From Streptomyces eurocidicus (GTDB lineage: Bacteria > Actinomycetota > Actinomycetes > Streptomycetales > Streptomycetaceae): a DNA stretch of 64,000 nt. The stretch's first letter is position 1; the number at the start of each line of letters is the position of its first letter. Positions 1 through 64,000 of the stretch are shown here, piece by piece. The notes beneath the pieces were generated by a model. It was not told the DNA's origin. It saw nothing but the letters and a program-made list of their open reading frames with translations, and did no database searches. The stretch covers positions 62,001-126,000 of the forward strand of contig NZ_LGUI01000001.1 of the NCBI RefSeq assembly GCF_002891295.1. Direction: 5' to 3'. The position numbers and the translations under genes were made by a program.

Positions 1-353
1 AAGACGGCCCGCAGGACGAGGGCGATGAGCACGCCGACCATGAGGACGCGCTGCTGGTAGATGGGCGGAACCGCGAACTTCGCCATGATCAGGACGAAGA
101 CGAAGAGGTTGTCGACGCTCAGCGACTTCTCGGTGATGAAGCCCGCGAAGAACTCCCCGGCCGGCTGACCGCCGCCGAAGACCAGCAGCCCCAGCCCGAA
201 GAGCCCGGCCAGGGCCACCCAGACGCCGGTCCAGATGCCGGCCTCCTTGAGGGAGACCTCATGGGGTTTGCGGCCACCGATGAAGAAGTCGGCGGCGACG
301 AGGGCGCACAGACCAAGAATGGTCAGCACCCACAGGGTCAGGGAGACATCCAC
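1..353 (-). CDS. TerC family integral membrane protein (N-terminal part, runs off the window)
   Basis: The first 117 codons of a TerC/Alx-type membrane protein are visible; the C-terminus lies beyond base 1. The start is GTG at 353, preceded by GGAGG four bases upstream. Helix 1 (DVSLTLWVLTILGLCALVAA) is followed by a short polar loop, a second helix, and the conserved TerC stretch ITEKSLSVDNLFVFVLIM, whose acidic SVDN residues are typical of the family. TerC proteins are linked to tellurite resistance, metal homeostasis and stress tolerance. Two TerD-type genes follow upstream on the same strand, so this is part of a Ter module. The family call is firm; the substrate is unknown. Confidence 0.9.
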   Translation of the reverse strand, partial: MDVSLTLWVLTILGLCALVAADFFIGGRKPHEVSLKEAGIWTGVWVALAGLFGLGLLVFGGGQPAGEFFAGFITEKSLSVDNLFVFVLIMAKFAVPPIYQQRVLMVGVLIALVLRAV

Positions 354-446
354 GGTTCCTCCGGCACGTCATACGGCAACTTCCAGCGTCGTCGCTGCCG
401 GAGGCCCGGGCTACGCGAGTACGCCTCGGTCGCCTCCGCACCAAAA

Positions 447-476
447 ACAGTACAGGAAGACCCAAGGAAAGGTAAA
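447..476 (-). promoter_or_regulatory. Possible sigma-70-type promoter for terC
   Basis: Read on the minus strand, TTTACC (471-476) and TACTGT (447-452) are separated by 18 bases, about 95 bases upstream of the terC start. The surrounding 430-510 stretch is unusually A/T rich for this genome. This is a pattern match only. Confidence 0.3.
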
Positions 477-568
477 GAAATACCCAAAAGAGCAGGTCAG
501 GGGCTTTTACTGAGCCTTGGGCAGGGTCGCCTGGGCGGTCCGGTCGGGCACCGTCCGCCCGGCGCCCG

Positions 569-2546
569 TCAGATGCCGTACGCCCGGCGCGCCTGCCCCA
601 CCTGGTGGAGCACCTGCCGCAGTACGCCGCTGCCCGCCGGGGCCAGCGAGGGCTCGTACGTCCACGCGTGCCCGACCCAGGGGTCGGCGAGGTGGTCGTC
701 CGGCAGCGGGGTGATCCGCAGCAGGGCGCGCCAGAGCGGGTCCAGCACCGGCCCGTAGGCGCGGGCGTCCTCGCGGTCGGCGACCATCATCAGATGCACG
801 CCCACGGCCGGCCCCTCGTCCGCGAGGTAGCGCAGCTGGGTGACGGCCCGGTCGTCGAAGCCGTGCGGGAAGTCGTTGACGACGAGCAGCTGCTCGGCGG
901 TGTCCAGGTCAGGCGGCAGCGAGTCGGCGGCTCCGCTGCGGACGGCCATCTGCACCAGGTCCACCCGTCGCGTCAGCCGCTGGAGGGTCTCGGAGACGCC
1001 CCGCGCCCCCGCCGCCGGGGCGTCCCGGAGCGCCCCCGAGCCCAGCAGCGGCGCCAGCGCACCACCCGCCGCCCCCGCCGGGTCGATGACGTGCAGCGAG
1101 AAGTCGCCCACCGGGTAGACGGCCAGCAGCCGGGCGGCCGTGGCGACGGCGGTGTCCATGGCGCGACGGCGCAGCTCGGCGGAGTCCACCGGGCCCGCCT
1201 CCCGGCCGGACGGGCGCCCGCTGTCGATCCACAGCCCGCGCTCCAGCGGCAGCCGGATCAGCATGGGGATCCGCAGGTCGGGACGCTCCGGCAGATGGAG
1301 GTCGCCCAGGCGCAGCGCCATCGGCGTCTCCAGGGACGTCTGGAACCCCTGCCAGACGGGGTTGTCCCAGCGGGCGAAGGCCGGGGGCAGGGCGTGCTCG
1401 ACGACCTCGGACTCGGCGACGAGCTGGGCCAGGTCGCGGTCGAGGACGGCGCGGGCCTGGCCGACGAGGTCCGCGCGCTTGGCACGGGCCTCCTCCCGGG
1501 CGGCGTCGGCGGCGGGGCCCACCCGGGTGCGCGGGTCGGAGAGCGCCTTGTCCAGCTCCCGCTCCAGGCGGGACTCGGCGAAGTCGACGGCGCTGCGGTA
1601 GGCGGCCGTGGACCGGGCGAGGTCCTCGAACATGCCCCACACCTGGTTGTAGAGCCGCTCGTTCATCGTCCAGCCCGTGGCGTCGCCCGCGACGGGCGGG
1701 GCGGGCCGGCCGGGCTCGGCGGGCGGGGCGGCGGGGCCGGGCGGGCGGCGCGGTGGTCTGCCGGCCGGGGTGCCGGTAGCTGACGGGGCCCGTGGCGGGC
1801 GGTACGGGGGCGGCGGCGCTCCCCGCACCGCCGGAGGCGGCGGGGTCCGGGTCCGCGTGGCCGGGGTCGTGGGTCGCCCCGGCAGCACGGGAGTCGCCGG
1901 GGCCCGGGCCTCCGGAGCCGGCGGCCCGGGCCGTACGGCGCTCCCCCGCGTCTCCCCCGGCCGCGGGAACGGGCGGCGCGGCGACGGAGCGGGCCATGCC
2001 CCGGGTCACGGCGTCGTTGACGGCCGCGGCCGTCTCGGCGGCGGAGTCGAGGCCCTGGTCGAGCAGCATGGCCGTGAGGCCGCCCGCGTAGCCCTGCCCG
2101 ACGGCCCGCACCTTCCAGGCGCCCTGCCTGCGGTAGAGCTCCAGGGCGACGACGGCCGACTCGGTGTCCAGGTCGGTGAGGGTGTAGCTGGCGAGCTCGG
2201 CGCCGCCCCGTCCGGTGACGGCGACGAAGGGCGCGGCCATGGCGCCGAAGCGGGCCGGGCCGCCCGTCCCTTCCGGCAGGGCGAGCAGCACATGGAGGCG
2301 GTGCGCGGGCTCGGGGAGGGCGTCCAGGTCGACGGCCAGCCGGTGCTCGGCGGCGGCCTGCCGGGACACCTCCAGACCGGGGAGCCGGTGCGCGGCGGGG
2401 TGCGCGACCCATTCGGCGCCCGGCACCCTGCCATCGGCACCGCTGAGGGTGGCACCCGCGACGACCGGGCCGCCCGCGGAGATCCGGATCTCCAGGCGGG
2501 TCTCCGACAGCGGGTGGTTCTGCCCCCGCACCAGCTCGGCCGTCAT
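569..2546 (-). CDS. TerD-domain protein with C-terminal FtsK-like/pTer region, interrupted by a frameshift
   Basis: Starting at ATG 2546 (MTAELVRGQNHPL), the first frame encodes a TerD domain (about residues 1-190, including ALELYRRQGAWKVRAVGQGY) and a Pro/Ala linker reaching GPVSYRHPGRQTTAPPA. The rest continues in another frame from about VAGDATGWTMNERLYNQVWG to the stop at 569, including LRIPMLIRLPLERGLW and EQLLVVNDFPHGFDDRAV. Both halves match one continuous long TerD protein known in other Streptomyces. The frames part inside the C-rich linker at about 1736-1750, where removing one C restores a continuous reading frame. It is either a real frameshift or an assembly error in a GC run. 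Neighbours are terC and terD on the same strand. Confidence 0.8.
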
Positions 2547-2657
2547 TCCTGTGCCCCCTTGTCGTGGTGGTTCCCGGCCGTGCGTGTCACGCAGCGCGCT
2601 CGGTGGTGTGCTCGCCGCCCACCGTGGCGGGCGTGCCGTTCGGGCCCCGGGTGCCCG

Positions 2658-2690
2658 CGGGCCCGGTGGAGGCAGTCTCCACCGGGCCCG
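2658..2690. terminator. Hairpin terminator downstream of terD
   Basis: There is a perfect 14-bp inverted repeat (cgggcccggtggag / ctccaccgggcccg) with a 5-base loop, lying 60 bases past the terD stop and before the long TerD gene. It probably separates the two transcripts. No clear U tract follows, as is common in Streptomyces. Confidence 0.65.
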
Positions 2691-2752
2691 GTCGTTCATC
2701 CGTACGCACGGGGCGACCGTGGCGTACGTACCGCTCGTAGCGCTGTCGTGCC

Positions 2753-3331
2753 CTACAGGCTCGGCAGGATCGCCGGCATGAGGTCCTGGAAGGTCCGGCC
2801 GTTGGCCGGGGTGCCGATGGCGGTCATCGCCCAGCCGGCGCCCGAGCGGTGCACCTTCGCCATGATCTGCGCGGTGTACGCGCCGCCGCCGTCGAGGGTG
2901 TAGCGGGCCAGCTCCTGGCCGTTCGTCTCGTCGACGAGGCGGCAGAAGGCGTTCTGCACCTCGGCGAACGTCTGGCCGGTGAAGGAGTTCACCGTGAAGA
3001 CGATCTGGTCGATGTGGACGGGGACGCGCTGGAGGTCGACGAGGATCGCCTCGTCGTCGCCGCCCTTGCCGGCACCGCCGACCAGGTTGTCACCGGTGTG
3101 GCGCACGGAGCCGTCGTCGCTGACCAGGTGGCGGAAGAAGACCACGTCCACCGGCTGGTCACCGGCGAAGAGCACCGCCGAGGCGTCGAGGTCGATCTCC
3201 TTCGTGCGCGACCCGAACAGTCCGCGGCGGGGAGCCGACTGCCAGCCGAGCCCCATCCGCACCGCGGTCAGGGTGCCCCCGTCGGCCTTCTGCAGGCTGA
3301 TGCCCTGACCCTTGGACAAGTTGACCGTCAC
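2753..3331 (-). CDS. TerD family protein
   Basis: This 192-aa protein is the usual TerD length and begins MTVNLSKGQGISLQKADGG. Characteristic features are the acidic calcium-binding segments (KEIDLDASAVLF, VSDDGSVRHTGDN, GDDEAILVDL) and the C-terminal ELARYTLDGGGAYTAQIMAK region. TerD proteins are cytoplasmic or membrane-associated calcium-binding proteins implicated in tellurite resistance and in stress or developmental responses in Streptomyces. It sits upstream of the long TerD protein and terC on the same strand. No Ter-associated biosynthetic genes are seen in the window. Confidence 0.95.
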   Translation of the reverse strand: MTVNLSKGQGISLQKADGGTLTAVRMGLGWQSAPRRGLFGSRTKEIDLDASAVLFAGDQPVDVVFFRHLVSDDGSVRHTGDNLVGGAGKGGDDEAILVDLQRVPVHIDQIVFTVNSFTGQTFAEVQNAFCRLVDETNGQELARYTLDGGGAYTAQIMAKVHRSGAGWAMTAIGTPANGRTFQDLMPAILPSL

Positions 3332-3493
3332 GCGCAGTCCCTTTCTCGTTTACCGCTTCCCCGTGGGCCGCGCGTGCACGCGGCCTCCTCGAACGACCCT
3401 ATGCACTGCCGCGGGCCGGTCGCGCATCCGGGCGGGGTTTGTGGCGGCATTGCAACATGCCGCCGGGGCGGCGGCGGAAGGGGTGGCGGCCCG

Positions 3494-5629
3494 TCAGGCG
3501 AGACCGGCCTCCCGCATCTGCCGCAGCTCCTTCTTCAGCTCGCCCACCTCGTCCCGCAGCCGCGCGGCCACCTCGAACTGGAGCTCCGCCGCGGCGGCCC
3601 GCATACGGTCGGTCATGTCCTCGATGAGCTGGGCCAGTTCGGCGGCGGGGCGGTCCGTGGCCACCACGGCCTTCTTGCCCTTGCCCTTGGCGCCGGCCTT
3701 GCCCTGCTGTCCGCCGCCCGCCGCCGTGGGCACGGGCGCCTTGCCCTTGCCCTTGTCCTCGCGATAGCCCGTGCCCAGCAGCTCCTGGGTGTCGATCTCC
3801 TCCCGGGCCAGGGAGGCGACGATGTCGCCGATCTTCTTCCGCAGCGGCTGCGGGTCGATGCCCCGCTCCTTGTTGTACGCGATCTGCTTCTCCCGGCGGC
3901 GGTTGGTCTCCTCGATCGCCTTCTCCATCGCGGGGGTGACCTTGTCGGCGTACATATGGACCTGGCCGGAGACATTGCGCGCCGCGCGGCCGATGGTCTG
4001 GATCAGGGAGGTGCCCGAGCGGAGGAAGCCCTCCTTGTCGGCGTCCAGGATCGCGACCAGGGACACCTCCGGCAGGTCCAGGCCCTCCCGGAGGAGGTTG
4101 ATGCCGACCAGGACGTCGTACTCGCCGGCGCGCAGCTCGCGCAGCAGCTCGATGCGGCGCAGCGTGTCGACGTCGCTGTGCAGATAGCGCACCTGGATGC
4201 CGAGCTCCAGGAAGTAGTCCGTGAGGTCCTCGGCCATCTTCTTGGTGAGGGTGGTGACCAGGACGCGCTCGTCCTTCTCGGTGCGCGTGCGGATCTCGTG
4301 GACGAGGTCGTCGATCTGGCCCTCCGTCGGCTTGACGACGACCTCGGGGTCGACGAGGCCGGTGGGGCGGATGATCTGCTCCACGAAGCCGTCGCCGCGG
4401 GACAGCTCGTACTTCCCCGGGGTCGCGGAGAGATAGACCGTCTGGCCGATGCGCTCGGTGAACTCCTCCCACTTCAGCGGGCGGTTGTCCATGGCCGAGG
4501 GCAGCCGGAAGCCGTGCTCGACGAGCGTGCGCTTGCGGGAGGCGTCGCCCTCGTACATCGCGCCGATCTGGGGGACGGTGACGTGCGACTCGTCGATGAC
4601 GAGGAGGAAGTCCTCGGGGAAGTAGTCGAGCAGGGTGTTGGGCGGGGAGCCGGGCTCGCGGTCGTCCATGTGCAGCGAGTAGTTCTCGATGCCGGAGCAG
4701 GAGCCGATCTGACGCATCATCTCGATGTCGTACGTGGTGCGCATGCGGAGCCGCTGGGCCTCCAGGAGCTTGCCCTGCTTCTCCATCCGGGCCAGGGTCT
4801 CCGCCAGCTCGGCCTCGATGCCGGCGATGGCCTTCTCCATGCGCTCGGCGCCCGCGATGTAGTGGCTGGCGGGGAAGACGTAGAGCTCCCGGTCCTCGGA
4901 GATGACCTCGCCGGTGAGGGGGTGCAGGGTGGAGAGCGCCTCGATCTCGTCGCCGAACATCTCGATCCGGACGGCGAGCTCCTCGTAGACCGGGAAGATC
5001 TCGATGGTGTCGCCGCGCACCCGGAAGGTGCCCCGGGTGAACGCCAGGTCGTTCCGGGTGTACTGGATCTCCACGAAGCGGCGCAGCAGCTGGTCGCGGT
5101 CGATCTCCTGGCCGACCTCGAGCGGCACCATCCGGTCGACGTACTCCTGCGGGGTGCCGAGGCCGTAGATGCAGGACACCGAAGCGACCACCACGACATC
5201 ACGCCGCGTGAGCAGGGAGTTCGTCGCGGAGTGGCGCAGGCGCTCGACCTCCTCGTTGATCGAGGAATCCTTCTCGATGTACGTGTCCGACTGGGGGACG
5301 TACGCCTCGGGCTGATAGTAGTCGTAATACGACACAAAATATTCGACTGCGTTGTTCGGCAGGAGCTCACGGAACTCATTGGCGAGCTGCGCCGCGAGGG
5401 TCTTGTTGGGCGCCATCACGAGCGTCGGCCGCTGGAGCTTCTCGATCATCCACGCGGTGGTCGCGGACTTGCCGGTGCCGGTCGCACCGAGCAGGACGAC
5501 GTCCTTCTCACCTGCGCGGATGCGTCGTTCCAGCTCGGCGATGGCGGTGGGCTGATCACCGCTGGGCTGGAAGGGGCTGACGACCTCGAAAGGTGCCACC
5601 TTGCGTTCGATCTTCGATACGGGCCGCAT
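3494..5629 (-). CDS. uvrB: Excinuclease ABC subunit UvrB
   Basis: A 711-aa UvrB, the damage-verifying helicase subunit of nucleotide excision repair that works with UvrA, UvrC and UvrD. Visible in order: Walker [14 protein letters not shown] near residue 45, the beta-hairpin [20 protein letters not shown], the DEAD-like DESHV box, helicase motif VI-type QTIGRAARN, and a C-terminal UVR domain ([20 protein letters not shown]) that binds UvrC. A Lys/Gly-rich low-complexity linker (about residues 610-645) precedes the UVR motif, as in other actinomycetes. The start at 5629 gives the expected [20 protein letters not shown]. Confidence 0.98.
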
Positions 5630-5856
5630 GGAACCACCGTACGGCTCCCCACTGACAACGGCCGGGCACCGGGCGTTCCGCGGTCGTTTCCCGGACGAAC
5701 GCGCGGCGAAGATCGGGCAAAAGGTCTCCCGGCCGGAGTGCCCCGGCCCCCGAGATCGCGTACTTGTCTGATGTACGCCCCATCCCGTACACCAAGGGGC
5801 CGGGACGCCGCCGCGCGCCCCGGTTCCGCCGTGTCCAGACGCCGCGAGGAGCCCGT

Positions 5857-6792
5857 ATGCGCATCCGCCCCGTCTCCACCGTGACCTGCGCGTTGCTCGG
5901 TATGACCACGCTCTTCCTCGCCACCCCCGCGCACGCCGCCGCCCCGGCCGCCGCGCGGACGCGGACGCCCGTCGCCATCGGCCACCGGGGCGTCCCGGTC
6001 CAGGCCCCGGAGAACACCCTCGCCTCGATCGACCGGGCGGCCCGCCTCGGCGTCCGCTGGGTGGAGAACGACGTCCAGCGCACCAAGGACGGCGCCCTGA
6101 TCGTCATGCACGACACCACGCTGAAGCGGACGACCGACGTCGAGAAGCGCTTCCCCGGCCGGGCGCCCTGGCGGATCGCCGACTTCACCCTCGCGGAGAT
6201 CCAGAAGCTCGACGCGGGCAGCTGGTACGACCGCGGCTTCGCCGGGGAGCGCGTGCCCACGCTCAAGCGCTACCTCCAGCGCGTCGACCGGAACCACCAG
6301 CGGCTGCTGCTGGAGGTCAAGGCGCCGGAGCTCTACCCCGGCATCGAGCGGCAGCTGGTCACCGAGCTCCGCCGGGCCGGCTGGCTCGACCAGGACCATG
6401 TCAAGCGCGACCTGGTCGTCCAGAGCTTCAGCGCGGCCTCGCTGAAGACCTTCCACGGACTGCGCAAGGACGTGAAGACGGGCTTCCTGGGCGCCCCCAA
6501 GGTCTCCGAGCTCGGCGCGTACGCGAAGTTCGCGGACCAGATCAACCCGAGCCACCGGAGCGTCACCGCCGCGTGGGTCCGGGCCGTGCACACGGTGAAG
6601 GGCGCGCACGGCAGGAGGCTGGAGGTCTCGGCGTGGACCGTCGACGACGGCGACCGGGCCGTGGAACTGGCCCGCATGGGCGTCGACTACATCATCAGCA
6701 ACGCCCCGCACAGGGTGGCGGAGGCGCTCGCGGAGGACGAGGACGACTACGCGCCGGACTACTCGGCGTTCTCGTTCCTCGACGAGCTGTGA
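5857..6792 (+). CDS. Secreted glycerophosphodiester phosphodiesterase
   Basis: A 311-aa GDPD-family protein. The ATG at 5857 has a GAGGA ribosome site 7 bases upstream and gives a clean signal peptide ([20 protein letters not shown] followed by ATPAHA-A). An upstream in-frame TTG at 5764 is less likely. Catalytic TIM-barrel motifs are [14 protein letters not shown] (the HRG...EN signature), [19 protein letters not shown] and LLEVKAPE. The enzyme hydrolyses glycerophosphodiesters outside the membrane to glycerol-3-phosphate and alcohols. It is transcribed divergently from uvrB, with 227 bases between them. Confidence 0.92.
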
Positions 6793-6841
6793 CGCACGGG
6801 GAGGCGCGGGGAGGCGACGGCCTCCGGCGTACGCTGACAGG

Positions 6842-7414
6842 GTGACGGACACGGATCAAACCCCTCCGGCGGGGCCCCTGGTGTGGGCGTGGACGACGGC
6901 CCGCACCTCCATCGGCCCCGTCGGACTGGCGGCGACGCCCACGGGGCTGCTGGAGGTCGCCTTCGCCGCGGACGGCCCGACGTCGGCGCGCGCCGTCGCC
7001 CGCCTCACCCGCCGCCTGGGCACCGCCCCCGGAGCCGCCCCCACCACCGCCCACGAGATCCTCGCCGAGGCCACGGCGGAACTCACGGCCTACTTCGCCG
7101 GCCGCCGCGAGACCTTCTCCGTCCCCCTGGACTGGTCCCTGACCTCGGGCTTCAACCGCCGGGTACTGCGCGAGCTCGCCGCCCACGTCCCGTACGGCAC
7201 CGTGGTCAGCTACCAGGACCTGGCCGACCGCGTGGGCGAACCCGGCGCCGCCCGCGCCGTCGGCACCGCCATGGGCGGCAACCCGCTGCCGATCGTGGTG
7301 CCCTGCCACCGCGTCGTCGAGAGCGGCGGCGGCCTGGGCGGCTTCGGCGGCGGCCTGGAGACCAAACGAGCCCTCCTGACCCTCGAAGGCGTCCTCCCCG
7401 AACCGCTGTTCTGA
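6842..7414 (+). CDS. ogt: Methylated-DNA--protein-cysteine S-methyltransferase
   Basis: A 190-aa Ogt/MGMT protein. It transfers the O6-alkyl group of guanine to its own active-site cysteine, in NPLPIVVPCHRVVESGG (PCHRV near residue 160). The helix-turn-helix DNA-binding portion SGFNRRVLRELAAHVPYGTV and the asparagine-hinge region are present. The start is GTG at 6842. A TACGCT hexamer ends exactly 7 bases before the GTG, so the mRNA may be leaderless. The gene is 49 bases downstream of the GDPD gene. Confidence 0.95.
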   Translation: MTDTDQTPPAGPLVWAWTTARTSIGPVGLAATPTGLLEVAFAADGPTSARAVARLTRRLGTAPGAAPTTAHEILAEATAELTAYFAGRRETFSVPLDWSLTSGFNRRVLRELAAHVPYGTVVSYQDLADRVGEPGAARAVGTAMGGNPLPIVVPCHRVVESGGGLGGFGGGLETKRALLTLEGVLPEPLF

Positions 7415-7500
7415 GCGGGGCCGGACCCTCCCGAACCGCTCCGGCCGTTCCCCGCCCTTTCTCCCGACCGGGTGGATGCTGGTAGTGGGAGATGGTCGCC

Positions 7501-7773
7501 ATGCGTACGGGCAGTGAGCCGGCGACCGCGCGCAGCGCCCTGCGGCTGCGGTGCGGGCTGGCCGTGTGGGGGCTGGTGTGGGCCGTGGTGGGTACGGGGC
7601 TCTTCGTGTGGACGGGGCATCCGGGGTGGGCCATTGCCTGTGGGGTGCTCATCGTGGTCACCGCCGTCGATCTCGCGCTGGTCGTCCGGCACATCCGGCA
7701 GGGGCCGCACTACCAGCCGGGGCGGGACATACCCCCGTACGAGCCGGTGCGGGAGGAACGGCGGAAGCCCTAG
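7501..7773 (+). CDS. DUF6343-like small membrane protein
   Basis: A 90-aa protein with two hydrophobic segments (LAVWGLVWAVVGTGLFVW and GWAIACGVLIVVTAVDLALV) and a polar C-tail with PHYQPGRDIPPYEP. This pattern matches the small Streptomyces family DUF6343, which has no known function. ATG 7501 is preferred because GGGAG lies 9 bases upstream; ATG 7492 directly abuts the ribosome site. It is co-oriented with ogt, 86 bases downstream. Confidence 0.75.
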   Translation: MRTGSEPATARSALRLRCGLAVWGLVWAVVGTGLFVWTGHPGWAIACGVLIVVTAVDLALVVRHIRQGPHYQPGRDIPPYEPVREERRKP

Positions 7774-7855
7774 CCCCGGGTGCCGGGCGGGTCGGGACCT
7801 CCGGCCCACCCGGTGTGCGGGGCCCCGCGTGACGGGCCGCCCCTGAGGGCGCGGG

Positions 7856-8185
7856 TCAGCGGAGGCCGGGGCCGTCCGGCTCCGGCGGGGTCGCGAGGAG
7901 GCGGCGGGCCTCGGCCTCATGGTGCTCGCGCTCGGCCGCCGGCATCCGCTCCCACTCGGCGTGGGCGGCGGTGGCCGCACGGCCGAGCGCTTCGGCGTAG
8001 GCGTTCGTCCGCAGGCACTCCCGCAGGCCCATCCGGCCGCCGAGCACCTCTTCGGCCATCTCCTGGAGCACCGGACCCGCCCCGCCCCGGGCGAGCGCCC
8101 GCAACGAGGTGTGGAGCATGCGCGCGCGTGCCGCGTCGCGCCCCGGGGTCACGAACTCCTCCGGCCCCACCTGATGTTCGGTCAC
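7856..8185 (-). CDS. Conserved hypothetical protein, third gene of a WXG100-like set
   Basis: A 109-aa soluble, largely helical, charged protein starting at GTG 8185 (MTEHQVGPEEFVTPGRDAAR), with GGGAGG 8 bases upstream. It has no membrane segment or signal. Features are an Arg/Ala-rich helix and a C-terminal EWERMPAAEREHHEAEARRL segment. It lies 34 bases downstream of the second WXG100-like gene in the same operon, so it may be a chaperone, partner or immunity-type protein. That role is inference from position only; I do not recognise the family. Confidence 0.65.
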   Translation of the reverse strand: MTEHQVGPEEFVTPGRDAARARMLHTSLRALARGGAGPVLQEMAEEVLGGRMGLRECLRTNAYAEALGRAATAAHAEWERMPAAEREHHEAEARRLLATPPEPDGPGLR

Positions 8186-8219
8186 TTCGCGTCCTCCCGC
8201 CGGGGAACGGGGCCGTCGG

Positions 8220-8954
8220 TCATACGGCCGGGTGGTGGTAGGCGTGCTGGGGCAGCGGGAAACCGTCGAGCCGCGTGGCGACCTCCCCGGCGAGGCGGCC
8301 GAGGACACCGCAGCTCGCGTTCATGACGAGCTGCGCGTGGTTGATCGTCTTCGTGATCCGCGCCCACTCCGCCAGAATGACCTCCGCCTCCACCGCGCCC
8401 AGCGCGTATCCGGTCGCCGCGCCCCAGCCGGTCCACGACAGCGCCGACGCGGCGGACTCCGCGATGTACCAGCAGACGGCGGCGTCGACCAGCGCGCCCA
8501 GAGCCTCCCCGACGGTGTCCGCGGCGGCCGACACGGTCCGGGCGACGGCCAGGTACTCCACGCCCATCCGCGTCAGCGAGCCCTGGATCGCGTGCAGGTC
8601 CTTGCCCAGGGCGGCGAAATACCCGCCGGCGGCCTCGGCGGCGCTGCCGTCCCAGACCCGGTCGAGGTCGCGGTTCCCGTCCTCCAGGTTCCGCGCGAGG
8701 TCACCGCACGCCTTCCCCAGGTCGTCCCACACCCCGGCACAGGCCGCGTACGTCCTCCACTTCCCCGCGAAGACCTGCTGGACCTCCTCCATGGAACCGT
8801 CGGGAAGCATCAGTTCGGCCAGCTTGAGCAACCACGACCCCGGGCTGAGGAACGCGCACACGTCGTTGAGCGCTTCGAGGGGATCCACGAAGCCCTCGGG
8901 CGCTTCGGGAGGCCCGAGGCGATCGACGGGCCGGGCGGTGTCCGTGAAGCTCAT
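8220..8954 (-). CDS. WXG100-like / long ESX-type secreted protein
   Basis: A 244-aa protein beginning MSFTDTARPVDRLGPPEAPE at ATG 8954, overlapping the preceding stop by ATGA. The middle part carries a helix-WxG-helix hairpin (DRVWDGSAAEAAGGYFAALG near residue 110), as in WXG100 and LXG proteins. It is followed by a long helical region with a glycine/alanine-rich hydrophobic stretch (residues about 160-205). Such proteins are substrates of type VII (ESX) secretion. No toxin domain is evident at the C-terminus, and no EccC/EccD machinery is seen in this window. Confidence 0.7.
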   Translation of the reverse strand: MSFTDTARPVDRLGPPEAPEGFVDPLEALNDVCAFLSPGSWLLKLAELMLPDGSMEEVQQVFAGKWRTYAACAGVWDDLGKACGDLARNLEDGNRDLDRVWDGSAAEAAGGYFAALGKDLHAIQGSLTRMGVEYLAVARTVSAAADTVGEALGALVDAAVCWYIAESAASALSWTGWGAATGYALGAVEAEVILAEWARITKTINHAQLVMNASCGVLGRLAGEVATRLDGFPLPQHAYHHPAV

Positions 8955-9319
8955 ACGGGGCCGGCACCCCGCCCCGCCACTGTGTCGTACGCCGCCGCCT
9001 CCCGCACCGTCCCCGCGTGCGACCCGGCCGCGTCCATCCTCGCCGCGAGGGAGAGGTCGGTGCGCCGGTAGTAGGCCACGGACTCCTCGATCCCGCCCGC
9101 CGAGCCCTTCAGCACGTCGGCGAGGTGCCCCAGCGCCCCGAGAACGGTCTCCCGCAACTCCTCGTGGTGCCCGACCACGAACCCGAACGCGCCCTCCTCC
9201 AGCAGCTCGATCTTGGTGTGCCGCTCGGCGTGGGCGAGCATGTCGTACGCGTCGTCGGCGGCCCGGCGCAGCTGCCCGGCGAACCTCTCCAGCTCCCCGG
9301 GCTGTACCCGCAGTGTCAT
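8951..9319 (-). CDS. Small WXG100/EsxA-like protein
   Basis: A 122-aa alpha-helical protein (MTLRVQPGELERFAGQLRRA) starting at ATG 9319, with GGGAGGGA 6 bases upstream. The two predicted helices and the layout (short N-terminal PGELERFAGQL motif, long amphipathic helices, YYRRTDLSLAARMDAA tail) resemble actinobacterial ESX proteins, although the central WxG is not canonical. It is translationally coupled by ATGA overlap to the longer WXG100-like gene, consistent with secretion or folding partners. Confidence 0.65.
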   Translation of the reverse strand: MTLRVQPGELERFAGQLRRAADDAYDMLAHAERHTKIELLEEGAFGFVVGHHEELRETVLGALGHLADVLKGSAGGIEESVAYYRRTDLSLAARMDAAGSHAGTVREAAAYDTVAGRGAGPV

Positions 9320-9534
9320 GCCGCTCCCTCCCGTCCATCCGTCCGTCCGCCTGCCGGTCGGGGGGATCTTATGGGGGTGGGGAGGGGTGGTTCGGGGCGT
9401 TGGGGTCCGGGGCGGGAGTGGGCGGGGGTGGGATCCCTTGCGGTGCGGGTGGGGGCGGGGTTCAGGTGCCGGGTGTTACATCACCCGATATGACGAACTG
9501 GGTGGGGGTGATGACGGGTGGTGCCGCCGCTGCG

Positions 9535-9790
9535 CGGGGCCTTATCCCCACCCCGCCCCTTCCCGAACCGGGGCTCCGCCCCGGACCCCGTTCCGCGCTT
9601 CGCGCGGTGGCCTCAATCGCCGGCCGGGCTGAATCGTTGCCCGGACCGGGCAGAAACTTCAGCTCCGGACAGGGGGCGAAATCCAGCCCGTCCGGCGTTT
9701 GAGGACACCGCGCGTCAGCGCGGAAGGGGGCCCGGGGGCTTGCCCCGGTTACGGGAAGGGGCGGGGCTGGGGAAAGCCCCCGCAGGGGCT
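9535..9790. repeat. Composite intergenic repeat, copy 1
   Basis: The gene-free stretch 9320-9714 holds no convincing ORF. From 9535 it contains the modules seen at six other places in the window: ccgccccttcccg, ggggctccgccccggacccc, cctcaatcgccgg..gggctg, and then the inverted partner cagcccgtccggcgtttgag, followed by gaaggggcggggctgggg. The right end enters the coaE 3' end. Confidence 0.8.
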
Positions 9791-10398
9791 ACACCCGTCA
9801 CCCCGCCCGCCCCGCCCCACCAACTCCCCCAAACCTCCCGCACCCGCCCCTCCAACTCCCCCACCGACCCATCGTTCTCGATCACGAGATCCGCGATCGC
9901 CAGCCGCGCCTCCCGCGTCGCCTGCGCAGCCATCCGCGCCCGCGCCTCGTCCCGCGTCATGCCGCGCAGTCCCACGAGCCGGTCGAGGCGCGTCTCGGTG
10001 GAGGCGTCGATGACGACGACGAGGTCGTACAGCGGGGCGAGGCCGTTCTCGGCCAGGAGGGGGACATCGTGGACGATCACCGCGTCGGGGCCGGCCGCCG
10101 CTTCCAGTTGGGCGGAGCGTTCCCGGACGAGCGGGTGGACGATGGCGTTGAGGGCGGCGAGGCGCTCCGGGTCCGCGAAGACGATCGCGCCGAGCGCCGG
10201 GCGGTCGAGGCTGCCCTCGGGGGTGAGGACGCCGGGGCCGAACTCGGCGACGACGGCCGCGAGTCCGGGCGTGCCCGGCTCCACCACCTCGCGGGCGATC
10301 TTGTCGGAGTCCACCACCACGGCGCCGTACGACGCCAGGAGCCGGGAGACCTCGCTCTTGCCCGCGCCGATTCCACCGGTCAGACCAACGGACAACAT
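9715..10398 (-). CDS. coaE: Dephospho-CoA kinase
   Basis: A 227-aa enzyme for the last step of coenzyme A synthesis, phosphorylating the 3'-OH of dephospho-CoA. The start is ATG 10398 ([20 protein letters not shown]), with GGAGG 7 bases upstream. The P-loop GGIGAGKS, the lid/CoA motif [21 protein letters not shown] and [14 protein letters not shown] are all present. The core ends near VWGSW; the last ~35 residues (Gly/Pro/Ser-rich) are encoded by the intergenic repeat and are probably not needed for catalysis. Confidence 0.95.
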
Positions 10399-10506
10399 GA
10401 CCACGCCTCCGCCTCGCACTGCCCCGCGGGAAGCGGGGAGGAACACAGGCCGGCACCGGAGCACCGGGACGCGGGACGGGCGCGGCCTGTCGCGCAGCCT
10501 ATCCGA

Positions 10507-11448
10507 TCAGCCCGTCTCGCCTTCCCGGTCGGCAAGGAAGCGCTCGAACTCCGCGCCCAGTTCGTCGGCGGAGGGCAGTTCCACCGGCTCGGCCACGAGG
10601 TTGCCCCGGGTCTCGGAGCCGGCCACCGCGTCGTACTGGTGCTCAAGTCCCCGGACGAGGGAGACGAGTTCCTCGTCGCCGTCGGAGATCTGACGCTCGA
10701 TCTCCTCCTGGGTACGCAGCGCCTCCGTGCGCAGCGAGTGCGCAGCGTTCGGCAGCACGAGGCCCGTGGCGGCGGTGATCGCCTCCAGGGCGGTCAGGGC
10801 CGCGTCGGGGTAGGGCGAGCGGGCGACGTAGTGCGGGACGTGCGCGGCGACGCCGAGCACATCGTGGCCGGCCTCCGCCAGGCGGTACTCGACGAGCGAC
10901 TCGGCGCTGCCGGGCACCTGCGCCTCGTCGAAGAAGCTGCGGTGACCGGGCATCAGGTCCGTGCGGTTGCCGTGCGGCGTGATGCCCACGGGACGGGTGT
11001 GGGGGACGCCCATGGGGATGCCGTGGAAGTTGACCGAGAGCCGCACACCGAGCCGCTCCACGAGCTGGCGGACGGCCGCCGCGAAGCGCTCCCACTCCAC
11101 GTCCGGCTCGGGGCCGGTGAGGAGGAGGAAGGGCGCGCCGGTGGCGTCCTGTGCCAGCCGCAGTTCGATCTTCGGGGTCTCATAGGCGCTCCAGCGGTCG
11201 CGCTGGAAGGTCAGCAAGGGGCGCCGGGCCCGGTAGTCGATGAGCCGGTCGTGGTCGAAGCGGGCGACGACCTGGTGCGGCAGGCTGTCCAGCAGCCGTC
11301 CGACGATCAGTTCACCCGTCGCTCCGGCGTCGATGTAGCCGTCGAAGTGGTAGAGCATGACCAGGCCGGCCATGTCCTGGGCCAAGGCCAGGTCGGCCAC
11401 GGCGAGCCCCTTGGGCTCCCATTCGTACAAACCCTGCGGATCCAACAC
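10507..11448 (-). CDS. PAC2 (proteasome assembly chaperone) family protein
   Basis: A 313-aa soluble protein of the PAC2 family, common upstream of coaE in actinobacteria. The GTG at 11448 ([17 protein letters not shown]) has GAGGAAC 7 bases upstream. Recognisable segments are [33 protein letters not shown], a [13 protein letters not shown] core and a C-terminal helical region containing [17 protein letters not shown]. The family was named after eukaryotic proteasome chaperones; its bacterial role is not established. Confidence 0.85.
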
Positions 11449-11577
11449 AGTGACCGTTCCTCCTCATGTTCCGTACGGGGGAACGCGCGGGGAGGGTCCG
11501 GCAATTCCCGCGGCCGTGGGGCGCAACACGGCGGACACACTTCCCGGCCGGGGGTCGCGAGGCGGACGCGGGCAAGC

Positions 11578-11613
11578 GATAAGGCCCGCCCCCCGAAGGG
11601 GACGGGCCTTATC
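11578..11613. terminator. Hairpin terminator downstream of rpsA
   Basis: The arms gataaggcccg / cgggccttatc pair perfectly, with further C/G pairing toward a gaa-centred loop. The hairpin begins 34 bases past the rpsA stop, in the position expected for the end of the rpsA transcript. Confidence 0.8.
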
Positions 11614-11646
11614 TCAGTCAGCTGTCAGCTGCTGCCGGTCAGAGCC

Positions 11647-13152
11647 TCAGCTCTGGCCGCCGGCGAGCTTCTCGCGGAGCGCGGCGAGCGCCTCGTCCGA
11701 CGCCAGGGCGCCGGAGTTGTCGGCCGACTCCGAGGAGTACGAGCCGCCGGAGACGTTGCCACCGGTGGAGGCGGCGGCCGGAGCGGCAGCGCCCTCGGCA
11801 GCGGCCTGCTCGTCGGCCTCGCGGGACTTGATGACCTGCGCCTGGTGCTGCTCGAAGCGCTGCTGCGCCTCGGCGTACTGGCGCTCCCACTCCTCGCGCT
11901 GCTTCTCGTAACCCTCGAGCCAGTCGTTGGCCTCGGGGTCGAAGCCCTCGGGGTAGATGTAGTTGCCCTGGTCGTCGTAGGACGCGGCCATGCCGTACAG
12001 GGTCGGGTCGAACTCGACCACGGACGGGTCGGCACCGAAGGACTCGTTGGCCTGCTTCAGCGAGAGGCTGATGCGACGACGCTCGAGGTCGATGTCGATG
12101 ACCTTGACGAAGATCTCGTCGTTGACCTGGACGACCTGCTCCGGGATCTCCACGTGGCGCTCGGCCAGCTCGGAGATGTGCACCAGGCCCTCGATGCCCT
12201 CGTCGACGCGGACGAACGCACCGAACGGAACGAGCTTGGTGACCTTACCCGGGACGACCTGACCGATCTGGTGGGTCCGGGCGAACTGCTGCCACGGGTC
12301 TTCCTGCGTCGCCTTGAGCGACAGGGAGACGCGCTCGCGGTCCATGTCGACGTCGAGAACCTCGACGGTGACTTCCTGACCGACCTCGACGACCTCGGAC
12401 GGGTGGTCGATGTGCTTCCAGGAGAGCTCGGAGACGTGGACGAGACCGTCGACGCCGCCGAGGTCCACGAACGCACCGAAGTTGACGATCGAGGAGACGA
12501 CGCCGGAGCGGACCTGGCCCTTCTGCAGGGTCGTGAGGAAGGTCTGGCGGACCTCGCTCTGGGTCTGCTCCAGCCAGGCACGGCGGGACAGGACCACGTT
12601 GTTGCGGTTCTTGTCCAGCTCGATGATCTTGGCCTCGAGCTCCTTGCCCACGTAGGGCTGGAGGTCGCGGACGCGGCGCATCTCGACCAGGGAGGCCGGG
12701 AGGAAGCCACGGAGGCCGATGTCGAGGATGAGACCACCCTTGACGACCTCGATGACGGTACCGGTGACGATCCCGTCCTCTTCCTTGATCTTCTCGATCG
12801 TGCCCCAGGCACGCTCGTACTGAGCGCGCTTCTTGGACAGGATGAGACGACCCTCCTTGTCCTCCTTCTGGAGAACCAGGGCCTCGATCTCGTCGCCGAC
12901 CTTGACGACCTCGTTCGGGTCGACGTCGTGCTTGATCGAAAGCTCGCGGGAAGGGATGACGCCTTCGGTCTTGTAACCGATGTCGAGCAGGACCTCGTCC
13001 CGGTCGACCTTCACGATGACGCCGTCGACGATGTCGCCGTCGTTGAAGTACTTGATCGTCTCGTCGATCGCGGCGAGGAAGGCTTCCTCGTTACCGATGT
13101 CGTTGACCGCAACCTGCGGGGTGGTGGCGGTGGTCTCGGTGCTGCTCGTCAT
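11647..13152 (-). CDS. rpsA: 30S ribosomal protein S1
   Basis: A 501-aa actinobacterial S1 with four S1/OB-fold repeats at about residues 34-106, 125-190, 208-276 and 293-362. Examples are GDIVDGVIVKVDRDEVLLDI and KGQVRSGVVSSIVNFGAFVD with its VDGLVHVSELSW end. The C-terminus is acidic and low-complexity (ADEQAAAEGAAAPAAASTGG), as in other actinomycetes, which have fewer S1 repeats than the six of E. coli. S1 helps load mRNAs on the 30S subunit. GGAG lies 11 bases before ATG 13152. Confidence 0.98.
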   Translation of the reverse strand: MTSSTETTATTPQVAVNDIGNEEAFLAAIDETIKYFNDGDIVDGVIVKVDRDEVLLDIGYKTEGVIPSRELSIKHDVDPNEVVKVGDEIEALVLQKEDKEGRLILSKKRAQYERAWGTIEKIKEEDGIVTGTVIEVVKGGLILDIGLRGFLPASLVEMRRVRDLQPYVGKELEAKIIELDKNRNNVVLSRRAWLEQTQSEVRQTFLTTLQKGQVRSGVVSSIVNFGAFVDLGGVDGLVHVSELSWKHIDHPSEVVEVGQEVTVEVLDVDMDRERVSLSLKATQEDPWQQFARTHQIGQVVPGKVTKLVPFGAFVRVDEGIEGLVHISELAERHVEIPEQVVQVNDEIFVKVIDIDLERRRISLSLKQANESFGADPSVVEFDPTLYGMAASYDDQGNYIYPEGFDPEANDWLEGYEKQREEWERQYAEAQQRFEQHQAQVIKSREADEQAAAEGAAAPAAASTGGNVSGGSYSSESADNSGALASDEALAALREKLAGGQS

Positions 13153-13390
13153 GTGGGAAAAGGCTCCGGTACGGACAGTGAGTCGTAGGTACTGCTACGC
13201 CGAGAGCCCGTATCGCACCGCCGAAGCCGGACAGCCTTAGAGGCGCACTACCCGGGGACCCAGGGAAATCCGAGGACTTCCCGAAGGCTCCCGAAGAAGA
13301 TCGAAAGCGCCTCGACAACCGAGGGGACATACAACAAGTGCGAGCGTGACCTGCTCTGTCTGAGGCGCGCAGGCCCGCAGCGCAACTTGT

Positions 13391-13419
13391 AGCATACGGG
13401 GGCAGCCGGGCACGGTCAA
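13391..13419 (-). promoter_or_regulatory. Strong vegetative promoter for rpsA
   Basis: On the minus strand, TTGACC (13414-13419) and TATGCT (13391-13396) are spaced by exactly 17 bases, close to the HrdB-type consensus. Transcription would begin near 13384, giving a leader of about 230 bases before ATG 13152. The rest of 13153-13582 holds no ORF that I can support. The leader could carry autoregulation, as S1 leaders do elsewhere; no structure was computed. Confidence 0.7.
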
Positions 13420-13582
13420 TGCGCGAAGGCGCACACCCGGGACGAAACCCGCCATAACGGGCACAACTTATGTTTTGCGAGGCCACGCGGGCCCCGCCGC
13501 ACCCCGGAGCTTCACGCTCGGGTGTCCCAGAAGATACGACATAGTCCGATGAACCACTACTGCCGAGGGCACGACGGTCGAA

Positions 13583-14386
13583 ATGATCCAAGAGTACGAA
13601 CCGGAAGCGACCCGACGGGCCAGCGGCGAGGCCGAGAGCAGCCGGGCCAGCCGGGGCTGGTGGGACCGTAACGCCGACGAGTACCAGACCGAGCACGGCG
13701 CCTTCCTCGGCGACGACCGCTTCGTCTGGGGCCCGGAGGGTCTCGACGAGGCCGACGCCCGCCTCCTCGGCCCGGCGGAGGAGCTGAAGGGCCTCGACGT
13801 CCTGGAGATCGGCGCGGGCGCCGCCCAGTGCTCCCGCTGGCTGGCCGCGCAGGGCGCCCGGCCCGTGGCCCTCGACCTCTCCCACCGCCAGCTCCAGCAC
13901 GCCCTGCGGATCGGCGGCGACGTCCCGCTGGTGGAGGCGGACGCGGGGGCGCTGCCCTTCGCCGACGGCTCCTTCGACCTCGCCTGCTCCGCCTACGGGG
14001 CGGTCCCCTTCGTCGCCGACCCGGTGCGGGTGATGCGGGAGGTGCGCCGGGTGCTGCGGCCGGGCGGGCGCTGGGTCTTCTCCGTGACCCACCCCATCCG
14101 CTGGGCGTTCCCGGACGAGCCCGGCCCCGAGGGCCTTTCCGTGGCGGCGTCCTACTTCGACCGCACGCCCTACGTCGAGCAGGACGAGCACGGGCGGGCC
14201 GTCTACGTGGAGCACCACCGCACGGTCGGCGACCGGGTGCGCGACGTGGTCGCGGGCGGTTTCCGGCTGGTGGACCTGGTGGAGCCGGAGTGGCCCGCCT
14301 GGAACACGCAGGAGTGGGGCGGCTGGTCCCCGCTGCGCGGGAACCTGATCCCGGGCACCGCGATTTTCGTCTGCGCGCGCGACTAG
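13583..14386 (+). CDS. Class I SAM-dependent methyltransferase
   Basis: A 267-aa protein with a Methyltransf_11-type fold: SAM motif I VLEIGAGAAQCSRWLA near residue 75, an acidic end of strand 2 (VALDLS), motif II FDLACSAYGAVPF, and a post-II VLRPGGRWVFSVTHPIRW segment typical of small-molecule methyltransferases. The C-terminus contains EPEWPAWNTQEWGGWSP. The substrate is unknown. It is divergent from rpsA and followed 15 bases later by hrpB. Confidence 0.88.
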   Translation: MIQEYEPEATRRASGEAESSRASRGWWDRNADEYQTEHGAFLGDDRFVWGPEGLDEADARLLGPAEELKGLDVLEIGAGAAQCSRWLAAQGARPVALDLSHRQLQHALRIGGDVPLVEADAGALPFADGSFDLACSAYGAVPFVADPVRVMREVRRVLRPGGRWVFSVTHPIRWAFPDEPGPEGLSVAASYFDRTPYVEQDEHGRAVYVEHHRTVGDRVRDVVAGGFRLVDLVEPEWPAWNTQEWGGWSPLRGNLIPGTAIFVCARD

Positions 14387-14401
14387 CGCGAGACTGGGCG
14401 G

Positions 14402-16981
14402 GTGATCCGCACCGACGCCCTCGAACAGCTGCCCGTACGTTCCGCCCTGCCCGCCCTGACCCGGGCGCTCGACGAGCGGGGCGTGGCGGTGCTGTGCGCC
14501 CCGCCCGGCACGGGAAAGACGACGCTGGTGCCGCTCGCCCTCGCCGGCCTGACCGGGCAGGAGGGGCCGGAGGGTGCTTCGGCCGGGCGGCCCCGGCGGG
14601 TGCTGGTCGCGGAGCCCCGCCGGATCGCGGCGCGGGCCGCCGCCCGGCGCATGGCCTGGCTGCTGGGCGAGCCGGTGGGCGAGCGGGTGGGCTTCACCGT
14701 GCGCGGCGAGCGGCGGGCCGGGCCCCGCACGGTGGTGGAAGTGGTCACCACCGGTGTGCTGCTCCAGCGCCTCCAGCGCGACCCGGAGCTGGCCGGCGTC
14801 GGCACCGTGATCCTCGACGAGTGCCATGAGCGCCATCTGGACGCGGACACCGCCGCCGCCTTCCTGCTGGACGTAAGGGCCGCGCTCCGGCCCGAGCTGC
14901 GGCTGGTCGCGGCGTCCGCGACGACGGACGCGGAGGGCTGGGCCCGGCTGCTGGGCGACGCCCCGGTGGTGACGGCGCGGGGGACGTCCCACCCGGTGGA
15001 CGTGGTGTGGGCCGCGCCGGACCGGCCGGTACGGCCGCCGCACGGGATGCGGGTGGACCCGGCGCTCCTGGAGCACGTCGCGGGTGTGGTGCGGCGGGCC
15101 CTGCGGGAGCGGGAGGGCGACGTGCTGTGCTTCCTGCCGGGCGTCGGCGAGATCTCCCGGGTGGCCGGCCGACTGGGCGGGCCCGGGGCGCTGGGCGCCG
15201 AGGTCCTCCAGGTGCACGGGCGGGCCCCGGCTGAGGTGCAGGACGCGGTGCTGGCGGGCGGCTCGGGCGTCCGCCGGGTGGTGCTGGCGACCTCGGTGGC
15301 GGAGTCCAGTCTGACCGTGCCCGGGGTGCGCGTGGTGGTGGACTCCGGTCTGGCGCGCGAGCCGCGCACGGACCACGCGCGCGGCCTGAGCGCGCTGACG
15401 ACCGTACGGGCGTCCCACGCCGCCGCCCGGCAGCGGGCGGGCCGTGCGGGGCGCGAGGCGCCGGGCGTGGTGTACCGCTGCTGGACCGAGGCCGACGACG
15501 GCCGGCTGCCCCGCTTCCCCGCCGCCGAGATCACCGTCGCGGACCTGACGGCGTTCGCGCTCCAGGCCGCGTGCTGGGGCGACCCCGACGCGACGGGTCT
15601 CGCCCTGCTGGACCCGCCGCCGTCCGGGGCGATGGCCGCGGCCCGGGAGGTGCTGACCGCCACGGGTGCGGTCGGTCCGGACGGCCGCCCCACCGACCGG
15701 GGCCGCCGGATGGCCCGGCTGGGCGTCCATCCGCGACTGGCGCGCGCCCTGCTCGACGGCGCGCGCGAGGTCGGGGCGCGCCGGGCGGCCGAGGTGGTCG
15801 CCCTGCTGAGCGAGGAACCGCCCCGGGACTACGGGGACGACCTGGCGGCGGCGTGGCGCGCGGCCCGGCGCGGGAACGACGCGTACGGCGCCCGGTGGCG
15901 CGCGGAGGCGAGACGGCTGGAGGGGGCGCTCAAGGGGGGCGCGGGGCCCTACTCAGGCGGCCGGGACGGGGGCTCGGGGGACGGCGGTCGCGGAGTTTCC
16001 TCGGACGACGCCGTCGCCGGGCTCGTGACCGCGCTCGCCTTCCCCGAGCGCGTGGCCCGGCTGCGCGGCGAGGGCGCGTACCTCATGGCCTCGGGCACCG
16101 GGGCCGCGCTGGGCGACGGGTCTCGGCTGCGCAGCGCGCCGTGGCTCGCGGTGGCCGTCGCCGACCGGCCCGTCACGGCGGCCTCGGCGCGGGTCCTGCT
16201 CGGCGCGGTGATCGACGAGGACACGGCCCGGAGCGCGGCCCGCGCCCTGTACGCGGAGGGCGAGGAGGTCCACTGGTCCGAGGAGCGGCGCGACGTCGTG
16301 GCCCGGCGCGTCGAGCGGCTGGGCGCGGTGGAGCTGGCCGAGCGCCCCCTGACGGCCCCGGACCCCGCGCTCGTACGGGCCGCCCTGCTCGACGGCCTGC
16401 GGAGCGAGGGCCTCGGCCTGCTGCGCTGGCCGGACGGAGCGGCGGGGCTGCGCCAGCGGCTGGCCTTCCTCCACCGCGAGCTCGGGGAGCCCTGGCCGGA
16501 CGTGTCCGACGAGGCCCTGCTGGCGGGCGCGGAGGACTGGCTCGGCTGGGAGCTGGGGCGGGCGCGGAGGCGGGCCGATCTGGAGCGGCTGGACGCGGGC
16601 AAGGCGCTGGAGCGGCTGCTGCCGTGGGCGAGCGGGGCGGCCGGGCGCCTGGACGAGCTGGCGCCCGAGCGACTGGAGGTGCCGAGCGGCTCCCGGATCC
16701 GGGTGGACTACGGCGCGTCGCAGCCCGTGCTGGCCGTCAAGCTCCAGGAGCTGTTCGGCCTCCAGGAGACCCCTCGCCTCGCGGGCGGCCGGGTCCCCGT
16801 GCTCGTACACCTGCTGTCCCCGGCGGGGCGTCCGGCGGCGGTGACGGCGGACCTGGCGTCGTTCTGGCGGGAGGGGTACCGGGCGGTACGCGCGGAGCTG
16901 CGGGGCCGGTACCCGCGGCATCCCTGGCCGGAGGACCCTTCGGCGGCGGTGGCGACGCGGCGGACGAACGCGCGGCGGTGA
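14402..16981 (+). CDS. hrpB: ATP-dependent helicase HrpB
   Basis: An 859-aa DEAH-type RNA helicase-like protein. Motifs are Walker A APPGTGKTT (about residue 40), motif Ia VLVAEPRRIAARAAARRMA, Walker B LDECHERHLD, motif III ASATTD, and motif VI QRAGRAGREAPGVVYR, followed by helicase-associated and HrpB C-terminal domains (ending RYPRHPWPEDP). The start is GTG 14402, 15 bases after the methyltransferase stop. A GAGACT hexamer ends 7 bases before it, so a leaderless transcript is possible. HrpB's cellular role is poorly known. Confidence 0.95.
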   Translation: MIRTDALEQLPVRSALPALTRALDERGVAVLCAPPGTGKTTLVPLALAGLTGQEGPEGASAGRPRRVLVAEPRRIAARAAARRMAWLLGEPVGERVGFTVRGERRAGPRTVVEVVTTGVLLQRLQRDPELAGVGTVILDECHERHLDADTAAAFLLDVRAALRPELRLVAASATTDAEGWARLLGDAPVVTARGTSHPVDVVWAAPDRPVRPPHGMRVDPALLEHVAGVVRRALREREGDVLCFLPGVGEISRVAGRLGGPGALGAEVLQVHGRAPAEVQDAVLAGGSGVRRVVLATSVAESSLTVPGVRVVVDSGLAREPRTDHARGLSALTTVRASHAAARQRAGRAGREAPGVVYRCWTEADDGRLPRFPAAEITVADLTAFALQAACWGDPDATGLALLDPPPSGAMAAAREVLTATGAVGPDGRPTDRGRRMARLGVHPRLARALLDGAREVGARRAAEVVALLSEEPPRDYGDDLAAAWRAARRGNDAYGARWRAEARRLEGALKGGAGPYSGGRDGGSGDGGRGVSSDDAVAGLVTALAFPERVARLRGEGAYLMASGTGAALGDGSRLRSAPWLAVAVADRPVTAASARVLLGAVIDEDTARSAARALYAEGEEVHWSEERRDVVARRVERLGAVELAERPLTAPDPALVRAALLDGLRSEGLGLLRWPDGAAGLRQRLAFLHRELGEPWPDVSDEALLAGAEDWLGWELGRARRRADLERLDAGKALERLLPWASGAAGRLDELAPERLEVPSGSRIRVDYGASQPVLAVKLQELFGLQETPRLAGGRVPVLVHLLSPAGRPAAVTADLASFWREGYRAVRAELRGRYPRHPWPEDPSAAVATRRTNARR

Positions 16982-17003
16982 CGCGGCTTCGCCCTGGCCC
17001 CTC

Positions 17004-17053
17004 GTCCTCAATCGCCGGACGGGCTGATTTCAGCCCGTCCGGCGATTGAGGAC
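17004..17053. terminator. Perfect 23-bp stem hairpin after hrpB; composite repeat copy 2
   Basis: Two 23-base arms (17004-17026 and 17031-17053) are exactly complementary around an attt loop. The arm sequence contains the recurrent core cgccggacgggctg. It lies between hrpB and the oppositely oriented 63-aa gene, so it can terminate both. gaaggggcgggtagggg follows, as in other copies of the repeat. Confidence 0.85.
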
Positions 17054-17119
17054 ATTCGGGAAGGGGCGGGTAGGGGAAAAAGCCCCGCGCAGCGGCACCA
17101 CACCCCCACCCCGCTCACC

Positions 17120-17311
17120 TCACGGCAGATACCGCTCCACCGCCGCCGCCCCCTTCTCCTCGATCAGTCGCTTCGCCGCCTCGACCCGCTCCGGCGTGAC
17201 GTCCCGGCCGGACGCCATGACCAGGTCCTCCGGGTCGAACGGCCGCTCGCCGCCCGTGTACAGGCGGCCCGGCCGGGACGTGGTGGACGTGTCCTCGGGG
17301 CTCTCCTTCAC
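17120..17311 (-). CDS. Conserved small hypothetical protein (63 aa)
   Basis: It starts at GTG 17311 with GAGGAGGG upstream, giving MKESPEDTSTTSRPGRLYTG and a C-terminal helix (VTPERVEAAKRLIEEKGAAA, then VERYLP). I recall near-identical small proteins in many Streptomyces but no function. It is soluble and acidic at the N-terminus. It sits 16 bases after the DUF3068 gene in the same direction, so it is probably co-transcribed. Confidence 0.75.
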   Translation of the reverse strand: MKESPEDTSTTSRPGRLYTGGERPFDPEDLVMASGRDVTPERVEAAKRLIEEKGAAAVERYLP

Positions 17312-17327
17312 GGTGGCCCTCCTCTGT

Positions 17328-18368
17328 TCAGCGGCCCCCACCGGGGGTCGGCTGTTCGAATGTCCCTCCATCCTGGGACATACCCACCCCGATCGCACGC
17401 CGATCTCCCGGCGGATCCGGGGCACCGGCCCGCGCGCGGCGGGAGCGGGCCTCCAGGACGAGCGCCAGGGTCAGCAGGGCGGTGCCGAGGCCCGCGAATC
17501 CCCAGGGGAGGTAGGTGGTGAGGAGGAGGACGAGCCGCCGCTGCGAGGTGACGAGGTCGACCGTCGCGTCGAGGTAGTCGGGGCGCATCTTCACATGGCC
17601 GGCGAAGGCGGTGATGGGCTCCTTCTCGGGGTGGCCGGTCCAGCGCATCTCCTCGCGGTGGACCTCCTCGCCGTTGACGGGCGCGCCGGTGACCGGGTCG
17701 ACCCAGAACATGCGCTTGGTGGTGTACCAGCGCTCCAGGCCGAGCTGCCGGACGGCGTCGGGGGTGATGCCGAGCGGCAGGGTCTTCGGCAGGGGCACCT
17801 CGGTCCAGGGGATCGTCTGCTCGAAGTAGTAGACGTCCAGGCCGCGGAAGGCGCGGGTGCCCCGGTAGTGGATGGGGGCGGACGTGCGGGTCTGCATGTC
17901 GAAGTAGCGGTAGTCGCGCTTCTCCACGAGGAAGGGCCATTTGTAGGCGATGCCGTCGCGGCGTACGGGGGTGCCGTCGACGTGCTCGCCGCCCGCGTGC
18001 ACGGGCTGCTGGCTGTGGGCGTCGAAGACGTAGCGCTCGGGGATCCGCGAGACCATCGCGCCGTCGGGTCCCGCGGCGAAGGTGAGGGTGTCCCAGACGA
18101 CGACGTCACGGCCGGTGGCCGCGCGGACCTTCGCCGCCTCCTCCGTGTTGCCCTTGAGGGTCTGGATCATGGTGACCTTGGGGACGGTCTTCGGCTTCAG
18201 CGTGGCGTAGTCGATGAGGGTGGCGTCCTTCGCCTCCATGACGACCGCCTGGTACCGGCATGCGGGGACCTTGGCGAGCCGGGGGAAGGCGTACCAGCGC
18301 AGGAGCGGTGCGAGGGCGGCGAGGAAGACGGCGAGGGCGAGGAGGACCAGGCTCGCTCGGCGGCGCAC
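17328..18368 (-). CDS. DUF3068 domain membrane-anchored protein
   Basis: A 346-aa protein with an N-terminal membrane segment (LVLLALAVFLAALAPLLRWY), a large external domain, and a C-terminal membrane helix (LTTYLPWGFAGLGTALLTLA) before an Arg-rich tail. The external part contains YFDMQTRTSAPIHYRGTRAF and YYFEQTIPWTEVPLPK, characteristic of DUF3068, an actinobacterial porin-like/PorA-associated family. The function is not established. It is flanked on the same strand by the 44-aa membrane peptide gene and the 63-aa gene. Confidence 0.88.
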   Translation of the reverse strand: MRRRASLVLLALAVFLAALAPLLRWYAFPRLAKVPACRYQAVVMEAKDATLIDYATLKPKTVPKVTMIQTLKGNTEEAAKVRAATGRDVVVWDTLTFAAGPDGAMVSRIPERYVFDAHSQQPVHAGGEHVDGTPVRRDGIAYKWPFLVEKRDYRYFDMQTRTSAPIHYRGTRAFRGLDVYYFEQTIPWTEVPLPKTLPLGITPDAVRQLGLERWYTTKRMFWVDPVTGAPVNGEEVHREEMRWTGHPEKEPITAFAGHVKMRPDYLDATVDLVTSQRRLVLLLTTYLPWGFAGLGTALLTLALVLEARSRRARAGAPDPPGDRRAIGVGMSQDGGTFEQPTPGGGR

Positions 18369-18386
18369 GGCGCGCTCTCCCCGCGC

Positions 18387-18521
18387 CTAGGGGTGCGCGG
18401 GGGCGGAGGTGAGCAAGGGCTCGGGCGAGGTGTGCCCGCGTGGCGGCCCGACGCCGGTGACGATGAGGACGAGGGCGACGGCGGCGACGAGTCCGACGGC
18501 CGCGGCGGCCAGTGCGCGCAT
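18387..18521 (-). CDS. Small membrane peptide (SPW_0924-like, 44 aa)
   Basis: The ATG at 18521 opens a 44-codon frame: MRALAAAAVGLVAAVALVLI, then VTGVGPPRGHTSPEPLLTSA and PAHP, ending in TAG at 18387-18389. It has one hydrophobic helix at the N-terminus and a short Pro/Ser-rich outside tail ending ...PxxP. I recognise the layout as the small SPW_0924 family of Streptomyces, whose function is unknown. The stop lies 18 bases before the DUF3068 start. Confidence 0.75.
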   Translation of the reverse strand: MRALAAAAVGLVAAVALVLIVTGVGPPRGHTSPEPLLTSAPAHP

Positions 18522-18620
18522 GCTCGGCCTCCAGAACTGACGGGGCATCAGGGCTGGGGCACGGTATCAACACGGGACGAAGATGAGAACACGTAACGCC
18601 CCCGCCTGAAGGCTAGGGGG

Positions 18621-18841
18621 CGTTACGGGCCACCGTTACGGGCCACCGTTACGGGCCACCGCCACGGACCACCGCCACGGACCACCGCCACGGACCACCG
18701 CCACGGACCACCGCCACGGACCACCGCCACGGACCACCGCCACGGACCACCGCCACGAGCCACCGCCACGGACCACCGCCACGGACCACCGCCACGGACC
18801 ACCGCCACGGACCACCACCACGAGCCACCACCACGAAACCG
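18621..18841. repeat. 13-bp tandem repeat array, about 17 copies
   Basis: The unit cgccacggaccac is repeated head to tail without gaps. The first three copies are cgttacgggccac, the copy at 18751 reads cgccacgagccac, and the last two degenerate (caccacgagccac, caccacgaaaccg). Because 13 is not a multiple of 3, every minus-strand frame reads the same 13-residue pattern, so the ORFs here are artefacts. The remaining 18842-19052 stretch up to the polA stop shows no gene. Confidence 0.95.
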
Positions 18842-19052
18842 CGCCGACGTGCGGCAAGCGGCAGGAGCGGGAGCCGCACGACCCGGCCGCCCGTCGGCCT
18901 GCGGCGGCAGGGCCGCCCGGGCCGACCCGGGCCTGCCCAGTGGCACCCGGTGGCACCCGGCGGCGGGCACACCACCACCCCGGGACCACCCGCCCCGCAC
19001 CCCCGCACCCCGCCCGGGTCCGGACCCGAACCGGACCCGGACCCCCAGACGA

Positions 19053-21770
19053 TCAGTGCGCCGCCGACTCCCAGTCCGCCCCGACGCCCACCGAGACGTC
19101 CAGCGGCGCGCGCAGCGACACCGCACCGGCCATCTCCCGGCGGACGAGCTCCTCCACCCGCTCCCGCTCGCCCGGCGCGATCTCCAGCACGATTTCGTCG
19201 TGCACCTGGAGCAGCATCCGCGAGGTCAGGCCCGCCGCCTCCAGCGCCTGGCCGACCCGCAGCATCGCGACCTTCACGATGTCGGCGGCCGTGCCCTGGA
19301 TCGGGGCGTTCAGCGCCATCCGCTCGGCCATCTCGCGGCGCTGGCGGTTGTCGCTGTTGAGGTCCGGGAGGTAGCGGCGGCGGCCCAGCATCGTCTCCGT
19401 GTAGCCCGTGACACGGGCCTCCACGACGACCCGCTGGAGATAGTCCCGCACCCCGCCGAACCGCTCGAAGAAGGTGTCCATCAGCTTGCCCGCCTCGGCG
19501 GGCGCGATGTTGAGCTGCTGCGAGAGGCCGAACGCCGACAGACCGTAGGCCAGCCCGTACGACATGGCCTTGATCTTCCGGCGCATCTCCGGGTCGACCT
19601 CGCTCTTGGCGACGCCGAAGACCTGGGAGGCCACCGTCGTGTGCAGGTCCTCGCCGGAGGCGAACGCCTCGATCAGGCCCTCGTCCTCGGAGAGGTGGGC
19701 CATGACGCGCAGCTCGATCTGGCTGTAGTCGGCGGTCATCAGGGACTCGAAGCCGGACCCGACGACGAAGCCGCGGCGGATGGCCCGGCCCTCGTCCGTG
19801 CGCACCGGGATGTTCTGCAGGTTCGGGTCCGTGGACGACAGCCGGCCGGTGGCCGCCACCGTCTGGTTGAACGTGGTGTGGATCCGGCCGTCGGGGGCGA
19901 TCGCCTTGATCAGGCCCTCGACCGTGGACCGCAGCTTGGCCTGCTCCCGGTGCCGGAGCATGATCACCGGGAGTTCGTTCTCCGTCTGGGCGGCGAGCCA
20001 GGCCAGGGCGTCGGCGTCCGTGGTGTACCCGGTCTTGGTCTTCTTCGTCTTCGGCAGGCCCAGCTCGCCGAAGAGGACCTCCTGGAGCTGCTTGGGCGAG
20101 CCCAGGTTGAACTCGCGGCCCGCGGCGGCGTGCGCCTCCACGACGGCCTGCTGCACGGCGGCCGCGAACTGCTGCTCCATCCGCTCCAGCCAGCCCCGGT
20201 CCGCGGCGATGCCCGCCCGCTCCAGGCGGGCCAGCAGCGCGCTGGTCGGCAGCTCGACGTCGGTGAGCAGCTCGGCCGCGCCCACCTCCTCGATCCGGCC
20301 CGTGAACGCCGCGCCGAGGTCGAGCACCGTGCGGGCCCGGCCCATCAGGGCGTCCGCCTCGGCCTGCTCGTCGGCGCCGAAGGCCAGCTGGCCGTCGCCG
20401 GCGGCGGCCGTGGCCAGCTCACGGCCCAGGTACTCCACCGACAGGGCGTCCAGCTCGAAGGAGCGGCGGCCCGGCTTCACCAGATAGGCGGCCAGCGCCG
20501 TGTCCATCGTGACGCCCTCGACCGACCAGCCGTGCTCGGCGAAGACCCGCATGGCCGACTTGGCGTCGTGCATCACCTTGGCCCGGCCGGCGTCCGCACT
20601 CCACGCGGCGAACGCCCGCTCGTCGGCCTCGTCCAACTCGGCGGGGTCGAACCAGGCGGCCGGGCCCTCGCCCGTCGCCAGCGCGATCTCGGCGACCCGG
20701 CCGCTGCCCTGCGACCAGGAGTCGACCACGGCCACGCCCAGCGGGCCCGCGGCGTGCCCGGCCAGCCACGGAGCAAGCTCCCCGGTGGCCAGCACGACGC
20801 CGTCCACCTCGGCCCCGGCGGCCGGCGGCGCCTCCTCGGCGGCGGCCTCCCCGCCCGGGTCGGCGGCCAGCAGGCGGTCCCGCAGACCCTGGTTGCGGAT
20901 CTCCAGGCCCTCCAGGAACGCGGTCAGCGCCGTGCGGTCGTACGCCGCGCGGGCCAGGCCCTCCGGGCCGACCGGCAGCGCCACGTCCCGCACCATCTCG
21001 GTGAGGCGGCGGTTGAGCTTGACGGCCTCCAGGTGGTCCCGGAGGTTCTGCCCGGCCTTGCCCTTGACCTCCTCGACCCGCTCCACCAGCTCCGCGAACG
21101 AACCGAACTGGTTGATCCACTTCGCGGCGGTCTTCTCGCCGACGCCCGGGATGCCCGGGAGGTTGTCCGACGGGTCGCCGCGCAGCGCGGCGAAGTCCGG
21201 GTACTGCGAGGGGCTCAGGCCGTACTTCTCCTGGACCTTCTCGGGGGTGAAGCGCGTCAGCTCCGAGACGCCCTTCGTCGGGTAGAGCACCGTGACGTCG
21301 TCGGAGACCAGCTGGAAGGAGTCGCGGTCACCCGTGACGATCGAGACGTGGAAGCCCGCCGCCTCGGCCTGTGTGGTCAGCGTGGCGATCACGTCGTCGG
21401 CCTCGAAGCCGTCGACCGCGAAGCGGGGCACCTTCATCGCGTCGAGCAGCTCGCCGATCAGCTCGACCTGACCCTTGAACTCGTCGGGCGTCTTGGACCG
21501 CGTCGCCTTGTACTCCGGGAACTCCTCCGAGCGCCACGTCTTGCGGGAGACGTCGAACGCCACCGCGAAGTGCGAAGGCTTCTCGTCACGCAGCGTGTTC
21601 GCCAGCATGGACGCGAAGCCGTACACCGCATTGGTCGGCTGGCCCGCCACCGTCGTGAAGTTCTCCGCCGGCAGCGCGAAGAACGCCCGGTACGCCATGG
21701 AGTGCCCGTCCATCAGGAGCAGGCGGGGGCGGTCCCCCTCCACTGCCTCGGTGCCGGTCGCTGCGCTCAT
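19053..21770 (-). CDS. polA: DNA polymerase I
   Basis: A 905-aa PolA for Okazaki fragment processing and repair synthesis. The N-terminal 5'-3' exonuclease shows LLLMDGHSMAYRAFFALP, FEADDVIATL and GDRDSFQLV. A central 3'-5' exonuclease-like domain lacks the DxE metal-binding motif, as usual in actinobacteria. The polymerase domain has LRSTVEGLIKAI, TADYSQIELRVMAHLS (motif A), RRKIKAMSYGLAYG (motif B) and LLQVHDEIVLE (motif C). ATG 21770 is preferred over GTG 21791, because it has GAAGGGA upstream and places the first conserved block at the expected distance. Confidence 0.97.
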   Translation of the reverse strand: MSAATGTEAVEGDRPRLLLMDGHSMAYRAFFALPAENFTTVAGQPTNAVYGFASMLANTLRDEKPSHFAVAFDVSRKTWRSEEFPEYKATRSKTPDEFKGQVELIGELLDAMKVPRFAVDGFEADDVIATLTTQAEAAGFHVSIVTGDRDSFQLVSDDVTVLYPTKGVSELTRFTPEKVQEKYGLSPSQYPDFAALRGDPSDNLPGIPGVGEKTAAKWINQFGSFAELVERVEEVKGKAGQNLRDHLEAVKLNRRLTEMVRDVALPVGPEGLARAAYDRTALTAFLEGLEIRNQGLRDRLLAADPGGEAAAEEAPPAAGAEVDGVVLATGELAPWLAGHAAGPLGVAVVDSWSQGSGRVAEIALATGEGPAAWFDPAELDEADERAFAAWSADAGRAKVMHDAKSAMRVFAEHGWSVEGVTMDTALAAYLVKPGRRSFELDALSVEYLGRELATAAAGDGQLAFGADEQAEADALMGRARTVLDLGAAFTGRIEEVGAAELLTDVELPTSALLARLERAGIAADRGWLERMEQQFAAAVQQAVVEAHAAAGREFNLGSPKQLQEVLFGELGLPKTKKTKTGYTTDADALAWLAAQTENELPVIMLRHREQAKLRSTVEGLIKAIAPDGRIHTTFNQTVAATGRLSSTDPNLQNIPVRTDEGRAIRRGFVVGSGFESLMTADYSQIELRVMAHLSEDEGLIEAFASGEDLHTTVASQVFGVAKSEVDPEMRRKIKAMSYGLAYGLSAFGLSQQLNIAPAEAGKLMDTFFERFGGVRDYLQRVVVEARVTGYTETMLGRRRYLPDLNSDNRQRREMAERMALNAPIQGTAADIVKVAMLRVGQALEAAGLTSRMLLQVHDEIVLEIAPGERERVEELVRREMAGAVSLRAPLDVSVGVGADWESAAH

Positions 21771-21934
21771 CTTCGTTCCCTTCGCTGCCACGCCCCCGAT
21801 CCTGCCACGGCCCACTGACAATCCGGGCCGCGCCGCCCTCGCCGGCCACCCTCCCGGGGTGCCCGCGGGAGCCCCCGTGACAGGATCGAACCGAAATCGA
21901 CCTCGCACGAACCGACCGCTCAAAGGGGAGCGAG

Positions 21935-24223
21935 ATGGCAGCCAAGCCGCCCACAGGCGATCCGGTCCAGGACGCACCCGACGTCTCCGCCCCGCAGCAC
22001 GCCGCGGCCGGCCTGCCGGCGATCGGGCACACGCTGCGCATCGCACAGCAGCAGATGGGCGTCCGGCGCACGGCCCTCACCCTCCTCAAGGTCAACCAGA
22101 AGGACGGCTTCGACTGCCCCGGCTGCGCCTGGCCCGAGCCGGACAAGCGGCACGCCGCGGAGTTCTGCGAGAACGGCGCCAAGGCCGTCGCCGAGGAAGC
22201 CACGCTCCGCCGTGTCACCCCCGACTTCTTCGCCGCGCACCCGGTCTCCGGCCTCGCCGACCGCAGCGGCTACTGGCTCGGCCAGCAGGGCCGGCTCACC
22301 CACCCGATGTACCTGGCCGAGGGCTCCGACACCTACGAGCCGGTGACCTGGGAGCGGGCCTTCGACATCATCGGCGACGAGCTCGCCGCCCTCTCCTCGC
22401 CCGACGAGGCGGTCTTCTACACCTCGGGCCGCACAAGCAACGAGGCCGCGTTCCTCTACCAGCTCTTCGCCCGCGAGTTCGGCACCAACAACCTGCCGGA
22501 CTGCTCCAACATGTGCCACGAGTCCTCCGGCTCCGCCCTCACCGAGACCATCGGCGTGGGCAAGGGCAGCGTCCTCCTGGAGGACCTCTACAAGGCCGAC
22601 CTGATCATCGTCGCCGGGCAGAACCCCGGCACCAACCACCCCCGGATGCTCAGCGCCCTGGAGAAGGCCAAGGCCGGCGGCACGAAGATCATCACGGTCA
22701 ACCCGCTCCCCGAAGCGGGCCTGGAACGCTTCAAGAACCCCCAGAACGCCCGGGGCCTCGCCGCCGGCGGCACCCCGCTCACCGACCTCTTCCTCCAGGT
22801 CCGCCTCGGCGGCGACCAGGCCCTCTTCCGCGTCCTCAACAAGCTCGTCCTGGAGACCGAGGGCGCCGTCGACACCGCGTTCATCGAGGAACACACCCAC
22901 GGCTTCGAGGACTTCGCGCGCGCCGCCCGCGCCACCGAATGGGACGAGACCCTCCGCGCCACCGGCCTGACCCGCGAGGAGATCGAAGCCGCGCTGGCCA
23001 TGGTCCTCGCCTCCCGCCGCACCATCGTCTGCTGGGCCATGGGCCTCACCCAGCACAAGCACGCCGTCCCCACCATCAGGGAGGTCGTCAACCTCCTCCT
23101 GCTGCGCGGCGACATCGGCCGCCCGGGCGCCGGCGTCTGCCCCGTCCGCGGCCACAGCAACGTCCAGGGCGACCGCACCATGGGCATCTTCGAACGCCCC
23201 GCCCCCGCCTTCCTCGACGCCCTGGAGAAGGAGTTCGGCTTCGCCCCGCCCCGCGAACACGGCCTGGACGTCGTCCGCGCCATCCGTGCCCTCCGCGACG
23301 GCGAGGCGAAGGTCTTCTTCGCCATGGGCGGCAACTTTGTGTCCGCCACACCCGACACCGACGTCACCGAGGCCGCCGTCCGCCGCGCCCGCCTCACCGT
23401 CCACGTCTCCACCAAGCTCAACCGCTCGCACGTGGTCACCGGCGCCCGCGCCCTGATCCTCCCCACCCTCGGCCGCACCGAACGCGACCGGCAGGCCGGT
23501 GGCGACCAGTTCGTCACCGTCGAGGACTCCATGGGCATGGTCCACGCCTCACGCGGCCGGCTGCGCCCCGCGAGCCCCGAGCTCCTCTCCGAGCCCGCCA
23601 TCGTCTGCCGCCTCGCCCGCCGCGTCCTCGGCACCGCCGGCACCACCCCGTGGGAAGAGTTCGAGAAGGACTACGGCACCATCCGCGACCGCATCGCCCG
23701 CGTGATCCCCGGCTTCGAGGACTTCAACACCCGCGTCGCCCGCCCCGGCGGCTTCACCCTCCCCCACGCCCCCCGCGACGAGCGCCGGTTCCCCACCGCC
23801 ACCGGCAAGGCCAACTTCACCGCGGCCCCCGTCGAGTACCCGCACGCCCCGGAGGGCCGGCTCCTCCTCCAGACCCTCCGCTCGCACGACCAGTACAACA
23901 CCACGATCTACGGCCTCGACGACCGCTACCGCGGCATCAAGAACGGCCGCCGCGTGGTCCTGGTCAACCCGGACGACGCCCGCGAACTCGACCTCGCCGA
24001 CGGCTCGTACGCCGACCTCGTCAGCGAATGGACGGACGGCACCGAACGCCGCGCCGCCGGCTTCCGCGTCGTCCACTACCCCACCGCCCGCGGCTGCGCC
24101 GCCGCCTACTACCCCGAGACCAACGTCCTCGTCCCGCTGGACCACACCGCCGACACCAGCAACACCCCCGCCAGCAAGTCCCTGGTAATCAGGGTGGAGC
24201 CGAACCCGCCCGGGTCCGCCTGA
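21935..24223 (+). CDS. FdhF/YdeP-type molybdopterin oxidoreductase
   Basis: A 762-aa cytoplasmic enzyme of the formate dehydrogenase H-like superfamily. The N-terminus carries DGFDCPGCAWPEPDKR with a further cysteine at EFCENG, a reduced Fe-S ligand set as in YdeP. The bis-MGD regions follow (AVFYTSGRTSNEAAFLYQLF, CSNMCHESSGSALTETIGVG, IVAGQNPGTNHPRMLSALEK), and then the C-terminal Molydop_binding domain (TLRSHDQYNTTIYGLDDRYR). YdeP proteins are tied to acid resistance in E. coli; the substrate is unknown. The ribosome site aaaggggag is 5 bases upstream. It is divergent from polA. Confidence 0.93.
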   Translation: MAAKPPTGDPVQDAPDVSAPQHAAAGLPAIGHTLRIAQQQMGVRRTALTLLKVNQKDGFDCPGCAWPEPDKRHAAEFCENGAKAVAEEATLRRVTPDFFAAHPVSGLADRSGYWLGQQGRLTHPMYLAEGSDTYEPVTWERAFDIIGDELAALSSPDEAVFYTSGRTSNEAAFLYQLFAREFGTNNLPDCSNMCHESSGSALTETIGVGKGSVLLEDLYKADLIIVAGQNPGTNHPRMLSALEKAKAGGTKIITVNPLPEAGLERFKNPQNARGLAAGGTPLTDLFLQVRLGGDQALFRVLNKLVLETEGAVDTAFIEEHTHGFEDFARAARATEWDETLRATGLTREEIEAALAMVLASRRTIVCWAMGLTQHKHAVPTIREVVNLLLLRGDIGRPGAGVCPVRGHSNVQGDRTMGIFERPAPAFLDALEKEFGFAPPREHGLDVVRAIRALRDGEAKVFFAMGGNFVSATPDTDVTEAAVRRARLTVHVSTKLNRSHVVTGARALILPTLGRTERDRQAGGDQFVTVEDSMGMVHASRGRLRPASPELLSEPAIVCRLARRVLGTAGTTPWEEFEKDYGTIRDRIARVIPGFEDFNTRVARPGGFTLPHAPRDERRFPTATGKANFTAAPVEYPHAPEGRLLLQTLRSHDQYNTTIYGLDDRYRGIKNGRRVVLVNPDDARELDLADGSYADLVSEWTDGTERRAAGFRVVHYPTARGCAAAYYPETNVLVPLDHTADTSNTPASKSLVIRVEPNPPGSA

Positions 24224-24355
24224 CGCCCGGCCCGGCCGGGGCCGCCCTCGCGCGCACCACCCCGACCGGCCGGCGGACCCGCCCGCCTGATAAGACGTTC
24301 ACAAGCGTTCACACATTCATTCAGTACGCGATGGCAAGGACGATCGGAGCACGTC

Positions 24356-24829
24356 ATGGGTGAGCAGAGCCGGACCACGTTCCCGCAGGAGGTCCTGGAC
24401 CAGTGGGCGGGGAGCGGGGTCGACCTGCCCGCCCTCTTCTCCGCCGGCCACCTCGGCGAGCGCATGAGCGTCCAGGTGCTGGAAGCCTCGCCCGACCGCG
24501 TGGTCGGCACCATGCCCGTCGAGGGCAACACCCAGCCGTACGGGCTGCTGCACGGCGGCGCCTCCGCCGTGCTCGCCGAGACCCTCGGGTCCGTCGGCGC
24601 GATGCTGCACGGCGGCCCCGGCCGGATCGCCGTGGGCGTGGACCTCAACTGCACCCACCACCGCGGCGTCCGCTCCGGGCTGGTCACCGGCGTGGCGACC
24701 CCCGTGCACCGCGGCCGCTCCACCGCCACGTACGAGATCGTCATCACCGATGAGCAGGGCAAGCGCGTGTGCAGCGCCCGCCTCACCTGCCTCGTCCGCG
24801 ACGCCGGCGAGGGCCGCCCCACCACCTGA
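24356..24829 (+). CDS. PaaI-type hotdog-fold thioesterase
   Basis: A 157-aa acyl-CoA thioesterase. The signature QPYGLLHGGASAVLAETLGS contains the HGG motif and the acidic residue used in catalysis by the PaaI/4HBT family; VGVDLNCTHHRGVRSGLVTG follows. It begins MGEQSRTTFPQEVLDQWAGS at ATG 24356. It lies 132 bases after the molybdopterin enzyme and ends before a strong hairpin, so it may be its own unit. The acyl substrate is unknown. Confidence 0.92.
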   Translation: MGEQSRTTFPQEVLDQWAGSGVDLPALFSAGHLGERMSVQVLEASPDRVVGTMPVEGNTQPYGLLHGGASAVLAETLGSVGAMLHGGPGRIAVGVDLNCTHHRGVRSGLVTGVATPVHRGRSTATYEIVITDEQGKRVCSARLTCLVRDAGEGRPTT

Positions 24830-24867
24830 GGCCCACCCACCACGCAGATCACTCTGCGTAACGACCA

Positions 24868-24917
24868 CGCGAAGGCGGTGGCCGGGAATCCGTTTCCCCG
24901 GCCACCGCCTTTCGCGA
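24868..24917. terminator. Hairpin terminator after the thioesterase gene
   Basis: Long complementary arms (aaggcggtggccggg / cccggccaccgcctt, extended outward by cgcg and cgcg) enclose a short loop, 40 bases past the thioesterase stop. A T-containing stretch follows on the plus strand. Confidence 0.8.
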
Positions 24918-25270
24918 TCTTTCCGGCCATGCGGCGACCGAAGGACGATCAAGCCGTCCGGACCATGCCCCGCAACACCCCCGACGCATTAGCGGAACTA
25001 CACCTTCCCAAGGAAGGTGCGCCGGGAATCTCAGGAAAAGCCTGGACTGTCCGATCACCTCCACTACACAGAAGTCACTGGAGTGACCTACGCCATAACA
25101 AGACAGTCACATCATGGCCAGCACCTCTGCCCCGCACCGCCGCACACCCTTAGAGTCACGGCCAGTCACGACCCGCCGGGCGGCCCGCACGCCACCACAC
25201 CGCCCCAGCACCGCCCGGCTCGCGCCACGGCACCTCAGCAGAGGGGGCCTCGCCAGGGAAGGGAATCACC
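24918..25270. promoter_or_regulatory. Gene-free upstream region of the liv operon with two small inverted repeats
   Basis: No ORF is supported here. An 8-bp stem (caccttcc / ggaaggtg, 25001-25019) with a 3-base loop, and a 6-2-6 palindrome gtcact-gg-agtgac (25074-25087), are the only structures seen. The palindrome lies about 185 bases before the livK start and could be an operator. The stretch is more A/T rich than its neighbours, as expected for a promoter. Which elements are used is not known. Confidence 0.35.
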
Positions 25271-26503
25271 GTGCGACACCGTTCCTTGCTCATCCTCACC
25301 ACCGCGCTCACCACCGGGGCCCTCACCCTCAGCGCATGCGGATCGCGCGACGATAAAAGCGACGACGGAAAAGGCGAGGGCAAGAAGACCACCGTGGTGA
25401 TCGGCCTGGACGCCCCGCTCACCGGCGACCTCTCCGCCCTCGGCCAAGGCATCAAGAACTCCGCCGAACTCGCCCTGAACAACGCCAACAAGACCAAGGA
25501 GGTCCCCGGCGTCACCTTCGAACTCCGCGCCCTCGACGACCAGGCCCAGCCCACCTCCGGCCAGCAGAACGCCACCAAACTCGCCGGCGACAAACAGGTC
25601 CTCGGCATCGTCGGCCCGCTCAACTCCAGCGTCGCCCAGTCCATGCAACAGGTCGCTCAGTCCAACAACGTCGCACTCATATCCCCGGCCAACACCACCC
25701 CCGACCTCAGCCAGGGCAAGGACTGGAAGCAGGACAAGCGCAAACGCCAGTTCAGCACCTACTTCCGCACCTCCACCACCGACGAGGTCCAGGGCTCCTT
25801 CGGTGGCCAGTACGCCTATGAGAACGTGAAGGCGAAGACCGTCTACGTCATCGACGACCAGAAGACCTACGGCGTCGGCCTCGCCGCCGCCTTCACCACC
25901 AAATTCACCGCCCTCGGCGGCAAGGTCGTCGGCACCGAACACGTCAACCCCGAGGACCGCGACTTCAAGGCCATCGTCTCCAAGGCCAAGTCCGCCAATC
26001 CCGACCTCGTCTTCTACGGCGGCGAATACCCCGCCTCCGCACCCCTGAGCCAGCAGCTCAAGGACGGCGGCATCAAAGCCCCCCTCATGGGCGGCGACGG
26101 CATGTACAGCGGCGACTACATCACCCTCAACAAGAAATCCGCCGGCGACTACGCCACCTCCGTGGGCAAACCCGTCGAACAGCTCGACTCCGCCAAGAAG
26201 TTCATCGCCGACTACAAGGCCGCCGGATACAAGGACCGCTACGAGGCGTACGGGGGCTCCACCTACGACGCCGCCTGGTCCCTCGTCCAGGCCGTCAAGA
26301 CCGTCACCGCCGCCAACGACGGCAAACTGCCCTCCGACGCCCGCGGCAAGATCGTCGAAGCCCTCAACAAGGTCACGTTCGACGGAGTGACCGGCACCGT
26401 CTCCTTCGACAAATACGGCGACACCACCAACACCCTGATCACCGCCTACCAGGTCGACGGCGGCCAGTGGAAAGCCCGCCACAGCGCCGCGTACAAGGGC
26501 TGA
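25271..26503 (+). CDS. livK: Branched-chain amino-acid ABC transporter, substrate-binding lipoprotein
   Basis: A 410-aa periplasmic-binding-protein-like lipoprotein (Peripla_BP_6 type). It begins MRHRSLLILTTALTTGALTL followed by the lipobox SAC (cysteine about residue 23), which anchors it outside the membrane. The ligand domain starts VVIGLDAPLTGDLSALGQGI and contains LGIVGPLNSSVAQSMQQVAQ and YGGSTYDAAWSLVQAVKTV, as in Leu/Ile/Val receptors. The start is GTG 25271 after GGGAA. It is the first gene of a five-gene transporter operon. Specificity could extend to other amino acids or amides. Confidence 0.95.
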   Translation: MRHRSLLILTTALTTGALTLSACGSRDDKSDDGKGEGKKTTVVIGLDAPLTGDLSALGQGIKNSAELALNNANKTKEVPGVTFELRALDDQAQPTSGQQNATKLAGDKQVLGIVGPLNSSVAQSMQQVAQSNNVALISPANTTPDLSQGKDWKQDKRKRQFSTYFRTSTTDEVQGSFGGQYAYENVKAKTVYVIDDQKTYGVGLAAAFTTKFTALGGKVVGTEHVNPEDRDFKAIVSKAKSANPDLVFYGGEYPASAPLSQQLKDGGIKAPLMGGDGMYSGDYITLNKKSAGDYATSVGKPVEQLDSAKKFIADYKAAGYKDRYEAYGGSTYDAAWSLVQAVKTVTAANDGKLPSDARGKIVEALNKVTFDGVTGTVSFDKYGDTTNTLITAYQVDGGQWKARHSAAYKG

Positions 26504-26634
26504 CCCCACCGCGAAGGGCCCACCCGCCCCACCGCACCCATCGACGGCCGAGCCGCGCGGGCGACTCCACAGACGACCCCGCGCGGCCCCCGGGACCGGT
26601 CCCGCACCCCTTCCACACCCACGGAGGCCCAGCG

Positions 26635-27564
26635 GTGCACGAACTGCCGCAACAGCTGGCCAACGGACTCATCCTCGGCGCGATGTACGGACTCATCGCG
26701 ATCGGCTACACGATGGTCTACGGCATCGTCCAGCTCATCAACTTCGCCCACGGTGAGATCTTCATGGTCGGCGGCTTCGGCGCCCTGACCGCCTACCTCG
26801 CCCTCCCCGACGGCACCGCCCTCGCCCTCGCCCTCCCCCTCATGGTCCTCGGCGGCGTCCTCGCCTCCGTCGCCGTCGGCGTCGCCGCCGAACGCTTCGC
26901 CTACCGCCCCCTGCGCGGCGCCCCCCGCCTCGCCCCGCTCATCACCGCCATCGGCCTCTCCATCGCCCTCCAGCAAGCCATCTGGAAGTGGTACCCCGAC
27001 GCCAAGAAGGCCCGCGTCTTCCCCCAGTTCAAAGGCGAGTCCTTCGACATCCTCGGCGTCACCGTCCAGCGCGGCGAGGTCTTCCTCCTCCTCGCCGCAC
27101 CCCTCTGCATGCTCGCCCTCGGCCTCTTCGTGTCCCGCACCCGCACCGGCCGCGGCATGCAGGCCACCGCCCAGGACCCCGACACCGCCAAGCTCATGGG
27201 CATCAACACCGACCGCATCATCGTCATCGCCTTCGCCATCGGCGCCGCCTTCGCCGCGATCGCCGCCGTCGCCCACGGCCTCAAATACGGCCAGGTCGAC
27301 TTCCGCATGGGCTTCATCACCGGCCTCAAGGCATTCACCGCCGCCGTCCTCGGCGGCATCGGCAACATCTACGGCGCCATGCTCGGCGGCGTCGTCCTCG
27401 GCGTCGCCGAAGCCCTCGCCACCGGCTACATCGAGGAGATCCCCGGCATGACCCAGTTCGGCGGCGGCTCCTGGAAGGACGTCTGGGCCTTCGTCCTCCT
27501 CATCCTCGTCCTGCTGCTCAGGCCCCAGGGCCTGCTCGGCGAACGCGTCGCGGACAGGGCGTGA
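26635..27564 (+). CDS. livH: Branched-chain amino-acid ABC transporter permease LivH
   Basis: A 309-aa inner-membrane permease with about eight hydrophobic segments. Signatures are LANGLILGAMYGLIAIGYTM, VYGIVQLINFAHGEIFMVGG and the C-terminal loop FTAAVLGGIGNIYGAMLGG. The GTG at 26635 has GGAGG 8 bases upstream and gives MHELPQQLANG; upstream in-frame codons run through the intergenic region and are not used. Its stop overlaps the livM start by four bases (GTGA). Confidence 0.95.
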   Translation: MHELPQQLANGLILGAMYGLIAIGYTMVYGIVQLINFAHGEIFMVGGFGALTAYLALPDGTALALALPLMVLGGVLASVAVGVAAERFAYRPLRGAPRLAPLITAIGLSIALQQAIWKWYPDAKKARVFPQFKGESFDILGVTVQRGEVFLLLAAPLCMLALGLFVSRTRTGRGMQATAQDPDTAKLMGINTDRIIVIAFAIGAAFAAIAAVAHGLKYGQVDFRMGFITGLKAFTAAVLGGIGNIYGAMLGGVVLGVAEALATGYIEEIPGMTQFGGGSWKDVWAFVLLILVLLLRPQGLLGERVADRA

Positions 27565-29426
27565 CCACCATGCCCGAACCGCTCCTGCGCCTCCCCGCCG
27601 CCCGCGCCCTCACCCTCGCCGGCGCCGCCCTCACCATCCTCTCCACCTTCCTCGCCTGGACCTGGACCACCGCCTTCCCCGGCAACCTCACCGTCAACGG
27701 CTACCCCGGCGGCCTCCAGACCATCACCCTCACCGGCGGCATCCTCACCCTCCTCCACGCCCTCGCCGGCCACCGCGTCAAGGGCCTCCGCTGGCTCGCC
27801 CCCGCCGGCACCACCGCCCCCACCGTCCTGCTGGCCCTCGGCACCCTCGCCACCACCTGGTACACCCTCGGCGCCATCACCACCGACCTCGGCGGCCTCG
27901 CCCACCTCGAACCCGGCGCCTACGTCGCCGCGGCCGCCACCCTCCTCACCCTCACCGGCGCCCTCGCCCTCCCCACGAACCACCAGACCGGCGAAGCCGG
28001 TGGGGCCGGCGGATCCGGTGGGGCCGGTGGGGCCGGTGGGGCCGGTGGGATCAGTCGAGCCGGTGGGGCCGGTGAAGACACCGGCGCCCCGGGCGCCCGC
28101 CCCCACGCCTGGCACCGCTTCCGCCACACCCTCACCACCGGCCACGCACCCCGGCCCACCCCGCTCCCCGCCTGGGCCGAAATCCTCGTCATCGCCGCCG
28201 CCTTCGCCCTCGGCCTCGCCGCCTTCACCTACGGCATCGACACCGAATACGGCGAACTCTTCGTCGGCTACCTCCTCCTCGCCGTCTTCGCCCTCACCGC
28301 CCTCGGCCGCTCCGGACTCACCGCCCGCCTCAGCGCCCTCACCGCCAAACACCGCAACATCACTCTCACCGCCGCGTTCGCCGCCGCCGTCTGCTTCCCC
28401 TTCCTCCAGACCAACGACGCCTACGCCAACCTCGCCACCAGCATCCTGATCTTCGCCACCGTCGCCCTCGGCCTCAACGTCGTCGTCGGCCTCGCCGGCC
28501 TCCTCGACCTCGGCTACGTCGCCTTCCTCGGCGTCGGCGCCTACACCGCCGCCCTCGTCTCCGGCTCCCCCGAATCCGCCGTCGGCGTCCACTTCCCCTT
28601 CTGGGCCGCCGTCCTCACCGGCATCGGCGCCTCCCTCGTCTTCGGCGTCCTCATCGGAGCCCCCACCCTCCGCCTCCGCGGCGACTACCTCGCCATCGTC
28701 ACCCTCGGCTTCGGCGAGATCTTCCGCATCACCATGCTCAACCTCAACGGCAAAACCGGACCCGACATCACCAACGGCTCCATGGGCATCCCCAACATCC
28801 CCGAACTCGACATCCTCGGCTTCAACTTCGGGAAAACCCACAACATCCTCGGCGCCCCCATCGGCCGCTTCGGCAACTACTACCTCCTGATGCTCCTCGC
28901 CACCCTCCTCGTCATCCTGGTCTTCCGCCGCGCCGCCGAATCCCGCATCGGCCGCGCCTGGGTCGCCATCCGCGAGGACGAGACCGCCGCCACCGCGATG
29001 GGCATCAACGCCTTCCGCCTCAAACTCCTCGCCTTCGCCCTCGGCGCCGCCCTCGCCGGACTCGCCGGCACCGTCCACGCCCACGTCATCACCACCGCCA
29101 CCCCCGACCAGTACCAGTTCGCCGGCACCGTCCCGCCCAACTCCGCCTTCCTCCTCGCCGCCGTCATCCTCGGCGGCATGGGCACCATCAGCGGACCCGT
29201 CATCGGCGCCGCCCTGCTCTACCTCATCCCGAACAAGATGGACTTCATGCAGGACTACCAGCTGCTCCTCTTCGGCCTCGCCCTCATCCTGCTGATGCGC
29301 TTCCGCCCCGAAGGCATCGTCGCCGACCGCAGGAAACAGCTCGAATTCCGCGAGACCGGACAACTCGACGTACCCGAACAGGGCCTCCCCGACGGGGCGG
29401 TCGGCGTCACCAAAGCGGAGGCGTGA
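27561..29426 (+). CDS. livM: Branched-chain amino-acid ABC transporter permease LivM, with a long N-terminal extension
   Basis: This 621-aa LivM is about twice the common length. Residues 1-140 form extra membrane helices (ALTLAGAALTILSTFLAWTW and others). A Gly/Ala-rich linker follows (about 146-175), then more helices, and the canonical permease begins near LATSILIFATVALGLNVVVG, with LRGDYLAIVTLGFGEIFRIT and the EAA-like loop IREDETAATAMGINAFRLKL. The start is GTG 27561 overlapping livH, or ATG 27570. The extended form occurs in other Streptomyces; its role is unknown. Confidence 0.93.
   Translation: MTTMPEPLLRLPAARALTLAGAALTILSTFLAWTWTTAFPGNLTVNGYPGGLQTITLTGGILTLLHALAGHRVKGLRWLAPAGTTAPTVLLALGTLATTWYTLGAITTDLGGLAHLEPGAYVAAAATLLTLTGALALPTNHQTGEAGGAGGSGGAGGAGGAGGISRAGGAGEDTGAPGARPHAWHRFRHTLTTGHAPRPTPLPAWAEILVIAAAFALGLAAFTYGIDTEYGELFVGYLLLAVFALTALGRSGLTARLSALTAKHRNITLTAAFAAAVCFPFLQTNDAYANLATSILIFATVALGLNVVVGLAGLLDLGYVAFLGVGAYTAALVSGSPESAVGVHFPFWAAVLTGIGASLVFGVLIGAPTLRLRGDYLAIVTLGFGEIFRITMLNLNGKTGPDITNGSMGIPNIPELDILGFNFGKTHNILGAPIGRFGNYYLLMLLATLLVILVFRRAAESRIGRAWVAIREDETAATAMGINAFRLKLLAFALGAALAGLAGTVHAHVITTATPDQYQFAGTVPPNSAFLLAAVILGGMGTISGPVIGAALLYLIPNKMDFMQDYQLLLFGLALILLMRFRPEGIVADRRKQLEFRETGQLDVPEQGLPDGAVGVTKAEA
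27996..28074 (+). repeat. 9-bp minisatellite inside livM
   Basis: Variants of ggtggggcc are repeated about eight times and encode the Gly-Gly-Ala linker between the extra N-terminal helices and the permease core. Because the unit is a multiple of three, copy-number change would only alter linker length. Confidence 0.8.
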
Positions 29427-30394
29427 CCGCCATGACCACCACCGCGACCACACCCGCACCGGCCACGGCCGACGGCACCCCAGTCCTCACCGCCACCGGC
29501 GTCACCATGCGCTTCGGCGGACTCACCGCCGTACGCGACGTCGACCTCACCGTCTCCGCCCAAGAAATCGTCGGCCTCATCGGACCCAACGGCGCCGGAA
29601 AAACCACCTTCTTCAACTGCCTCACCGGCCTCTACATCCCCACCGAAGGCACCGTCACCTACCGCGACGCCGTCCTCCCGCCCAAACCCCACCTCGTCAC
29701 CAAAGCCGGCGTCGCCCGCACCTTCCAGAACATCCGCCTCTTCGCCAATATGACCGTCCTCGAAAACGTCCTCGTCGGCCGCCACACCCGCACCCACGAG
29801 GGCCTCTTCTCCGCCCTCCTGCGCACCCCCCGCTTCCACCGCGCCGAAGCCGCCTCCACCCGGCGCGCCATGGAACTCCTCGACTTCACCGGCCTCGCCG
29901 CCAAGGCCGACCACCTCGCCCGCAACCTCCCCTACGGCGAACAACGCAAGCTGGAGATCGCCCGCGCCCTCGCCAGCGACCCCGGCCTGCTCCTCCTCGA
30001 CGAACCCACCGCCGGTATGAACCCCCAGGAGACCCGCGCCACCGAGGCCCTCGTCCGCGCCATCCGCGCCCAGGGCACCGCCGTCCTCGTCATCGAGCAC
30101 GACATGCGCTTCATCTTCAACCTCTGCGACCGCGTCGCGGTCCTCGTCCAGGGCGAGAAACTCGTCGAAGGCACCTCCGACGTCGTCCAGGCCGACGAAC
30201 GCGTCGTCGCCGCCTACCTCGGCACCCCCTTCGAGGGCGCGCCGGGCCAGGAGGAACTGGCCGAGGTCGAAGCGGCGGAGGCGGGAGCGGGTACGGGTGC
30301 CGGTACGAGCACGGGCACGGGCACGGGTACCGGTACGTCCGCAGCCCCGGGCACGGCCACCGATCCGGGCGCCCGGACGGAGGAGGACCGATGA
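29423..30394 (+). CDS. livG: Branched-chain amino-acid ABC transporter ATP-binding protein LivG
   Basis: A 323-aa ABC ATPase. It has Walker A GPNGAGKTTFF, the Q-loop, the signature-like NLPYGEQRKLEIARALA, Walker B LLLLDEPTAGMNP (the LivG-type AGMNP), and the switch histidine in VIEHDMRF. After the usual end (about residue 265) a Glu/Ala then Thr/Gly repeat tail (GAGTGAGTSTGTGTGTGTSA) is added. GTG 29423 overlaps the livM stop, and the stop overlaps the livF ATG. Confidence 0.95.
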   Translation: MTAMTTTATTPAPATADGTPVLTATGVTMRFGGLTAVRDVDLTVSAQEIVGLIGPNGAGKTTFFNCLTGLYIPTEGTVTYRDAVLPPKPHLVTKAGVARTFQNIRLFANMTVLENVLVGRHTRTHEGLFSALLRTPRFHRAEAASTRRAMELLDFTGLAAKADHLARNLPYGEQRKLEIARALASDPGLLLLDEPTAGMNPQETRATEALVRAIRAQGTAVLVIEHDMRFIFNLCDRVAVLVQGEKLVEGTSDVVQADERVVAAYLGTPFEGAPGQEELAEVEAAEAGAGTGAGTSTGTGTGTGTSAAPGTATDPGARTEEDR

Positions 30395-31107
30395 CCGCCC
30401 TCCTGGAGGTGGAGAACCTCCGCGTCGCCTACGGCAAGATCGAAGCCGTCAAGGGCATCTCGTTCACCGTCGAGGCCGGCCGGATCGTCACCCTCATCGG
30501 CACCAACGGCGCCGGCAAGACCACGACCCTCCGCACCCTCTCCGGTCTCCTCAAACCCCTCGCGGGCACCGTCCGCTTCGACGGCCGACCGCTGTCGGGC
30601 GTCCCCGCCCACAAGATCGTCGCCCTGGGCCTCGCCCACTCCCCCGAGGGCCGGCATATCTTCCCCCGGCTCACCATCGCCGAGAACCTCCAGCTCGGAG
30701 CGTTCCTGCGCAAGGACGGCCCGGCGATCGACCGCGACATCCAGCACGTCTACGAGCTCTTCCCGATCCTCGGCGAACGGGCGAAGCAGGCGTCCGGCAC
30801 CCTCTCCGGCGGCGAGCAGCAGATGCTCGCCATGGGCAGGGCCCTGATGTCCCGCCCCAAGCTCCTCATGCTCGACGAGCCGTCCATGGGCCTCTCCCCG
30901 ATCATGATGCAGAAGATCATGGACACCATCGCCGAACTCAAGGCCGCCGGCACCACGATCCTGCTCGTCGAGCAGAACGCCCAGGCCGCGCTGTCCCTGG
31001 CCGACCACGGCCACGTCATGGAGACCGGTCGCATCGTCCTGTCCGGAACGGGCGCGGACCTGCTCCACGACGAGTCGGTGCGCAAGGCGTACCTGGGCGA
31101 GGACTGA
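30391..31107 (+). CDS. livF: Branched-chain amino-acid ABC transporter ATP-binding protein LivF
   Basis: A 238-aa ATPase of usual LivF length. It has Walker A GTNGAGKTTTLRTLSGL, LAHSPEGRHIFPRLTIAENL, signature TLSGGEQQMLAMGRALM, Walker B LLMLDEPSMGLSP and the switch LLVEQNAQAAL. It pairs with LivG to energise LivHM. ATG 30391 overlaps the livG stop (ATGA). The operon ends here, followed 13 bases later by a strong hairpin. Confidence 0.96.
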   Translation: MTALLEVENLRVAYGKIEAVKGISFTVEAGRIVTLIGTNGAGKTTTLRTLSGLLKPLAGTVRFDGRPLSGVPAHKIVALGLAHSPEGRHIFPRLTIAENLQLGAFLRKDGPAIDRDIQHVYELFPILGERAKQASGTLSGGEQQMLAMGRALMSRPKLLMLDEPSMGLSPIMMQKIMDTIAELKAAGTTILLVEQNAQAALSLADHGHVMETGRIVLSGTGADLLHDESVRKAYLGED

Positions 31108-31120
31108 CCGCGAACAGAAG

Positions 31121-31159
31121 GGAGGGGCCCGCGTCCGTTCACCGGACGCGGGCCTCTCC
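31121..31159. terminator. Hairpin terminator after the liv operon
   Basis: The arms ggaggggcccgcgtccg / cggacgcgggcctctcc pair over 17 positions with a single G-T wobble and a 5-base loop. It lies between the convergent livF and ANTAR-regulator genes, so it can serve both. Confidence 0.85.
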
Positions 31160-31180
31160 TTCGCTACGTGCTCGGGGGCG

Positions 31181-31825
31181 CTACCCCTTCGCCTTCTTCT
31201 CCGCGGCGTCCTCGATGACCGCCTCGGCGACCTGCTGCATCGACATGCGACGGTCCATCGACGTCTTCTGGATCCAGCGGAACGCGGCCGGCTCCGTCAG
31301 CCCGTACTGGGTCTGGAGCACGCTCTTCGCCCGGTCCACGAGCTTGCGCGTCTCCAGCCGCTGCGAGAGGTCGGCGACCTCCTGCTCCAGGGCCTTCAGC
31401 TGAGTGAACCGCGAGACGGCCATCTCGATGGCCGGCACGACGTCGCTCTTGCTGAACGGCTTCACCAGATACGCCATGGCCCCGGCGTCCCGGGCCCGCT
31501 CCACGAGGTCGCGCTGCGAGAAGGCGGTGAGCATCAGCACGGGCGCGATGGAGTCCGCCGCGATCTGCTCGGCGGCGGAGATCCCGTCGAGCACGGGCAT
31601 CTTCACATCGAGGATCACGAGGTCGGGCTTGTGCTCCCGGGCGAGCGCCACGGCCGTCTCACCGTCGCCGGCCTCACCCACGACGGAGTAGCCCTCCTCC
31701 TCCAGCATCTCTTTGAGATCGAGCCGGATGAGGGCCTCGTCCTCGGCGATCACGACACGGGTGGTGTGAGGCGGGGCGTGCTGCGGCTCGTCGTCGACGG
31801 GCGGGGTGGGCTCGGCGGCGGTCAC
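31181..31825 (-). CDS. ANTAR-domain response regulator (PdtaR-like)
   Basis: A 214-aa two-domain regulator. The receiver (residues about 22-140) has VVIAEDEALIRLDLKEMLEE, phospho-acceptor LVILDVKMPVLDG and conserved lysine AYLVKPF. A C-terminal ANTAR RNA-binding domain follows (LVDRAKSVLQTQYGLTEPAA, then FRWIQKTSMDRRMSMQQVAE). Such proteins act as transcription antiterminators when phosphorylated; the partner kinase is usually encoded elsewhere. GTG 31825 has GAGGAG 4 bases upstream. Targets are not identifiable here. Confidence 0.93.
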   Translation of the reverse strand: MTAAEPTPPVDDEPQHAPPHTTRVVIAEDEALIRLDLKEMLEEEGYSVVGEAGDGETAVALAREHKPDLVILDVKMPVLDGISAAEQIAADSIAPVLMLTAFSQRDLVERARDAGAMAYLVKPFSKSDVVPAIEMAVSRFTQLKALEQEVADLSQRLETRKLVDRAKSVLQTQYGLTEPAAFRWIQKTSMDRRMSMQQVAEAVIEDAAEKKAKG

Positions 31826-31917
31826 GGGTCTCCTCATCCAGGGCAGGTGGTGCCCCTTGAGCCTACCCGCGCGACTTCGCCGAGCCCCAGAGGGTAAGCT
31901 GTCCCGCGCCACGCCTA

Positions 31918-32000
31918 GCCGGGTTGGTGGAACGGTATACACGGAGGTCTCAAACACCTCTGCCTGAAAGGGCTTGCGGGTTCGAATCCCGCACCCGGCA
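31918..32000 (+). tRNA. tRNA-Leu (anticodon CAA)
   Basis: An 83-base cloverleaf. The acceptor arm gccgggt pairs with acccggc (31993-31999) and discriminator A at 32000. The anticodon stem ggaggt/acctct encloses CTCAAAC, giving anticodon CAA for UUG codons. A long variable arm and the T-loop gggttcgaatccc are present. The 3' CCA is not encoded (cct follows). It differs from bldA, which has anticodon UAA. Confidence 0.95.
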
Positions 32001-32086
32001 CCTATGTCCACTAAGCGGACGGTCACCTTCTCGTGAAGCCTGACCATTTCACCCCGCGAGGCCGATTCATCACGCACGGTTGTTCC

Positions 32087-32875
32087 ATGCAGATGCACGG
32101 CAGCGAATTGCGCCAGAAGGCCCTCACTCTCCTTCGCAACGGATCCAAGAATGCGGATGTCGCCCGCGCGCTGGACGTGCCCCTCGGCACGGTCAGCTAC
32201 TGGAGACACGTGGACCGCGCGAAACGCGGGGAATGTCCAGGAGCCCACAGAGCCCCGTGTCCCCGGTGTGACGGTCGCGAGCTGGACGAGGCCGCGTACT
32301 CCTACCTCTTAGCCCTCTACCTGGGCGACGGCCACATCATCCAGTACTCCGGACACCGGGTGCCGAGCCTGATGATCGCCTGCGGCGACGACTGGCCGGG
32401 GCTGATGGACGCATGCGAAGCGGCGATGCGGGCCGTCTTCCCCGACAACTCCACGTGCCGGGTCCGCCGGACCGGCTGCCACAACGTGAAGGTCTACTCC
32501 AAGCACCTATGGTGCATGTTCCCGCAGCACGGCCCCGGCAAGAAGCACGAGCGGTCGATCACACTGGAGCCTTGGCAGCAGCAGATCGTGGACACCCACC
32601 CCTGGGAGTTCATCCGTGGACTCATCCATTCCGACGGCTGCCGCATCACCAACTGGACCGTCCGCCTCGTGGGTGGCGAACGGAAGCGCTACGAGTACAC
32701 GCGGTACTTCTTCACGAACAAGTCCGATGACATCCGCGACCTCTACTGCGAGGTGCTCGACAAGGTCGGCGTCGAGTGGAAGATGACCCGGCGGGGTCCG
32801 GATCCCTTCAACATTTCCGTGGCCCGCAAGGCATCCGTCGCGCTCATGGACGCCCACGTCGGCCCCAAGTACTGA
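32087..32875 (+). CDS. HTH / LAGLIDADG-type homing-endonuclease-like protein beside tRNA-Leu
   Basis: A 262-aa protein from ATG 32087 (MQMHGSELRQKALTLLRNGS); a GTG at 32033 would add 18 residues. The N-terminus has a helix-turn-helix (NADVARALDVPLGTVSYWRH). A small Cys cluster follows (ECPGAHRAPCPRCDG). Two LAGLIDADG-like helices ending in acidic residues come next, YLLALYLGDGHI (about residue 80) and FIRGLIHSDGCR (about 175), spaced as in monomeric LAGLIDADG enzymes. Codon use is less biased to G/C at position 3 than its neighbours, suggesting transfer. It may be an endonuclease or a domesticated regulator; no intron or intein is seen in the tRNA. Confidence 0.75.
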   Translation: MQMHGSELRQKALTLLRNGSKNADVARALDVPLGTVSYWRHVDRAKRGECPGAHRAPCPRCDGRELDEAAYSYLLALYLGDGHIIQYSGHRVPSLMIACGDDWPGLMDACEAAMRAVFPDNSTCRVRRTGCHNVKVYSKHLWCMFPQHGPGKKHERSITLEPWQQQIVDTHPWEFIRGLIHSDGCRITNWTVRLVGGERKRYEYTRYFFTNKSDDIRDLYCEVLDKVGVEWKMTRRGPDPFNISVARKASVALMDAHVGPKY

Positions 32876-32904
32876 GCGGCTGTCAGGGCGGGCGCGCGTC
32901 CAGC

Positions 32905-33215
32905 GGATTTTCCCCTACCCGCCCCTTCCCGTAACTGGGGGCTCCGCCCCCAGACCCCCTTCCGCGCTCCGCGCGGTGGCCTCAAACGCCGGCCGGGCTG
33001 GATTTTCGCCCGGTCCGAGCTCGGCTTTCCGCCCGGTTCCGGGCAACAACTCAGCCCGTCCGGGGGCACCTCCTGGGGGCACCCCCAGCGGTAGCTGGGG
33101 GAGGTAGCCGGGGGAGATTGAGGACCGGGGTCCGGGGCGGAGCCCCGCACGCGGCGGAGCCGCACATCGGATACAGCGGGAAGGGGCGGGGTGGGGAACA
33201 AGCCCGCCGCAGGCG
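32905..33215. repeat. Composite intergenic repeat, copy 3 (longest)
   Basis: The stretch 32876-33229 between the LAGLIDADG gene and pyk holds no gene. It contains ccgccccttcccg, gggggctccgcccccagaccccc, a cctcaaacgccggccgggctgg core, cagcccgtccggg, a ccccagcggtagctggggg module shared inverted with copy 6 (near 46810), and gaaggggcggggtgggg near 33180. Confidence 0.8.
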
Positions 33216-33229
33216 CACCCACGTCGCCC

Positions 33230-34654
33230 CTACTCCTCCCCGATGTGATGCACCCGCACAAGATTCGTCGTCCCGGCGACCCCCGGCGGCGACCCCGCCG
33301 TGATGATCACCATGTCCCCCTTCCGGCAGCGCCCGATCCGCAGCAGGTATTCGTCCACCTGATCCACCATCTCGTCCGTCGTCTGCACCATCGGCCCCAG
33401 GAACGTCTCGACGCCCCACGTCAGATTGAGCTGCGAGCGCGTCGCCGGCTCGGGAGTGAAGGCCAGCAGGGGGATCGGTGAGCGGTACCGGGACAGGCGG
33501 CGCACCGTGTCACCGGATTGGGTGAAGGCGACCAGGTACTTGGCGCCCAGGAAGTCGCCCATCTCGGCGGCGGCGCGGGCGACGGAGCCGCCCTGGGTGC
33601 GGGGCTTGCTGCGTTCGGTCAGCGGGGGCAGGCCCTTGGCGAGGACGTCCTCCTCGGCGGCGGCCACGATGCGGCCCATGGTCTTGACCGTTTCGACCGG
33701 GTACTTCCCGACGCTGGTCTCACCGCTGAGCATCACCGCGTCCGTGCCGTCGATGACGGCGTTGGCGACGTCGGAGGCTTCCGCGCGGGTGGGGCGGGAG
33801 GCGTCGATCATGGAGTCGAGCATCTGGGTGGCGACGATGACCGGCTTGGCATTGCGCCTGGCGAGTTTGATGGCGCGCTTCTGGACGATCGGGACCGTTT
33901 CCAGGGGCATTTCGACGCCGAGGTCGCCGCGGGCGACCATGATGCCGTCGAAGGCGTCGACGATGCCGTCGAGATTCTGGACGGCCTGAGGCTTCTCGAT
34001 CTTGGCGATGACGGGGAGGCGGCGGCCCTCCTGGTCCATGACGCGGTGGACGTCGTGGATGTCGGCCGCGTTGCGGACGAAGGAGAGGGCGATGATGTCG
34101 GCACCGGTCCGGATCGCCCAGCGAAGGTCTTCGACGTCCTTGTGGGAGAGGGCGGGGACGGAGACGGCGACGCCGGGGAGGTTGAGGCCCTTGTGGTCGG
34201 AGACCATGCCGCCTTCGATGACGATCGTACGGACGCGGGGCCCGTCGACCTCGGTGACCTCCAGGGTGACGCGGCCGTCGTCGACGAGGATGCGCTCGCC
34301 CTTGGTGACGTCGGCGGCGAGGCCGTCGTAGGTGGTGCCGCAGGAGTGGCGGTCGCCTTGGGCGCCCTCTTCGACCGTGATGGTGAATGCGTCGCCGCGT
34401 TCAAGGAGTACAGGACCTTCGCGGAACCTGCCGAGGCGGATCTTCGGGCCTTGAAGGTCGGCGAGGATGCCGATATTGCGGCCGGTTTCTTCGGCCGCCT
34501 TGCGTACGCGCTGGTACCGCGCCTCGTGCTCGACATACGTGCCGTGGCTGAGGTTGAAGCGGGCGACGTCCATGCCGGCTTCGACGAGTGCCTTGATCTG
34601 CTCGTACGAATCGGTGGCGGGTCCCAGGGTGCAGACGATTTTCGCTCGGCGCAT
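33230..34654 (-). CDS. pyk: Pyruvate kinase
   Basis: A 474-aa glycolytic enzyme converting phosphoenolpyruvate and ADP to pyruvate and ATP. It begins MRRAKIVCTLGPATDSYEQI and contains VARFNLSHG, the catalytic lysine/metal segment VIAKIEKPQAVQNLDGIV, MVARGDLGVEMP, and the signature region TQMLDSMIDASRPTRAEASD followed by VMLSGETSVGKYP. The length is normal for bacterial Pyk. Streptomyces carry two copies; this one matches the position of the copy next to the ANTAR regulator in S. coelicolor. Confidence 0.97.
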   Translation of the reverse strand: MRRAKIVCTLGPATDSYEQIKALVEAGMDVARFNLSHGTYVEHEARYQRVRKAAEETGRNIGILADLQGPKIRLGRFREGPVLLERGDAFTITVEEGAQGDRHSCGTTYDGLAADVTKGERILVDDGRVTLEVTEVDGPRVRTIVIEGGMVSDHKGLNLPGVAVSVPALSHKDVEDLRWAIRTGADIIALSFVRNAADIHDVHRVMDQEGRRLPVIAKIEKPQAVQNLDGIVDAFDGIMVARGDLGVEMPLETVPIVQKRAIKLARRNAKPVIVATQMLDSMIDASRPTRAEASDVANAVIDGTDAVMLSGETSVGKYPVETVKTMGRIVAAAEEDVLAKGLPPLTERSKPRTQGGSVARAAAEMGDFLGAKYLVAFTQSGDTVRRLSRYRSPIPLLAFTPEPATRSQLNLTWGVETFLGPMVQTTDEMVDQVDEYLLRIGRCRKGDMVIITAGSPPGVAGTTNLVRVHHIGEE

Positions 34655-34776
34655 GGCACGACCTTATGACCTACCGGCGGGTAGAGAATTGGCCGCCGCC
34701 AACTACCCAACGTCCGTTTGGCAAAAGCTTGTTGACACCTACTGAAACGTGCGCGGGGGTGCTCCGATGAGCACTT

Positions 34777-35499
34777 TCAGAGGGCCGGCGGGGTCATCGT
34801 CAACCGGGCATTGACCTGTGCGTAGACGGTCTGGCGCTGGGGTTCGAGATCGAGCGCGGGGGCGGGCTCCGGAGCTCCGCCGAAACCGGACGCGCGCGCC
34901 ATTCCGGCGACCATGGGCGCACCGCCGTAGGGGGCGTTCTCCGCGCCTTCGTCGGCGAGTTCCAGGAGGGCGACCAGCCGGGCGCCGAGGGCGTCGGCGT
35001 ATTCGCGGGCGCGCTGCACGGCGTCCTGTACGGCCTGCCGGCGGGCCTCGCGGTGGGCGGGCGAGTCGGGGCGCAGGGCCCACCAGGGGCCGTCGACGCG
35101 GGTGAGTTCGAGGTCGGCGAGGCGGGTGGCGAGTTCGCCGAGGATGGTGAAGTCGCTCAGGGTGGCGGTGTGGTGGACGGTGCCGTGGTAGGAGCGGGTG
35201 CGTTCGCCGCGGCCCTTCGTGGAGAGCTGGGGGGTGAGGGTGAAGGTGCCCGTTTCGATGCGTTCGACGGCGTCGCCGGTGGTCTTGAGGAGGTCGAGGA
35301 CCTGGTTATTGCGGCGGGTGAGGTCGGTGAGAGTGGTGTTGCGGTCGGTGGACCGGGCGGTGACGGTGATGCCGAGGTGGGCGATCTCGGGGTCGACCTC
35401 CAGGTGGGCCTCGCCACGTACGGCGATGCGGGGGTGTTCGGGGGTGCCGTAGGGCAGCGGCTGGGGCGTGGGGCCGGGTGTGGGCTCGGGCGTGGTCAT
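34777..35499 (-). CDS. SIMPL domain-containing protein
   Basis: A 240-aa protein without a clear signal peptide. After a Pro/Thr-rich start it shows IAVRGEAHLEVDPEIAHLGI, NTTLTDLTRRNNQVLDLLKT and a YHGTVHHTATLSDFTILGEL segment, then a REARRQAVQDAVQRAREYAD helix, all typical of the SIMPL (DUF541) family. SIMPL proteins form large oligomers; proposed links include oxidative stress and signalling, but the function is unsettled. It lies 122 bases upstream of pyk on the same strand and is divergent from the nucleotidase. Confidence 0.9.
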   Translation of the reverse strand: MTTPEPTPGPTPQPLPYGTPEHPRIAVRGEAHLEVDPEIAHLGITVTARSTDRNTTLTDLTRRNNQVLDLLKTTGDAVERIETGTFTLTPQLSTKGRGERTRSYHGTVHHTATLSDFTILGELATRLADLELTRVDGPWWALRPDSPAHREARRQAVQDAVQRAREYADALGARLVALLELADEGAENAPYGGAPMVAGMARASGFGGAPEPAPALDLEPQRQTVYAQVNARLTMTPPAL

Positions 35500-35626
35500 G
35501 GGGTCATGGTGGCAGCCGGGCGGGTCACCGGGGAGTCACCGGATCGCAACCTCGCGGGGGTGTTGTGGGCGGGGGTGCCGCGGTCAGAATCTACGCGCGT
35601 TGTCAGTGACTGAATGGGGAGATGAA

Positions 35627-37432
35627 GTGCCGCTGAACCGGAGAAACTTTCTGGGGCGTACCGCTGCGACGGGTGCGGGGGTCGCGCTCGTGGGCTCGGT
35701 GGGGGTGGCGGGTGCCGGTCCGGCCGGGGCGCGGGAGCCGGGGCGCGGTGCGCGGCGCTACGCGTTCACGGTGATGGGCACGACGGATCTGCACGGGAAC
35801 GTCTTCAACTGGGACTACTTCACCGATGCGGAGTTCGACGACAAGGCGCACAACGATGTGGGGCTGGCGAAGATCTCGACGCTGGTGGATCAGGTGCGGG
35901 CGGCGAAGGGGCGGCGGAACACGCTGCTCATCGACGCGGGTGACACGATTCAGGGTACGCAGCTGTCGTATTACTACGCCAAGGTGGATCCGATCACGCG
36001 GAAGCACGGTCCGGTGCATCCGATGGCGCAGGCGATGAACGCGATCGGCTATGACGCGGCGGCGCTGGGGAACCATGAGTTCAATTACGGCATTCCGGTG
36101 CTGCGGAAGTTCGAGGAGCAGTGTGATTTCCCGCTGCTGGGGGCGAACGCGCTGGATGCGAGGACGCAGCGGCCGGCGTTTGCTCCGTATGTGATGAAGC
36201 GGGTGCGGACGCCGTTCGGCCGTGATGTGAAGGTGGCGGTGCTGGGGCTGACCAATCCGGGGATCGCGATCTGGGACAAGGCGAACGTCCAGGGGAAGAT
36301 GACGTTCCCGGGGCTGGAGGAGCAGGCGGCGAAGTGGGTGCCGCGGCTTCGGTCGATGGGCGCGGACGTGGTGATCGTGTCGGCGCATTCGGGTTCGAGC
36401 GGTACGTCGTCCTACGGTGATCAGTTGCCGTATGTGGAGAACGCGGCGGCGCTGGTGGCGAAGCAGGTGCCGGGGATCGACGCGATTCTGGTGGGGCACG
36501 CGCACACGGAGATTCCCGAGTACCGGGTGGCGAACAAGAAGACGGGTAAGGAGGTCGTGCTCTCGGAGCCGTTGAAGTGGGGGCAGCGGCTGACGCTGTT
36601 CGACTTCGGTCTGGTGTGGGAGCGCGGTTGCTGGCGGGTGGAGTCGGTGTCGGCGAAGGTGCTGAACTCGAATTCGGTGCCGGAGGACAAGAAGATCACC
36701 GGGTTGCTGCGTGATGAGCACGAGAAGGTCGTGGCGTATGTGAACCAGGTGATCGGTACGTCGACGGCGGCGATGAGCGCGGCGGAGGCTCCGTACAAGG
36801 ACACGCCGATCATCGACTTCATCAATCATGTGCAGGCGGAGACGGTGCGGGGGGCGCTGGCGGGGACGGCGTACGCGTCGCTGCCGGTGCTGTCGCAGGC
36901 GTCGTGCTTCTCGCGTACGGCGGCGGTGCCGGCGGGCAAGGTGACGATCCGTGAGGTGGCGGGGCTGTATCCGTTCGAGAACACCCTGGAGGCACGGGTG
37001 CTGACGGGTGCGCAGCTGCGGGAGTATCTGGAGTTCTCGGCGCGGTACTACGTGCGGACGGCTGCGGGTGGTGCGGTGGATCCGGCGAAGCTGACGAATG
37101 CGGAGAGCATTCCGGATTACAACTATGACGCGGTCAGCGGCCTCTCCTACGAGATCGACATCGCGAAGGCGCCGGGGTCGCGGATCGCGAAGCTGTCGTT
37201 CGACGGGAGGCCACTGGATGACGCGGCGCAGTTCGTACTGGCGGTGAACAACTACCGGGCGAGTGGTGGGGGGAATTTCCCGCACGTCGCGCGGGCGAAG
37301 CAGGTGTGGGCGAATTCGGAGGAGATCCGTAACACGATCATCTCGTGGGTGAAGGCGCAGGGGTCGATCGACGTGAGCCGGTTCGCGTCAGTGGACTGGA
37401 AGCTGACGCGGGATGGTGCGCCGGTCTTCTGA
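35627..37432 (+). CDS. Tat-exported 5'-nucleotidase / metallophosphatase
   Basis: A 601-aa secreted enzyme. GTG 35627 has GGGGAGA upstream and gives MPLNRRNFLGRTAATGAGVA, a twin-arginine signal (RRNFLG) cleaved near AGA-R. The metallophosphatase domain has MGTTDLHGNVF, IDAGDTIQG, ALGNHEFNYG and LVGHAHTEIP, all metal ligands. A 5'-nucleotidase C-terminal domain (about 390-570) ends with VNNYRASGGGNFP, which binds the base. It probably releases phosphate and nucleosides from extracellular nucleotides. Its last 45 bases overlap the convergent hydroxylase gene. Confidence 0.95.
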   Translation: MPLNRRNFLGRTAATGAGVALVGSVGVAGAGPAGAREPGRGARRYAFTVMGTTDLHGNVFNWDYFTDAEFDDKAHNDVGLAKISTLVDQVRAAKGRRNTLLIDAGDTIQGTQLSYYYAKVDPITRKHGPVHPMAQAMNAIGYDAAALGNHEFNYGIPVLRKFEEQCDFPLLGANALDARTQRPAFAPYVMKRVRTPFGRDVKVAVLGLTNPGIAIWDKANVQGKMTFPGLEEQAAKWVPRLRSMGADVVIVSAHSGSSGTSSYGDQLPYVENAAALVAKQVPGIDAILVGHAHTEIPEYRVANKKTGKEVVLSEPLKWGQRLTLFDFGLVWERGCWRVESVSAKVLNSNSVPEDKKITGLLRDEHEKVVAYVNQVIGTSTAAMSAAEAPYKDTPIIDFINHVQAETVRGALAGTAYASLPVLSQASCFSRTAAVPAGKVTIREVAGLYPFENTLEARVLTGAQLREYLEFSARYYVRTAAGGAVDPAKLTNAESIPDYNYDAVSGLSYEIDIAKAPGSRIAKLSFDGRPLDDAAQFVLAVNNYRASGGGNFPHVARAKQVWANSEEIRNTIISWVKAQGSIDVSRFASVDWKLTRDGAPVF

Positions 37433-38898
37433 GGTGGTGCGCTGGGGCCGTGGCTGTGGTCGCGGCTCCAGCCCGAAGGTGGTGAAGGCGGTCCGCTCCG
37501 GGAGGGGGTAGACCGTCTTCTTCGTGAGGGCGTTGAGGATGACGGCGCTGCGCCAGGCGGCGAGGCCGAGGTCGGGGGTGCCGACGCCGTGGGTGTGCTG
37601 TTCGGCGTTCTGGACGTGGACGGCGCCGGTGACGAGTGGGTCGAGGACGAGGCGGTGGTGCTCGTCGATGCGGGGGCGGTCGCTGTGGTCGCGGCGGACG
37701 TAGGGGTCGAGGGCGGCGAGGAGGGTCTCGGTGCGGCGTTCGCGGTAGCCGGTGGCGAGGACGACGGCGTCGGTGGTGATGCGGGAGCGGGCGCCTTGCT
37801 GGGCGTGTTCGAGGTGGAGTTCGACGCGGGTGGTGCCGACGCGGCCGGCGGTGCGGACGAAGACTCCTGGGGTGAGGACGGTGTCGGGCCAGCCGCCGTG
37901 GAGGCTGCGGCGGTAGAGCTCTTCGTGGATGTCGGAGAGGGTGCCGGCGGCGATGCCCCGGTGCAGCTGCCATTGCTGGGGCAGGAGCTGGTTGCGGACG
38001 GCTTCGGGGAGGGCATGGAAGTAGCGCGTGTAGTCGGGGGTGAACTGTTCGAGGCCGAGCTTGCTGTATTCCATGGGGGCGAAGGCGGGGGTGCGGGCGA
38101 GCCAGTGGAGCTTCTCGCGGCCCGCCGGGCGGTTGCGGAGAAGGTCGAGGAAGACCTCGGCGCCGGACTGGCCCGAGCCGATGACGGTGATGTGGTCGGC
38201 GGCGAGGATGCGCTCGCGGTGGTCGAGGTAGTCGGCGGAGTGGATGACGGGGACGGTGGGGGCCTCGGCGAGGGGGCGGAGGGGTTCGGGGATGTGGGGT
38301 GTGGTACCGACGCCGAGGACGAGGTTGCGGGCGTAGGCGCGGCCGAGGGCCTCGGCTTCGCCGTCGGCGTCGAGCTGGGTGTAGTCGATCTCGAAGAGGT
38401 TGCGTTCGGGGTTCCAGCGGAGGGCGTCGATCTGGTGGCCGAAGTGGAGATCGGGGAGGGACTGGCTGACCCAGCGGCAGTAGGCGTCGTATTCGGCGCG
38501 CTGGATGTGGGAGCGCTCGGCGAAGTAGAAGGGGTAGAGGCGTTCCCGGGTCTTGAGGTAGTTGAGGAAGCTCCAGGGGCTGGTGGGGTCGGCGAGGGTG
38601 ACGAGGTCGGCGAGGTAGGGGACCTGGAGGCTGGTGCCGTCGATGAGGAGGCCGGGGTGCCAGCGGAAGGTGGGGGTCTGGTCGTAGAAGGCGGTGCGGA
38701 GTCCGGGGACGCCGTGGGCGAGGGCGGCGAGGGAGAGGTTGAAGGGCCCGATCCCGATGCCGGCGAGGTCGAGGGGCTGGTCGGGGGTGGTGCGGGGGCC
38801 GTTGCCGTGGGTGGTGTCGGGGCGGGCGGTGGATCCGTTGGGCGGGGTGGCGGGGTGCCGGGCCCGGGGGTGTTCTTCGCTGGTTTGGCTGCGCTCAT
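37388..38898 (-). CDS. Lysine/ornithine N-hydroxylase (siderophore-type FAD monooxygenase), N-terminal frameshift
   Basis: The body matches IucD/PvdA/DesB enzymes that hydroxylate the side-chain amine of Lys, Orn or a diamine for hydroxamate siderophores. It has FAD motif DLAGIGIGPFNLSLAALA, FRWHPGLLIDGTSLQVPYLA, NADPH motif ITVIGSGQSGAEVFLDLL, and DAVVLATGYRERRTE near the C-terminus. The natural start appears to be ATG 38898 (MSAAKPAKN), which overlaps the upstream stop by ATGA. That ATG is out of frame with the body: one extra C in the C5 tract at 38866-38870 would join them. The only in-frame start is GTG 39271, through Pro-rich junk. No siderophore synthetase is nearby. Confidence 0.8.
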
Positions 38899-39497
38899 CG
38901 AGGTGTCTGGCCTTCCATGAGGGTGGTGGGGGTGGTGGGGGCGGTGAGAGCGGTGAGGACGTTGAAGGAGTTGAAGGAGCGGGGGCCGGCGGGTCGGCCG
39001 TGAGGGGCGCCGGGGGCGGCCGGGGTGCGGCGGGCTCGTACGGGGGCGCCGGGGGCTTCGAGGGGGGTGCGGTCGGTCCGGGGGCCGGAGGAGGCCGGTA
39101 CGGGCACGCCGGAGACCGGTGCGGGCACGCCGGAAGCCGGTGCGGGCGTACCGAGGGCCGGTGCAGGTACGCCGGAAGCCGGTGCAGGCGCGCCGAGGGC
39201 CGGTACGGGCATGCCGGGAGCTTCGAGGGTGCCGCCGGCCCGGAGCCCGGAGGAGGCCGGTGCGGGTGCACCGGAGGCCGGTGCAGGCGTACCGAGGGCC
39301 GGTGCAGGCACGCCGGAGGCTTGGGGGCGGCTGCGGGCGCGGTGTCGGCCGTAGGTGTCGGCGGTCACGGCCGGACCGTGGAGGCACCCGGGGAGTGGCG
39401 TGCCGTCGCCGGAGGCGGCACAGGTGGCACAGGTGGCACCGGGGACGTCAACGGGGATGTCACCGTCGGTGGGGGCGGCGGTGTCGGGCCTGGACAA
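38895..39497 (-). CDS. Repeat-rich hypothetical ORF coupled to the N-hydroxylase
   Basis: A 200-codon frame opening at TTG 39497, with AAAGGGG 7 bases upstream, and closing at a TGA that overlaps ATG 38898. The N-terminus has MSRPDTAAPTDGDIPVDVPG and a Cys-containing part (GATCATCAASGDGTPLPGCL). The middle is heptad-like PAPASGV/PAPALGT repeats. The C-terminus ends LMEGQTPR. I recognise no domain. The coupling and ribosome site argue for translation, while the low-complexity repeat core argues for a decayed gene or leader; I cannot decide. Confidence 0.4.
   Translation of the reverse strand: MSRPDTAAPTDGDIPVDVPGATCATCAASGDGTPLPGCLHGPAVTADTYGRHRARSRPQASGVPAPALGTPAPASGAPAPASSGLRAGGTLEAPGMPVPALGAPAPASGVPAPALGTPAPASGVPAPVSGVPVPASSGPRTDRTPLEAPGAPVRARRTPAAPGAPHGRPAGPRSFNSFNVLTALTAPTTPTTLMEGQTPR
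39097..39329 (-). repeat. 21-bp minisatellite encoding PAPxSGV-type repeats
   Basis: Units like ccggtgcgggcacgccggaag recur about ten times with small changes, broken near 39210-39250 by a non-repeat insert. The unit is 21 bases (7 codons), so the frame survives copy-number change. Confidence 0.75.
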
Positions 39498-39713
39498 GGA
39501 GATGCCCCTTTTGGGTTGACTCGCGAGGTGCGCTGGGCGGATGCGGCACGGTCCACGTGGGCTCTGGTGAGCGCCAATTGCACCAAGTTACCGGCGCCGC
39601 ACGTTCGGTGACCTGGGCCGGGAAGGGTTTCGCTCGATGGGGGGACCGCCCTGCGGCGGCCGTGCAGCGGGTCTGCTAAAGGGGTGCGGGGCGACTCAGC
39701 GCGCCGCGTCGAC

Positions 39714-39719
39714 TAATCT
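39714..39719 (+). promoter_or_regulatory. -10 box placing transcription start on the ATG of the b-subunit gene
   Basis: TAATCT ends seven bases before A of ATG 39726, the distance expected from -10 to +1. No ribosome site lies before the ATG. GCGACT 17 bases upstream is a poor -35. Together this suggests a leaderless mRNA. Confidence 0.4.
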
Positions 39720-39725
39720 GCACCC

Positions 39726-40280
39726 ATGGCCATGAACTTTCTCGCTCTCGACGTAGGGCCGCTCAAGCCCGAGCCGGCGCCGCTCGTCCTCGCCGCCGTC
39801 CTCTTCTTCCTGCTCTTCGCCGTGATGGCGAAGGTCCTGCTGCCCCGGATCAACAAGGTCCTCGTCGAGCGCGAGAACGCCACGGAGGGGCGCTTCGACG
39901 AGGCGGAGGCGACGCGTGCCGAGGCGGCCCGCGTCCACGCCGAGTACCAGGAGCTGCTGGCGGAGGCCCGCCACGAGGCCGCGCGCCTGCGCCAGGAGTC
40001 GGTCGAGCAGGGCACGGCGATCATCGCCGAGCTGCGCGCCGAGGGTCAGCGCCAGCGCGAGGAGATCATCGCCGCGGGCCACGCCGTGATCGACGCCGAG
40101 CGCGCGGTGGCGGAGGCCGAGCTGCGTGAGCAGGTCGGCGTGCTCGCCACGGAGCTGGCCGGTCGCGTCGTCGGCGAGCCGGTCACGGACTTCGCGCGGG
40201 ACAACGGTGTGGTCGACCGTTTCCTGGAGGAGCTGCGGACGGCCGAGCCGTCCGATGTGACGGGTGAGAAGCGGGCCTGA
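39726..40280 (+). CDS. Orphan F-type ATP synthase b-subunit paralogue
   Basis: A 184-aa protein with one N-terminal membrane helix (LVLAAVLFFLLFAVMAKVLL) followed by a long charged coiled coil (RINKVLVERENATEGRFDEA to VAEAELREQVGVLATELAGR). The segments ARHEAARLRQE and RAEGQRQREEIIAAGHA are almost identical in pattern to Streptomyces AtpF, the peripheral stalk of F0F1. No other atp gene is present, so this is a second, stand-alone copy. It might replace AtpF under some condition or form another membrane stalk. An IS begins 26 bases after its stop. Confidence 0.9.
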   Translation: MAMNFLALDVGPLKPEPAPLVLAAVLFFLLFAVMAKVLLPRINKVLVERENATEGRFDEAEATRAEAARVHAEYQELLAEARHEAARLRQESVEQGTAIIAELRAEGQRQREEIIAAGHAVIDAERAVAEAELREQVGVLATELAGRVVGEPVTDFARDNGVVDRFLEELRTAEPSDVTGEKRA

Positions 40281-40306
40281 CGCCTGCTGCTGTTCGTTCG
40301 TACGGC

Positions 40307-40353
40307 GAGGCCCCCGGAACCTTGAGGTGACGCTGTTGGCGAATCCAGGGGCC
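40307..40353 (+). repeat. IS left terminal inverted repeat
   Basis: It starts gaggcccccggaaccttgag and matches the reverse complement of 42094-42140 with about eight mismatches over 47 bases. Confidence 0.8.
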
Positions 40354-40355
40354 TA

Positions 40356-42023
40356 CTACTTCGCCCCGTCGAGCTTTGGCTCGGCGGGGCGAAGTGCTGC
40401 GAAGTGGCTGGTGCGGGTGCGGGCTCGGGGTGTGCCGGTGAGGTGGGCGTCGATGCGGGCGAGGTTGATCGCGGCGCCGGTGAGTTGGTGTTGCAGGGCG
40501 GTCTTTGCGAGGCCGAGGTAGCGGGATCTGCGCAGGCCGCAGCGTTGGACGGCCTGGGAGATGGTGCCCTCGACGCCGGCGCGGGTCTTGTAGCGCTCCT
40601 TCCATGTGTCGGTGTCCTGGTCGGCGCGGGCCTGGCGGAGGGCTTCGTGTTCCTCGCGGGGCCGCAGGGTCAGGCGTCGGCCGGCGCTGGAGGTGGTGCA
40701 CTGCTCGCGGACCAGGCAGGGCTGGCAGTCGCTCTTGTTGAAGCGGACCCGGATCACGGGTGTGCCCTCGGGTGAGCGGTCGGGGTTCCAGCGGGTCGTG
40801 GTCCTGCCTCCGGGGCAGGTGACCTGCTCGTCCTTCCAGTCGATGGTGAAATCGGCGCCGGTGAATCCGCCGCCCGCGGCGGTCTGGGGGCTGACGGCCA
40901 GGGCGGCTGGGCCAGTGAGCGTGATGCTGTACTCGCGGCGGGCGTGGACAAGCGCATGCGCGTCGACGTATCCGGCGTCGACCAGGTGCTCGCCGGGCAG
41001 ACGGCCCGCTTCGGCAAGCCGGGCGTGCACGGGCTCGGTCATCGACACGTCGGGCACCGTTGCGTCGGTGGTGGCCACGTTGGTGATCAGGTTCGGGGCG
41101 TCCTCTTCGCAGGTCTCGGTGAGGTGGACCTTGTATCCGGCCCAGGTGGTGTCCCGCTTGACGCTGTTGCGTGCCTCAATGTCGTAAGGGTTGACCAGGC
41201 AGGTTGCGCCTGGCGGCCGGTCTTTTGGGTCCCGCCGCCTCACCTCGCCTTCGACCTGGTGGAAGTTCTGCACCCACATCTGCCGCAGGTGCTCCACCTG
41301 GGGCAGCGTCCGCAGTTCTTGCGGTGCCTGCGTGGACCAGACGGCCTGGAGCAGCCGCATCCCGTCCCGGCCGACCAGTAGCCCCATCTCCTCCCGTGCG
41401 GTGCGGGCCTTGGGGAGCCGGGAATCCTCGGCCCTGGTGGCGTAGTGCTTGAACCAGTCGGGCTCGGCCACCTGCACCAGCCAGTCCGGGGCGGCCTGTG
41501 CCAGGGCGTTCAACGCCGACCGCAAGGTCTCCGCGACCCGTTCCAGCCAGTTGACATCCCGGGCCGCCGTCCACACGTGGGTGGAGTCGGTCCTCGCCCG
41601 GCCGGCTGTCTTAAGCAGCCCTTTCTCCCCGGCCGCAGCGAGGATGCCGTCCAGGACGCGCCGTCCGGCGTCCGCCTCCACCAGTCGGTCCCGGAACTCC
41701 GACAGCACCGAGAAGTCGAATCCGGGATCACCCAGTTCCAGCCCGAGCGCGTATTTGAAGTCGATCCTCGCCCGCACCGCCTCCGCCGCCTGCCGGTCGG
41801 TGAGTCCTTCCACGAACTGCAACACCAGCACCAGCGCTAACCGCCCCGGTGACCAGGCCGGCTTCCCCCGCACCGGGAACAGGTCCGCGAACTCCTCGTC
41901 GTGGAACAACGGCCCCAACTCGTCCCGGACCCGGATCGCCAGGCTGCCTCTGGGGAACGCGGCCCGCGCCACCCGCACCGTCTCCGCCGGAACCTCGCTC
42001 GGCCCGCTCGGCTGCATCGACAC
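40356..42023 (-). CDS. IS1182-family transposase
   Basis: A 555-aa DDE transposase. GTG 42023 gives MSMQPSGPSEVPAETVRVAR, matching the usual MSMQP start of relatives; GTG 42038 would add five codons. DUF772/InsH N-terminal region FPRGSLAIRVRDELGPLFHD and LTDRQAAEAVRARIDFKYAL are followed by the catalytic region with GRARTDSTHV, DAGYVDAH and the RAGVEGTISQAVQRCGLRRS segment holding the glutamate, plus a CxxC...C cluster (CQPCLVREQC). The frame is intact. Confidence 0.92.
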   Translation of the reverse strand: MSMQPSGPSEVPAETVRVARAAFPRGSLAIRVRDELGPLFHDEEFADLFPVRGKPAWSPGRLALVLVLQFVEGLTDRQAAEAVRARIDFKYALGLELGDPGFDFSVLSEFRDRLVEADAGRRVLDGILAAAGEKGLLKTAGRARTDSTHVWTAARDVNWLERVAETLRSALNALAQAAPDWLVQVAEPDWFKHYATRAEDSRLPKARTAREEMGLLVGRDGMRLLQAVWSTQAPQELRTLPQVEHLRQMWVQNFHQVEGEVRRRDPKDRPPGATCLVNPYDIEARNSVKRDTTWAGYKVHLTETCEEDAPNLITNVATTDATVPDVSMTEPVHARLAEAGRLPGEHLVDAGYVDAHALVHARREYSITLTGPAALAVSPQTAAGGGFTGADFTIDWKDEQVTCPGGRTTTRWNPDRSPEGTPVIRVRFNKSDCQPCLVREQCTTSSAGRRLTLRPREEHEALRQARADQDTDTWKERYKTRAGVEGTISQAVQRCGLRRSRYLGLAKTALQHQLTGAAINLARIDAHLTGTPRARTRTSHFAALRPAEPKLDGAK

Positions 42024-42044
42024 CCGCACCCACCCCACACGACA

Positions 42045-42087
42045 ACGTCGGCCTTCAAGACCACAACCGGGTCTTGAAGGCCGACGT
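42045..42087. promoter_or_regulatory. 16-bp perfect hairpin just upstream of the transposase
   Basis: acgtcggccttcaaga (42045-42060) pairs exactly with tcttgaaggccgacgt (42072-42087) around an 11-base loop, between the right IS end and the transposase start. Such hairpins in ISs can block read-through transcription or translation from outside. That role is inferred. Confidence 0.6.
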
Positions 42088-42093
42088 CACGCG

Positions 42094-42140
42094 AGCCCCT
42101 GAATTAACCAACAGCGTCCCTTGAGGGTTCCGGGGGCCTC
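42094..42140 (-). repeat. IS right terminal inverted repeat
   Basis: On the minus strand it reads gaggcccccggaaccctcaa..., pairing with the left end at 40307-40353. Confidence 0.8.
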
Positions 42141-42164
42141 GCCGTTTCGTGTGTACGGATGGGG

Positions 42165-42325
42165 CGGCGGGGTGGTGCGGAGTGCCGCCGCGCGGGGGCT
42201 TGTCCCCTGCCCCGCCCCTTCCCGCCGCATCCGGTGTGCGGCTCCGCCGCGCGGGGGCTTCGCGCCCCCGGGCCCCCTTTTCCGCGCTGACGAGCGGTGT
42301 CCCCGATCGCCGGACGGGCTGGTTT
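42165..42325. repeat. Composite intergenic repeat, copy 4
   Basis: The gap between the IS and pepN has no gene. It carries ccccgccccttcccg, gcggctccgccgcgcgggggct, gggcccccttttccgcgctga and the core gatcgccggacgggctgg, without the inverted second arm. Confidence 0.7.
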
Positions 42326-42329
42326 CCCG

Positions 42330-45236
42330 CTACCCCTGGGCCGCCCTGATCTTCAGCGCGCGGTCGAGGTCGTCCAGCTGGTCGGCCAGCTTGCGGCGGA
42401 GGGCGGGCGTGGGCCCGTCCGTGCGGAGGCACTCCTCGCCCAGTTCGCGCGTGCGCTCCTCGACGAGGGCGTACGGGAAGCCGTGGCGGCCGGCGAGGTC
42501 GGCGAGGGCCGGGCCGCGGCGGGTGGCGAGGGCGACCGCGTCGGTGTAGTAGCGGTCGCGGTAGGGACGTACGAGATCGAGCTGCTCGGGCTGCCAGAAG
42601 CCCTGGGCGGTGGCGGTGAAGAGGTAGTTCGAGAGGTCGTCGCGGCCGTACATGGCCTCCCAGGCGGCTTCCTTGGCCGCCGTGCCGGGCAGGGCGGCGT
42701 GGCAGCGGGCGGCGCCTTCCCGGCCGGTGGCGCTGGGGTCGCGGACGAGCTCGGCGTCGATGGCGGCGGGGGTGGTGGCCCCGAGGACGGCGAGGCGGGT
42801 GAGGACGCGCCAGCGCAGCTCGGGGTCGAGGGCGGGCCCGCCGGGGACGGTGCCGTCGCGCAGCCAGGCGTGGAGGGTGTCGGGGTCGGTGCCGCTGTCG
42901 ACGAGGGTGCGGACGGCGGTCAGACGGATGCCCCGGCGGTCGCCTCCGGTCCCGCCGCCTTCCGTACGGGCGAGCACGTCGTGGCAGAGGTCGGCGAGGA
43001 GGGCGAGGGCGGCGGGCCGGGCGGCCGGGGAGACGTAGCGGTCGGCGATCTGGTGGCGGGCGAAGGCGAGGACTCCCCCGGTGATCGCGGTGTCCGTCTC
43101 GTGCGGGAGGTGGGCGCGGGCGGCGTCGAGGTAGGCGGCGGGGGCGAGCTCGCCGTCCCGGACCATGTCGCGGGCGGCGTTCCAGAGCACGGCGCGGCCG
43201 AGGGCGTCCGGGAGGCCGGAGAGGGCGCGCAGGGCGGTGTCCCAGGAGGCGGTGTCGAGCCGGACCTTGGCGTAGGTGAGGTCGCCGTCGTTGAGGAGGA
43301 GCAGGTCGGGCCGCCGCCCGGGGAGGTCGAGGGTGTGGGTGCCGCCGCCGGCGGGGAGGTCGGTGGCGACGCGGTCGCGGAGGACGAGCGCGTGGTCGTC
43401 GCCGGGGGCTGCGTCGTAGAGGCCGAGGAGCAGGTGGTGGGGCCGGGTGCCGTCGTGGCGGAGGTCGAGGCGCCAGGTGGTGGGGGCGGGGTCCGGGGTG
43501 GGTGTCGCGGTCGCGGGGTCCGGGGTCCCGGCGGGGTCCAGGGGCCCGGCGGACTCCAGGCTCCCGGCGGACTCCAGGGCTCCGGCGGGGTCCGAGGCCC
43601 CAGCGGGCTCCAGAACCCCAGCGAGGTTCGGGGTCCCAGCAGCGTCTGCGGCCCCAGCAGGTTGCCGGATCCCGGCGGCCTCCGTCGCGGCCGGTACGGG
43701 CTCTGCGGCAGCCCTGCCCGGTGCGGTGCCCATGGCGCCCGGCGCGCCGCCCGTGGCGGTACCGGGGCCCGCTTCCGGGGCTCCCTCCGGAGTGACACCG
43801 GACTCGGGCTCGGACCCCGGCGCGCCGGCCGTGGCGGCCTCAGGGGCTGTGGTCGGCGTCCCGTCCCGCGCGTCGACGCGCGGGACGACCGTGTCGACGC
43901 CGCTCGTGCGCAGCCAGGTGTCGGCCCAGGTGTGGACGTCGCGGGTGGAGGCGCGGCCGAGGGAGTCGAGGAAGTCGGCGAGGGTGGCGTTGCCGAAGCG
44001 GTGGCGGGTGAAGTGCTCGTTGATGCCGGCGAGGAAGTCCTTCTCGCCGAGCCAGGCGACGAGCTGACGGAGGGCGGAGGCCCCCTTCGCGTAGGAGATG
44101 CCGTCGAAGTTGAGGAGTGCGGAGGCGGTGTCGTGGACGGCGCCGGGCGCGGGGGCGACGGGGTGGGTGGAGGGGCGCTGGTCGGCGTCGTAGCCCCAGC
44201 CCTTGCGGGCGACGGCGAAGTCGGTCCAGGTGCCGGAGAAGCGGGTGGCCTCGGAGAGGACCTGGTAGCCCATGTACTCGGCGAAGGACTCGTTGAGCCA
44301 GATGTCGTCCCACCAGCGGAGGGTGACCAGGTCGCCGAACCACATGTGGGCCATCTCGTGGGCGATCACGACGCCGCGCGTCTGGCGTTCGGTGTCGGTG
44401 ACGGCGGAGTGGAAGACGAACTCGTCGCGGAAGGTGACGAGGCCGGGGTTCTCCATGGCGCCGGCGTTGAACTCGGGGACGAACGCCTGGTCGTAGGAGT
44501 CGAAGGGGTACGGCTCGTCGAAGATCTCGTGGTAGCGGTCGAAGCAGCGGCGGGTGATGTCGAGGATCTCCTCGGCGTCCGCGTCGAGATGGGCGGCGAG
44601 GGAGCGGCGGCAGTGCAGGGCGAAGGGCAGGCCCGCGTGCTCGGTGCGGACGGAGTGCCAGGGGCCCGCGGCGAAGGCGACGAAGTAGGTGCTGAGCGGC
44701 TTGGTGGTGGCGAGCCGCCAGCGGCCTTCGGCGGGGTCGCCCACGCGCTCGGCGACGGCGTTGCCGAGGACGGTCCAGGCCGGAGGCGCCGTGACGGTGG
44801 CGTCGAAGACGGCCTTGAGGTCGGGCTGGTCGAAGGCGGCGAAGACGCGCTGGACGTCTTCGAGGAACGCCTGGGTGTAGAGGTAGGTCTCGCCGTCGGC
44901 GGGGTCGGTGAAGCGGTGCATGCCCTCGCCGGTGCGGGAGTAGCGCATGTCGGCCTCGACGCGCAGTTCGTGCGGGCCGGGGGTGAGGCCGGGCAGGGGC
45001 AGGCGGTTGTCGTCGAGGGTGCCGGGGTCGAGGGGCCGGCCGTCGAGGGTGGCGCGGCGCAGGGTGGCCGGCCTGAGTTCGGCGAAGGTGTCGCCCGCCT
45101 GGCGTGCGGTGAAGCGGATGACGGTGGTGGAGCCGAAGAGCTCGTCGCCGCGGGTGAGGTCGAGGTCGACCGTGTAGCGGTGGACGTCGAGGAGCAGGGC
45201 TCGGGTCTGTGCTTCTTCGCGTGTCAGTACGGGCAT
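42330..45236 (-). CDS. pepN: Aminopeptidase N (M1 family) with a repetitive mid-protein insertion
   Basis: A 968-aa zinc aminopeptidase removing N-terminal residues from peptides in the cytoplasm. Exopeptidase motif NAGAMENPG (about 257), zinc motif IAHEMAHMWFGD (about 293) with the third ligand in WLNESFAEY, and a C-terminal ERAP1-like helical domain are present. It is about 110 residues longer than the family norm: residues about 455-585 are a Pro/Ala/Gly/Glu-rich insertion (PDPATATPTPDPAP type) before TTWRLDLRHDG. The start is ATG 45236. Confidence 0.95.
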   Translation of the reverse strand: MPVLTREEAQTRALLLDVHRYTVDLDLTRGDELFGSTTVIRFTARQAGDTFAELRPATLRRATLDGRPLDPGTLDDNRLPLPGLTPGPHELRVEADMRYSRTGEGMHRFTDPADGETYLYTQAFLEDVQRVFAAFDQPDLKAVFDATVTAPPAWTVLGNAVAERVGDPAEGRWRLATTKPLSTYFVAFAAGPWHSVRTEHAGLPFALHCRRSLAAHLDADAEEILDITRRCFDRYHEIFDEPYPFDSYDQAFVPEFNAGAMENPGLVTFRDEFVFHSAVTDTERQTRGVVIAHEMAHMWFGDLVTLRWWDDIWLNESFAEYMGYQVLSEATRFSGTWTDFAVARKGWGYDADQRPSTHPVAPAPGAVHDTASALLNFDGISYAKGASALRQLVAWLGEKDFLAGINEHFTRHRFGNATLADFLDSLGRASTRDVHTWADTWLRTSGVDTVVPRVDARDGTPTTAPEAATAGAPGSEPESGVTPEGAPEAGPGTATGGAPGAMGTAPGRAAAEPVPAATEAAGIRQPAGAADAAGTPNLAGVLEPAGASDPAGALESAGSLESAGPLDPAGTPDPATATPTPDPAPTTWRLDLRHDGTRPHHLLLGLYDAAPGDDHALVLRDRVATDLPAGGGTHTLDLPGRRPDLLLLNDGDLTYAKVRLDTASWDTALRALSGLPDALGRAVLWNAARDMVRDGELAPAAYLDAARAHLPHETDTAITGGVLAFARHQIADRYVSPAARPAALALLADLCHDVLARTEGGGTGGDRRGIRLTAVRTLVDSGTDPDTLHAWLRDGTVPGGPALDPELRWRVLTRLAVLGATTPAAIDAELVRDPSATGREGAARCHAALPGTAAKEAAWEAMYGRDDLSNYLFTATAQGFWQPEQLDLVRPYRDRYYTDAVALATRRGPALADLAGRHGFPYALVEERTRELGEECLRTDGPTPALRRKLADQLDDLDRALKIRAAQG
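43490..43735 (-). repeat. Degenerate tandem repeat inside pepN
   Basis: Units of about 15-18 bases built on (g/c)ccggcg(g)gg(g/a)tcc are repeated in frame and encode DPAGxxESAGxL-like motifs inserted between the catalytic and C-terminal parts of the aminopeptidase. Confidence 0.65.
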
Positions 45237-45395
45237 GGGGCCATGCTGCCGTATCGCTGGGCGCCGGCCCATGGGGTTTCGGGGGCGGGGGTGGGTGCCG
45301 CCCGCTGGGGGGCCGGGGGGTGCCGGGGGGCCGCTGCGCGGGGCTTTCCCCTACCCGCCCCTTCCCGAATCGGGGCTCCGCCCCGGACCCCGGTC

Positions 45396-45440
45396 CTCAA
45401 TCGCCGGACGGGCTGATTTTCAGCCCGTCCGGCGATTGAG
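45396..45440. terminator. Perfect 20-bp stem hairpin; composite repeat copy 5
   Basis: Arms 45396-45415 and 45421-45440 (containing cgccggacgggctg and its complement) are exactly complementary with an atttt loop. The hairpin lies 34 bases after the chorismate mutase stop, in the direction of pepN. ccgccccttcccg and ggggctccgccccggacccc precede it from 45355. Confidence 0.8.
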
Positions 45441-45473
45441 AGCACCGCGCGGTAGCGCGACCCCCGCCACCCC

Positions 45474-45779
45474 CTACGCCCGCGCGATCGTCTCGTGGTG
45501 GCGGATGACCTCCGCGATGATGAAGTTCAGGAACTTCTCCGCGAACGCCGGGTCCAGCTTGGCGTTCTCCGCGAGTTCGCGCAGCCGTGCGATCTGGCGG
45601 GACTCTCGGGCGGGGTCGGCGGGGGGCAGTTTGTGCGCGGCCTTGAGGTGGCCGACCTGCTGGGTGCATTTGAAGCGTTCGGCGAGCATGTGGATCACTG
45701 CGGCGTCGATGTTGTCGATGCTGTCGCGCAGTCGGGTCAGCTCGGCCGTCACGGACTCGTCGTTGGCACTGTTGCTCAT
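45474..45779 (-). CDS. Chorismate mutase (AroQ type)
   Basis: A 101-aa monofunctional all-helical AroQ mutase converting chorismate to prephenate for Phe/Tyr synthesis. It begins MSNSANDESVTAELTRLRDS at ATG 45779. Active-site positions are visible in ELTRLRDSIDNIDAAVIHML (Arg), the FKCTQQVGHLKAAHKLPPAD block (Lys) and ARESRQIARLREL (Arg, Glu). There is no signal peptide, so it is cytoplasmic. An AraC gene lies 11 bases upstream, on the same strand. Confidence 0.92.
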   Translation of the reverse strand: MSNSANDESVTAELTRLRDSIDNIDAAVIHMLAERFKCTQQVGHLKAAHKLPPADPARESRQIARLRELAENAKLDPAFAEKFLNFIIAEVIRHHETIARA

Positions 45780-45790
45780 GGTCACCGAGC

Positions 45791-46690
45791 CTATGCGGAA
45801 GTGCGAGGTCCGATGACCGGTGGGTGGTCCGGATCGGGGATCCGGTGGCTCCAGCCGCCGGGCACGGCGGTGCCCTGGCGGGCGCGGAAGCGGACGGGCG
45901 CGGTGCCGACGCGGCGGGTGAAGAGGCGGCTGAAGTAGGCGGGGTCGTCGTAGCCGACGCGGCGGGCGACGGCGGCGACGGGCAGCTCGGTGGCGGCGAG
46001 GAGTTCCTTGGCGCGGCCCAGGCGGATGCCGAGGAGGTAGTCCTTGGGGCTGCATCCGGCGCCCCGGCGCACGGCGGCGCGCAGTTCGGCCGGGGTCATG
46101 CCGTGGCGTGCGGCGTGCTGGGCGACGGAGAGCGGCAGGAAGGCGTCGCGGGCGAGGGCCTGGAGCACGGGGTCGGCGGGCGGGCCGGGGGTGCCGGGGC
46201 CGGTACGGGCGTGGCGCAGGGCGACGAGGAGCTCGTGCACGGCCGCGGAGCTCTCGATCTCCAGGAGGGGGTTGCCGTGCCGGGCGGCGCGGGCGATGCG
46301 GTGGACGGCGGCGCGGGCTCCGGTGGTGTCCGTGAGGGGGACGAGGGGTCGGTGGGGTTCTATGCAGCCGAGTTCGGTGTACGCGGCGACGGCGGGCCCG
46401 GTGAAGTCGACGAAGCTCTCGTCCCAGCCCCGGCCGGGTCCGGCGCCGTAGTGGTGGGGGACGCCGGGGGTGAGCCAGAGGAGCGCGGGGGCGGTGACGG
46501 TGTGGGTACGCCCGTCCGGGGTGCGCAGCCAGCCGCCGCCGGCGCTGATGACGACGGCGACGTGGTGGCCGAGGGTACGGGGGCCGACGGCGGGGAGGGC
46601 GCCGTGCTGGAGCCCGACACCGAGGCAGACGAGGCCGAGGCCGTGGTGGACGGGGGCGGGAGTGAAGTAGCGCATCCAGGTGCGGTACAC
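45791..46690 (-). CDS. AraC family transcriptional regulator
   Basis: A 299-aa regulator. The N-terminal cupin ligand domain (GHHVAVVISAGGGWLRTPDG, APALLWLTPGVPHHY) resembles sugar-sensing AraC proteins. The C-terminal double HTH spans about residues 190-285 (LSVAQHAARHGMTPAELRAA, then VAAVARRVGYDDPAYFSRLF). The start is GTG 46690, with ATG 46675 as an alternative. It lies downstream of the GH101 gene on the same strand and may control it; chorismate mutase is 11 bases further on. Confidence 0.9.
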   Translation of the reverse strand: MYRTWMRYFTPAPVHHGLGLVCLGVGLQHGALPAVGPRTLGHHVAVVISAGGGWLRTPDGRTHTVTAPALLWLTPGVPHHYGAGPGRGWDESFVDFTGPAVAAYTELGCIEPHRPLVPLTDTTGARAAVHRIARAARHGNPLLEIESSAAVHELLVALRHARTGPGTPGPPADPVLQALARDAFLPLSVAQHAARHGMTPAELRAAVRRGAGCSPKDYLLGIRLGRAKELLAATELPVAAVARRVGYDDPAYFSRLFTRRVGTAPVRFRARQGTAVPGGWSHRIPDPDHPPVIGPRTSA

Positions 46691-46754
46691 GTCCGATGCT
46701 CTCGCACGGACGTGTCCTGGCGCCAGGTGGCCTCGTGGCCTGCGCCCGGCGTCG

Positions 46755-46985
46755 ATGGCGCGGCCACCCGATCGGGGCTCCGCCCCGGACCCCGGTCCTC
46801 AATCTCCCCCAGCTACCGCTGGGAGGTGCCCCCAGACAGGCTGAAATTCAGCCCGTCCGGCGTTTGAGGACACCGCGCGTCAGCGCGGAACGGGGGCCCG
46901 GGGGCTTGCCCCCGCCGCGCGGCGGAGCCGCGCATCGGATGCAGCGGGAAGGGGCGGGGCTGGGGAAACGCCCCCGCAGGGGCCC
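46755..46985. repeat. Composite intergenic repeat, copy 6
   Basis: It fills the 297-base gap between the AraC gene and GH101. It holds cggggctccgccccggaccccgg, a ccccagctaccgctggga module (shared inverted with copy 3), cagcccgtccggcgtttgag, gggggcccgggggcttgccc and gaaggggcggggctggggaa, ending just before the GH101 stop. Confidence 0.8.
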
Positions 46986-46987
46986 CC

Positions 46988-49900
46988 TTACACCCCCGCC
47001 TCCCACACCGTGAACCCGTCCAGCACGAACTCCGCCGTCCCCCCACCCCCCACCTTCCGCAACCCCACCCACGCCTCCCCGTCCCCCGGCGCCGTGAACT
47101 CGTACGCGTACGTGGCCGGTTCATGCGCCTCCGGCAGCTCCGTGCGGGCGAGTTCGCGAGGCTCGGGGGCATCGGTCCCGGTCACCCAGGCGTACTGCCC
47201 GGCGGTCTCGTTCTCGTAGCGGAAGGAGACCCGGTAGCGGCGGCCGGGGAGGAAGCGGACGGTGTGCGGGACCGTGCGGTAGACGAGGCCCTCGTTCTCG
47301 CCGCGTGACTTGAGGGACTGGCTGCCGTCGATGACGTCGTCGACGACCTTGCCGTTCCAGCCGCGCTGGGTGTAGGGCGCGTGCCGTTGCGCGATGTGGG
47401 TGCGCGGGTCCGTGGTGCCGCCCGCGTCGCCCTTGACGAAGGGGCCCCAGCCCTGGGGTACGTGTTCGAAGTCCTCGTGGAGGAGGGCTCCGGCGAGCGC
47501 GGACCGCCGGCCGGGGACGACGCGCAGGGCATCGAAGCGTACGCGGGCCCGCCCGGCCGCCGCGGTGAGCGTCAGGGTGGCGGGGCCGCCGCCTTCGGGC
47601 ACGGTGAACCAGGTGAACATGCGCTGGAAGCGGGTGCCGTGTTTGCGGTCCGCGGCCATGTGGTTGACGGCGGTGGAGGTGTCCGTCCAGTTGGCGGCGG
47701 TGACGCCGTCGGCGGTGCGGACCTCCAGGCCGGCCCGGCGCCGCTCCCCCGCGGTGGCGCCGACCTCGACCTGGACGGACGCGGCGTAGGTGCCGGGTCC
47801 GAGGCGGGCGAGCCGCCGGCTCACGGTGGCCGCCGCGCCGGAGCCGATGACGAGTTCGCTGTCGCCGAGGGGGCTGAGGGCGACGGCGGCGGGGCCGGTG
47901 ACCTGCCAGCCGTCGAGGGTGCCGGAGTGGAAGCCGGGGTCGTGCAGCGGGGTGCCCTCGCCCCAGGCGGGGTCGGCGAGGCGGCGGGTGGTGTCGCGGG
48001 TGAGGACGTAGGGCTGTCCGGCCGTGGCGTCCAGGGTGACCCGGCCGGCGCGCACGGGCAGTTCGCGGGTGTCGGCGCGGCCCTGGTCGGTGAGGCGGTG
48101 GAGGGTGACGGTGCGCCGTCCCGACCAGCCGCGGGGCAGGGTCCAGGTGGTGCGGCCGCCGTCGGGGTTGTAGTGGTAGAGCTTGGCCGGGTCGGTGGCG
48201 GAGCGGGGCTCCCAGGGCAGGAGGTAGCGCCCGGCCTCGTAGACGACGCGGCCGTCCGTGGTGATGCGGCGGGTGCCGTCGGCGTCGGAGACGGCGGTGC
48301 GGGTGGGGCCGTCGAAGGTGACGGTGTGCTCGGTCCAGGTGGTGATGGGGAACGCCTGGAGGTATTTGGCGGGGAGGTTGTCGGTCCACAGCAGGCGGTG
48401 GAAGGCGTGCCAGTCGGTCTTCCCCTGCCAGCCCGAGAAGGTGCCGAGTCTCGCGTGGCCGAGCAGGGGCCATTTGTCGGCGAAGACGTCCTTCTGGTGG
48501 TGGCGGATGAAGCGGATGAGGCGGGAGTTGATGCCGCGTGAGGTGTCGGGTCCGTAGTCGGTCTCATTGGCCCAGTGGGCCCACAGGCTCGATCTCTCCA
48601 GGCCGTGGCCCCATTCGGTGGTGATCCGCCAGCCTTGTTCGCGCAGGACGCGCTGGAGCCGGTCGGAGTTCCAGCCGGATTCGCGGAAGACGTCGATGTA
48701 GAGGGTGTCGAGAGCGGGGTCGGTCTCCTCGCGCAGCCGCCGGAAGCGGCGGGCGATGTCGCCGGAGACCAGGTCACGGCGGGCGTCGATGCGGTACGAC
48801 TGGTCGAGCCAGTCCCACTGCCGGTCGTTCTCGTCCACCAGGGTCTCGGAGAAGGCGTGCGCGACCGGGTACGACTCGGTGGTGTTGACGTGCACGGCGA
48901 AGTCGCTGTTCCAGCGCTTGCCGGCGCGGAGCAGGGTGTTGAGGTCGGTGAGGCCGCCGGCGCGGGTGTTGTGGTTGCCGCCGTAGTCGGGGTGGGCGGA
49001 GTCGTGGCCTTCGGACTGGTAGCCCTTGAGGAGGGTGAACTGGCGGAGTCCGTCGGTGGCGAGGGCGATGCGCTTGATGTCGTCGAGGGTGGCGAGGAAG
49101 GGGTTGGTGGCCTGGCTCGCGAAGTTGAAGGGGATGTGGGGGACGACTCTGAGGTGTTGTTCGTCGGCGCCGAGGGGGTCGGTCATGATGTCGCGGAAGG
49201 CGATGGCGGCGTCCTGCCAGTCGGCCCGGCCGTCGCCGTTGCGGTCGCGGGTGACGATGACGGTCGCGTGGGGCAGGGGCTCGGTGTCGTGGAGCGGGGC
49301 GGTGGCGGCCCGGTGGGTCCAGGGGCCGCAGGTGAGCTGGATCTTGGTGTAGCCGGTGCGGGCGAGGGTCTGCCGGCCGAGGCGGCCGTTCTCCCAGGCG
49401 CTGCTCGCGTCGGGCCGGTCGTGGACGCTGTTGGTCTCGACTGCGGCGGCGAGTTCTCCGGTGGCGACGACGGCGTAGGCGCAGCCGACGGGTGCCGGGT
49501 CGGGGGGTGTGCCGGGGGCGGGGCGCAGATGGGTGTCGCCGCTCTTGGCCTTGTCGAGCTGGAGGCGGGCGGCGAGGAGCTCGGCGCCGGGCTGGGTGCT
49601 GCGGACGCTGAGCAGGGCGAGGCCGGGGAAGGCGAGGGTGCCGACGCGTAGGGCGGGGGTGTCGGCGATGCGGGTGATCTGCCAGTGGACGCGTGGGCCG
49701 GTGACGCGGATCTCGACGTCGAGGCGGGTGCCTCCGTCGAAGGCGAGGGTGTACGCGGCCCGGTCGCCGGTGCCGTCGGGGACGGTGGAGGTGACCCGGG
49801 GGGTGTACTCGGTGTCGCCGATGAGCACCGAGGTCACAGGGTCTTCCTGGGCGTGGAGTACGGCGCCGGTGGTGCGGTCGGTGTAGGAGATGACGCGGGG

Positions 49901-50128
49901 GAAGGCGGTGTCGACGCGTACGTCGAGTTCGGTGGAGCGGAGTACGGCCTCCGCCGGCGCGGTGGCGTGGGCGGTGGTGCCCATGAGGCCAGCGTTGAGG
50001 GCGGCGCCGAGGCCGGCGAGGGCGGCGCCGGCGACAAGGGCGCGGCGGCCGGGTCCGGCGGCGGCCGGGTCTTCCGGAATGGGCTCGGGGTCAGGCTCGG
50101 GACAGGGGTCGGCTCGGTCCACGGTCAC
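46988..50128 (-). CDS. Endo-alpha-N-acetylgalactosaminidase (GH101)
   Basis: A 1046-aa secreted glycosidase releasing the Gal-GalNAc disaccharide from mucin-type O-glycans. GTG 50128 has GGAGG upstream. A signal with RRALVAGAALAGLGAALNAG ends at THA-TAPA. The catalytic TIM barrel has LDTLYIDVFRESGWNSDRL (nucleophile Asp) and RITTEWGHGLERSSLWAHW (acid/base Glu), and the GH101 N-terminal beta-sandwich precedes it (YTDRTTGAVLHAQEDPVTSV). C-terminal carbohydrate-binding modules follow (about residues 700-1040, two jelly-roll-like). It is unusual for a soil bacterium and suggests host or fungal/animal glycoprotein use. Confidence 0.93.
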   Translation of the reverse strand: MTVDRADPCPEPDPEPIPEDPAAAGPGRRALVAGAALAGLGAALNAGLMGTTAHATAPAEAVLRSTELDVRVDTAFPRVISYTDRTTGAVLHAQEDPVTSVLIGDTEYTPRVTSTVPDGTGDRAAYTLAFDGGTRLDVEIRVTGPRVHWQITRIADTPALRVGTLAFPGLALLSVRSTQPGAELLAARLQLDKAKSGDTHLRPAPGTPPDPAPVGCAYAVVATGELAAAVETNSVHDRPDASSAWENGRLGRQTLARTGYTKIQLTCGPWTHRAATAPLHDTEPLPHATVIVTRDRNGDGRADWQDAAIAFRDIMTDPLGADEQHLRVVPHIPFNFASQATNPFLATLDDIKRIALATDGLRQFTLLKGYQSEGHDSAHPDYGGNHNTRAGGLTDLNTLLRAGKRWNSDFAVHVNTTESYPVAHAFSETLVDENDRQWDWLDQSYRIDARRDLVSGDIARRFRRLREETDPALDTLYIDVFRESGWNSDRLQRVLREQGWRITTEWGHGLERSSLWAHWANETDYGPDTSRGINSRLIRFIRHHQKDVFADKWPLLGHARLGTFSGWQGKTDWHAFHRLLWTDNLPAKYLQAFPITTWTEHTVTFDGPTRTAVSDADGTRRITTDGRVVYEAGRYLLPWEPRSATDPAKLYHYNPDGGRTTWTLPRGWSGRRTVTLHRLTDQGRADTRELPVRAGRVTLDATAGQPYVLTRDTTRRLADPAWGEGTPLHDPGFHSGTLDGWQVTGPAAVALSPLGDSELVIGSGAAATVSRRLARLGPGTYAASVQVEVGATAGERRRAGLEVRTADGVTAANWTDTSTAVNHMAADRKHGTRFQRMFTWFTVPEGGGPATLTLTAAAGRARVRFDALRVVPGRRSALAGALLHEDFEHVPQGWGPFVKGDAGGTTDPRTHIAQRHAPYTQRGWNGKVVDDVIDGSQSLKSRGENEGLVYRTVPHTVRFLPGRRYRVSFRYENETAGQYAWVTGTDAPEPRELARTELPEAHEPATYAYEFTAPGDGEAWVGLRKVGGGGTAEFVLDGFTVWEAGV

Positions 50129-50338
50129 GCTGTTTCCGCCTCCTCGCACCCAGGGGTCACAGCGTCACCATGGGACGGAGGGGGCCGGGAGCCCATGGAC
50201 AAAGGGCGTGCGGGTCTTGGACTAATGGACGCGCCGCGTGGGGCCTGGGGGTGTGGGGGGGTGCCGGGGGATGCGGCGCGGGTACGAGGCCGGGCCCGGG
50301 GTCGTACCCGCGCGGGGACGGGTCCGTACGGAGCGAGC

Positions 50339-50370
50339 ACGGGCCTCGTACGGGCCCGCACGAGGCCCGT
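50339..50370. terminator. Hairpin between the GH101 gene and the two-component operon
   Basis: acgggcctcgt pairs with acgaggcccgt across a 10-base loop, 58 bases past the histidine-kinase stop. The rest of 50129-50427 is G/C-rich, with further short complementary stretches (gtacgaggcc/gggcctcgtac) but no gene. Confidence 0.6.
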
Positions 50371-50427
50371 CCCGCCACGGCCCCCAAGGCCCTCACAGCC
50401 CCCAAAAAAGCCCCAAGGCCCCAAGGC

Positions 50428-51588
50428 TCACCCGGCCCGGAAGCACCGTTCCGTCGGGAACAGCGCGGTCACCTCCCAGCCGCCCTCGGGCGCCGGGCCC
50501 GCCCGGAGGATGCCGCCCATGGCGTTGACCCGCTCCCGGAGGCCGACGAGGCCGAAGCCGCCGCCGCGCGCCTTCTCGGGCAGCGCCGCCGCGTTCCCGC
50601 CGTCGTCGGCGATGCGGAGTTCCACTCCGGCGGGCACGCCGCGCAGGCCGATGCGTACGGCGGTGGCGTCGGCGGCGTGCTTGCGGATGTTGGTGAGGGC
50701 CTCGCGGACGACGCGGTGGACGCCGGCGGCCACATCGGCGGGGATCCAGTGCTCCATGCCCTGTTCGATGTAGAGGACGACCGGCGGGCCGGTGCGGGCG
50801 AACGCCTCGGTCAGCGCGCGTACCTCGGGGAGACCGGCGACCGGCTCGGTCTCGGCGTCCCCCTCGCGCAGTACGCCGACCAGGCGGCGCATGGCGCTGA
50901 GGGACTCCCCCGCCGAGCTCTCGATGCGTTCGAAGGCGGCCGCGGCGGCGGGCCCGTCCAGGGCGGTGAAGCGGGCGGCCTGGGCCTGGACGACGATGCC
51001 CGTGACGTGGTGCGCGACGAGGTCGTGGAGTTCACGGGCGAGTTCCAGGCGCTCGGCGGTGCGTACGGCCGCCATGTCGCGCATCCGCTGGCCGGACTGG
51101 CCGCGCAGCAGCAGCGAGTACGCGGTGACGACGACGGTGAGGGTACCGAAGACGGCGGTGAAGCGGCCGGGGTCGAGGTCGCGCATGGGTGCGGCGAGGC
51201 AGGCGATGCCGAGGAGCGGGCCGAGGGTGGCGGCGGCGCGGGACGGGGAGCGCTGGAGGACGGCGGTGAGCAGGACGAGGAGGGCGATGTCCTCGCCCAT
51301 GCCCCAGACGGCGGCGGGGTGCGGGCCGGTCATGAGGACGGCGGAGGTGGTCAGGGAGACGGCGGCGGCGACGGCGGCCCGGACGTGCAGCGGGATCCAG
51401 CCGTAGGGGACGGCGCAGAGGCAGACGACGACGCCGGCGGCGAGGACCATCGCGTGCGGCTGGCTGGGCTGGCGGGCGAGGGCGCGGCCCTCGAAGGCGA
51501 CCAGGCACAGCAGGACGACCCCGAGGGCGGCCTTCGCGACGACGGCCAGCCGGGGGTGCCGGGCGGCCCACCCGGCGGCTCTGTTCAT
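50428..51588 (-). CDS. Sensor histidine kinase (NarL/DesK type)
   Basis: A 386-aa membrane kinase. The N-terminal ~150 residues form about five or six helices (AALGVVLLCLVAFEGRALAR and LALLVLLTAVLQRS-like segments). Then come HisKA_3 with phospho-acceptor His in LARELHDLVAHHVTGIVVQA and an HATPase domain (NIRKHAADATAVRIGL, ADDGGNAA, FGLVGLRERVNAMGG). There is no large outside sensing loop, so the signal is probably sensed in the membrane. The start overlaps the response regulator stop by ATGA. Confidence 0.92.
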   Translation of the reverse strand: MNRAAGWAARHPRLAVVAKAALGVVLLCLVAFEGRALARQPSQPHAMVLAAGVVVCLCAVPYGWIPLHVRAAVAAAVSLTTSAVLMTGPHPAAVWGMGEDIALLVLLTAVLQRSPSRAAATLGPLLGIACLAAPMRDLDPGRFTAVFGTLTVVVTAYSLLLRGQSGQRMRDMAAVRTAERLELARELHDLVAHHVTGIVVQAQAARFTALDGPAAAAAFERIESSAGESLSAMRRLVGVLREGDAETEPVAGLPEVRALTEAFARTGPPVVLYIEQGMEHWIPADVAAGVHRVVREALTNIRKHAADATAVRIGLRGVPAGVELRIADDGGNAAALPEKARGGGFGLVGLRERVNAMGGILRAGPAPEGGWEVTALFPTERCFRAG

Positions 51589-52262
51589 GTGCCGCCCGTG
51601 GCCAGCCCGCTCTCCCAGGCCCAGGCGGCGATCTCCACGCGGTTCCGGGCGTCGAGCTTCGTCTGCACGTTGGCCAGGTGGGTCTTGACCGTGGAGAGGG
51701 AGACGAACAGCTCGGCGGCGATCTCGGCGTTGGTGGCGCCGCGTGCCAGGCAGCGTACGACGTCGGCCTCCCGGTCGGTGAGGGGTTCGGCCGGGGTGCG
51801 GCCGGCGGTGGTGCCGGAGGCGGGTGCCATGTCGCGGAGCAGCCGGACGGTGATGGCGGGCGAGATGAGGGAGTCGCCCACGGCGGCGGCGTGCACGGCC
51901 TCGACGAGCATGGCGGGGCTGGCGTCCTTCAGGAGGAAGCCGGAGGCGCCGTTGCGGAGGGCGGTGTGCACGTATTCGTCGAGGTCGAAGGTGGTGACGA
52001 TGACGATCCTGGGGCGCCCGGCGCGGGCGGGGTCGGCGGCGGCGAGCCCGGAGAGGCGGCGGGTGACCTCCAGGCCGTCCAGCTTGGGCATGCGGATGTC
52101 GAGGAGCAGTACGTCCGGGTGGTGTGCCTCGACGGCGGCGAGGGCGGCCTCGCCGTCCACGACGTCGGCGACGACCTCGATGTCGGGCTGGCTCTCCAGG
52201 ATCATCCGGAAGCCGGTGCGGACCATCTCCTGGTCGTCCGCGATGACCACGGTGATCGCCAT
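51585..52262 (-). CDS. NarL/LuxR-type response regulator
   Basis: A 225-aa regulator paired with the overlapping histidine kinase. Receiver: VVIADDQEMVRTGFRMILES, acceptor Asp in DVLLLDIRMPKLDGLE, Lys in SGFLLKDASP. LuxR HTH: LTDREADVVRCLARGATNAE and FVSLSTVKTHLANVQTKLDA. It is transcribed first, from ATG 52262 with GAGGAAC. Targets are unknown; the anchored hypothetical, trypsin and GH101 genes are nearby. Confidence 0.94.
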   Translation of the reverse strand: MAITVVIADDQEMVRTGFRMILESQPDIEVVADVVDGEAALAAVEAHHPDVLLLDIRMPKLDGLEVTRRLSGLAAADPARAGRPRIVIVTTFDLDEYVHTALRNGASGFLLKDASPAMLVEAVHAAAVGDSLISPAITVRLLRDMAPASGTTAGRTPAEPLTDREADVVRCLARGATNAEIAAELFVSLSTVKTHLANVQTKLDARNRVEIAAWAWESGLATGGT

Positions 52263-52453
52263 GCTGTTCCTCGCCTGTCCTTGCCGCTGCTGACCGGTTC
52301 TCGCCCTTTCGGGGCGGGCCGGTGCCGCGCCGCCTTACGGAGGGTGTGCCCGTCCGTCCGGGTCGTACGCGGGTGTGCGGGGCGCGCCGGGGCGCGCGGT
52401 GGTCGGTTTTCTCTCATGTCACCGGGGGTGACGGGGTGCCGCAACCGCAGGGG

Positions 52454-53131
52454 TCAGGCGTCGGCGCGCCCCCGGCGGCGCAGTGCGACGCGTACGCCGT
52501 AGGCGCCGGCGCCCGCGAGGGCCAGGGCCGTGGCGCCGGCGACGGCGGGGGTGCCGACATCGTGCCGGCCCTTGATGGCCTCGCCGGCCTCGACGGCGCG
52601 CTTGACGGGGTTGCTGGAGGCTATCCGCGTGGTGTCGCGGCGGCGCTCGCCCTGCTGGTCCCGGTGGTCGATGTCCTCGGCCGGGGTGGGGGCGGCCGCG
52701 CCGTCCGTGCGGTGCGCGGCCTGGAGCGCGGTGCCGGAGGCGGCCCGGGGGGCGGTGCCGGTGGGGAACGCGTAGTCGTGGGTGCGCGCGCTGCCGTCGA
52801 GGGTGGCGCGCAGGGTGGGCCGGGAGGTGTCGCCGCCGAGGAGCCTCAGGTGGAGGTGGTCGAGGTCGGCGGCGGGGTGGGCGCCGTCGAGGACGCGCCG
52901 GCCGCTGTCCCGGGTGGTGACGGTGGCGCTCGTCCGGCCGTCGTGGGAGGTGAGGCGGGCCTCGCTGCCGTCGGGGAGGCGGACCTGCCGCGCGGTGCTC
53001 GTGGCGGGGCCGCCGGGGCGGCCGTCCCGGTGGGCGGCGTCCGCGGCGACCGCGCCGGCCGTCGGCCAGATCACCGCGCCGGCGGCGGCGGTGAGGACGG
53101 TGGCGACGACGATGCGGTGCTTGGCGGACAC
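52454..53131 (-). CDS. Exported protein with C-terminal membrane anchor, unknown function
   Basis: A 225-aa protein from GTG 53131 (AAGGGAC upstream). Signal peptide: MSAKHRIVVATVLTAAAGAV ending near AVA-ADA. The external part has two similar stretches (VRLPDGSEARLTSHDGRTSA and LRLLGGDTSRPTLRATLDGS). Near the C-terminus there is a hydrophobic segment (GTPAVAGATALALAGAGAYG) and an Arg-rich end (VALRRRGRADA), the usual layout for a surface-tethered protein. I do not recognise the family. It lies upstream of the two-component genes on the same strand. Confidence 0.7.
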   Translation of the reverse strand: MSAKHRIVVATVLTAAAGAVIWPTAGAVAADAAHRDGRPGGPATSTARQVRLPDGSEARLTSHDGRTSATVTTRDSGRRVLDGAHPAADLDHLHLRLLGGDTSRPTLRATLDGSARTHDYAFPTGTAPRAASGTALQAAHRTDGAAAPTPAEDIDHRDQQGERRRDTTRIASSNPVKRAVEAGEAIKGRHDVGTPAVAGATALALAGAGAYGVRVALRRRGRADA

Positions 53132-53386
53132 GGGGTCCCTTTCCGTACGTACGGCTCGGACTGCGGCCGTCGGCCGCCGGGGCGGCGGGTCGATCGGGCC
53201 GTGCCTCTCACGTTACGGACCTTTATGGGCTCCACACCTCGACTGTCCGACCATTCTCGTCTCGGCCGAAAGGATGACGGAGGCCCGCCCACGTCATACC
53301 GGAGTCGTGCGGGCGGGCCGGGAGGGTCGTACGGGCCGGGTGGCCGGGCTGGTCCGTCCGGGTCGGTGGGACGGGGCCGGCGGGGG

Positions 53387-54220
<834 letters not shown>

Positions 54221-54236
54221 TCAGGCTCATGTCAAT

Positions 54237-54247
54237 CCGATAATCGG
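54237..54247. promoter_or_regulatory. Palindrome ccgat-a-atcgg upstream of the trypsin gene
   Basis: A short perfect 5-1-5 palindrome 50 bases before the trypsin start, next to a TTGACA-like hexamer on the minus strand (54231-54236). A candidate operator only. Confidence 0.3.
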
Positions 54248-54449
54248 AATACGGCCTTCGGAGCGCGGTGCGATTATGAGGAGTGGGCGAAAGGTGCGAC
54301 AAGCCTTGCTTTTCGGCCAGTTTCTGTGTTCGTCGGCGGTCCGTCGCACGCCGTTCACGATGGCCGCGCGCCCTGCCCGGCCGGGGGTCCCGCCCGTAGA
54401 GTGCTCGTAGAGTGGAGACCGGGGCAGGACGGACCGAGGGGGTGGTCGC

Positions 54450-55331
54450 GTGGGCTCGGGCAGCGGAACCGTCGAGATCGCGCACGGATTCCCGCACCTG
54501 GAGACGGTGCGCGCCGCGATCACCGCGCTCTACCGCCGGCTCTCCTACGACACGGTGCACTCCTTCGGCCTGAGCGTGCCCCCCTCCGACGTGGCCTTCT
54601 CCGACGACGAGGACCCCTACCTGGGCGTGCAGCGGGTGGCCGGGGCGATGGTCGGGCACCTGCGGCTGCCGGACGCCCGGATGATCGTCAGCTTCCGGGA
54701 GATGCGGCACGCCGGCAGCGTCGAACTCGCCGCCGGCCCGGAGTACTTCATCGAGCTCAACTCCCGCTTCAAGACCCACCGCCGGGACATCGGCGCCGCC
54801 CTCGCCCACGAGGTCATGCACGTCTATCTGCACCGGCTCGATCTCGCCTTCCCGGGCACCAGGGACAACGAGATCCTCACCGACACCGCGGCGGCGTACC
54901 TGGGTTCCGGCTGGCTGCTGCTGGACGCCTACCGCGAGTCGTCGGTCACCACGCAGAAGCTCGGCTACCTCACGCCCGAGGAGTTCGGCTACGTCCTCGC
55001 CAAGCGGGCACTGGCCTTCGGGGAGGACCCCTCCCCCTGGTTCACCAGCCCGCAGGCGTACGACGCCTACGTCAAGGGGCTGGCGCACGCCCGGCGCGAC
55101 GAGCAGCGGCCGCCGCTGGCCGCGGCCGGCCGGCTGGGCCGCCATCGCTACGCCCGCGACCGCCGCGCGGAGCGGGGCTCACCCGGCGGCGGGTACGCCT
55201 TCGAGGGGCGGGATCCGCTGCGGGTCAGCTTCCCGTGCCCCACGTGCCATCAGCGGATCCGGGTGCCGGTGCAGGGGCGGGTGCGGGCCCGGTGCGGGCT
55301 GTGCCGGACGGTGCTGGACTGCGATACGTAG
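54450..55331 (+). CDS. HExxH metalloprotease-like protein with C-terminal zinc ribbon
   Basis: A 293-aa cytoplasmic protein from GTG 54450 (GAGGGGG upstream). The central motif IGAALAHEVMHVYLHRLDL is a gluzincin/metzincin-like HExxH, followed 20-25 residues later by NEILTDTAAAYLGSG, which can supply a third ligand (Glu/Asp). The C-terminal 45 residues form a four-cysteine zinc ribbon (FPCPTCHQRIRVPV, RCGLCRTVLDC). There is no signal peptide. I know the HExxH+ribbon layout only as uncharacterised actinobacterial proteins. It is divergent from the trypsin gene. Confidence 0.7.
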   Translation: MGSGSGTVEIAHGFPHLETVRAAITALYRRLSYDTVHSFGLSVPPSDVAFSDDEDPYLGVQRVAGAMVGHLRLPDARMIVSFREMRHAGSVELAAGPEYFIELNSRFKTHRRDIGAALAHEVMHVYLHRLDLAFPGTRDNEILTDTAAAYLGSGWLLLDAYRESSVTTQKLGYLTPEEFGYVLAKRALAFGEDPSPWFTSPQAYDAYVKGLAHARRDEQRPPLAAAGRLGRHRYARDRRAERGSPGGGYAFEGRDPLRVSFPCPTCHQRIRVPVQGRVRARCGLCRTVLDCDT

Positions 55332-55344
55332 CGGCCGGCGCCGG

Positions 55345-55445
55345 GCTTTTCCCCCACCCCGCCCCTTCCCGTGCCCGGGGGTTTCACCCCCGGGCCCCCT
55401 TCCGCGCTACCGCGCGGTGTCCTCAATCGCCGGACGGGCTGGATT
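55345..55445. repeat. Composite intergenic repeat, copy 7
   Basis: Contains ccccgccccttcccg, cgggggtttcacccccgggccccc, and cctcaatcgccggacgggctgg. The last module includes the stop and final codons of the neighbouring lipoprotein gene. Confidence 0.75.
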
Positions 55446-56490
55446 TTCCCCACCACTTCCGCAGCACCTTCTCCGCCGGCTTGCCGTGCGGGGTGTACGC
55501 GAGGCGCTTCGCCGTCTCCCCCGTGTCCGGCCAGTCGTCCCACATCCACCAGCAGACGCCCGCCCACCACTCCTTGCCGTCCAGGGCGGCCAGCAGCGCC
55601 TCGTACGCGGCGGCCTGCTCGTCGGTGGCGGGCTTCTCGCTGACGGTCCAGGAGAAGGGGGCGGTCGTGGTGCCGCGCTGGCTGACGTAGCCGGCCTCGG
55701 TGAAGAGGATCTTGCGGTGGTGGGCGGCCGAGAAGGCCGCCAGCTCGTCCGTGATGGGCTGCCAGGCCCGGCGCAGCCGCGCGGTGTCGGTGGTGGGCCG
55801 GTCGCCGAGGGGCCAGTAGGCATCGATGCCGATGACGTCGAGGGCGTCCCAGAAGGGGATGTTCCGGTACTCGTCGTAGTTGGCGGCGTAGGTGAGCGGC
55901 CCGTGGTAGACCTCGCGGACGGCGGCGACGGCCTTGCGCCAGCGGGTGCCGTCCCGTGAGGTGCCCGCCAGTTCGGTGCCCACGGAGAACTGCTCGGCGC
56001 CGGTGGCGGCGGCCAGTCGCGCGTAGTGGGTCAGGAAGCGGGTGTACGCGCCGAACCAGGCGTCGGGGTCGGCGGGGCGGATCTCCGCGCGGTCGCCGCC
56101 CTTCACCAGGTCGACATGCGGCTTGATCATGGTCTTGAGGCCGGCCTCGTGGGCGAGGCCGATGATGTGGCGCAGGCTGTCGTCGGCCGCGGTCTCGTCG
56201 GTGACGCGCATGGCCGGGTCGGTGACGCGGTCCTGGTACCAGGTGGGGGTGAAGGTCACCCAGCCGGCGCCGGTGGCGGCGATCTGCCGGAGATATGTCG
56301 CGGCCTCGGGCCTTTTGTAGTCGTCGGCGTTCCAGGCGGGGAGCGTGATGCCTCGGATGTCGCTCACCTTGCCCTTCCCCGTCGGCGACGGGCTGGCGTC
56401 GTCCTCGGCCGGGCCGCCTGAGGAGCAGCCCGCGAGGAAGAGGGCGGCCGCGGCCGCGAGGGCGGCGACCGCCCTCTTCATCGCGTTCAC
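55423..56490 (-). CDS. GH113-like glycoside hydrolase lipoprotein
   Basis: A 355-aa TIM-barrel lipoprotein. The signal contains ALAAAAALFLAGCSSGG, with lipobox LAGC. The barrel shows TPTWYQDRVTDP, KTMIKPHVDLVKGGDRAEIR, FSVGTELAGTSRD (likely acid/base Glu), DVIGIDAYWPLGD, KILFTEAGYVSQRG (likely nucleophile Glu) and WWMWDDW, matching the GH113/DUF4434-type pattern. It probably cuts or trims a surface polysaccharide. The stop lies inside the intergenic repeat, so the last residues (GKSSPSGD) are repeat-derived. It starts within the DUF2334 stop (ATGA). Confidence 0.8.
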   Translation of the reverse strand: MNAMKRAVAALAAAAALFLAGCSSGGPAEDDASPSPTGKGKVSDIRGITLPAWNADDYKRPEAATYLRQIAATGAGWVTFTPTWYQDRVTDPAMRVTDETAADDSLRHIIGLAHEAGLKTMIKPHVDLVKGGDRAEIRPADPDAWFGAYTRFLTHYARLAAATGAEQFSVGTELAGTSRDGTRWRKAVAAVREVYHGPLTYAANYDEYRNIPFWDALDVIGIDAYWPLGDRPTTDTARLRRAWQPITDELAAFSAAHHRKILFTEAGYVSQRGTTTAPFSWTVSEKPATDEQAAAYEALLAALDGKEWWAGVCWWMWDDWPDTGETAKRLAYTPHGKPAEKVLRKWWGKSSPSGD

Positions 56491-58322
56491 TGGGTGAGGG
56501 CCGTGGGGCCGACGAAGGTGTAGCCGAGGGCGCGCATGCCCTCGATCGTCTGCTGGAGCGGTGCCACCGGGTAGTACGGGTGGTAGAAGAAGCTCGCCAC
56601 CCCGTCCCGGACGGCCAGGTTGGCCTTGGCGGAGGCGATCAGATCGGCGGGGAGCCTCGGCGGGTGGTTGTTGAACGCGCCGGGCTCGTAGTTGCCGATG
56701 TTCTCGGGCAGCACGGTCGAGCCGTAGACGTCCTTCACCGCGTACGGGAAGAACTGGCCGATGTAGCGGCCGGGGTCGGCGGTGCCGCCGAGGGTGCCGG
56801 AGAAGTACAACGCTCTCTCCAGTCGGGCGGAGAAGTTCTGGCCGAAGACACGGTAGTCCGCGGCGGAGGCCGCGTAGTGCGGTGTCGTCCAGAGCGTCGG
56901 CCTGGGCAGGCCGGCCGCGGCGAAGGCGGCGAGGCCGGCGGTGACGCGGGACTGCGCCCAGGCGGTGGAGTCCTCGGCGACCGGGCCGTCGTAGACGACG
57001 TTGTCCGAGCCGTCGATGTGGGCGCGGAAGAACTCGAAGTCGTCGCCGGTGACGCCGTTGTAGGGGTTGTCGGTGTTGCCGTACTGGTGGGTGTAGCCGT
57101 GGTTCATCAGGACGGCGCCGTTGGCGAGCATGTTCTTGATCTCAGCGACGACGGCCGGGGCCTGGGCGAGGGTGACAGTCTGGGGGACGCCGTTGTTATA
57201 GGCGCCCTTGGGGTCCGTGTACACCGGGATGACGTTGATGCCGTACGGGATGTTCTGCGACTTGAGGTAGGTGGCGATGGTGCGCAGTCCGGCCGGGTCG
57301 GCCTTGGGGCTGATGTCCTCCAGGCGGACGAAGGCCCGGTGCCGCTCGGCGGTCGCGGGGGCGAGGGCGTCGAAGAGGAGGTCCTCGAAGACGATGACGC
57401 GGTCGCTCTCGGAGACGTACGCGAACGGGATCTCGCCCAGATAGGTGAGGTTGGCCGAGCGGATCGCCCAGGGGCTGATGGCGCCCGTCGTGCCGTCCTT
57501 GGCCTGCGCCAGCTGGGTCACCTGGGGGTGGCCGGGGCCGGTGAGCAGGGCCGGGTGAAGCACGCCGCCGTCCTGGCCCGCGGGGACCTTCCGGGTCAGC
57601 TGCTGGCCCCGGTAGGTGACCTGGTCGATGTTCCCCACGCCGCTGCCCGTGTCGTAGAACGAGTTGGTGGGGTCCCAGCCGTACTTCTGGCCGAAGGCTC
57701 CGGTGCCGACGGCGTTGGCCATGTTCCAGATGTTGTCGCCGATCCAGGTGACGGGCCGGCTGGTGGCCAGCGCGTCCTGGTAGAAGGCGGCGGGCACGGC
57801 GTCGGGCAGGGTGCCGCCGTAGTACGTGGAGCCGATGTAGACCGTGGCGGTGTACTGCTCGACGAGGCCCGCGGTGTAGGCGGAGACGGGTTTGGCGGTG
57901 ACGGTGCCGAAGTGGCCGGCGAGGTTGGCGGCGGCCATGGCGTAGAGCTCGCCCAGATATCCGTAGGGGCCCGCGGTGTCGTAGAGGACGAGGGCGGAGG
58001 TGCCGGCCGGGGCGGCGGCGGCCGCCTTGGCGACCGGGGCGGTACCCGGGCGGGGCGCGGGCTGGACGAGGAGCGACTTCGCCCGGCGCAGCTTGTCGAA
58101 GCCGAGCCGGGTCCTGACCCAGGCGCCGAGGTCCTTGGCACTCTTCGGTGAGAGCGCGGCGGGGCCCGGCAGGTCCCCGGTGAGCCGCCCGGATATGGGG
58201 CCGCTCACCGCTTGTGCGGCCTGGCCGGGCGAGGTGAGTACGGAACCGCCGAGAAGGGCGGCGACGAGCATGACGACGGCTGAGATCCAGGAAATCCTGT
58301 ATCTCGCTCTCGCTTTTCGCAT
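56487..58322 (-). CDS. DUF2334 polysaccharide-deacetylase-like secreted protein
   Basis: A 611-aa exported protein. ATG 58322 (GGGGGAAAAAGA upstream) gives MRKARARYRISWISAVVMLV, a signal ending GQA-AQA. The N-terminal half (about 90-330) is a flavodoxin/DUF-like domain (LVLYDTAGPYGYLGELYAMA). The C-terminal half is DUF2334: FVRLEDISPKADP (metal Asp), VLMNHGYTHQYG (His pair) and FFYHPYYPVAPL. It is related to the CE4 deacetylases used to modify exopolysaccharides. It is the first gene of the left arm of a glycan locus. Confidence 0.88.
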   Translation of the reverse strand: MRKARARYRISWISAVVMLVAALLGGSVLTSPGQAAQAVSGPISGRLTGDLPGPAALSPKSAKDLGAWVRTRLGFDKLRRAKSLLVQPAPRPGTAPVAKAAAAAPAGTSALVLYDTAGPYGYLGELYAMAAANLAGHFGTVTAKPVSAYTAGLVEQYTATVYIGSTYYGGTLPDAVPAAFYQDALATSRPVTWIGDNIWNMANAVGTGAFGQKYGWDPTNSFYDTGSGVGNIDQVTYRGQQLTRKVPAGQDGGVLHPALLTGPGHPQVTQLAQAKDGTTGAISPWAIRSANLTYLGEIPFAYVSESDRVIVFEDLLFDALAPATAERHRAFVRLEDISPKADPAGLRTIATYLKSQNIPYGINVIPVYTDPKGAYNNGVPQTVTLAQAPAVVAEIKNMLANGAVLMNHGYTHQYGNTDNPYNGVTGDDFEFFRAHIDGSDNVVYDGPVAEDSTAWAQSRVTAGLAAFAAAGLPRPTLWTTPHYAASAADYRVFGQNFSARLERALYFSGTLGGTADPGRYIGQFFPYAVKDVYGSTVLPENIGNYEPGAFNNHPPRLPADLIASAKANLAVRDGVASFFYHPYYPVAPLQQTIEGMRALGYTFVGPTALTQ

Positions 58323-58387
58323 TCTTTTTCCCCCTGATTTTACCGCTTGTCGCCACCCCCGGTGATCGAGGGCCCGACAGTTTGCAG

Positions 58388-58417
58388 ATTCTTCTTGCCC
58401 CGAACAACCCATGTCAA
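58388..58417 (-). promoter_or_regulatory. Probable promoter of the DUF2334 operon, in an A/T-rich divergent intergenic region
   Basis: Minus-strand TTGACA (58412-58417) and AAGAAT (58388-58393) with 18-base spacing, 65 bases from ATG 58322. The whole 58323-58635 gap is unusually A/T rich. It has no supported ORF and probably holds both divergent promoters. No known riboswitch consensus (for example c-di-AMP ydaO) is seen. Confidence 0.4.
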
Positions 58418-58635
58418 TAGACAGCAATGATCCCGAGTGCGCAGTTCCTTGCACAGCATTTGGCACAGACCATTAATCACACCCGTAACATTGGGCCCTG
58501 ACCAGGCATAACAAACGGTATGCCCATTGAATTCGAGATTCCGATCAAACAACTCCAACCAAGTCCGACAGTAGTACCCTTGACCTCTGATACCTTCCCT
58601 GCGCACGCCTCAAGAGGCGCAATCGGGGGGAACTC

Positions 58636-58836
58636 ATGTACGGAAAACCAGCTCTGGGGACAGTCCTGCCCATGGCAGGACTGACGGCCGCCCCGGAAGT
58701 GCTGCCGGGCATTCCTTTTGCCCGGGGTCTGCAGGAAGTCGCGGGTGCGGGCTTTCTGCTCTATGTCTCGACCGCGATAGCCCTGCTGTCGATCAAGTTG
58801 TGGTTCCGTCTGCACGGCGCCGGTGACCGGACTTGA
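58636..58836 (+). CDS. Small single-pass membrane protein of the glycan locus (66 aa)
   Basis: ATG 58636 has GGGGGGAACTC upstream. MYGKPALGTVLPMAGLTAAP is followed by a hydrophobic helix (AGAGFLLYVSTAIALLSIKL) and a short basic tail (WFRLHGAGDRT). It overlaps the glycosyltransferase start (TTGA), so the two are translated together. Small membrane partners of this kind are common next to processive synthases; that role is inferred. Confidence 0.75.
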   Translation: MYGKPALGTVLPMAGLTAAPEVLPGIPFARGLQEVAGAGFLLYVSTAIALLSIKLWFRLHGAGDRT

Positions 58837-60104
58837 TCACCGAACTCCTGCTCTGGGCCGCCATCTCGATCATCGTGATCGCCGGCTGCTACAACGCCAC
58901 GCTCTTCGTGCTCTCCCGGCGCCGGATCCGCCGCACCCACGGTCCGCGCCGGCCCCGGCTCTATGTCTTCCTGCTCGCCTGTCTCAACGAGGAGCGGGTC
59001 CTCGCGGAGAGCCTGGCCCGGATCACCGGGCTGCCCGCGGGCGAGTTCATGGCGCTCGTCATCGACGACGCCTCCGACGACGGCACCGCCGAGCTCGCCC
59101 GCGCCGCCGCCCGCGCCACGCCGGGCCGGGTCCACCTGCTCCAGCGGCACCTTCCGAACGCCCGGCGCGGCAAGGGCGCGGCCCTCAACGCCGGTATCCG
59201 GCACCTGAGATCGTCCGGGCTGCTCGACGGCCACGACCCGCACGACGTCATCGTCTGCGTCGTCGACGCCGACGGCCGGCTCGATCCGCACGTGGTCCAG
59301 GCGGTGGACCCCTACTTCGACGACCCGCGCACCGGCGGCACCCAGATCGGCGTGCGGATGTACAACCGTGACAAGGGCCTGCTGGCCCGGCTCCAGGACA
59401 TGGAGTTCGTCATCTACGGCGACATCTTCCAGAGCGCCCGGCGCTACATCGGCAGCGTCGGCATGGGCGGCAACGGCCAGTTCATGCGGCTCGCCGCGCT
59501 CGACACCCTGATGGGCGAGGACGGCACCTCCCCCACAGGGCCCTGGAGCGACTCGCTGACCGAGGACCTCGACCTGGGGGTCCGCCTGATCGCCGGCGGC
59601 TGGACCAATCAGCACTGCACCACCGCCGCCGTCTCCCAGCAGGCCGTGCTCGACGTACGGCGCCTGGTGCGCCAGCGGTCACGCTGGTTCCAGGGCCACC
59701 TCCAGTCGGCCGGACTGGTCCCGCTGATCCTCCGCGAGGTGCCCACCCGGGCCGCCGTCGACCTGCTCTACCACCTCTCCAGCCCGGTGCTGATCCTGCT
59801 CACCTCGCTGCTGCCGCTGTCCTTCCTCGTCGCCCTGGGGGGCACCGCCGTCGGCTCCGTACAGGCGGGCCGGCCACTGATCTCGCCCCTGTGGGTCCTC
59901 GGCCCGTACGTGCTCTCCTTCACCGCCGCGTACGCCTACGCCTTCGTCTACGCCCGGCGCGAGCGGGGGCTGGGGCTGCTGCGCGCCGTCCTGCTCTCGC
60001 ACGTCTTCGTCTTCTACGGCTACATCTGGTTCGCGGCCGGCTGGTGGGGGCTCTGGCGGATGCTCACCGGCAAGCGGACCTGGCTGAAGACCGCGCGCAC
60101 CTGA
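58833..60104 (+). CDS. Processive family-2 glycosyltransferase (membrane polysaccharide synthase)
   Basis: A 423-aa enzyme of the BcsA/HasA/PgaC type. It starts at TTG 58833 with one membrane helix (LLLWAAISIIVIAGCYNATL), then VFLLACLNEERVLAESLARI, UDP-binding DDASDDGTAEL, catalytic VDADGRLDP, GGNGQFMR, LTEDLDLGVRL, and the processivity motif QRSRWFQGH. Four C-terminal helices follow (VLILLTSLLPLSFLVALGG and others). It should build and export a glycan from UDP-HexNAc or similar sugars. The operon context with WecB favours a ManNAc or GlcNAc polymer. Confidence 0.92.
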   Translation: MITELLLWAAISIIVIAGCYNATLFVLSRRRIRRTHGPRRPRLYVFLLACLNEERVLAESLARITGLPAGEFMALVIDDASDDGTAELARAAARATPGRVHLLQRHLPNARRGKGAALNAGIRHLRSSGLLDGHDPHDVIVCVVDADGRLDPHVVQAVDPYFDDPRTGGTQIGVRMYNRDKGLLARLQDMEFVIYGDIFQSARRYIGSVGMGGNGQFMRLAALDTLMGEDGTSPTGPWSDSLTEDLDLGVRLIAGGWTNQHCTTAAVSQQAVLDVRRLVRQRSRWFQGHLQSAGLVPLILREVPTRAAVDLLYHLSSPVLILLTSLLPLSFLVALGGTAVGSVQAGRPLISPLWVLGPYVLSFTAAYAYAFVYARRERGLGLLRAVLLSHVFVFYGYIWFAAGWWGLWRMLTGKRTWLKTART

Positions 60105-60149
60105 ACCACCTCGCCCCGCCCACCAGACAGGCCCTTCCTAGGGAGAACC

Positions 60150-61339
<1,190 letters not shown>

Positions 61340-61343
<4 letters not shown>

Positions 61344-62008
61344 CGAGAGTTCACCGGCTGCTCGGCCTCGCACTGCTCGCCGCCGCCGTGGTGGCGGGCG
61401 CCGCCCTCGCGATGAGCGGGCTGTGGGGGGACGACGGCGAGCCGGCACGCCCGTGGGCCGAGGGATCGGTCCACGGGCCGTGGCGGTCGGTGTTCGACGG
61501 GCACGGCGAGAACATCGGCCGCCACGACGGACTGGAGCTCTCGCCCAAGCCCGCCCGGGCCGCCGACGAGACACACGCCGGGCTGATCGTCTCCACCGCG
61601 CGGTACGGGGCGGTGGACTTCCAGGCGCGGATACGGACGGTCGCCCAGCTGCGGACGCCGCGGCCGAATCCGTGGGAGGTGCCCTGGCTGGTCTGGGCGT
61701 ACACCGACCCCGAGCACTTCTACTACCTCACCCTGAAGCCCAACGGCTGGGAGCTGGGCAAGCGGGATCCCGCGTACGGCGGCGGGCAGCGCTTCCTGGC
61801 GACCGGCGCGGGGCGGTTCCCGGTCGGCGAGTGGTCGCAGGTGCGGATCGCGCAGCGCGGGGCCCGGATGGAGGTGAGCGTGGACGGGAAGGGGCTGGTG
61901 GCCTACCAGGACCACGAGCGCCCCTACCTGGAGGGGGCGGTCGGGGTGTACTCGGAGGACGCGAAGGTGGAGTTCCGGGATCTGCTGGTGCGCCCGCTGG
62001 ACGACTGA
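61340..62008 (+). CDS. Exported concanavalin/DUF1080-like lectin-fold protein
   Basis: A 222-aa exported protein: a signal/anchor segment (LLGLALLAAAVVAGAALAMS) followed by a jelly-roll resembling 3-keto-disaccharide hydrolase/LamG domains (SVHGPWRSVFDGHGENIGRH, FYYLTLKPNGWELGKRDPAY, EWSQVRIAQRGARMEVSVDG, and YLEGAVGVYSEDAKVEFRDL). It overlaps wecB by four bases and ends the operon before a strong hairpin. It may bind or process the glycan. Confidence 0.75.
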
Positions 62009-62010
62009 CG

Positions 62011-62049
62011 CGTCCCGGACGGGCCGAGGGTCTCGGCCCGTCCGGGACG
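62011..62049. terminator. Perfect 18-bp hairpin between the glycan operon and gltD
   Basis: cgtcccggacgggccgag pairs exactly with ctcggcccgtccgggacg around a 3-base loop, two bases past the lectin-fold gene's stop. It lies between convergent genes and can terminate both. Confidence 0.9.
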
Positions 62050-62117
62050 GGGAGTGCCGCGACGCCCGTCTCCGGTCGGGGAAGGGCGGGCGCCGCGTGT
62101 TCAGGGGGTGCCGGGTC

Positions 62118-63570
<1,453 letters not shown>

Positions 63571-63578
<8 letters not shown>

Positions 63579-64000
63579 GAGTCGCCGCCTCCATCATCTT
63601 CTCGTGGGTCTCCTTCTCGGAGAGACCCGCTCGCTCGGCGGCGTCCTTGGCGGCGAGCACTGCCTTGTAGGTGGCCGGGACGACCTTGCGGAAGCGGTCG
63701 GCCGCCGCGTCCCAGTCGGCGAGGAGGCGGGCCGCGACGGTGGAGGCGGTCTCCTCGTGGTGGCGGCGCACGACGTCGTGCAGCCACCGCCGGTCGTCGG
63801 CGTCGAGGGTGTCGACGGCGGCGGCCAGCTCCTTGTTGACGTTGTCGGGGTCGAGGTCGATCACATAGGCGACGCCGCCGGACATGCCGGCCGCGAAGTT
63901 GCGGCCGGTCTCGCCGAGGACGACGGCGCGGCCGCCCGTCATGTACTCGCAGCCGTGGTCGCCGACGCCCTCGGAGACGACGGTGGCGCCGGAGTTGCGG
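63571..64000 (-). CDS. gltB: Glutamate synthase large subunit, C-terminal end (runs off the window)
   Basis: The last 142 codons of the alpha subunit, ending with MEAATHG at 63571. Visible are ATVVSEGVGDHGCEYMTGGR, AVVLGETGRNFAAGMSGGVA and YVIDLDPDNVN, which are part of the GXGXG beta-helix domain, then a helical tail. The N-terminal amidotransferase and FMN/Fe-S domains lie outside. Together with GltD it makes two glutamates from glutamine and 2-oxoglutarate. Confidence 0.97.

Follow-up and report, generated by a model that had tools for sequence, protein, structure and literature searches.

A stand-alone, apparently leaderless paralogue of ATP synthase subunit b in Streptomyces eurocidicus and its candidate role as an alternative stalk subunit

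The F1Fo ATP synthase of bacteria is usually treated as one fixed set of subunits per operon. In E. coli the C-terminal domain of subunit b contacts delta (PMC6131620). Cyanobacterial b and b' form functional heterodimers in E. coli, and in the same account the b' genes of bacteria are described as in-locus duplications (PMC4154653). In mycobacteria, as outlined in PMC8617483, b' pairs with a b-delta fusion and takes part in a fail-safe of the auto-inhibition of hydrolysis. The word 'Streptomyces' is absent from the main text of PMC4154653, a survey of ATP synthase gene duplications, and our literature searches, conducted mostly outside subscription journals, found no published description of a stand-alone Streptomyces b paralogue.

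Here we describe such a gene from Streptomyces eurocidicus, found in a window of 64,000 nucleotides (the whole stretch of DNA that was analysed). A preliminary description of the window had proposed an orphan paralogue of AtpF, and the open reading frame, its coordinates and its likeness to AtpF proved right on translation and by a match to PF00430. The gene and the parts of its product are as follows:

39726..40280, + strand: orphan b-subunit gene, AtpF paralogue, 184 aa (PF00430, NF004412 and TIGR01144 matches)
39774..39845, + strand: hydrophobic membrane helix, approximately residues 17-40, limits set by eye (alignment to AtpF and solved b chains)
39906..40178, + strand: long helix/coiled coil, residues 61-151 (alignments; AlphaFold2 helix 17-150)
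40179..40235, + strand: C-terminal tail, residues 152-170, ending in VVDRFLEEL (aligned to the end of E. coli b, 6oqr_X)

Judged by profiles and alignments, the orphan has the AtpF design and is a real paralogue of the ATP synthase b subunit. It scored 74.6 bits against PF00430 (ATP-synt_B; E 1e-20), well over the gathering cut-off of 28, and 70.0 bits against the general b-subunit model TIGR01144 (cut-off 65.5). With 151.9 bits it fell narrowly short of the curated cut-off of 156 for the equivalog NF004412, the top NCBIfam model for the AtpF of its own genome, which scores 206.7. NF004412 scores of orphans from other genomes (see below) ran from 157.6 for L004, above the cut-off, through 131.6 (L053) and 131.1 (L132) to 97.2 (L057), and the last three did not reach the TIGR01144 cut-off. 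A phmmer search of the PDB matched 20 sequences, all of them ATP synthase b or b-delta chains. The alignment to E. coli b spans orphan residues 23-170 and reaches the last residue of 6oqr_X, so by alignment the tail is the counterpart of the E. coli b C-terminus, the site of delta docking; mycobacterial b chains (170-171 aa) align to residues 23-154 or 155 and stop near their own C-terminus. An AlphaFold2 model (24 sequences; mean pLDDT 79, pTM 0.32) consists of a helix at 17-150 followed by two short helices, and its Foldseek search against the PDB gave 0 matches, an uninformative outcome for a single long helix.

The host genome (7.93 Mb, 18 contigs, 100% complete) contains one further strong b match, on contig C10, while the orphan lies on a separate contig, C18; a third match, at E 1.7, is noise. 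Using a reference streptomycete operon in tblastn, we found on C10, in order, atpI-like, a, c, b, delta, alpha, gamma, beta and epsilon genes. The same nine genes matched nothing in the 64-kb window except the orphan ORF. The claims that the paralogue stands alone and that no other atp genes are nearby are thus upheld, and the concern that this might be the only b subunit of the genome falls away, since the genome has the whole atp operon, a normal atpF included. The orphan is neither the operon-encoded AtpF, which would sit between atpE and atpH, nor an in-locus b' of the AtpG type lying beside atpF. It resembles the b' of cyanobacteria, chloroplasts and alpha-proteobacteria in being a second, diverged b gene beside a normal b in the genome, but it is not linked to the normal gene, is apparently leaderless and arose inside the b lineage of Streptomycetaceae.

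Compared with its own AtpF, the orphan is identical at 88 of 159 residues (residues 12-170, approximately 55%), most densely in the coiled coil (40/60). The near-identical segments pointed out earlier are real, as AtpF carries ARHEASRLRQE and EGRRQREEIIAAGHA. The two proteins share the membrane helix, the coiled coil, the C-terminal DRFL segment (found in 36/36 AtpFs examined) and a core free of indels; the orphan differs in lying outside the operon, in lacking a Shine-Dalgarno sequence, in its shorter N-terminus and in its position in a separate clade. The residue preceding PLxP is G in 61/62 orphans versus N in 32/36 AtpFs.

The orphan is one of a family. Among 199 genomes of the genus (its own included), 31 gave two b matches with E values no greater than 1e-8, and of the remaining 168, 167 had one match and a single genome, 79% complete, had none. 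The other 30 two-match genomes were searched anew and their second copies fetched with 1.5 kb on each side, contig permitting; these second copies had no atpE or atpH in the fetched stretch, and the first copy of each of the 31 genomes had both. In G191 the second copy is a fragment. When a family profile was used, at least 51 of 150 Streptomycetaceae genomes had two or more b matches (hand count from the table), including 33/38 in the sister genus g14, 3/3 in g2, 4/4 in g5, 3/3 in g13 and 1/35 in g7; flanks were examined for part of these copies (19 of the 33 in g14). All of these genome counts are lower bounds because scoring covered the best candidates per genome (17, 24 or 9). Beyond Streptomycetaceae, at least 9 of 354 genomes of the class had two or more matches. 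Eight of these (all but G495) were re-examined: five have pairs that are adjacent and b/b'-like by position (G343, G349, G371, G403, G664) and two, G372 and G389, have the second match on another contig. We also noted two unlinked AtpF duplicates without a GPLxP start, L324 in G523 (another actinobacterial family) and L328 in G225 (Streptomycetaceae), the latter being a third b gene. Close relatives that carry the orphan are S. griseocarneus (two strains), S. hiroshimensis, S. triculaminicus and S. orinoci, which we take to be members of the former Streptoverticillium group.

A first tree was built from 62 orphans and 36 AtpFs (36 of 94 AtpF rows, the other 58 being left out), and in it a single branch (100/98) parts orphans from AtpFs. 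A second tree, of 46 orphans and 30 AtpFs after 16 near-duplicate orphans and 6 AtpFs were set aside, was rooted on 20 AtpFs of other actinobacterial families; both trees were built without L085, a fragment, and without 6 rows having atpH but no atpE. In the rooted tree the orphans form one clade (100/98) inside a clade with 28 Streptomycetaceae AtpFs (100/99), a placement that holds at the level of the joint clade and not beside any one AtpF; two AtpF rows from other families group with the outgroup. Since all orphans fall in one clade within the Streptomycetaceae b lineage, the simplest reading of the trees is one old duplication, early in that lineage. Losses, and perhaps transfers too, would explain the patchy presence. 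Orphan branches are long, which suggests that constraint is looser outside the group to which the window belongs.

A further difference from AtpF concerns the start of the message. The region upstream of the window orphan has no Shine-Dalgarno-like tetramer. The earlier proposal of a -10 box that sets the transcript start on the ATG is supported by the hexamer found there and by the recurrence of its spacing in the family:

39714..39719, + strand: TAATCT, a -10-like hexamer 6 nt upstream of the ATG; predicted promoter of a leaderless transcript (sequence; spacing kept family-wide)
39726..39726, + strand: predicted transcript start, at the A of the ATG (inferred from the -10 position)

Allowing all spacings from 4 to 12 nt from the start, TAnnnT occurred in 42/61 orphans and always at exactly 6 (21 genes) or 7 (21 genes) nt, against an expectation of 2.8 and a maximum of 9 in 500 shuffles, the count being lowered by G098 and G685, whose chosen start probably lies one ATG too far upstream. 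Shine-Dalgarno-like tetramers were at chance level in the orphans (7/61 versus 10.8 expected). In 83 AtpF genes the picture was reversed: TAnnnT was found in 0/83 (6.8 expected) and SD-like tetramers in 82/83 (8.3 expected). A looser test, with TA opening the hexamer at the 6- or 7-nt spacing, gave 52/61 orphans (3.8 expected, maximum 10) versus 1/83 AtpFs. Expectations come from single-base shuffles of the same 60-nt upstream sequences, and kinship is partly handled by counting clusters at 65% identity: of 19 orphan clusters, 11 have TAnnnT, 7 have TA alone and 1 has neither. Orphan start codons are inferred; the test was run without L085 and L187 (no start assigned), genera g23, g29, g49 and g61, rows with a repeated upstream sequence and AtpF rows lacking an assigned start. 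The -10 spacing in the window and across the family thus supports a leaderless orphan gene. Leaderless mRNAs are defined by a 5'-UTR of <9 nt, and S. coelicolor promoters use TANNNT, with approximately 21% of primary TSSs giving leaderless mRNA (PMC4895711), so that leaderlessness as such is ordinary. To judge from these upstream regions, what is not ordinary is that one paralogue family has kept the signature while its parent gene is SD-led. By eye, a CAACTnTCG-like stretch recurs in the upstream regions of one orphan group (L053-L055, L077, L078, L151; loosely in that of L052 too), about 35 nt ahead of the -10 box, and several short-tail orphans have GGGTA at the -10 position; possibly these mark a regulator site or another sigma factor.

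An insertion sequence follows the orphan, as the preliminary description had claimed; the distance from the stop codon is 21 bases and not 26 when the outer inverted repeats are taken as the ends:

40302..42145, no strand: IS element with 51-bp imperfect inverted ends, 86% identical, and TTCGT (5 bp) on both sides (outer inverted repeats)
40356..42038, - strand: IS transposase (DDE; PF13751 1.3e-27, PF05598 4.1e-18)

The element landed just downstream and left the ORF intact. In all four relatives that were folded, a terminator-like hairpin lies 3' of the orphan stop (z -3.8 to -5.6), which makes the orphan look like a single-gene unit there. In the window the 70 nt past the stop have no unusual structure (z 0.3) and a strong hairpin occurs just inside the IS end (z -6.8). 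The IS inserted where the four relatives have the hairpin and displaces it.

Seven relatives share the orphan locus with the window (a group of 8 genomes), so that conservation across species, which the preliminary description had suggested checking, is seen both for the stand-alone family and for the site. Between the window orphan and four close orthologs dN/dS was 0.13, 0.26, 0.30 and 0.28; the AtpFs of the same four pairs gave 0.28, 0.26, 0.54 and 0.42, and orphan pairs with the more distant G058 gave 0.46-0.58. On these estimates, the window's ortholog group is under purifying selection similar to that acting on AtpF. The dN/dS values and the shared locus rule out a pseudogene. They also bear on the idea that the orphan is a spare copy, redundant or in slow decay and without a role of its own, for which one could cite the patchy presence, one fragment (L085) and one early stop (G058). 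Given the AtpF-like selection in the window's group, the 62 of 63 distinct orphan rows that amount to more than a fragment, and the 18 of 19 sequence clusters that keep the TA of the -10 box at its usual distance from the start, we consider a spare copy very improbable.

Chromosomal sites of the orphan differ between tree groups. Members of the window's group share their gene order, as do those of the larger short-tail group and of some sets in g14 and g13; elsewhere (e.g. L092, L102-L105) the order is not shared. Several of the loci are cut off by the edge of a contig. In the window's group, where neighbour orthologs were assigned by blastp, a lysine/ornithine monooxygenase gene of the siderophore type flanks the orphan on one side. 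A PLP decarboxylase gene lies between the two in 4/8 loci (G018, G060, G058, G330) and is absent in the window, G051, G035 and G692; at 37388-39500 the window has the monooxygenase gene, with GC-rich repetitive sequence replacing the decarboxylase gene. On the other side is an M1 aminopeptidase in 7/8 loci (absent in G692), past the IS in the window and past one further gene in G035. The window copy (42330-45236) has an Ala/Pro/Gly-rich insert between its M1 and ERAP1-like C-terminal domains, the interdomain gap being 441-646 as against 444-520 in L087. Two groups have M1 peptidases close to the orphan, but of differing types, and we take this to be chance rather than partnership. A GH101 endo-alpha-N-acetylgalactosaminidase gene is near the orphan in 7/8 loci of the group; in the window (46988-50128) it is next to an AraC-type regulator gene.

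Could the orphan helix have been recruited to another membrane complex unrelated to ATP synthase? Such a role would suit a gene that is unlinked to atp genes, has long branches and has different neighbours in different groups. In the 56 orphan loci examined, which fall into seven tree groups, no partner gene was common to more than two groups, though; apart from b, four gene clusters are present in two groups, and the genes recurring within one group, among them an MFS transporter, a serine hydroxymethyltransferase and a mycothiol S-transferase, are not suggestive, so the neighbourhoods point to no other complex. Over the 132-residue core (residues 20-151 of the window orphan), moreover, 92 of the 98 aligned rows, orphans and AtpFs together, are free of indels, a pattern to be expected of helices that must keep register with the same stalk, and the window orphan keeps a delta-type tail. 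We regard recruitment elsewhere as quite unlikely. A core of constant length, together with the membrane helix and the delta-type tail, speaks for the stalk of ATP synthase, which we favour because of the core length and the lack of any gene shared by more than two groups.

The tail itself comes in two lengths. In 42/62 orphans, the window's included, it has at least 19 residues; the other 20 end 7-18 residues after the core, before the delta-docking segment. The short form includes G058, which has the window's gene order, and ends roughly where mycobacterial b' chains end, close to the point at which the phmmer match of the window orphan to mycobacterial b stops. The mycobacterial arrangement differs in its b-delta fusion: in 18 orphan-bearing genomes tested, delta is a single, separate gene locus, and the window orphan keeps its tail. 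None of the 18 has a second delta or a-subunit gene, so assembly of the orphan would use parts from the main operon; a second ATP synthase is unlikely as far as these two subunits go. One might suppose that the orphan pairs with AtpF and so reduces how much working F1Fo there is or how well it is coupled, for example in growth arrest; the short forms would then act as naturally occurring dominant-negative b subunits. A brake on assembly would be in keeping with the 20 orphans that lack the docking tail and keep the rest, with the separate, unlinked promoter and with the terminator-like hairpin of the four relatives; it sits less well with the tail of the window orphan and 41 others, and a heterodimer may need no more than one docking tail, the mycobacterial b'/b-delta stalk being an example. 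We think a brake unlikely.

The reading that we favor, with modest confidence, is that the orphan is an alternative b subunit, made from its own leaderless transcript, that enters the ordinary F1Fo probably paired with AtpF in the manner of b' and alters the stalk. A heterodimer with AtpF fits best because the short orphans could not dock delta alone and unequal b pairs have precedents; by this analogy the orphan is probably a b'-like partner. In cyanobacteria b and b', and in mycobacteria b' and b-delta, form heterodimeric stalks; for the orphan, pairing with AtpF is a proposal, already raised in the preliminary description, and a homodimer is the alternative. We infer expression, membrane insertion, pairing with AtpF, assembly and a regulatory effect along the following lines: the leaderless transcript would be regulated separately from the atp operon, the product would be built in as one of the two stalk helices with AtpF as the other, and under some condition the changed composition of the peripheral stalk would alter its stiffness or the control of hydrolysis. 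A more tentative extension, possible though somewhat doubtful, is that the dispersed leaderless b family of Streptomycetaceae swaps one F1Fo stalk helix by condition or development, the short forms being b' of the mycobacterial type and the message of this exchangeable stator part being translated by another route than that of the atp operon.

If this is true, an unlinked b subunit that is under selection and belongs to a family of single origin with its own translation signal would give streptomycetes a way to alter the stator of their chief energy enzyme, with a possible bearing on energy control in differentiation and antibiotic production.
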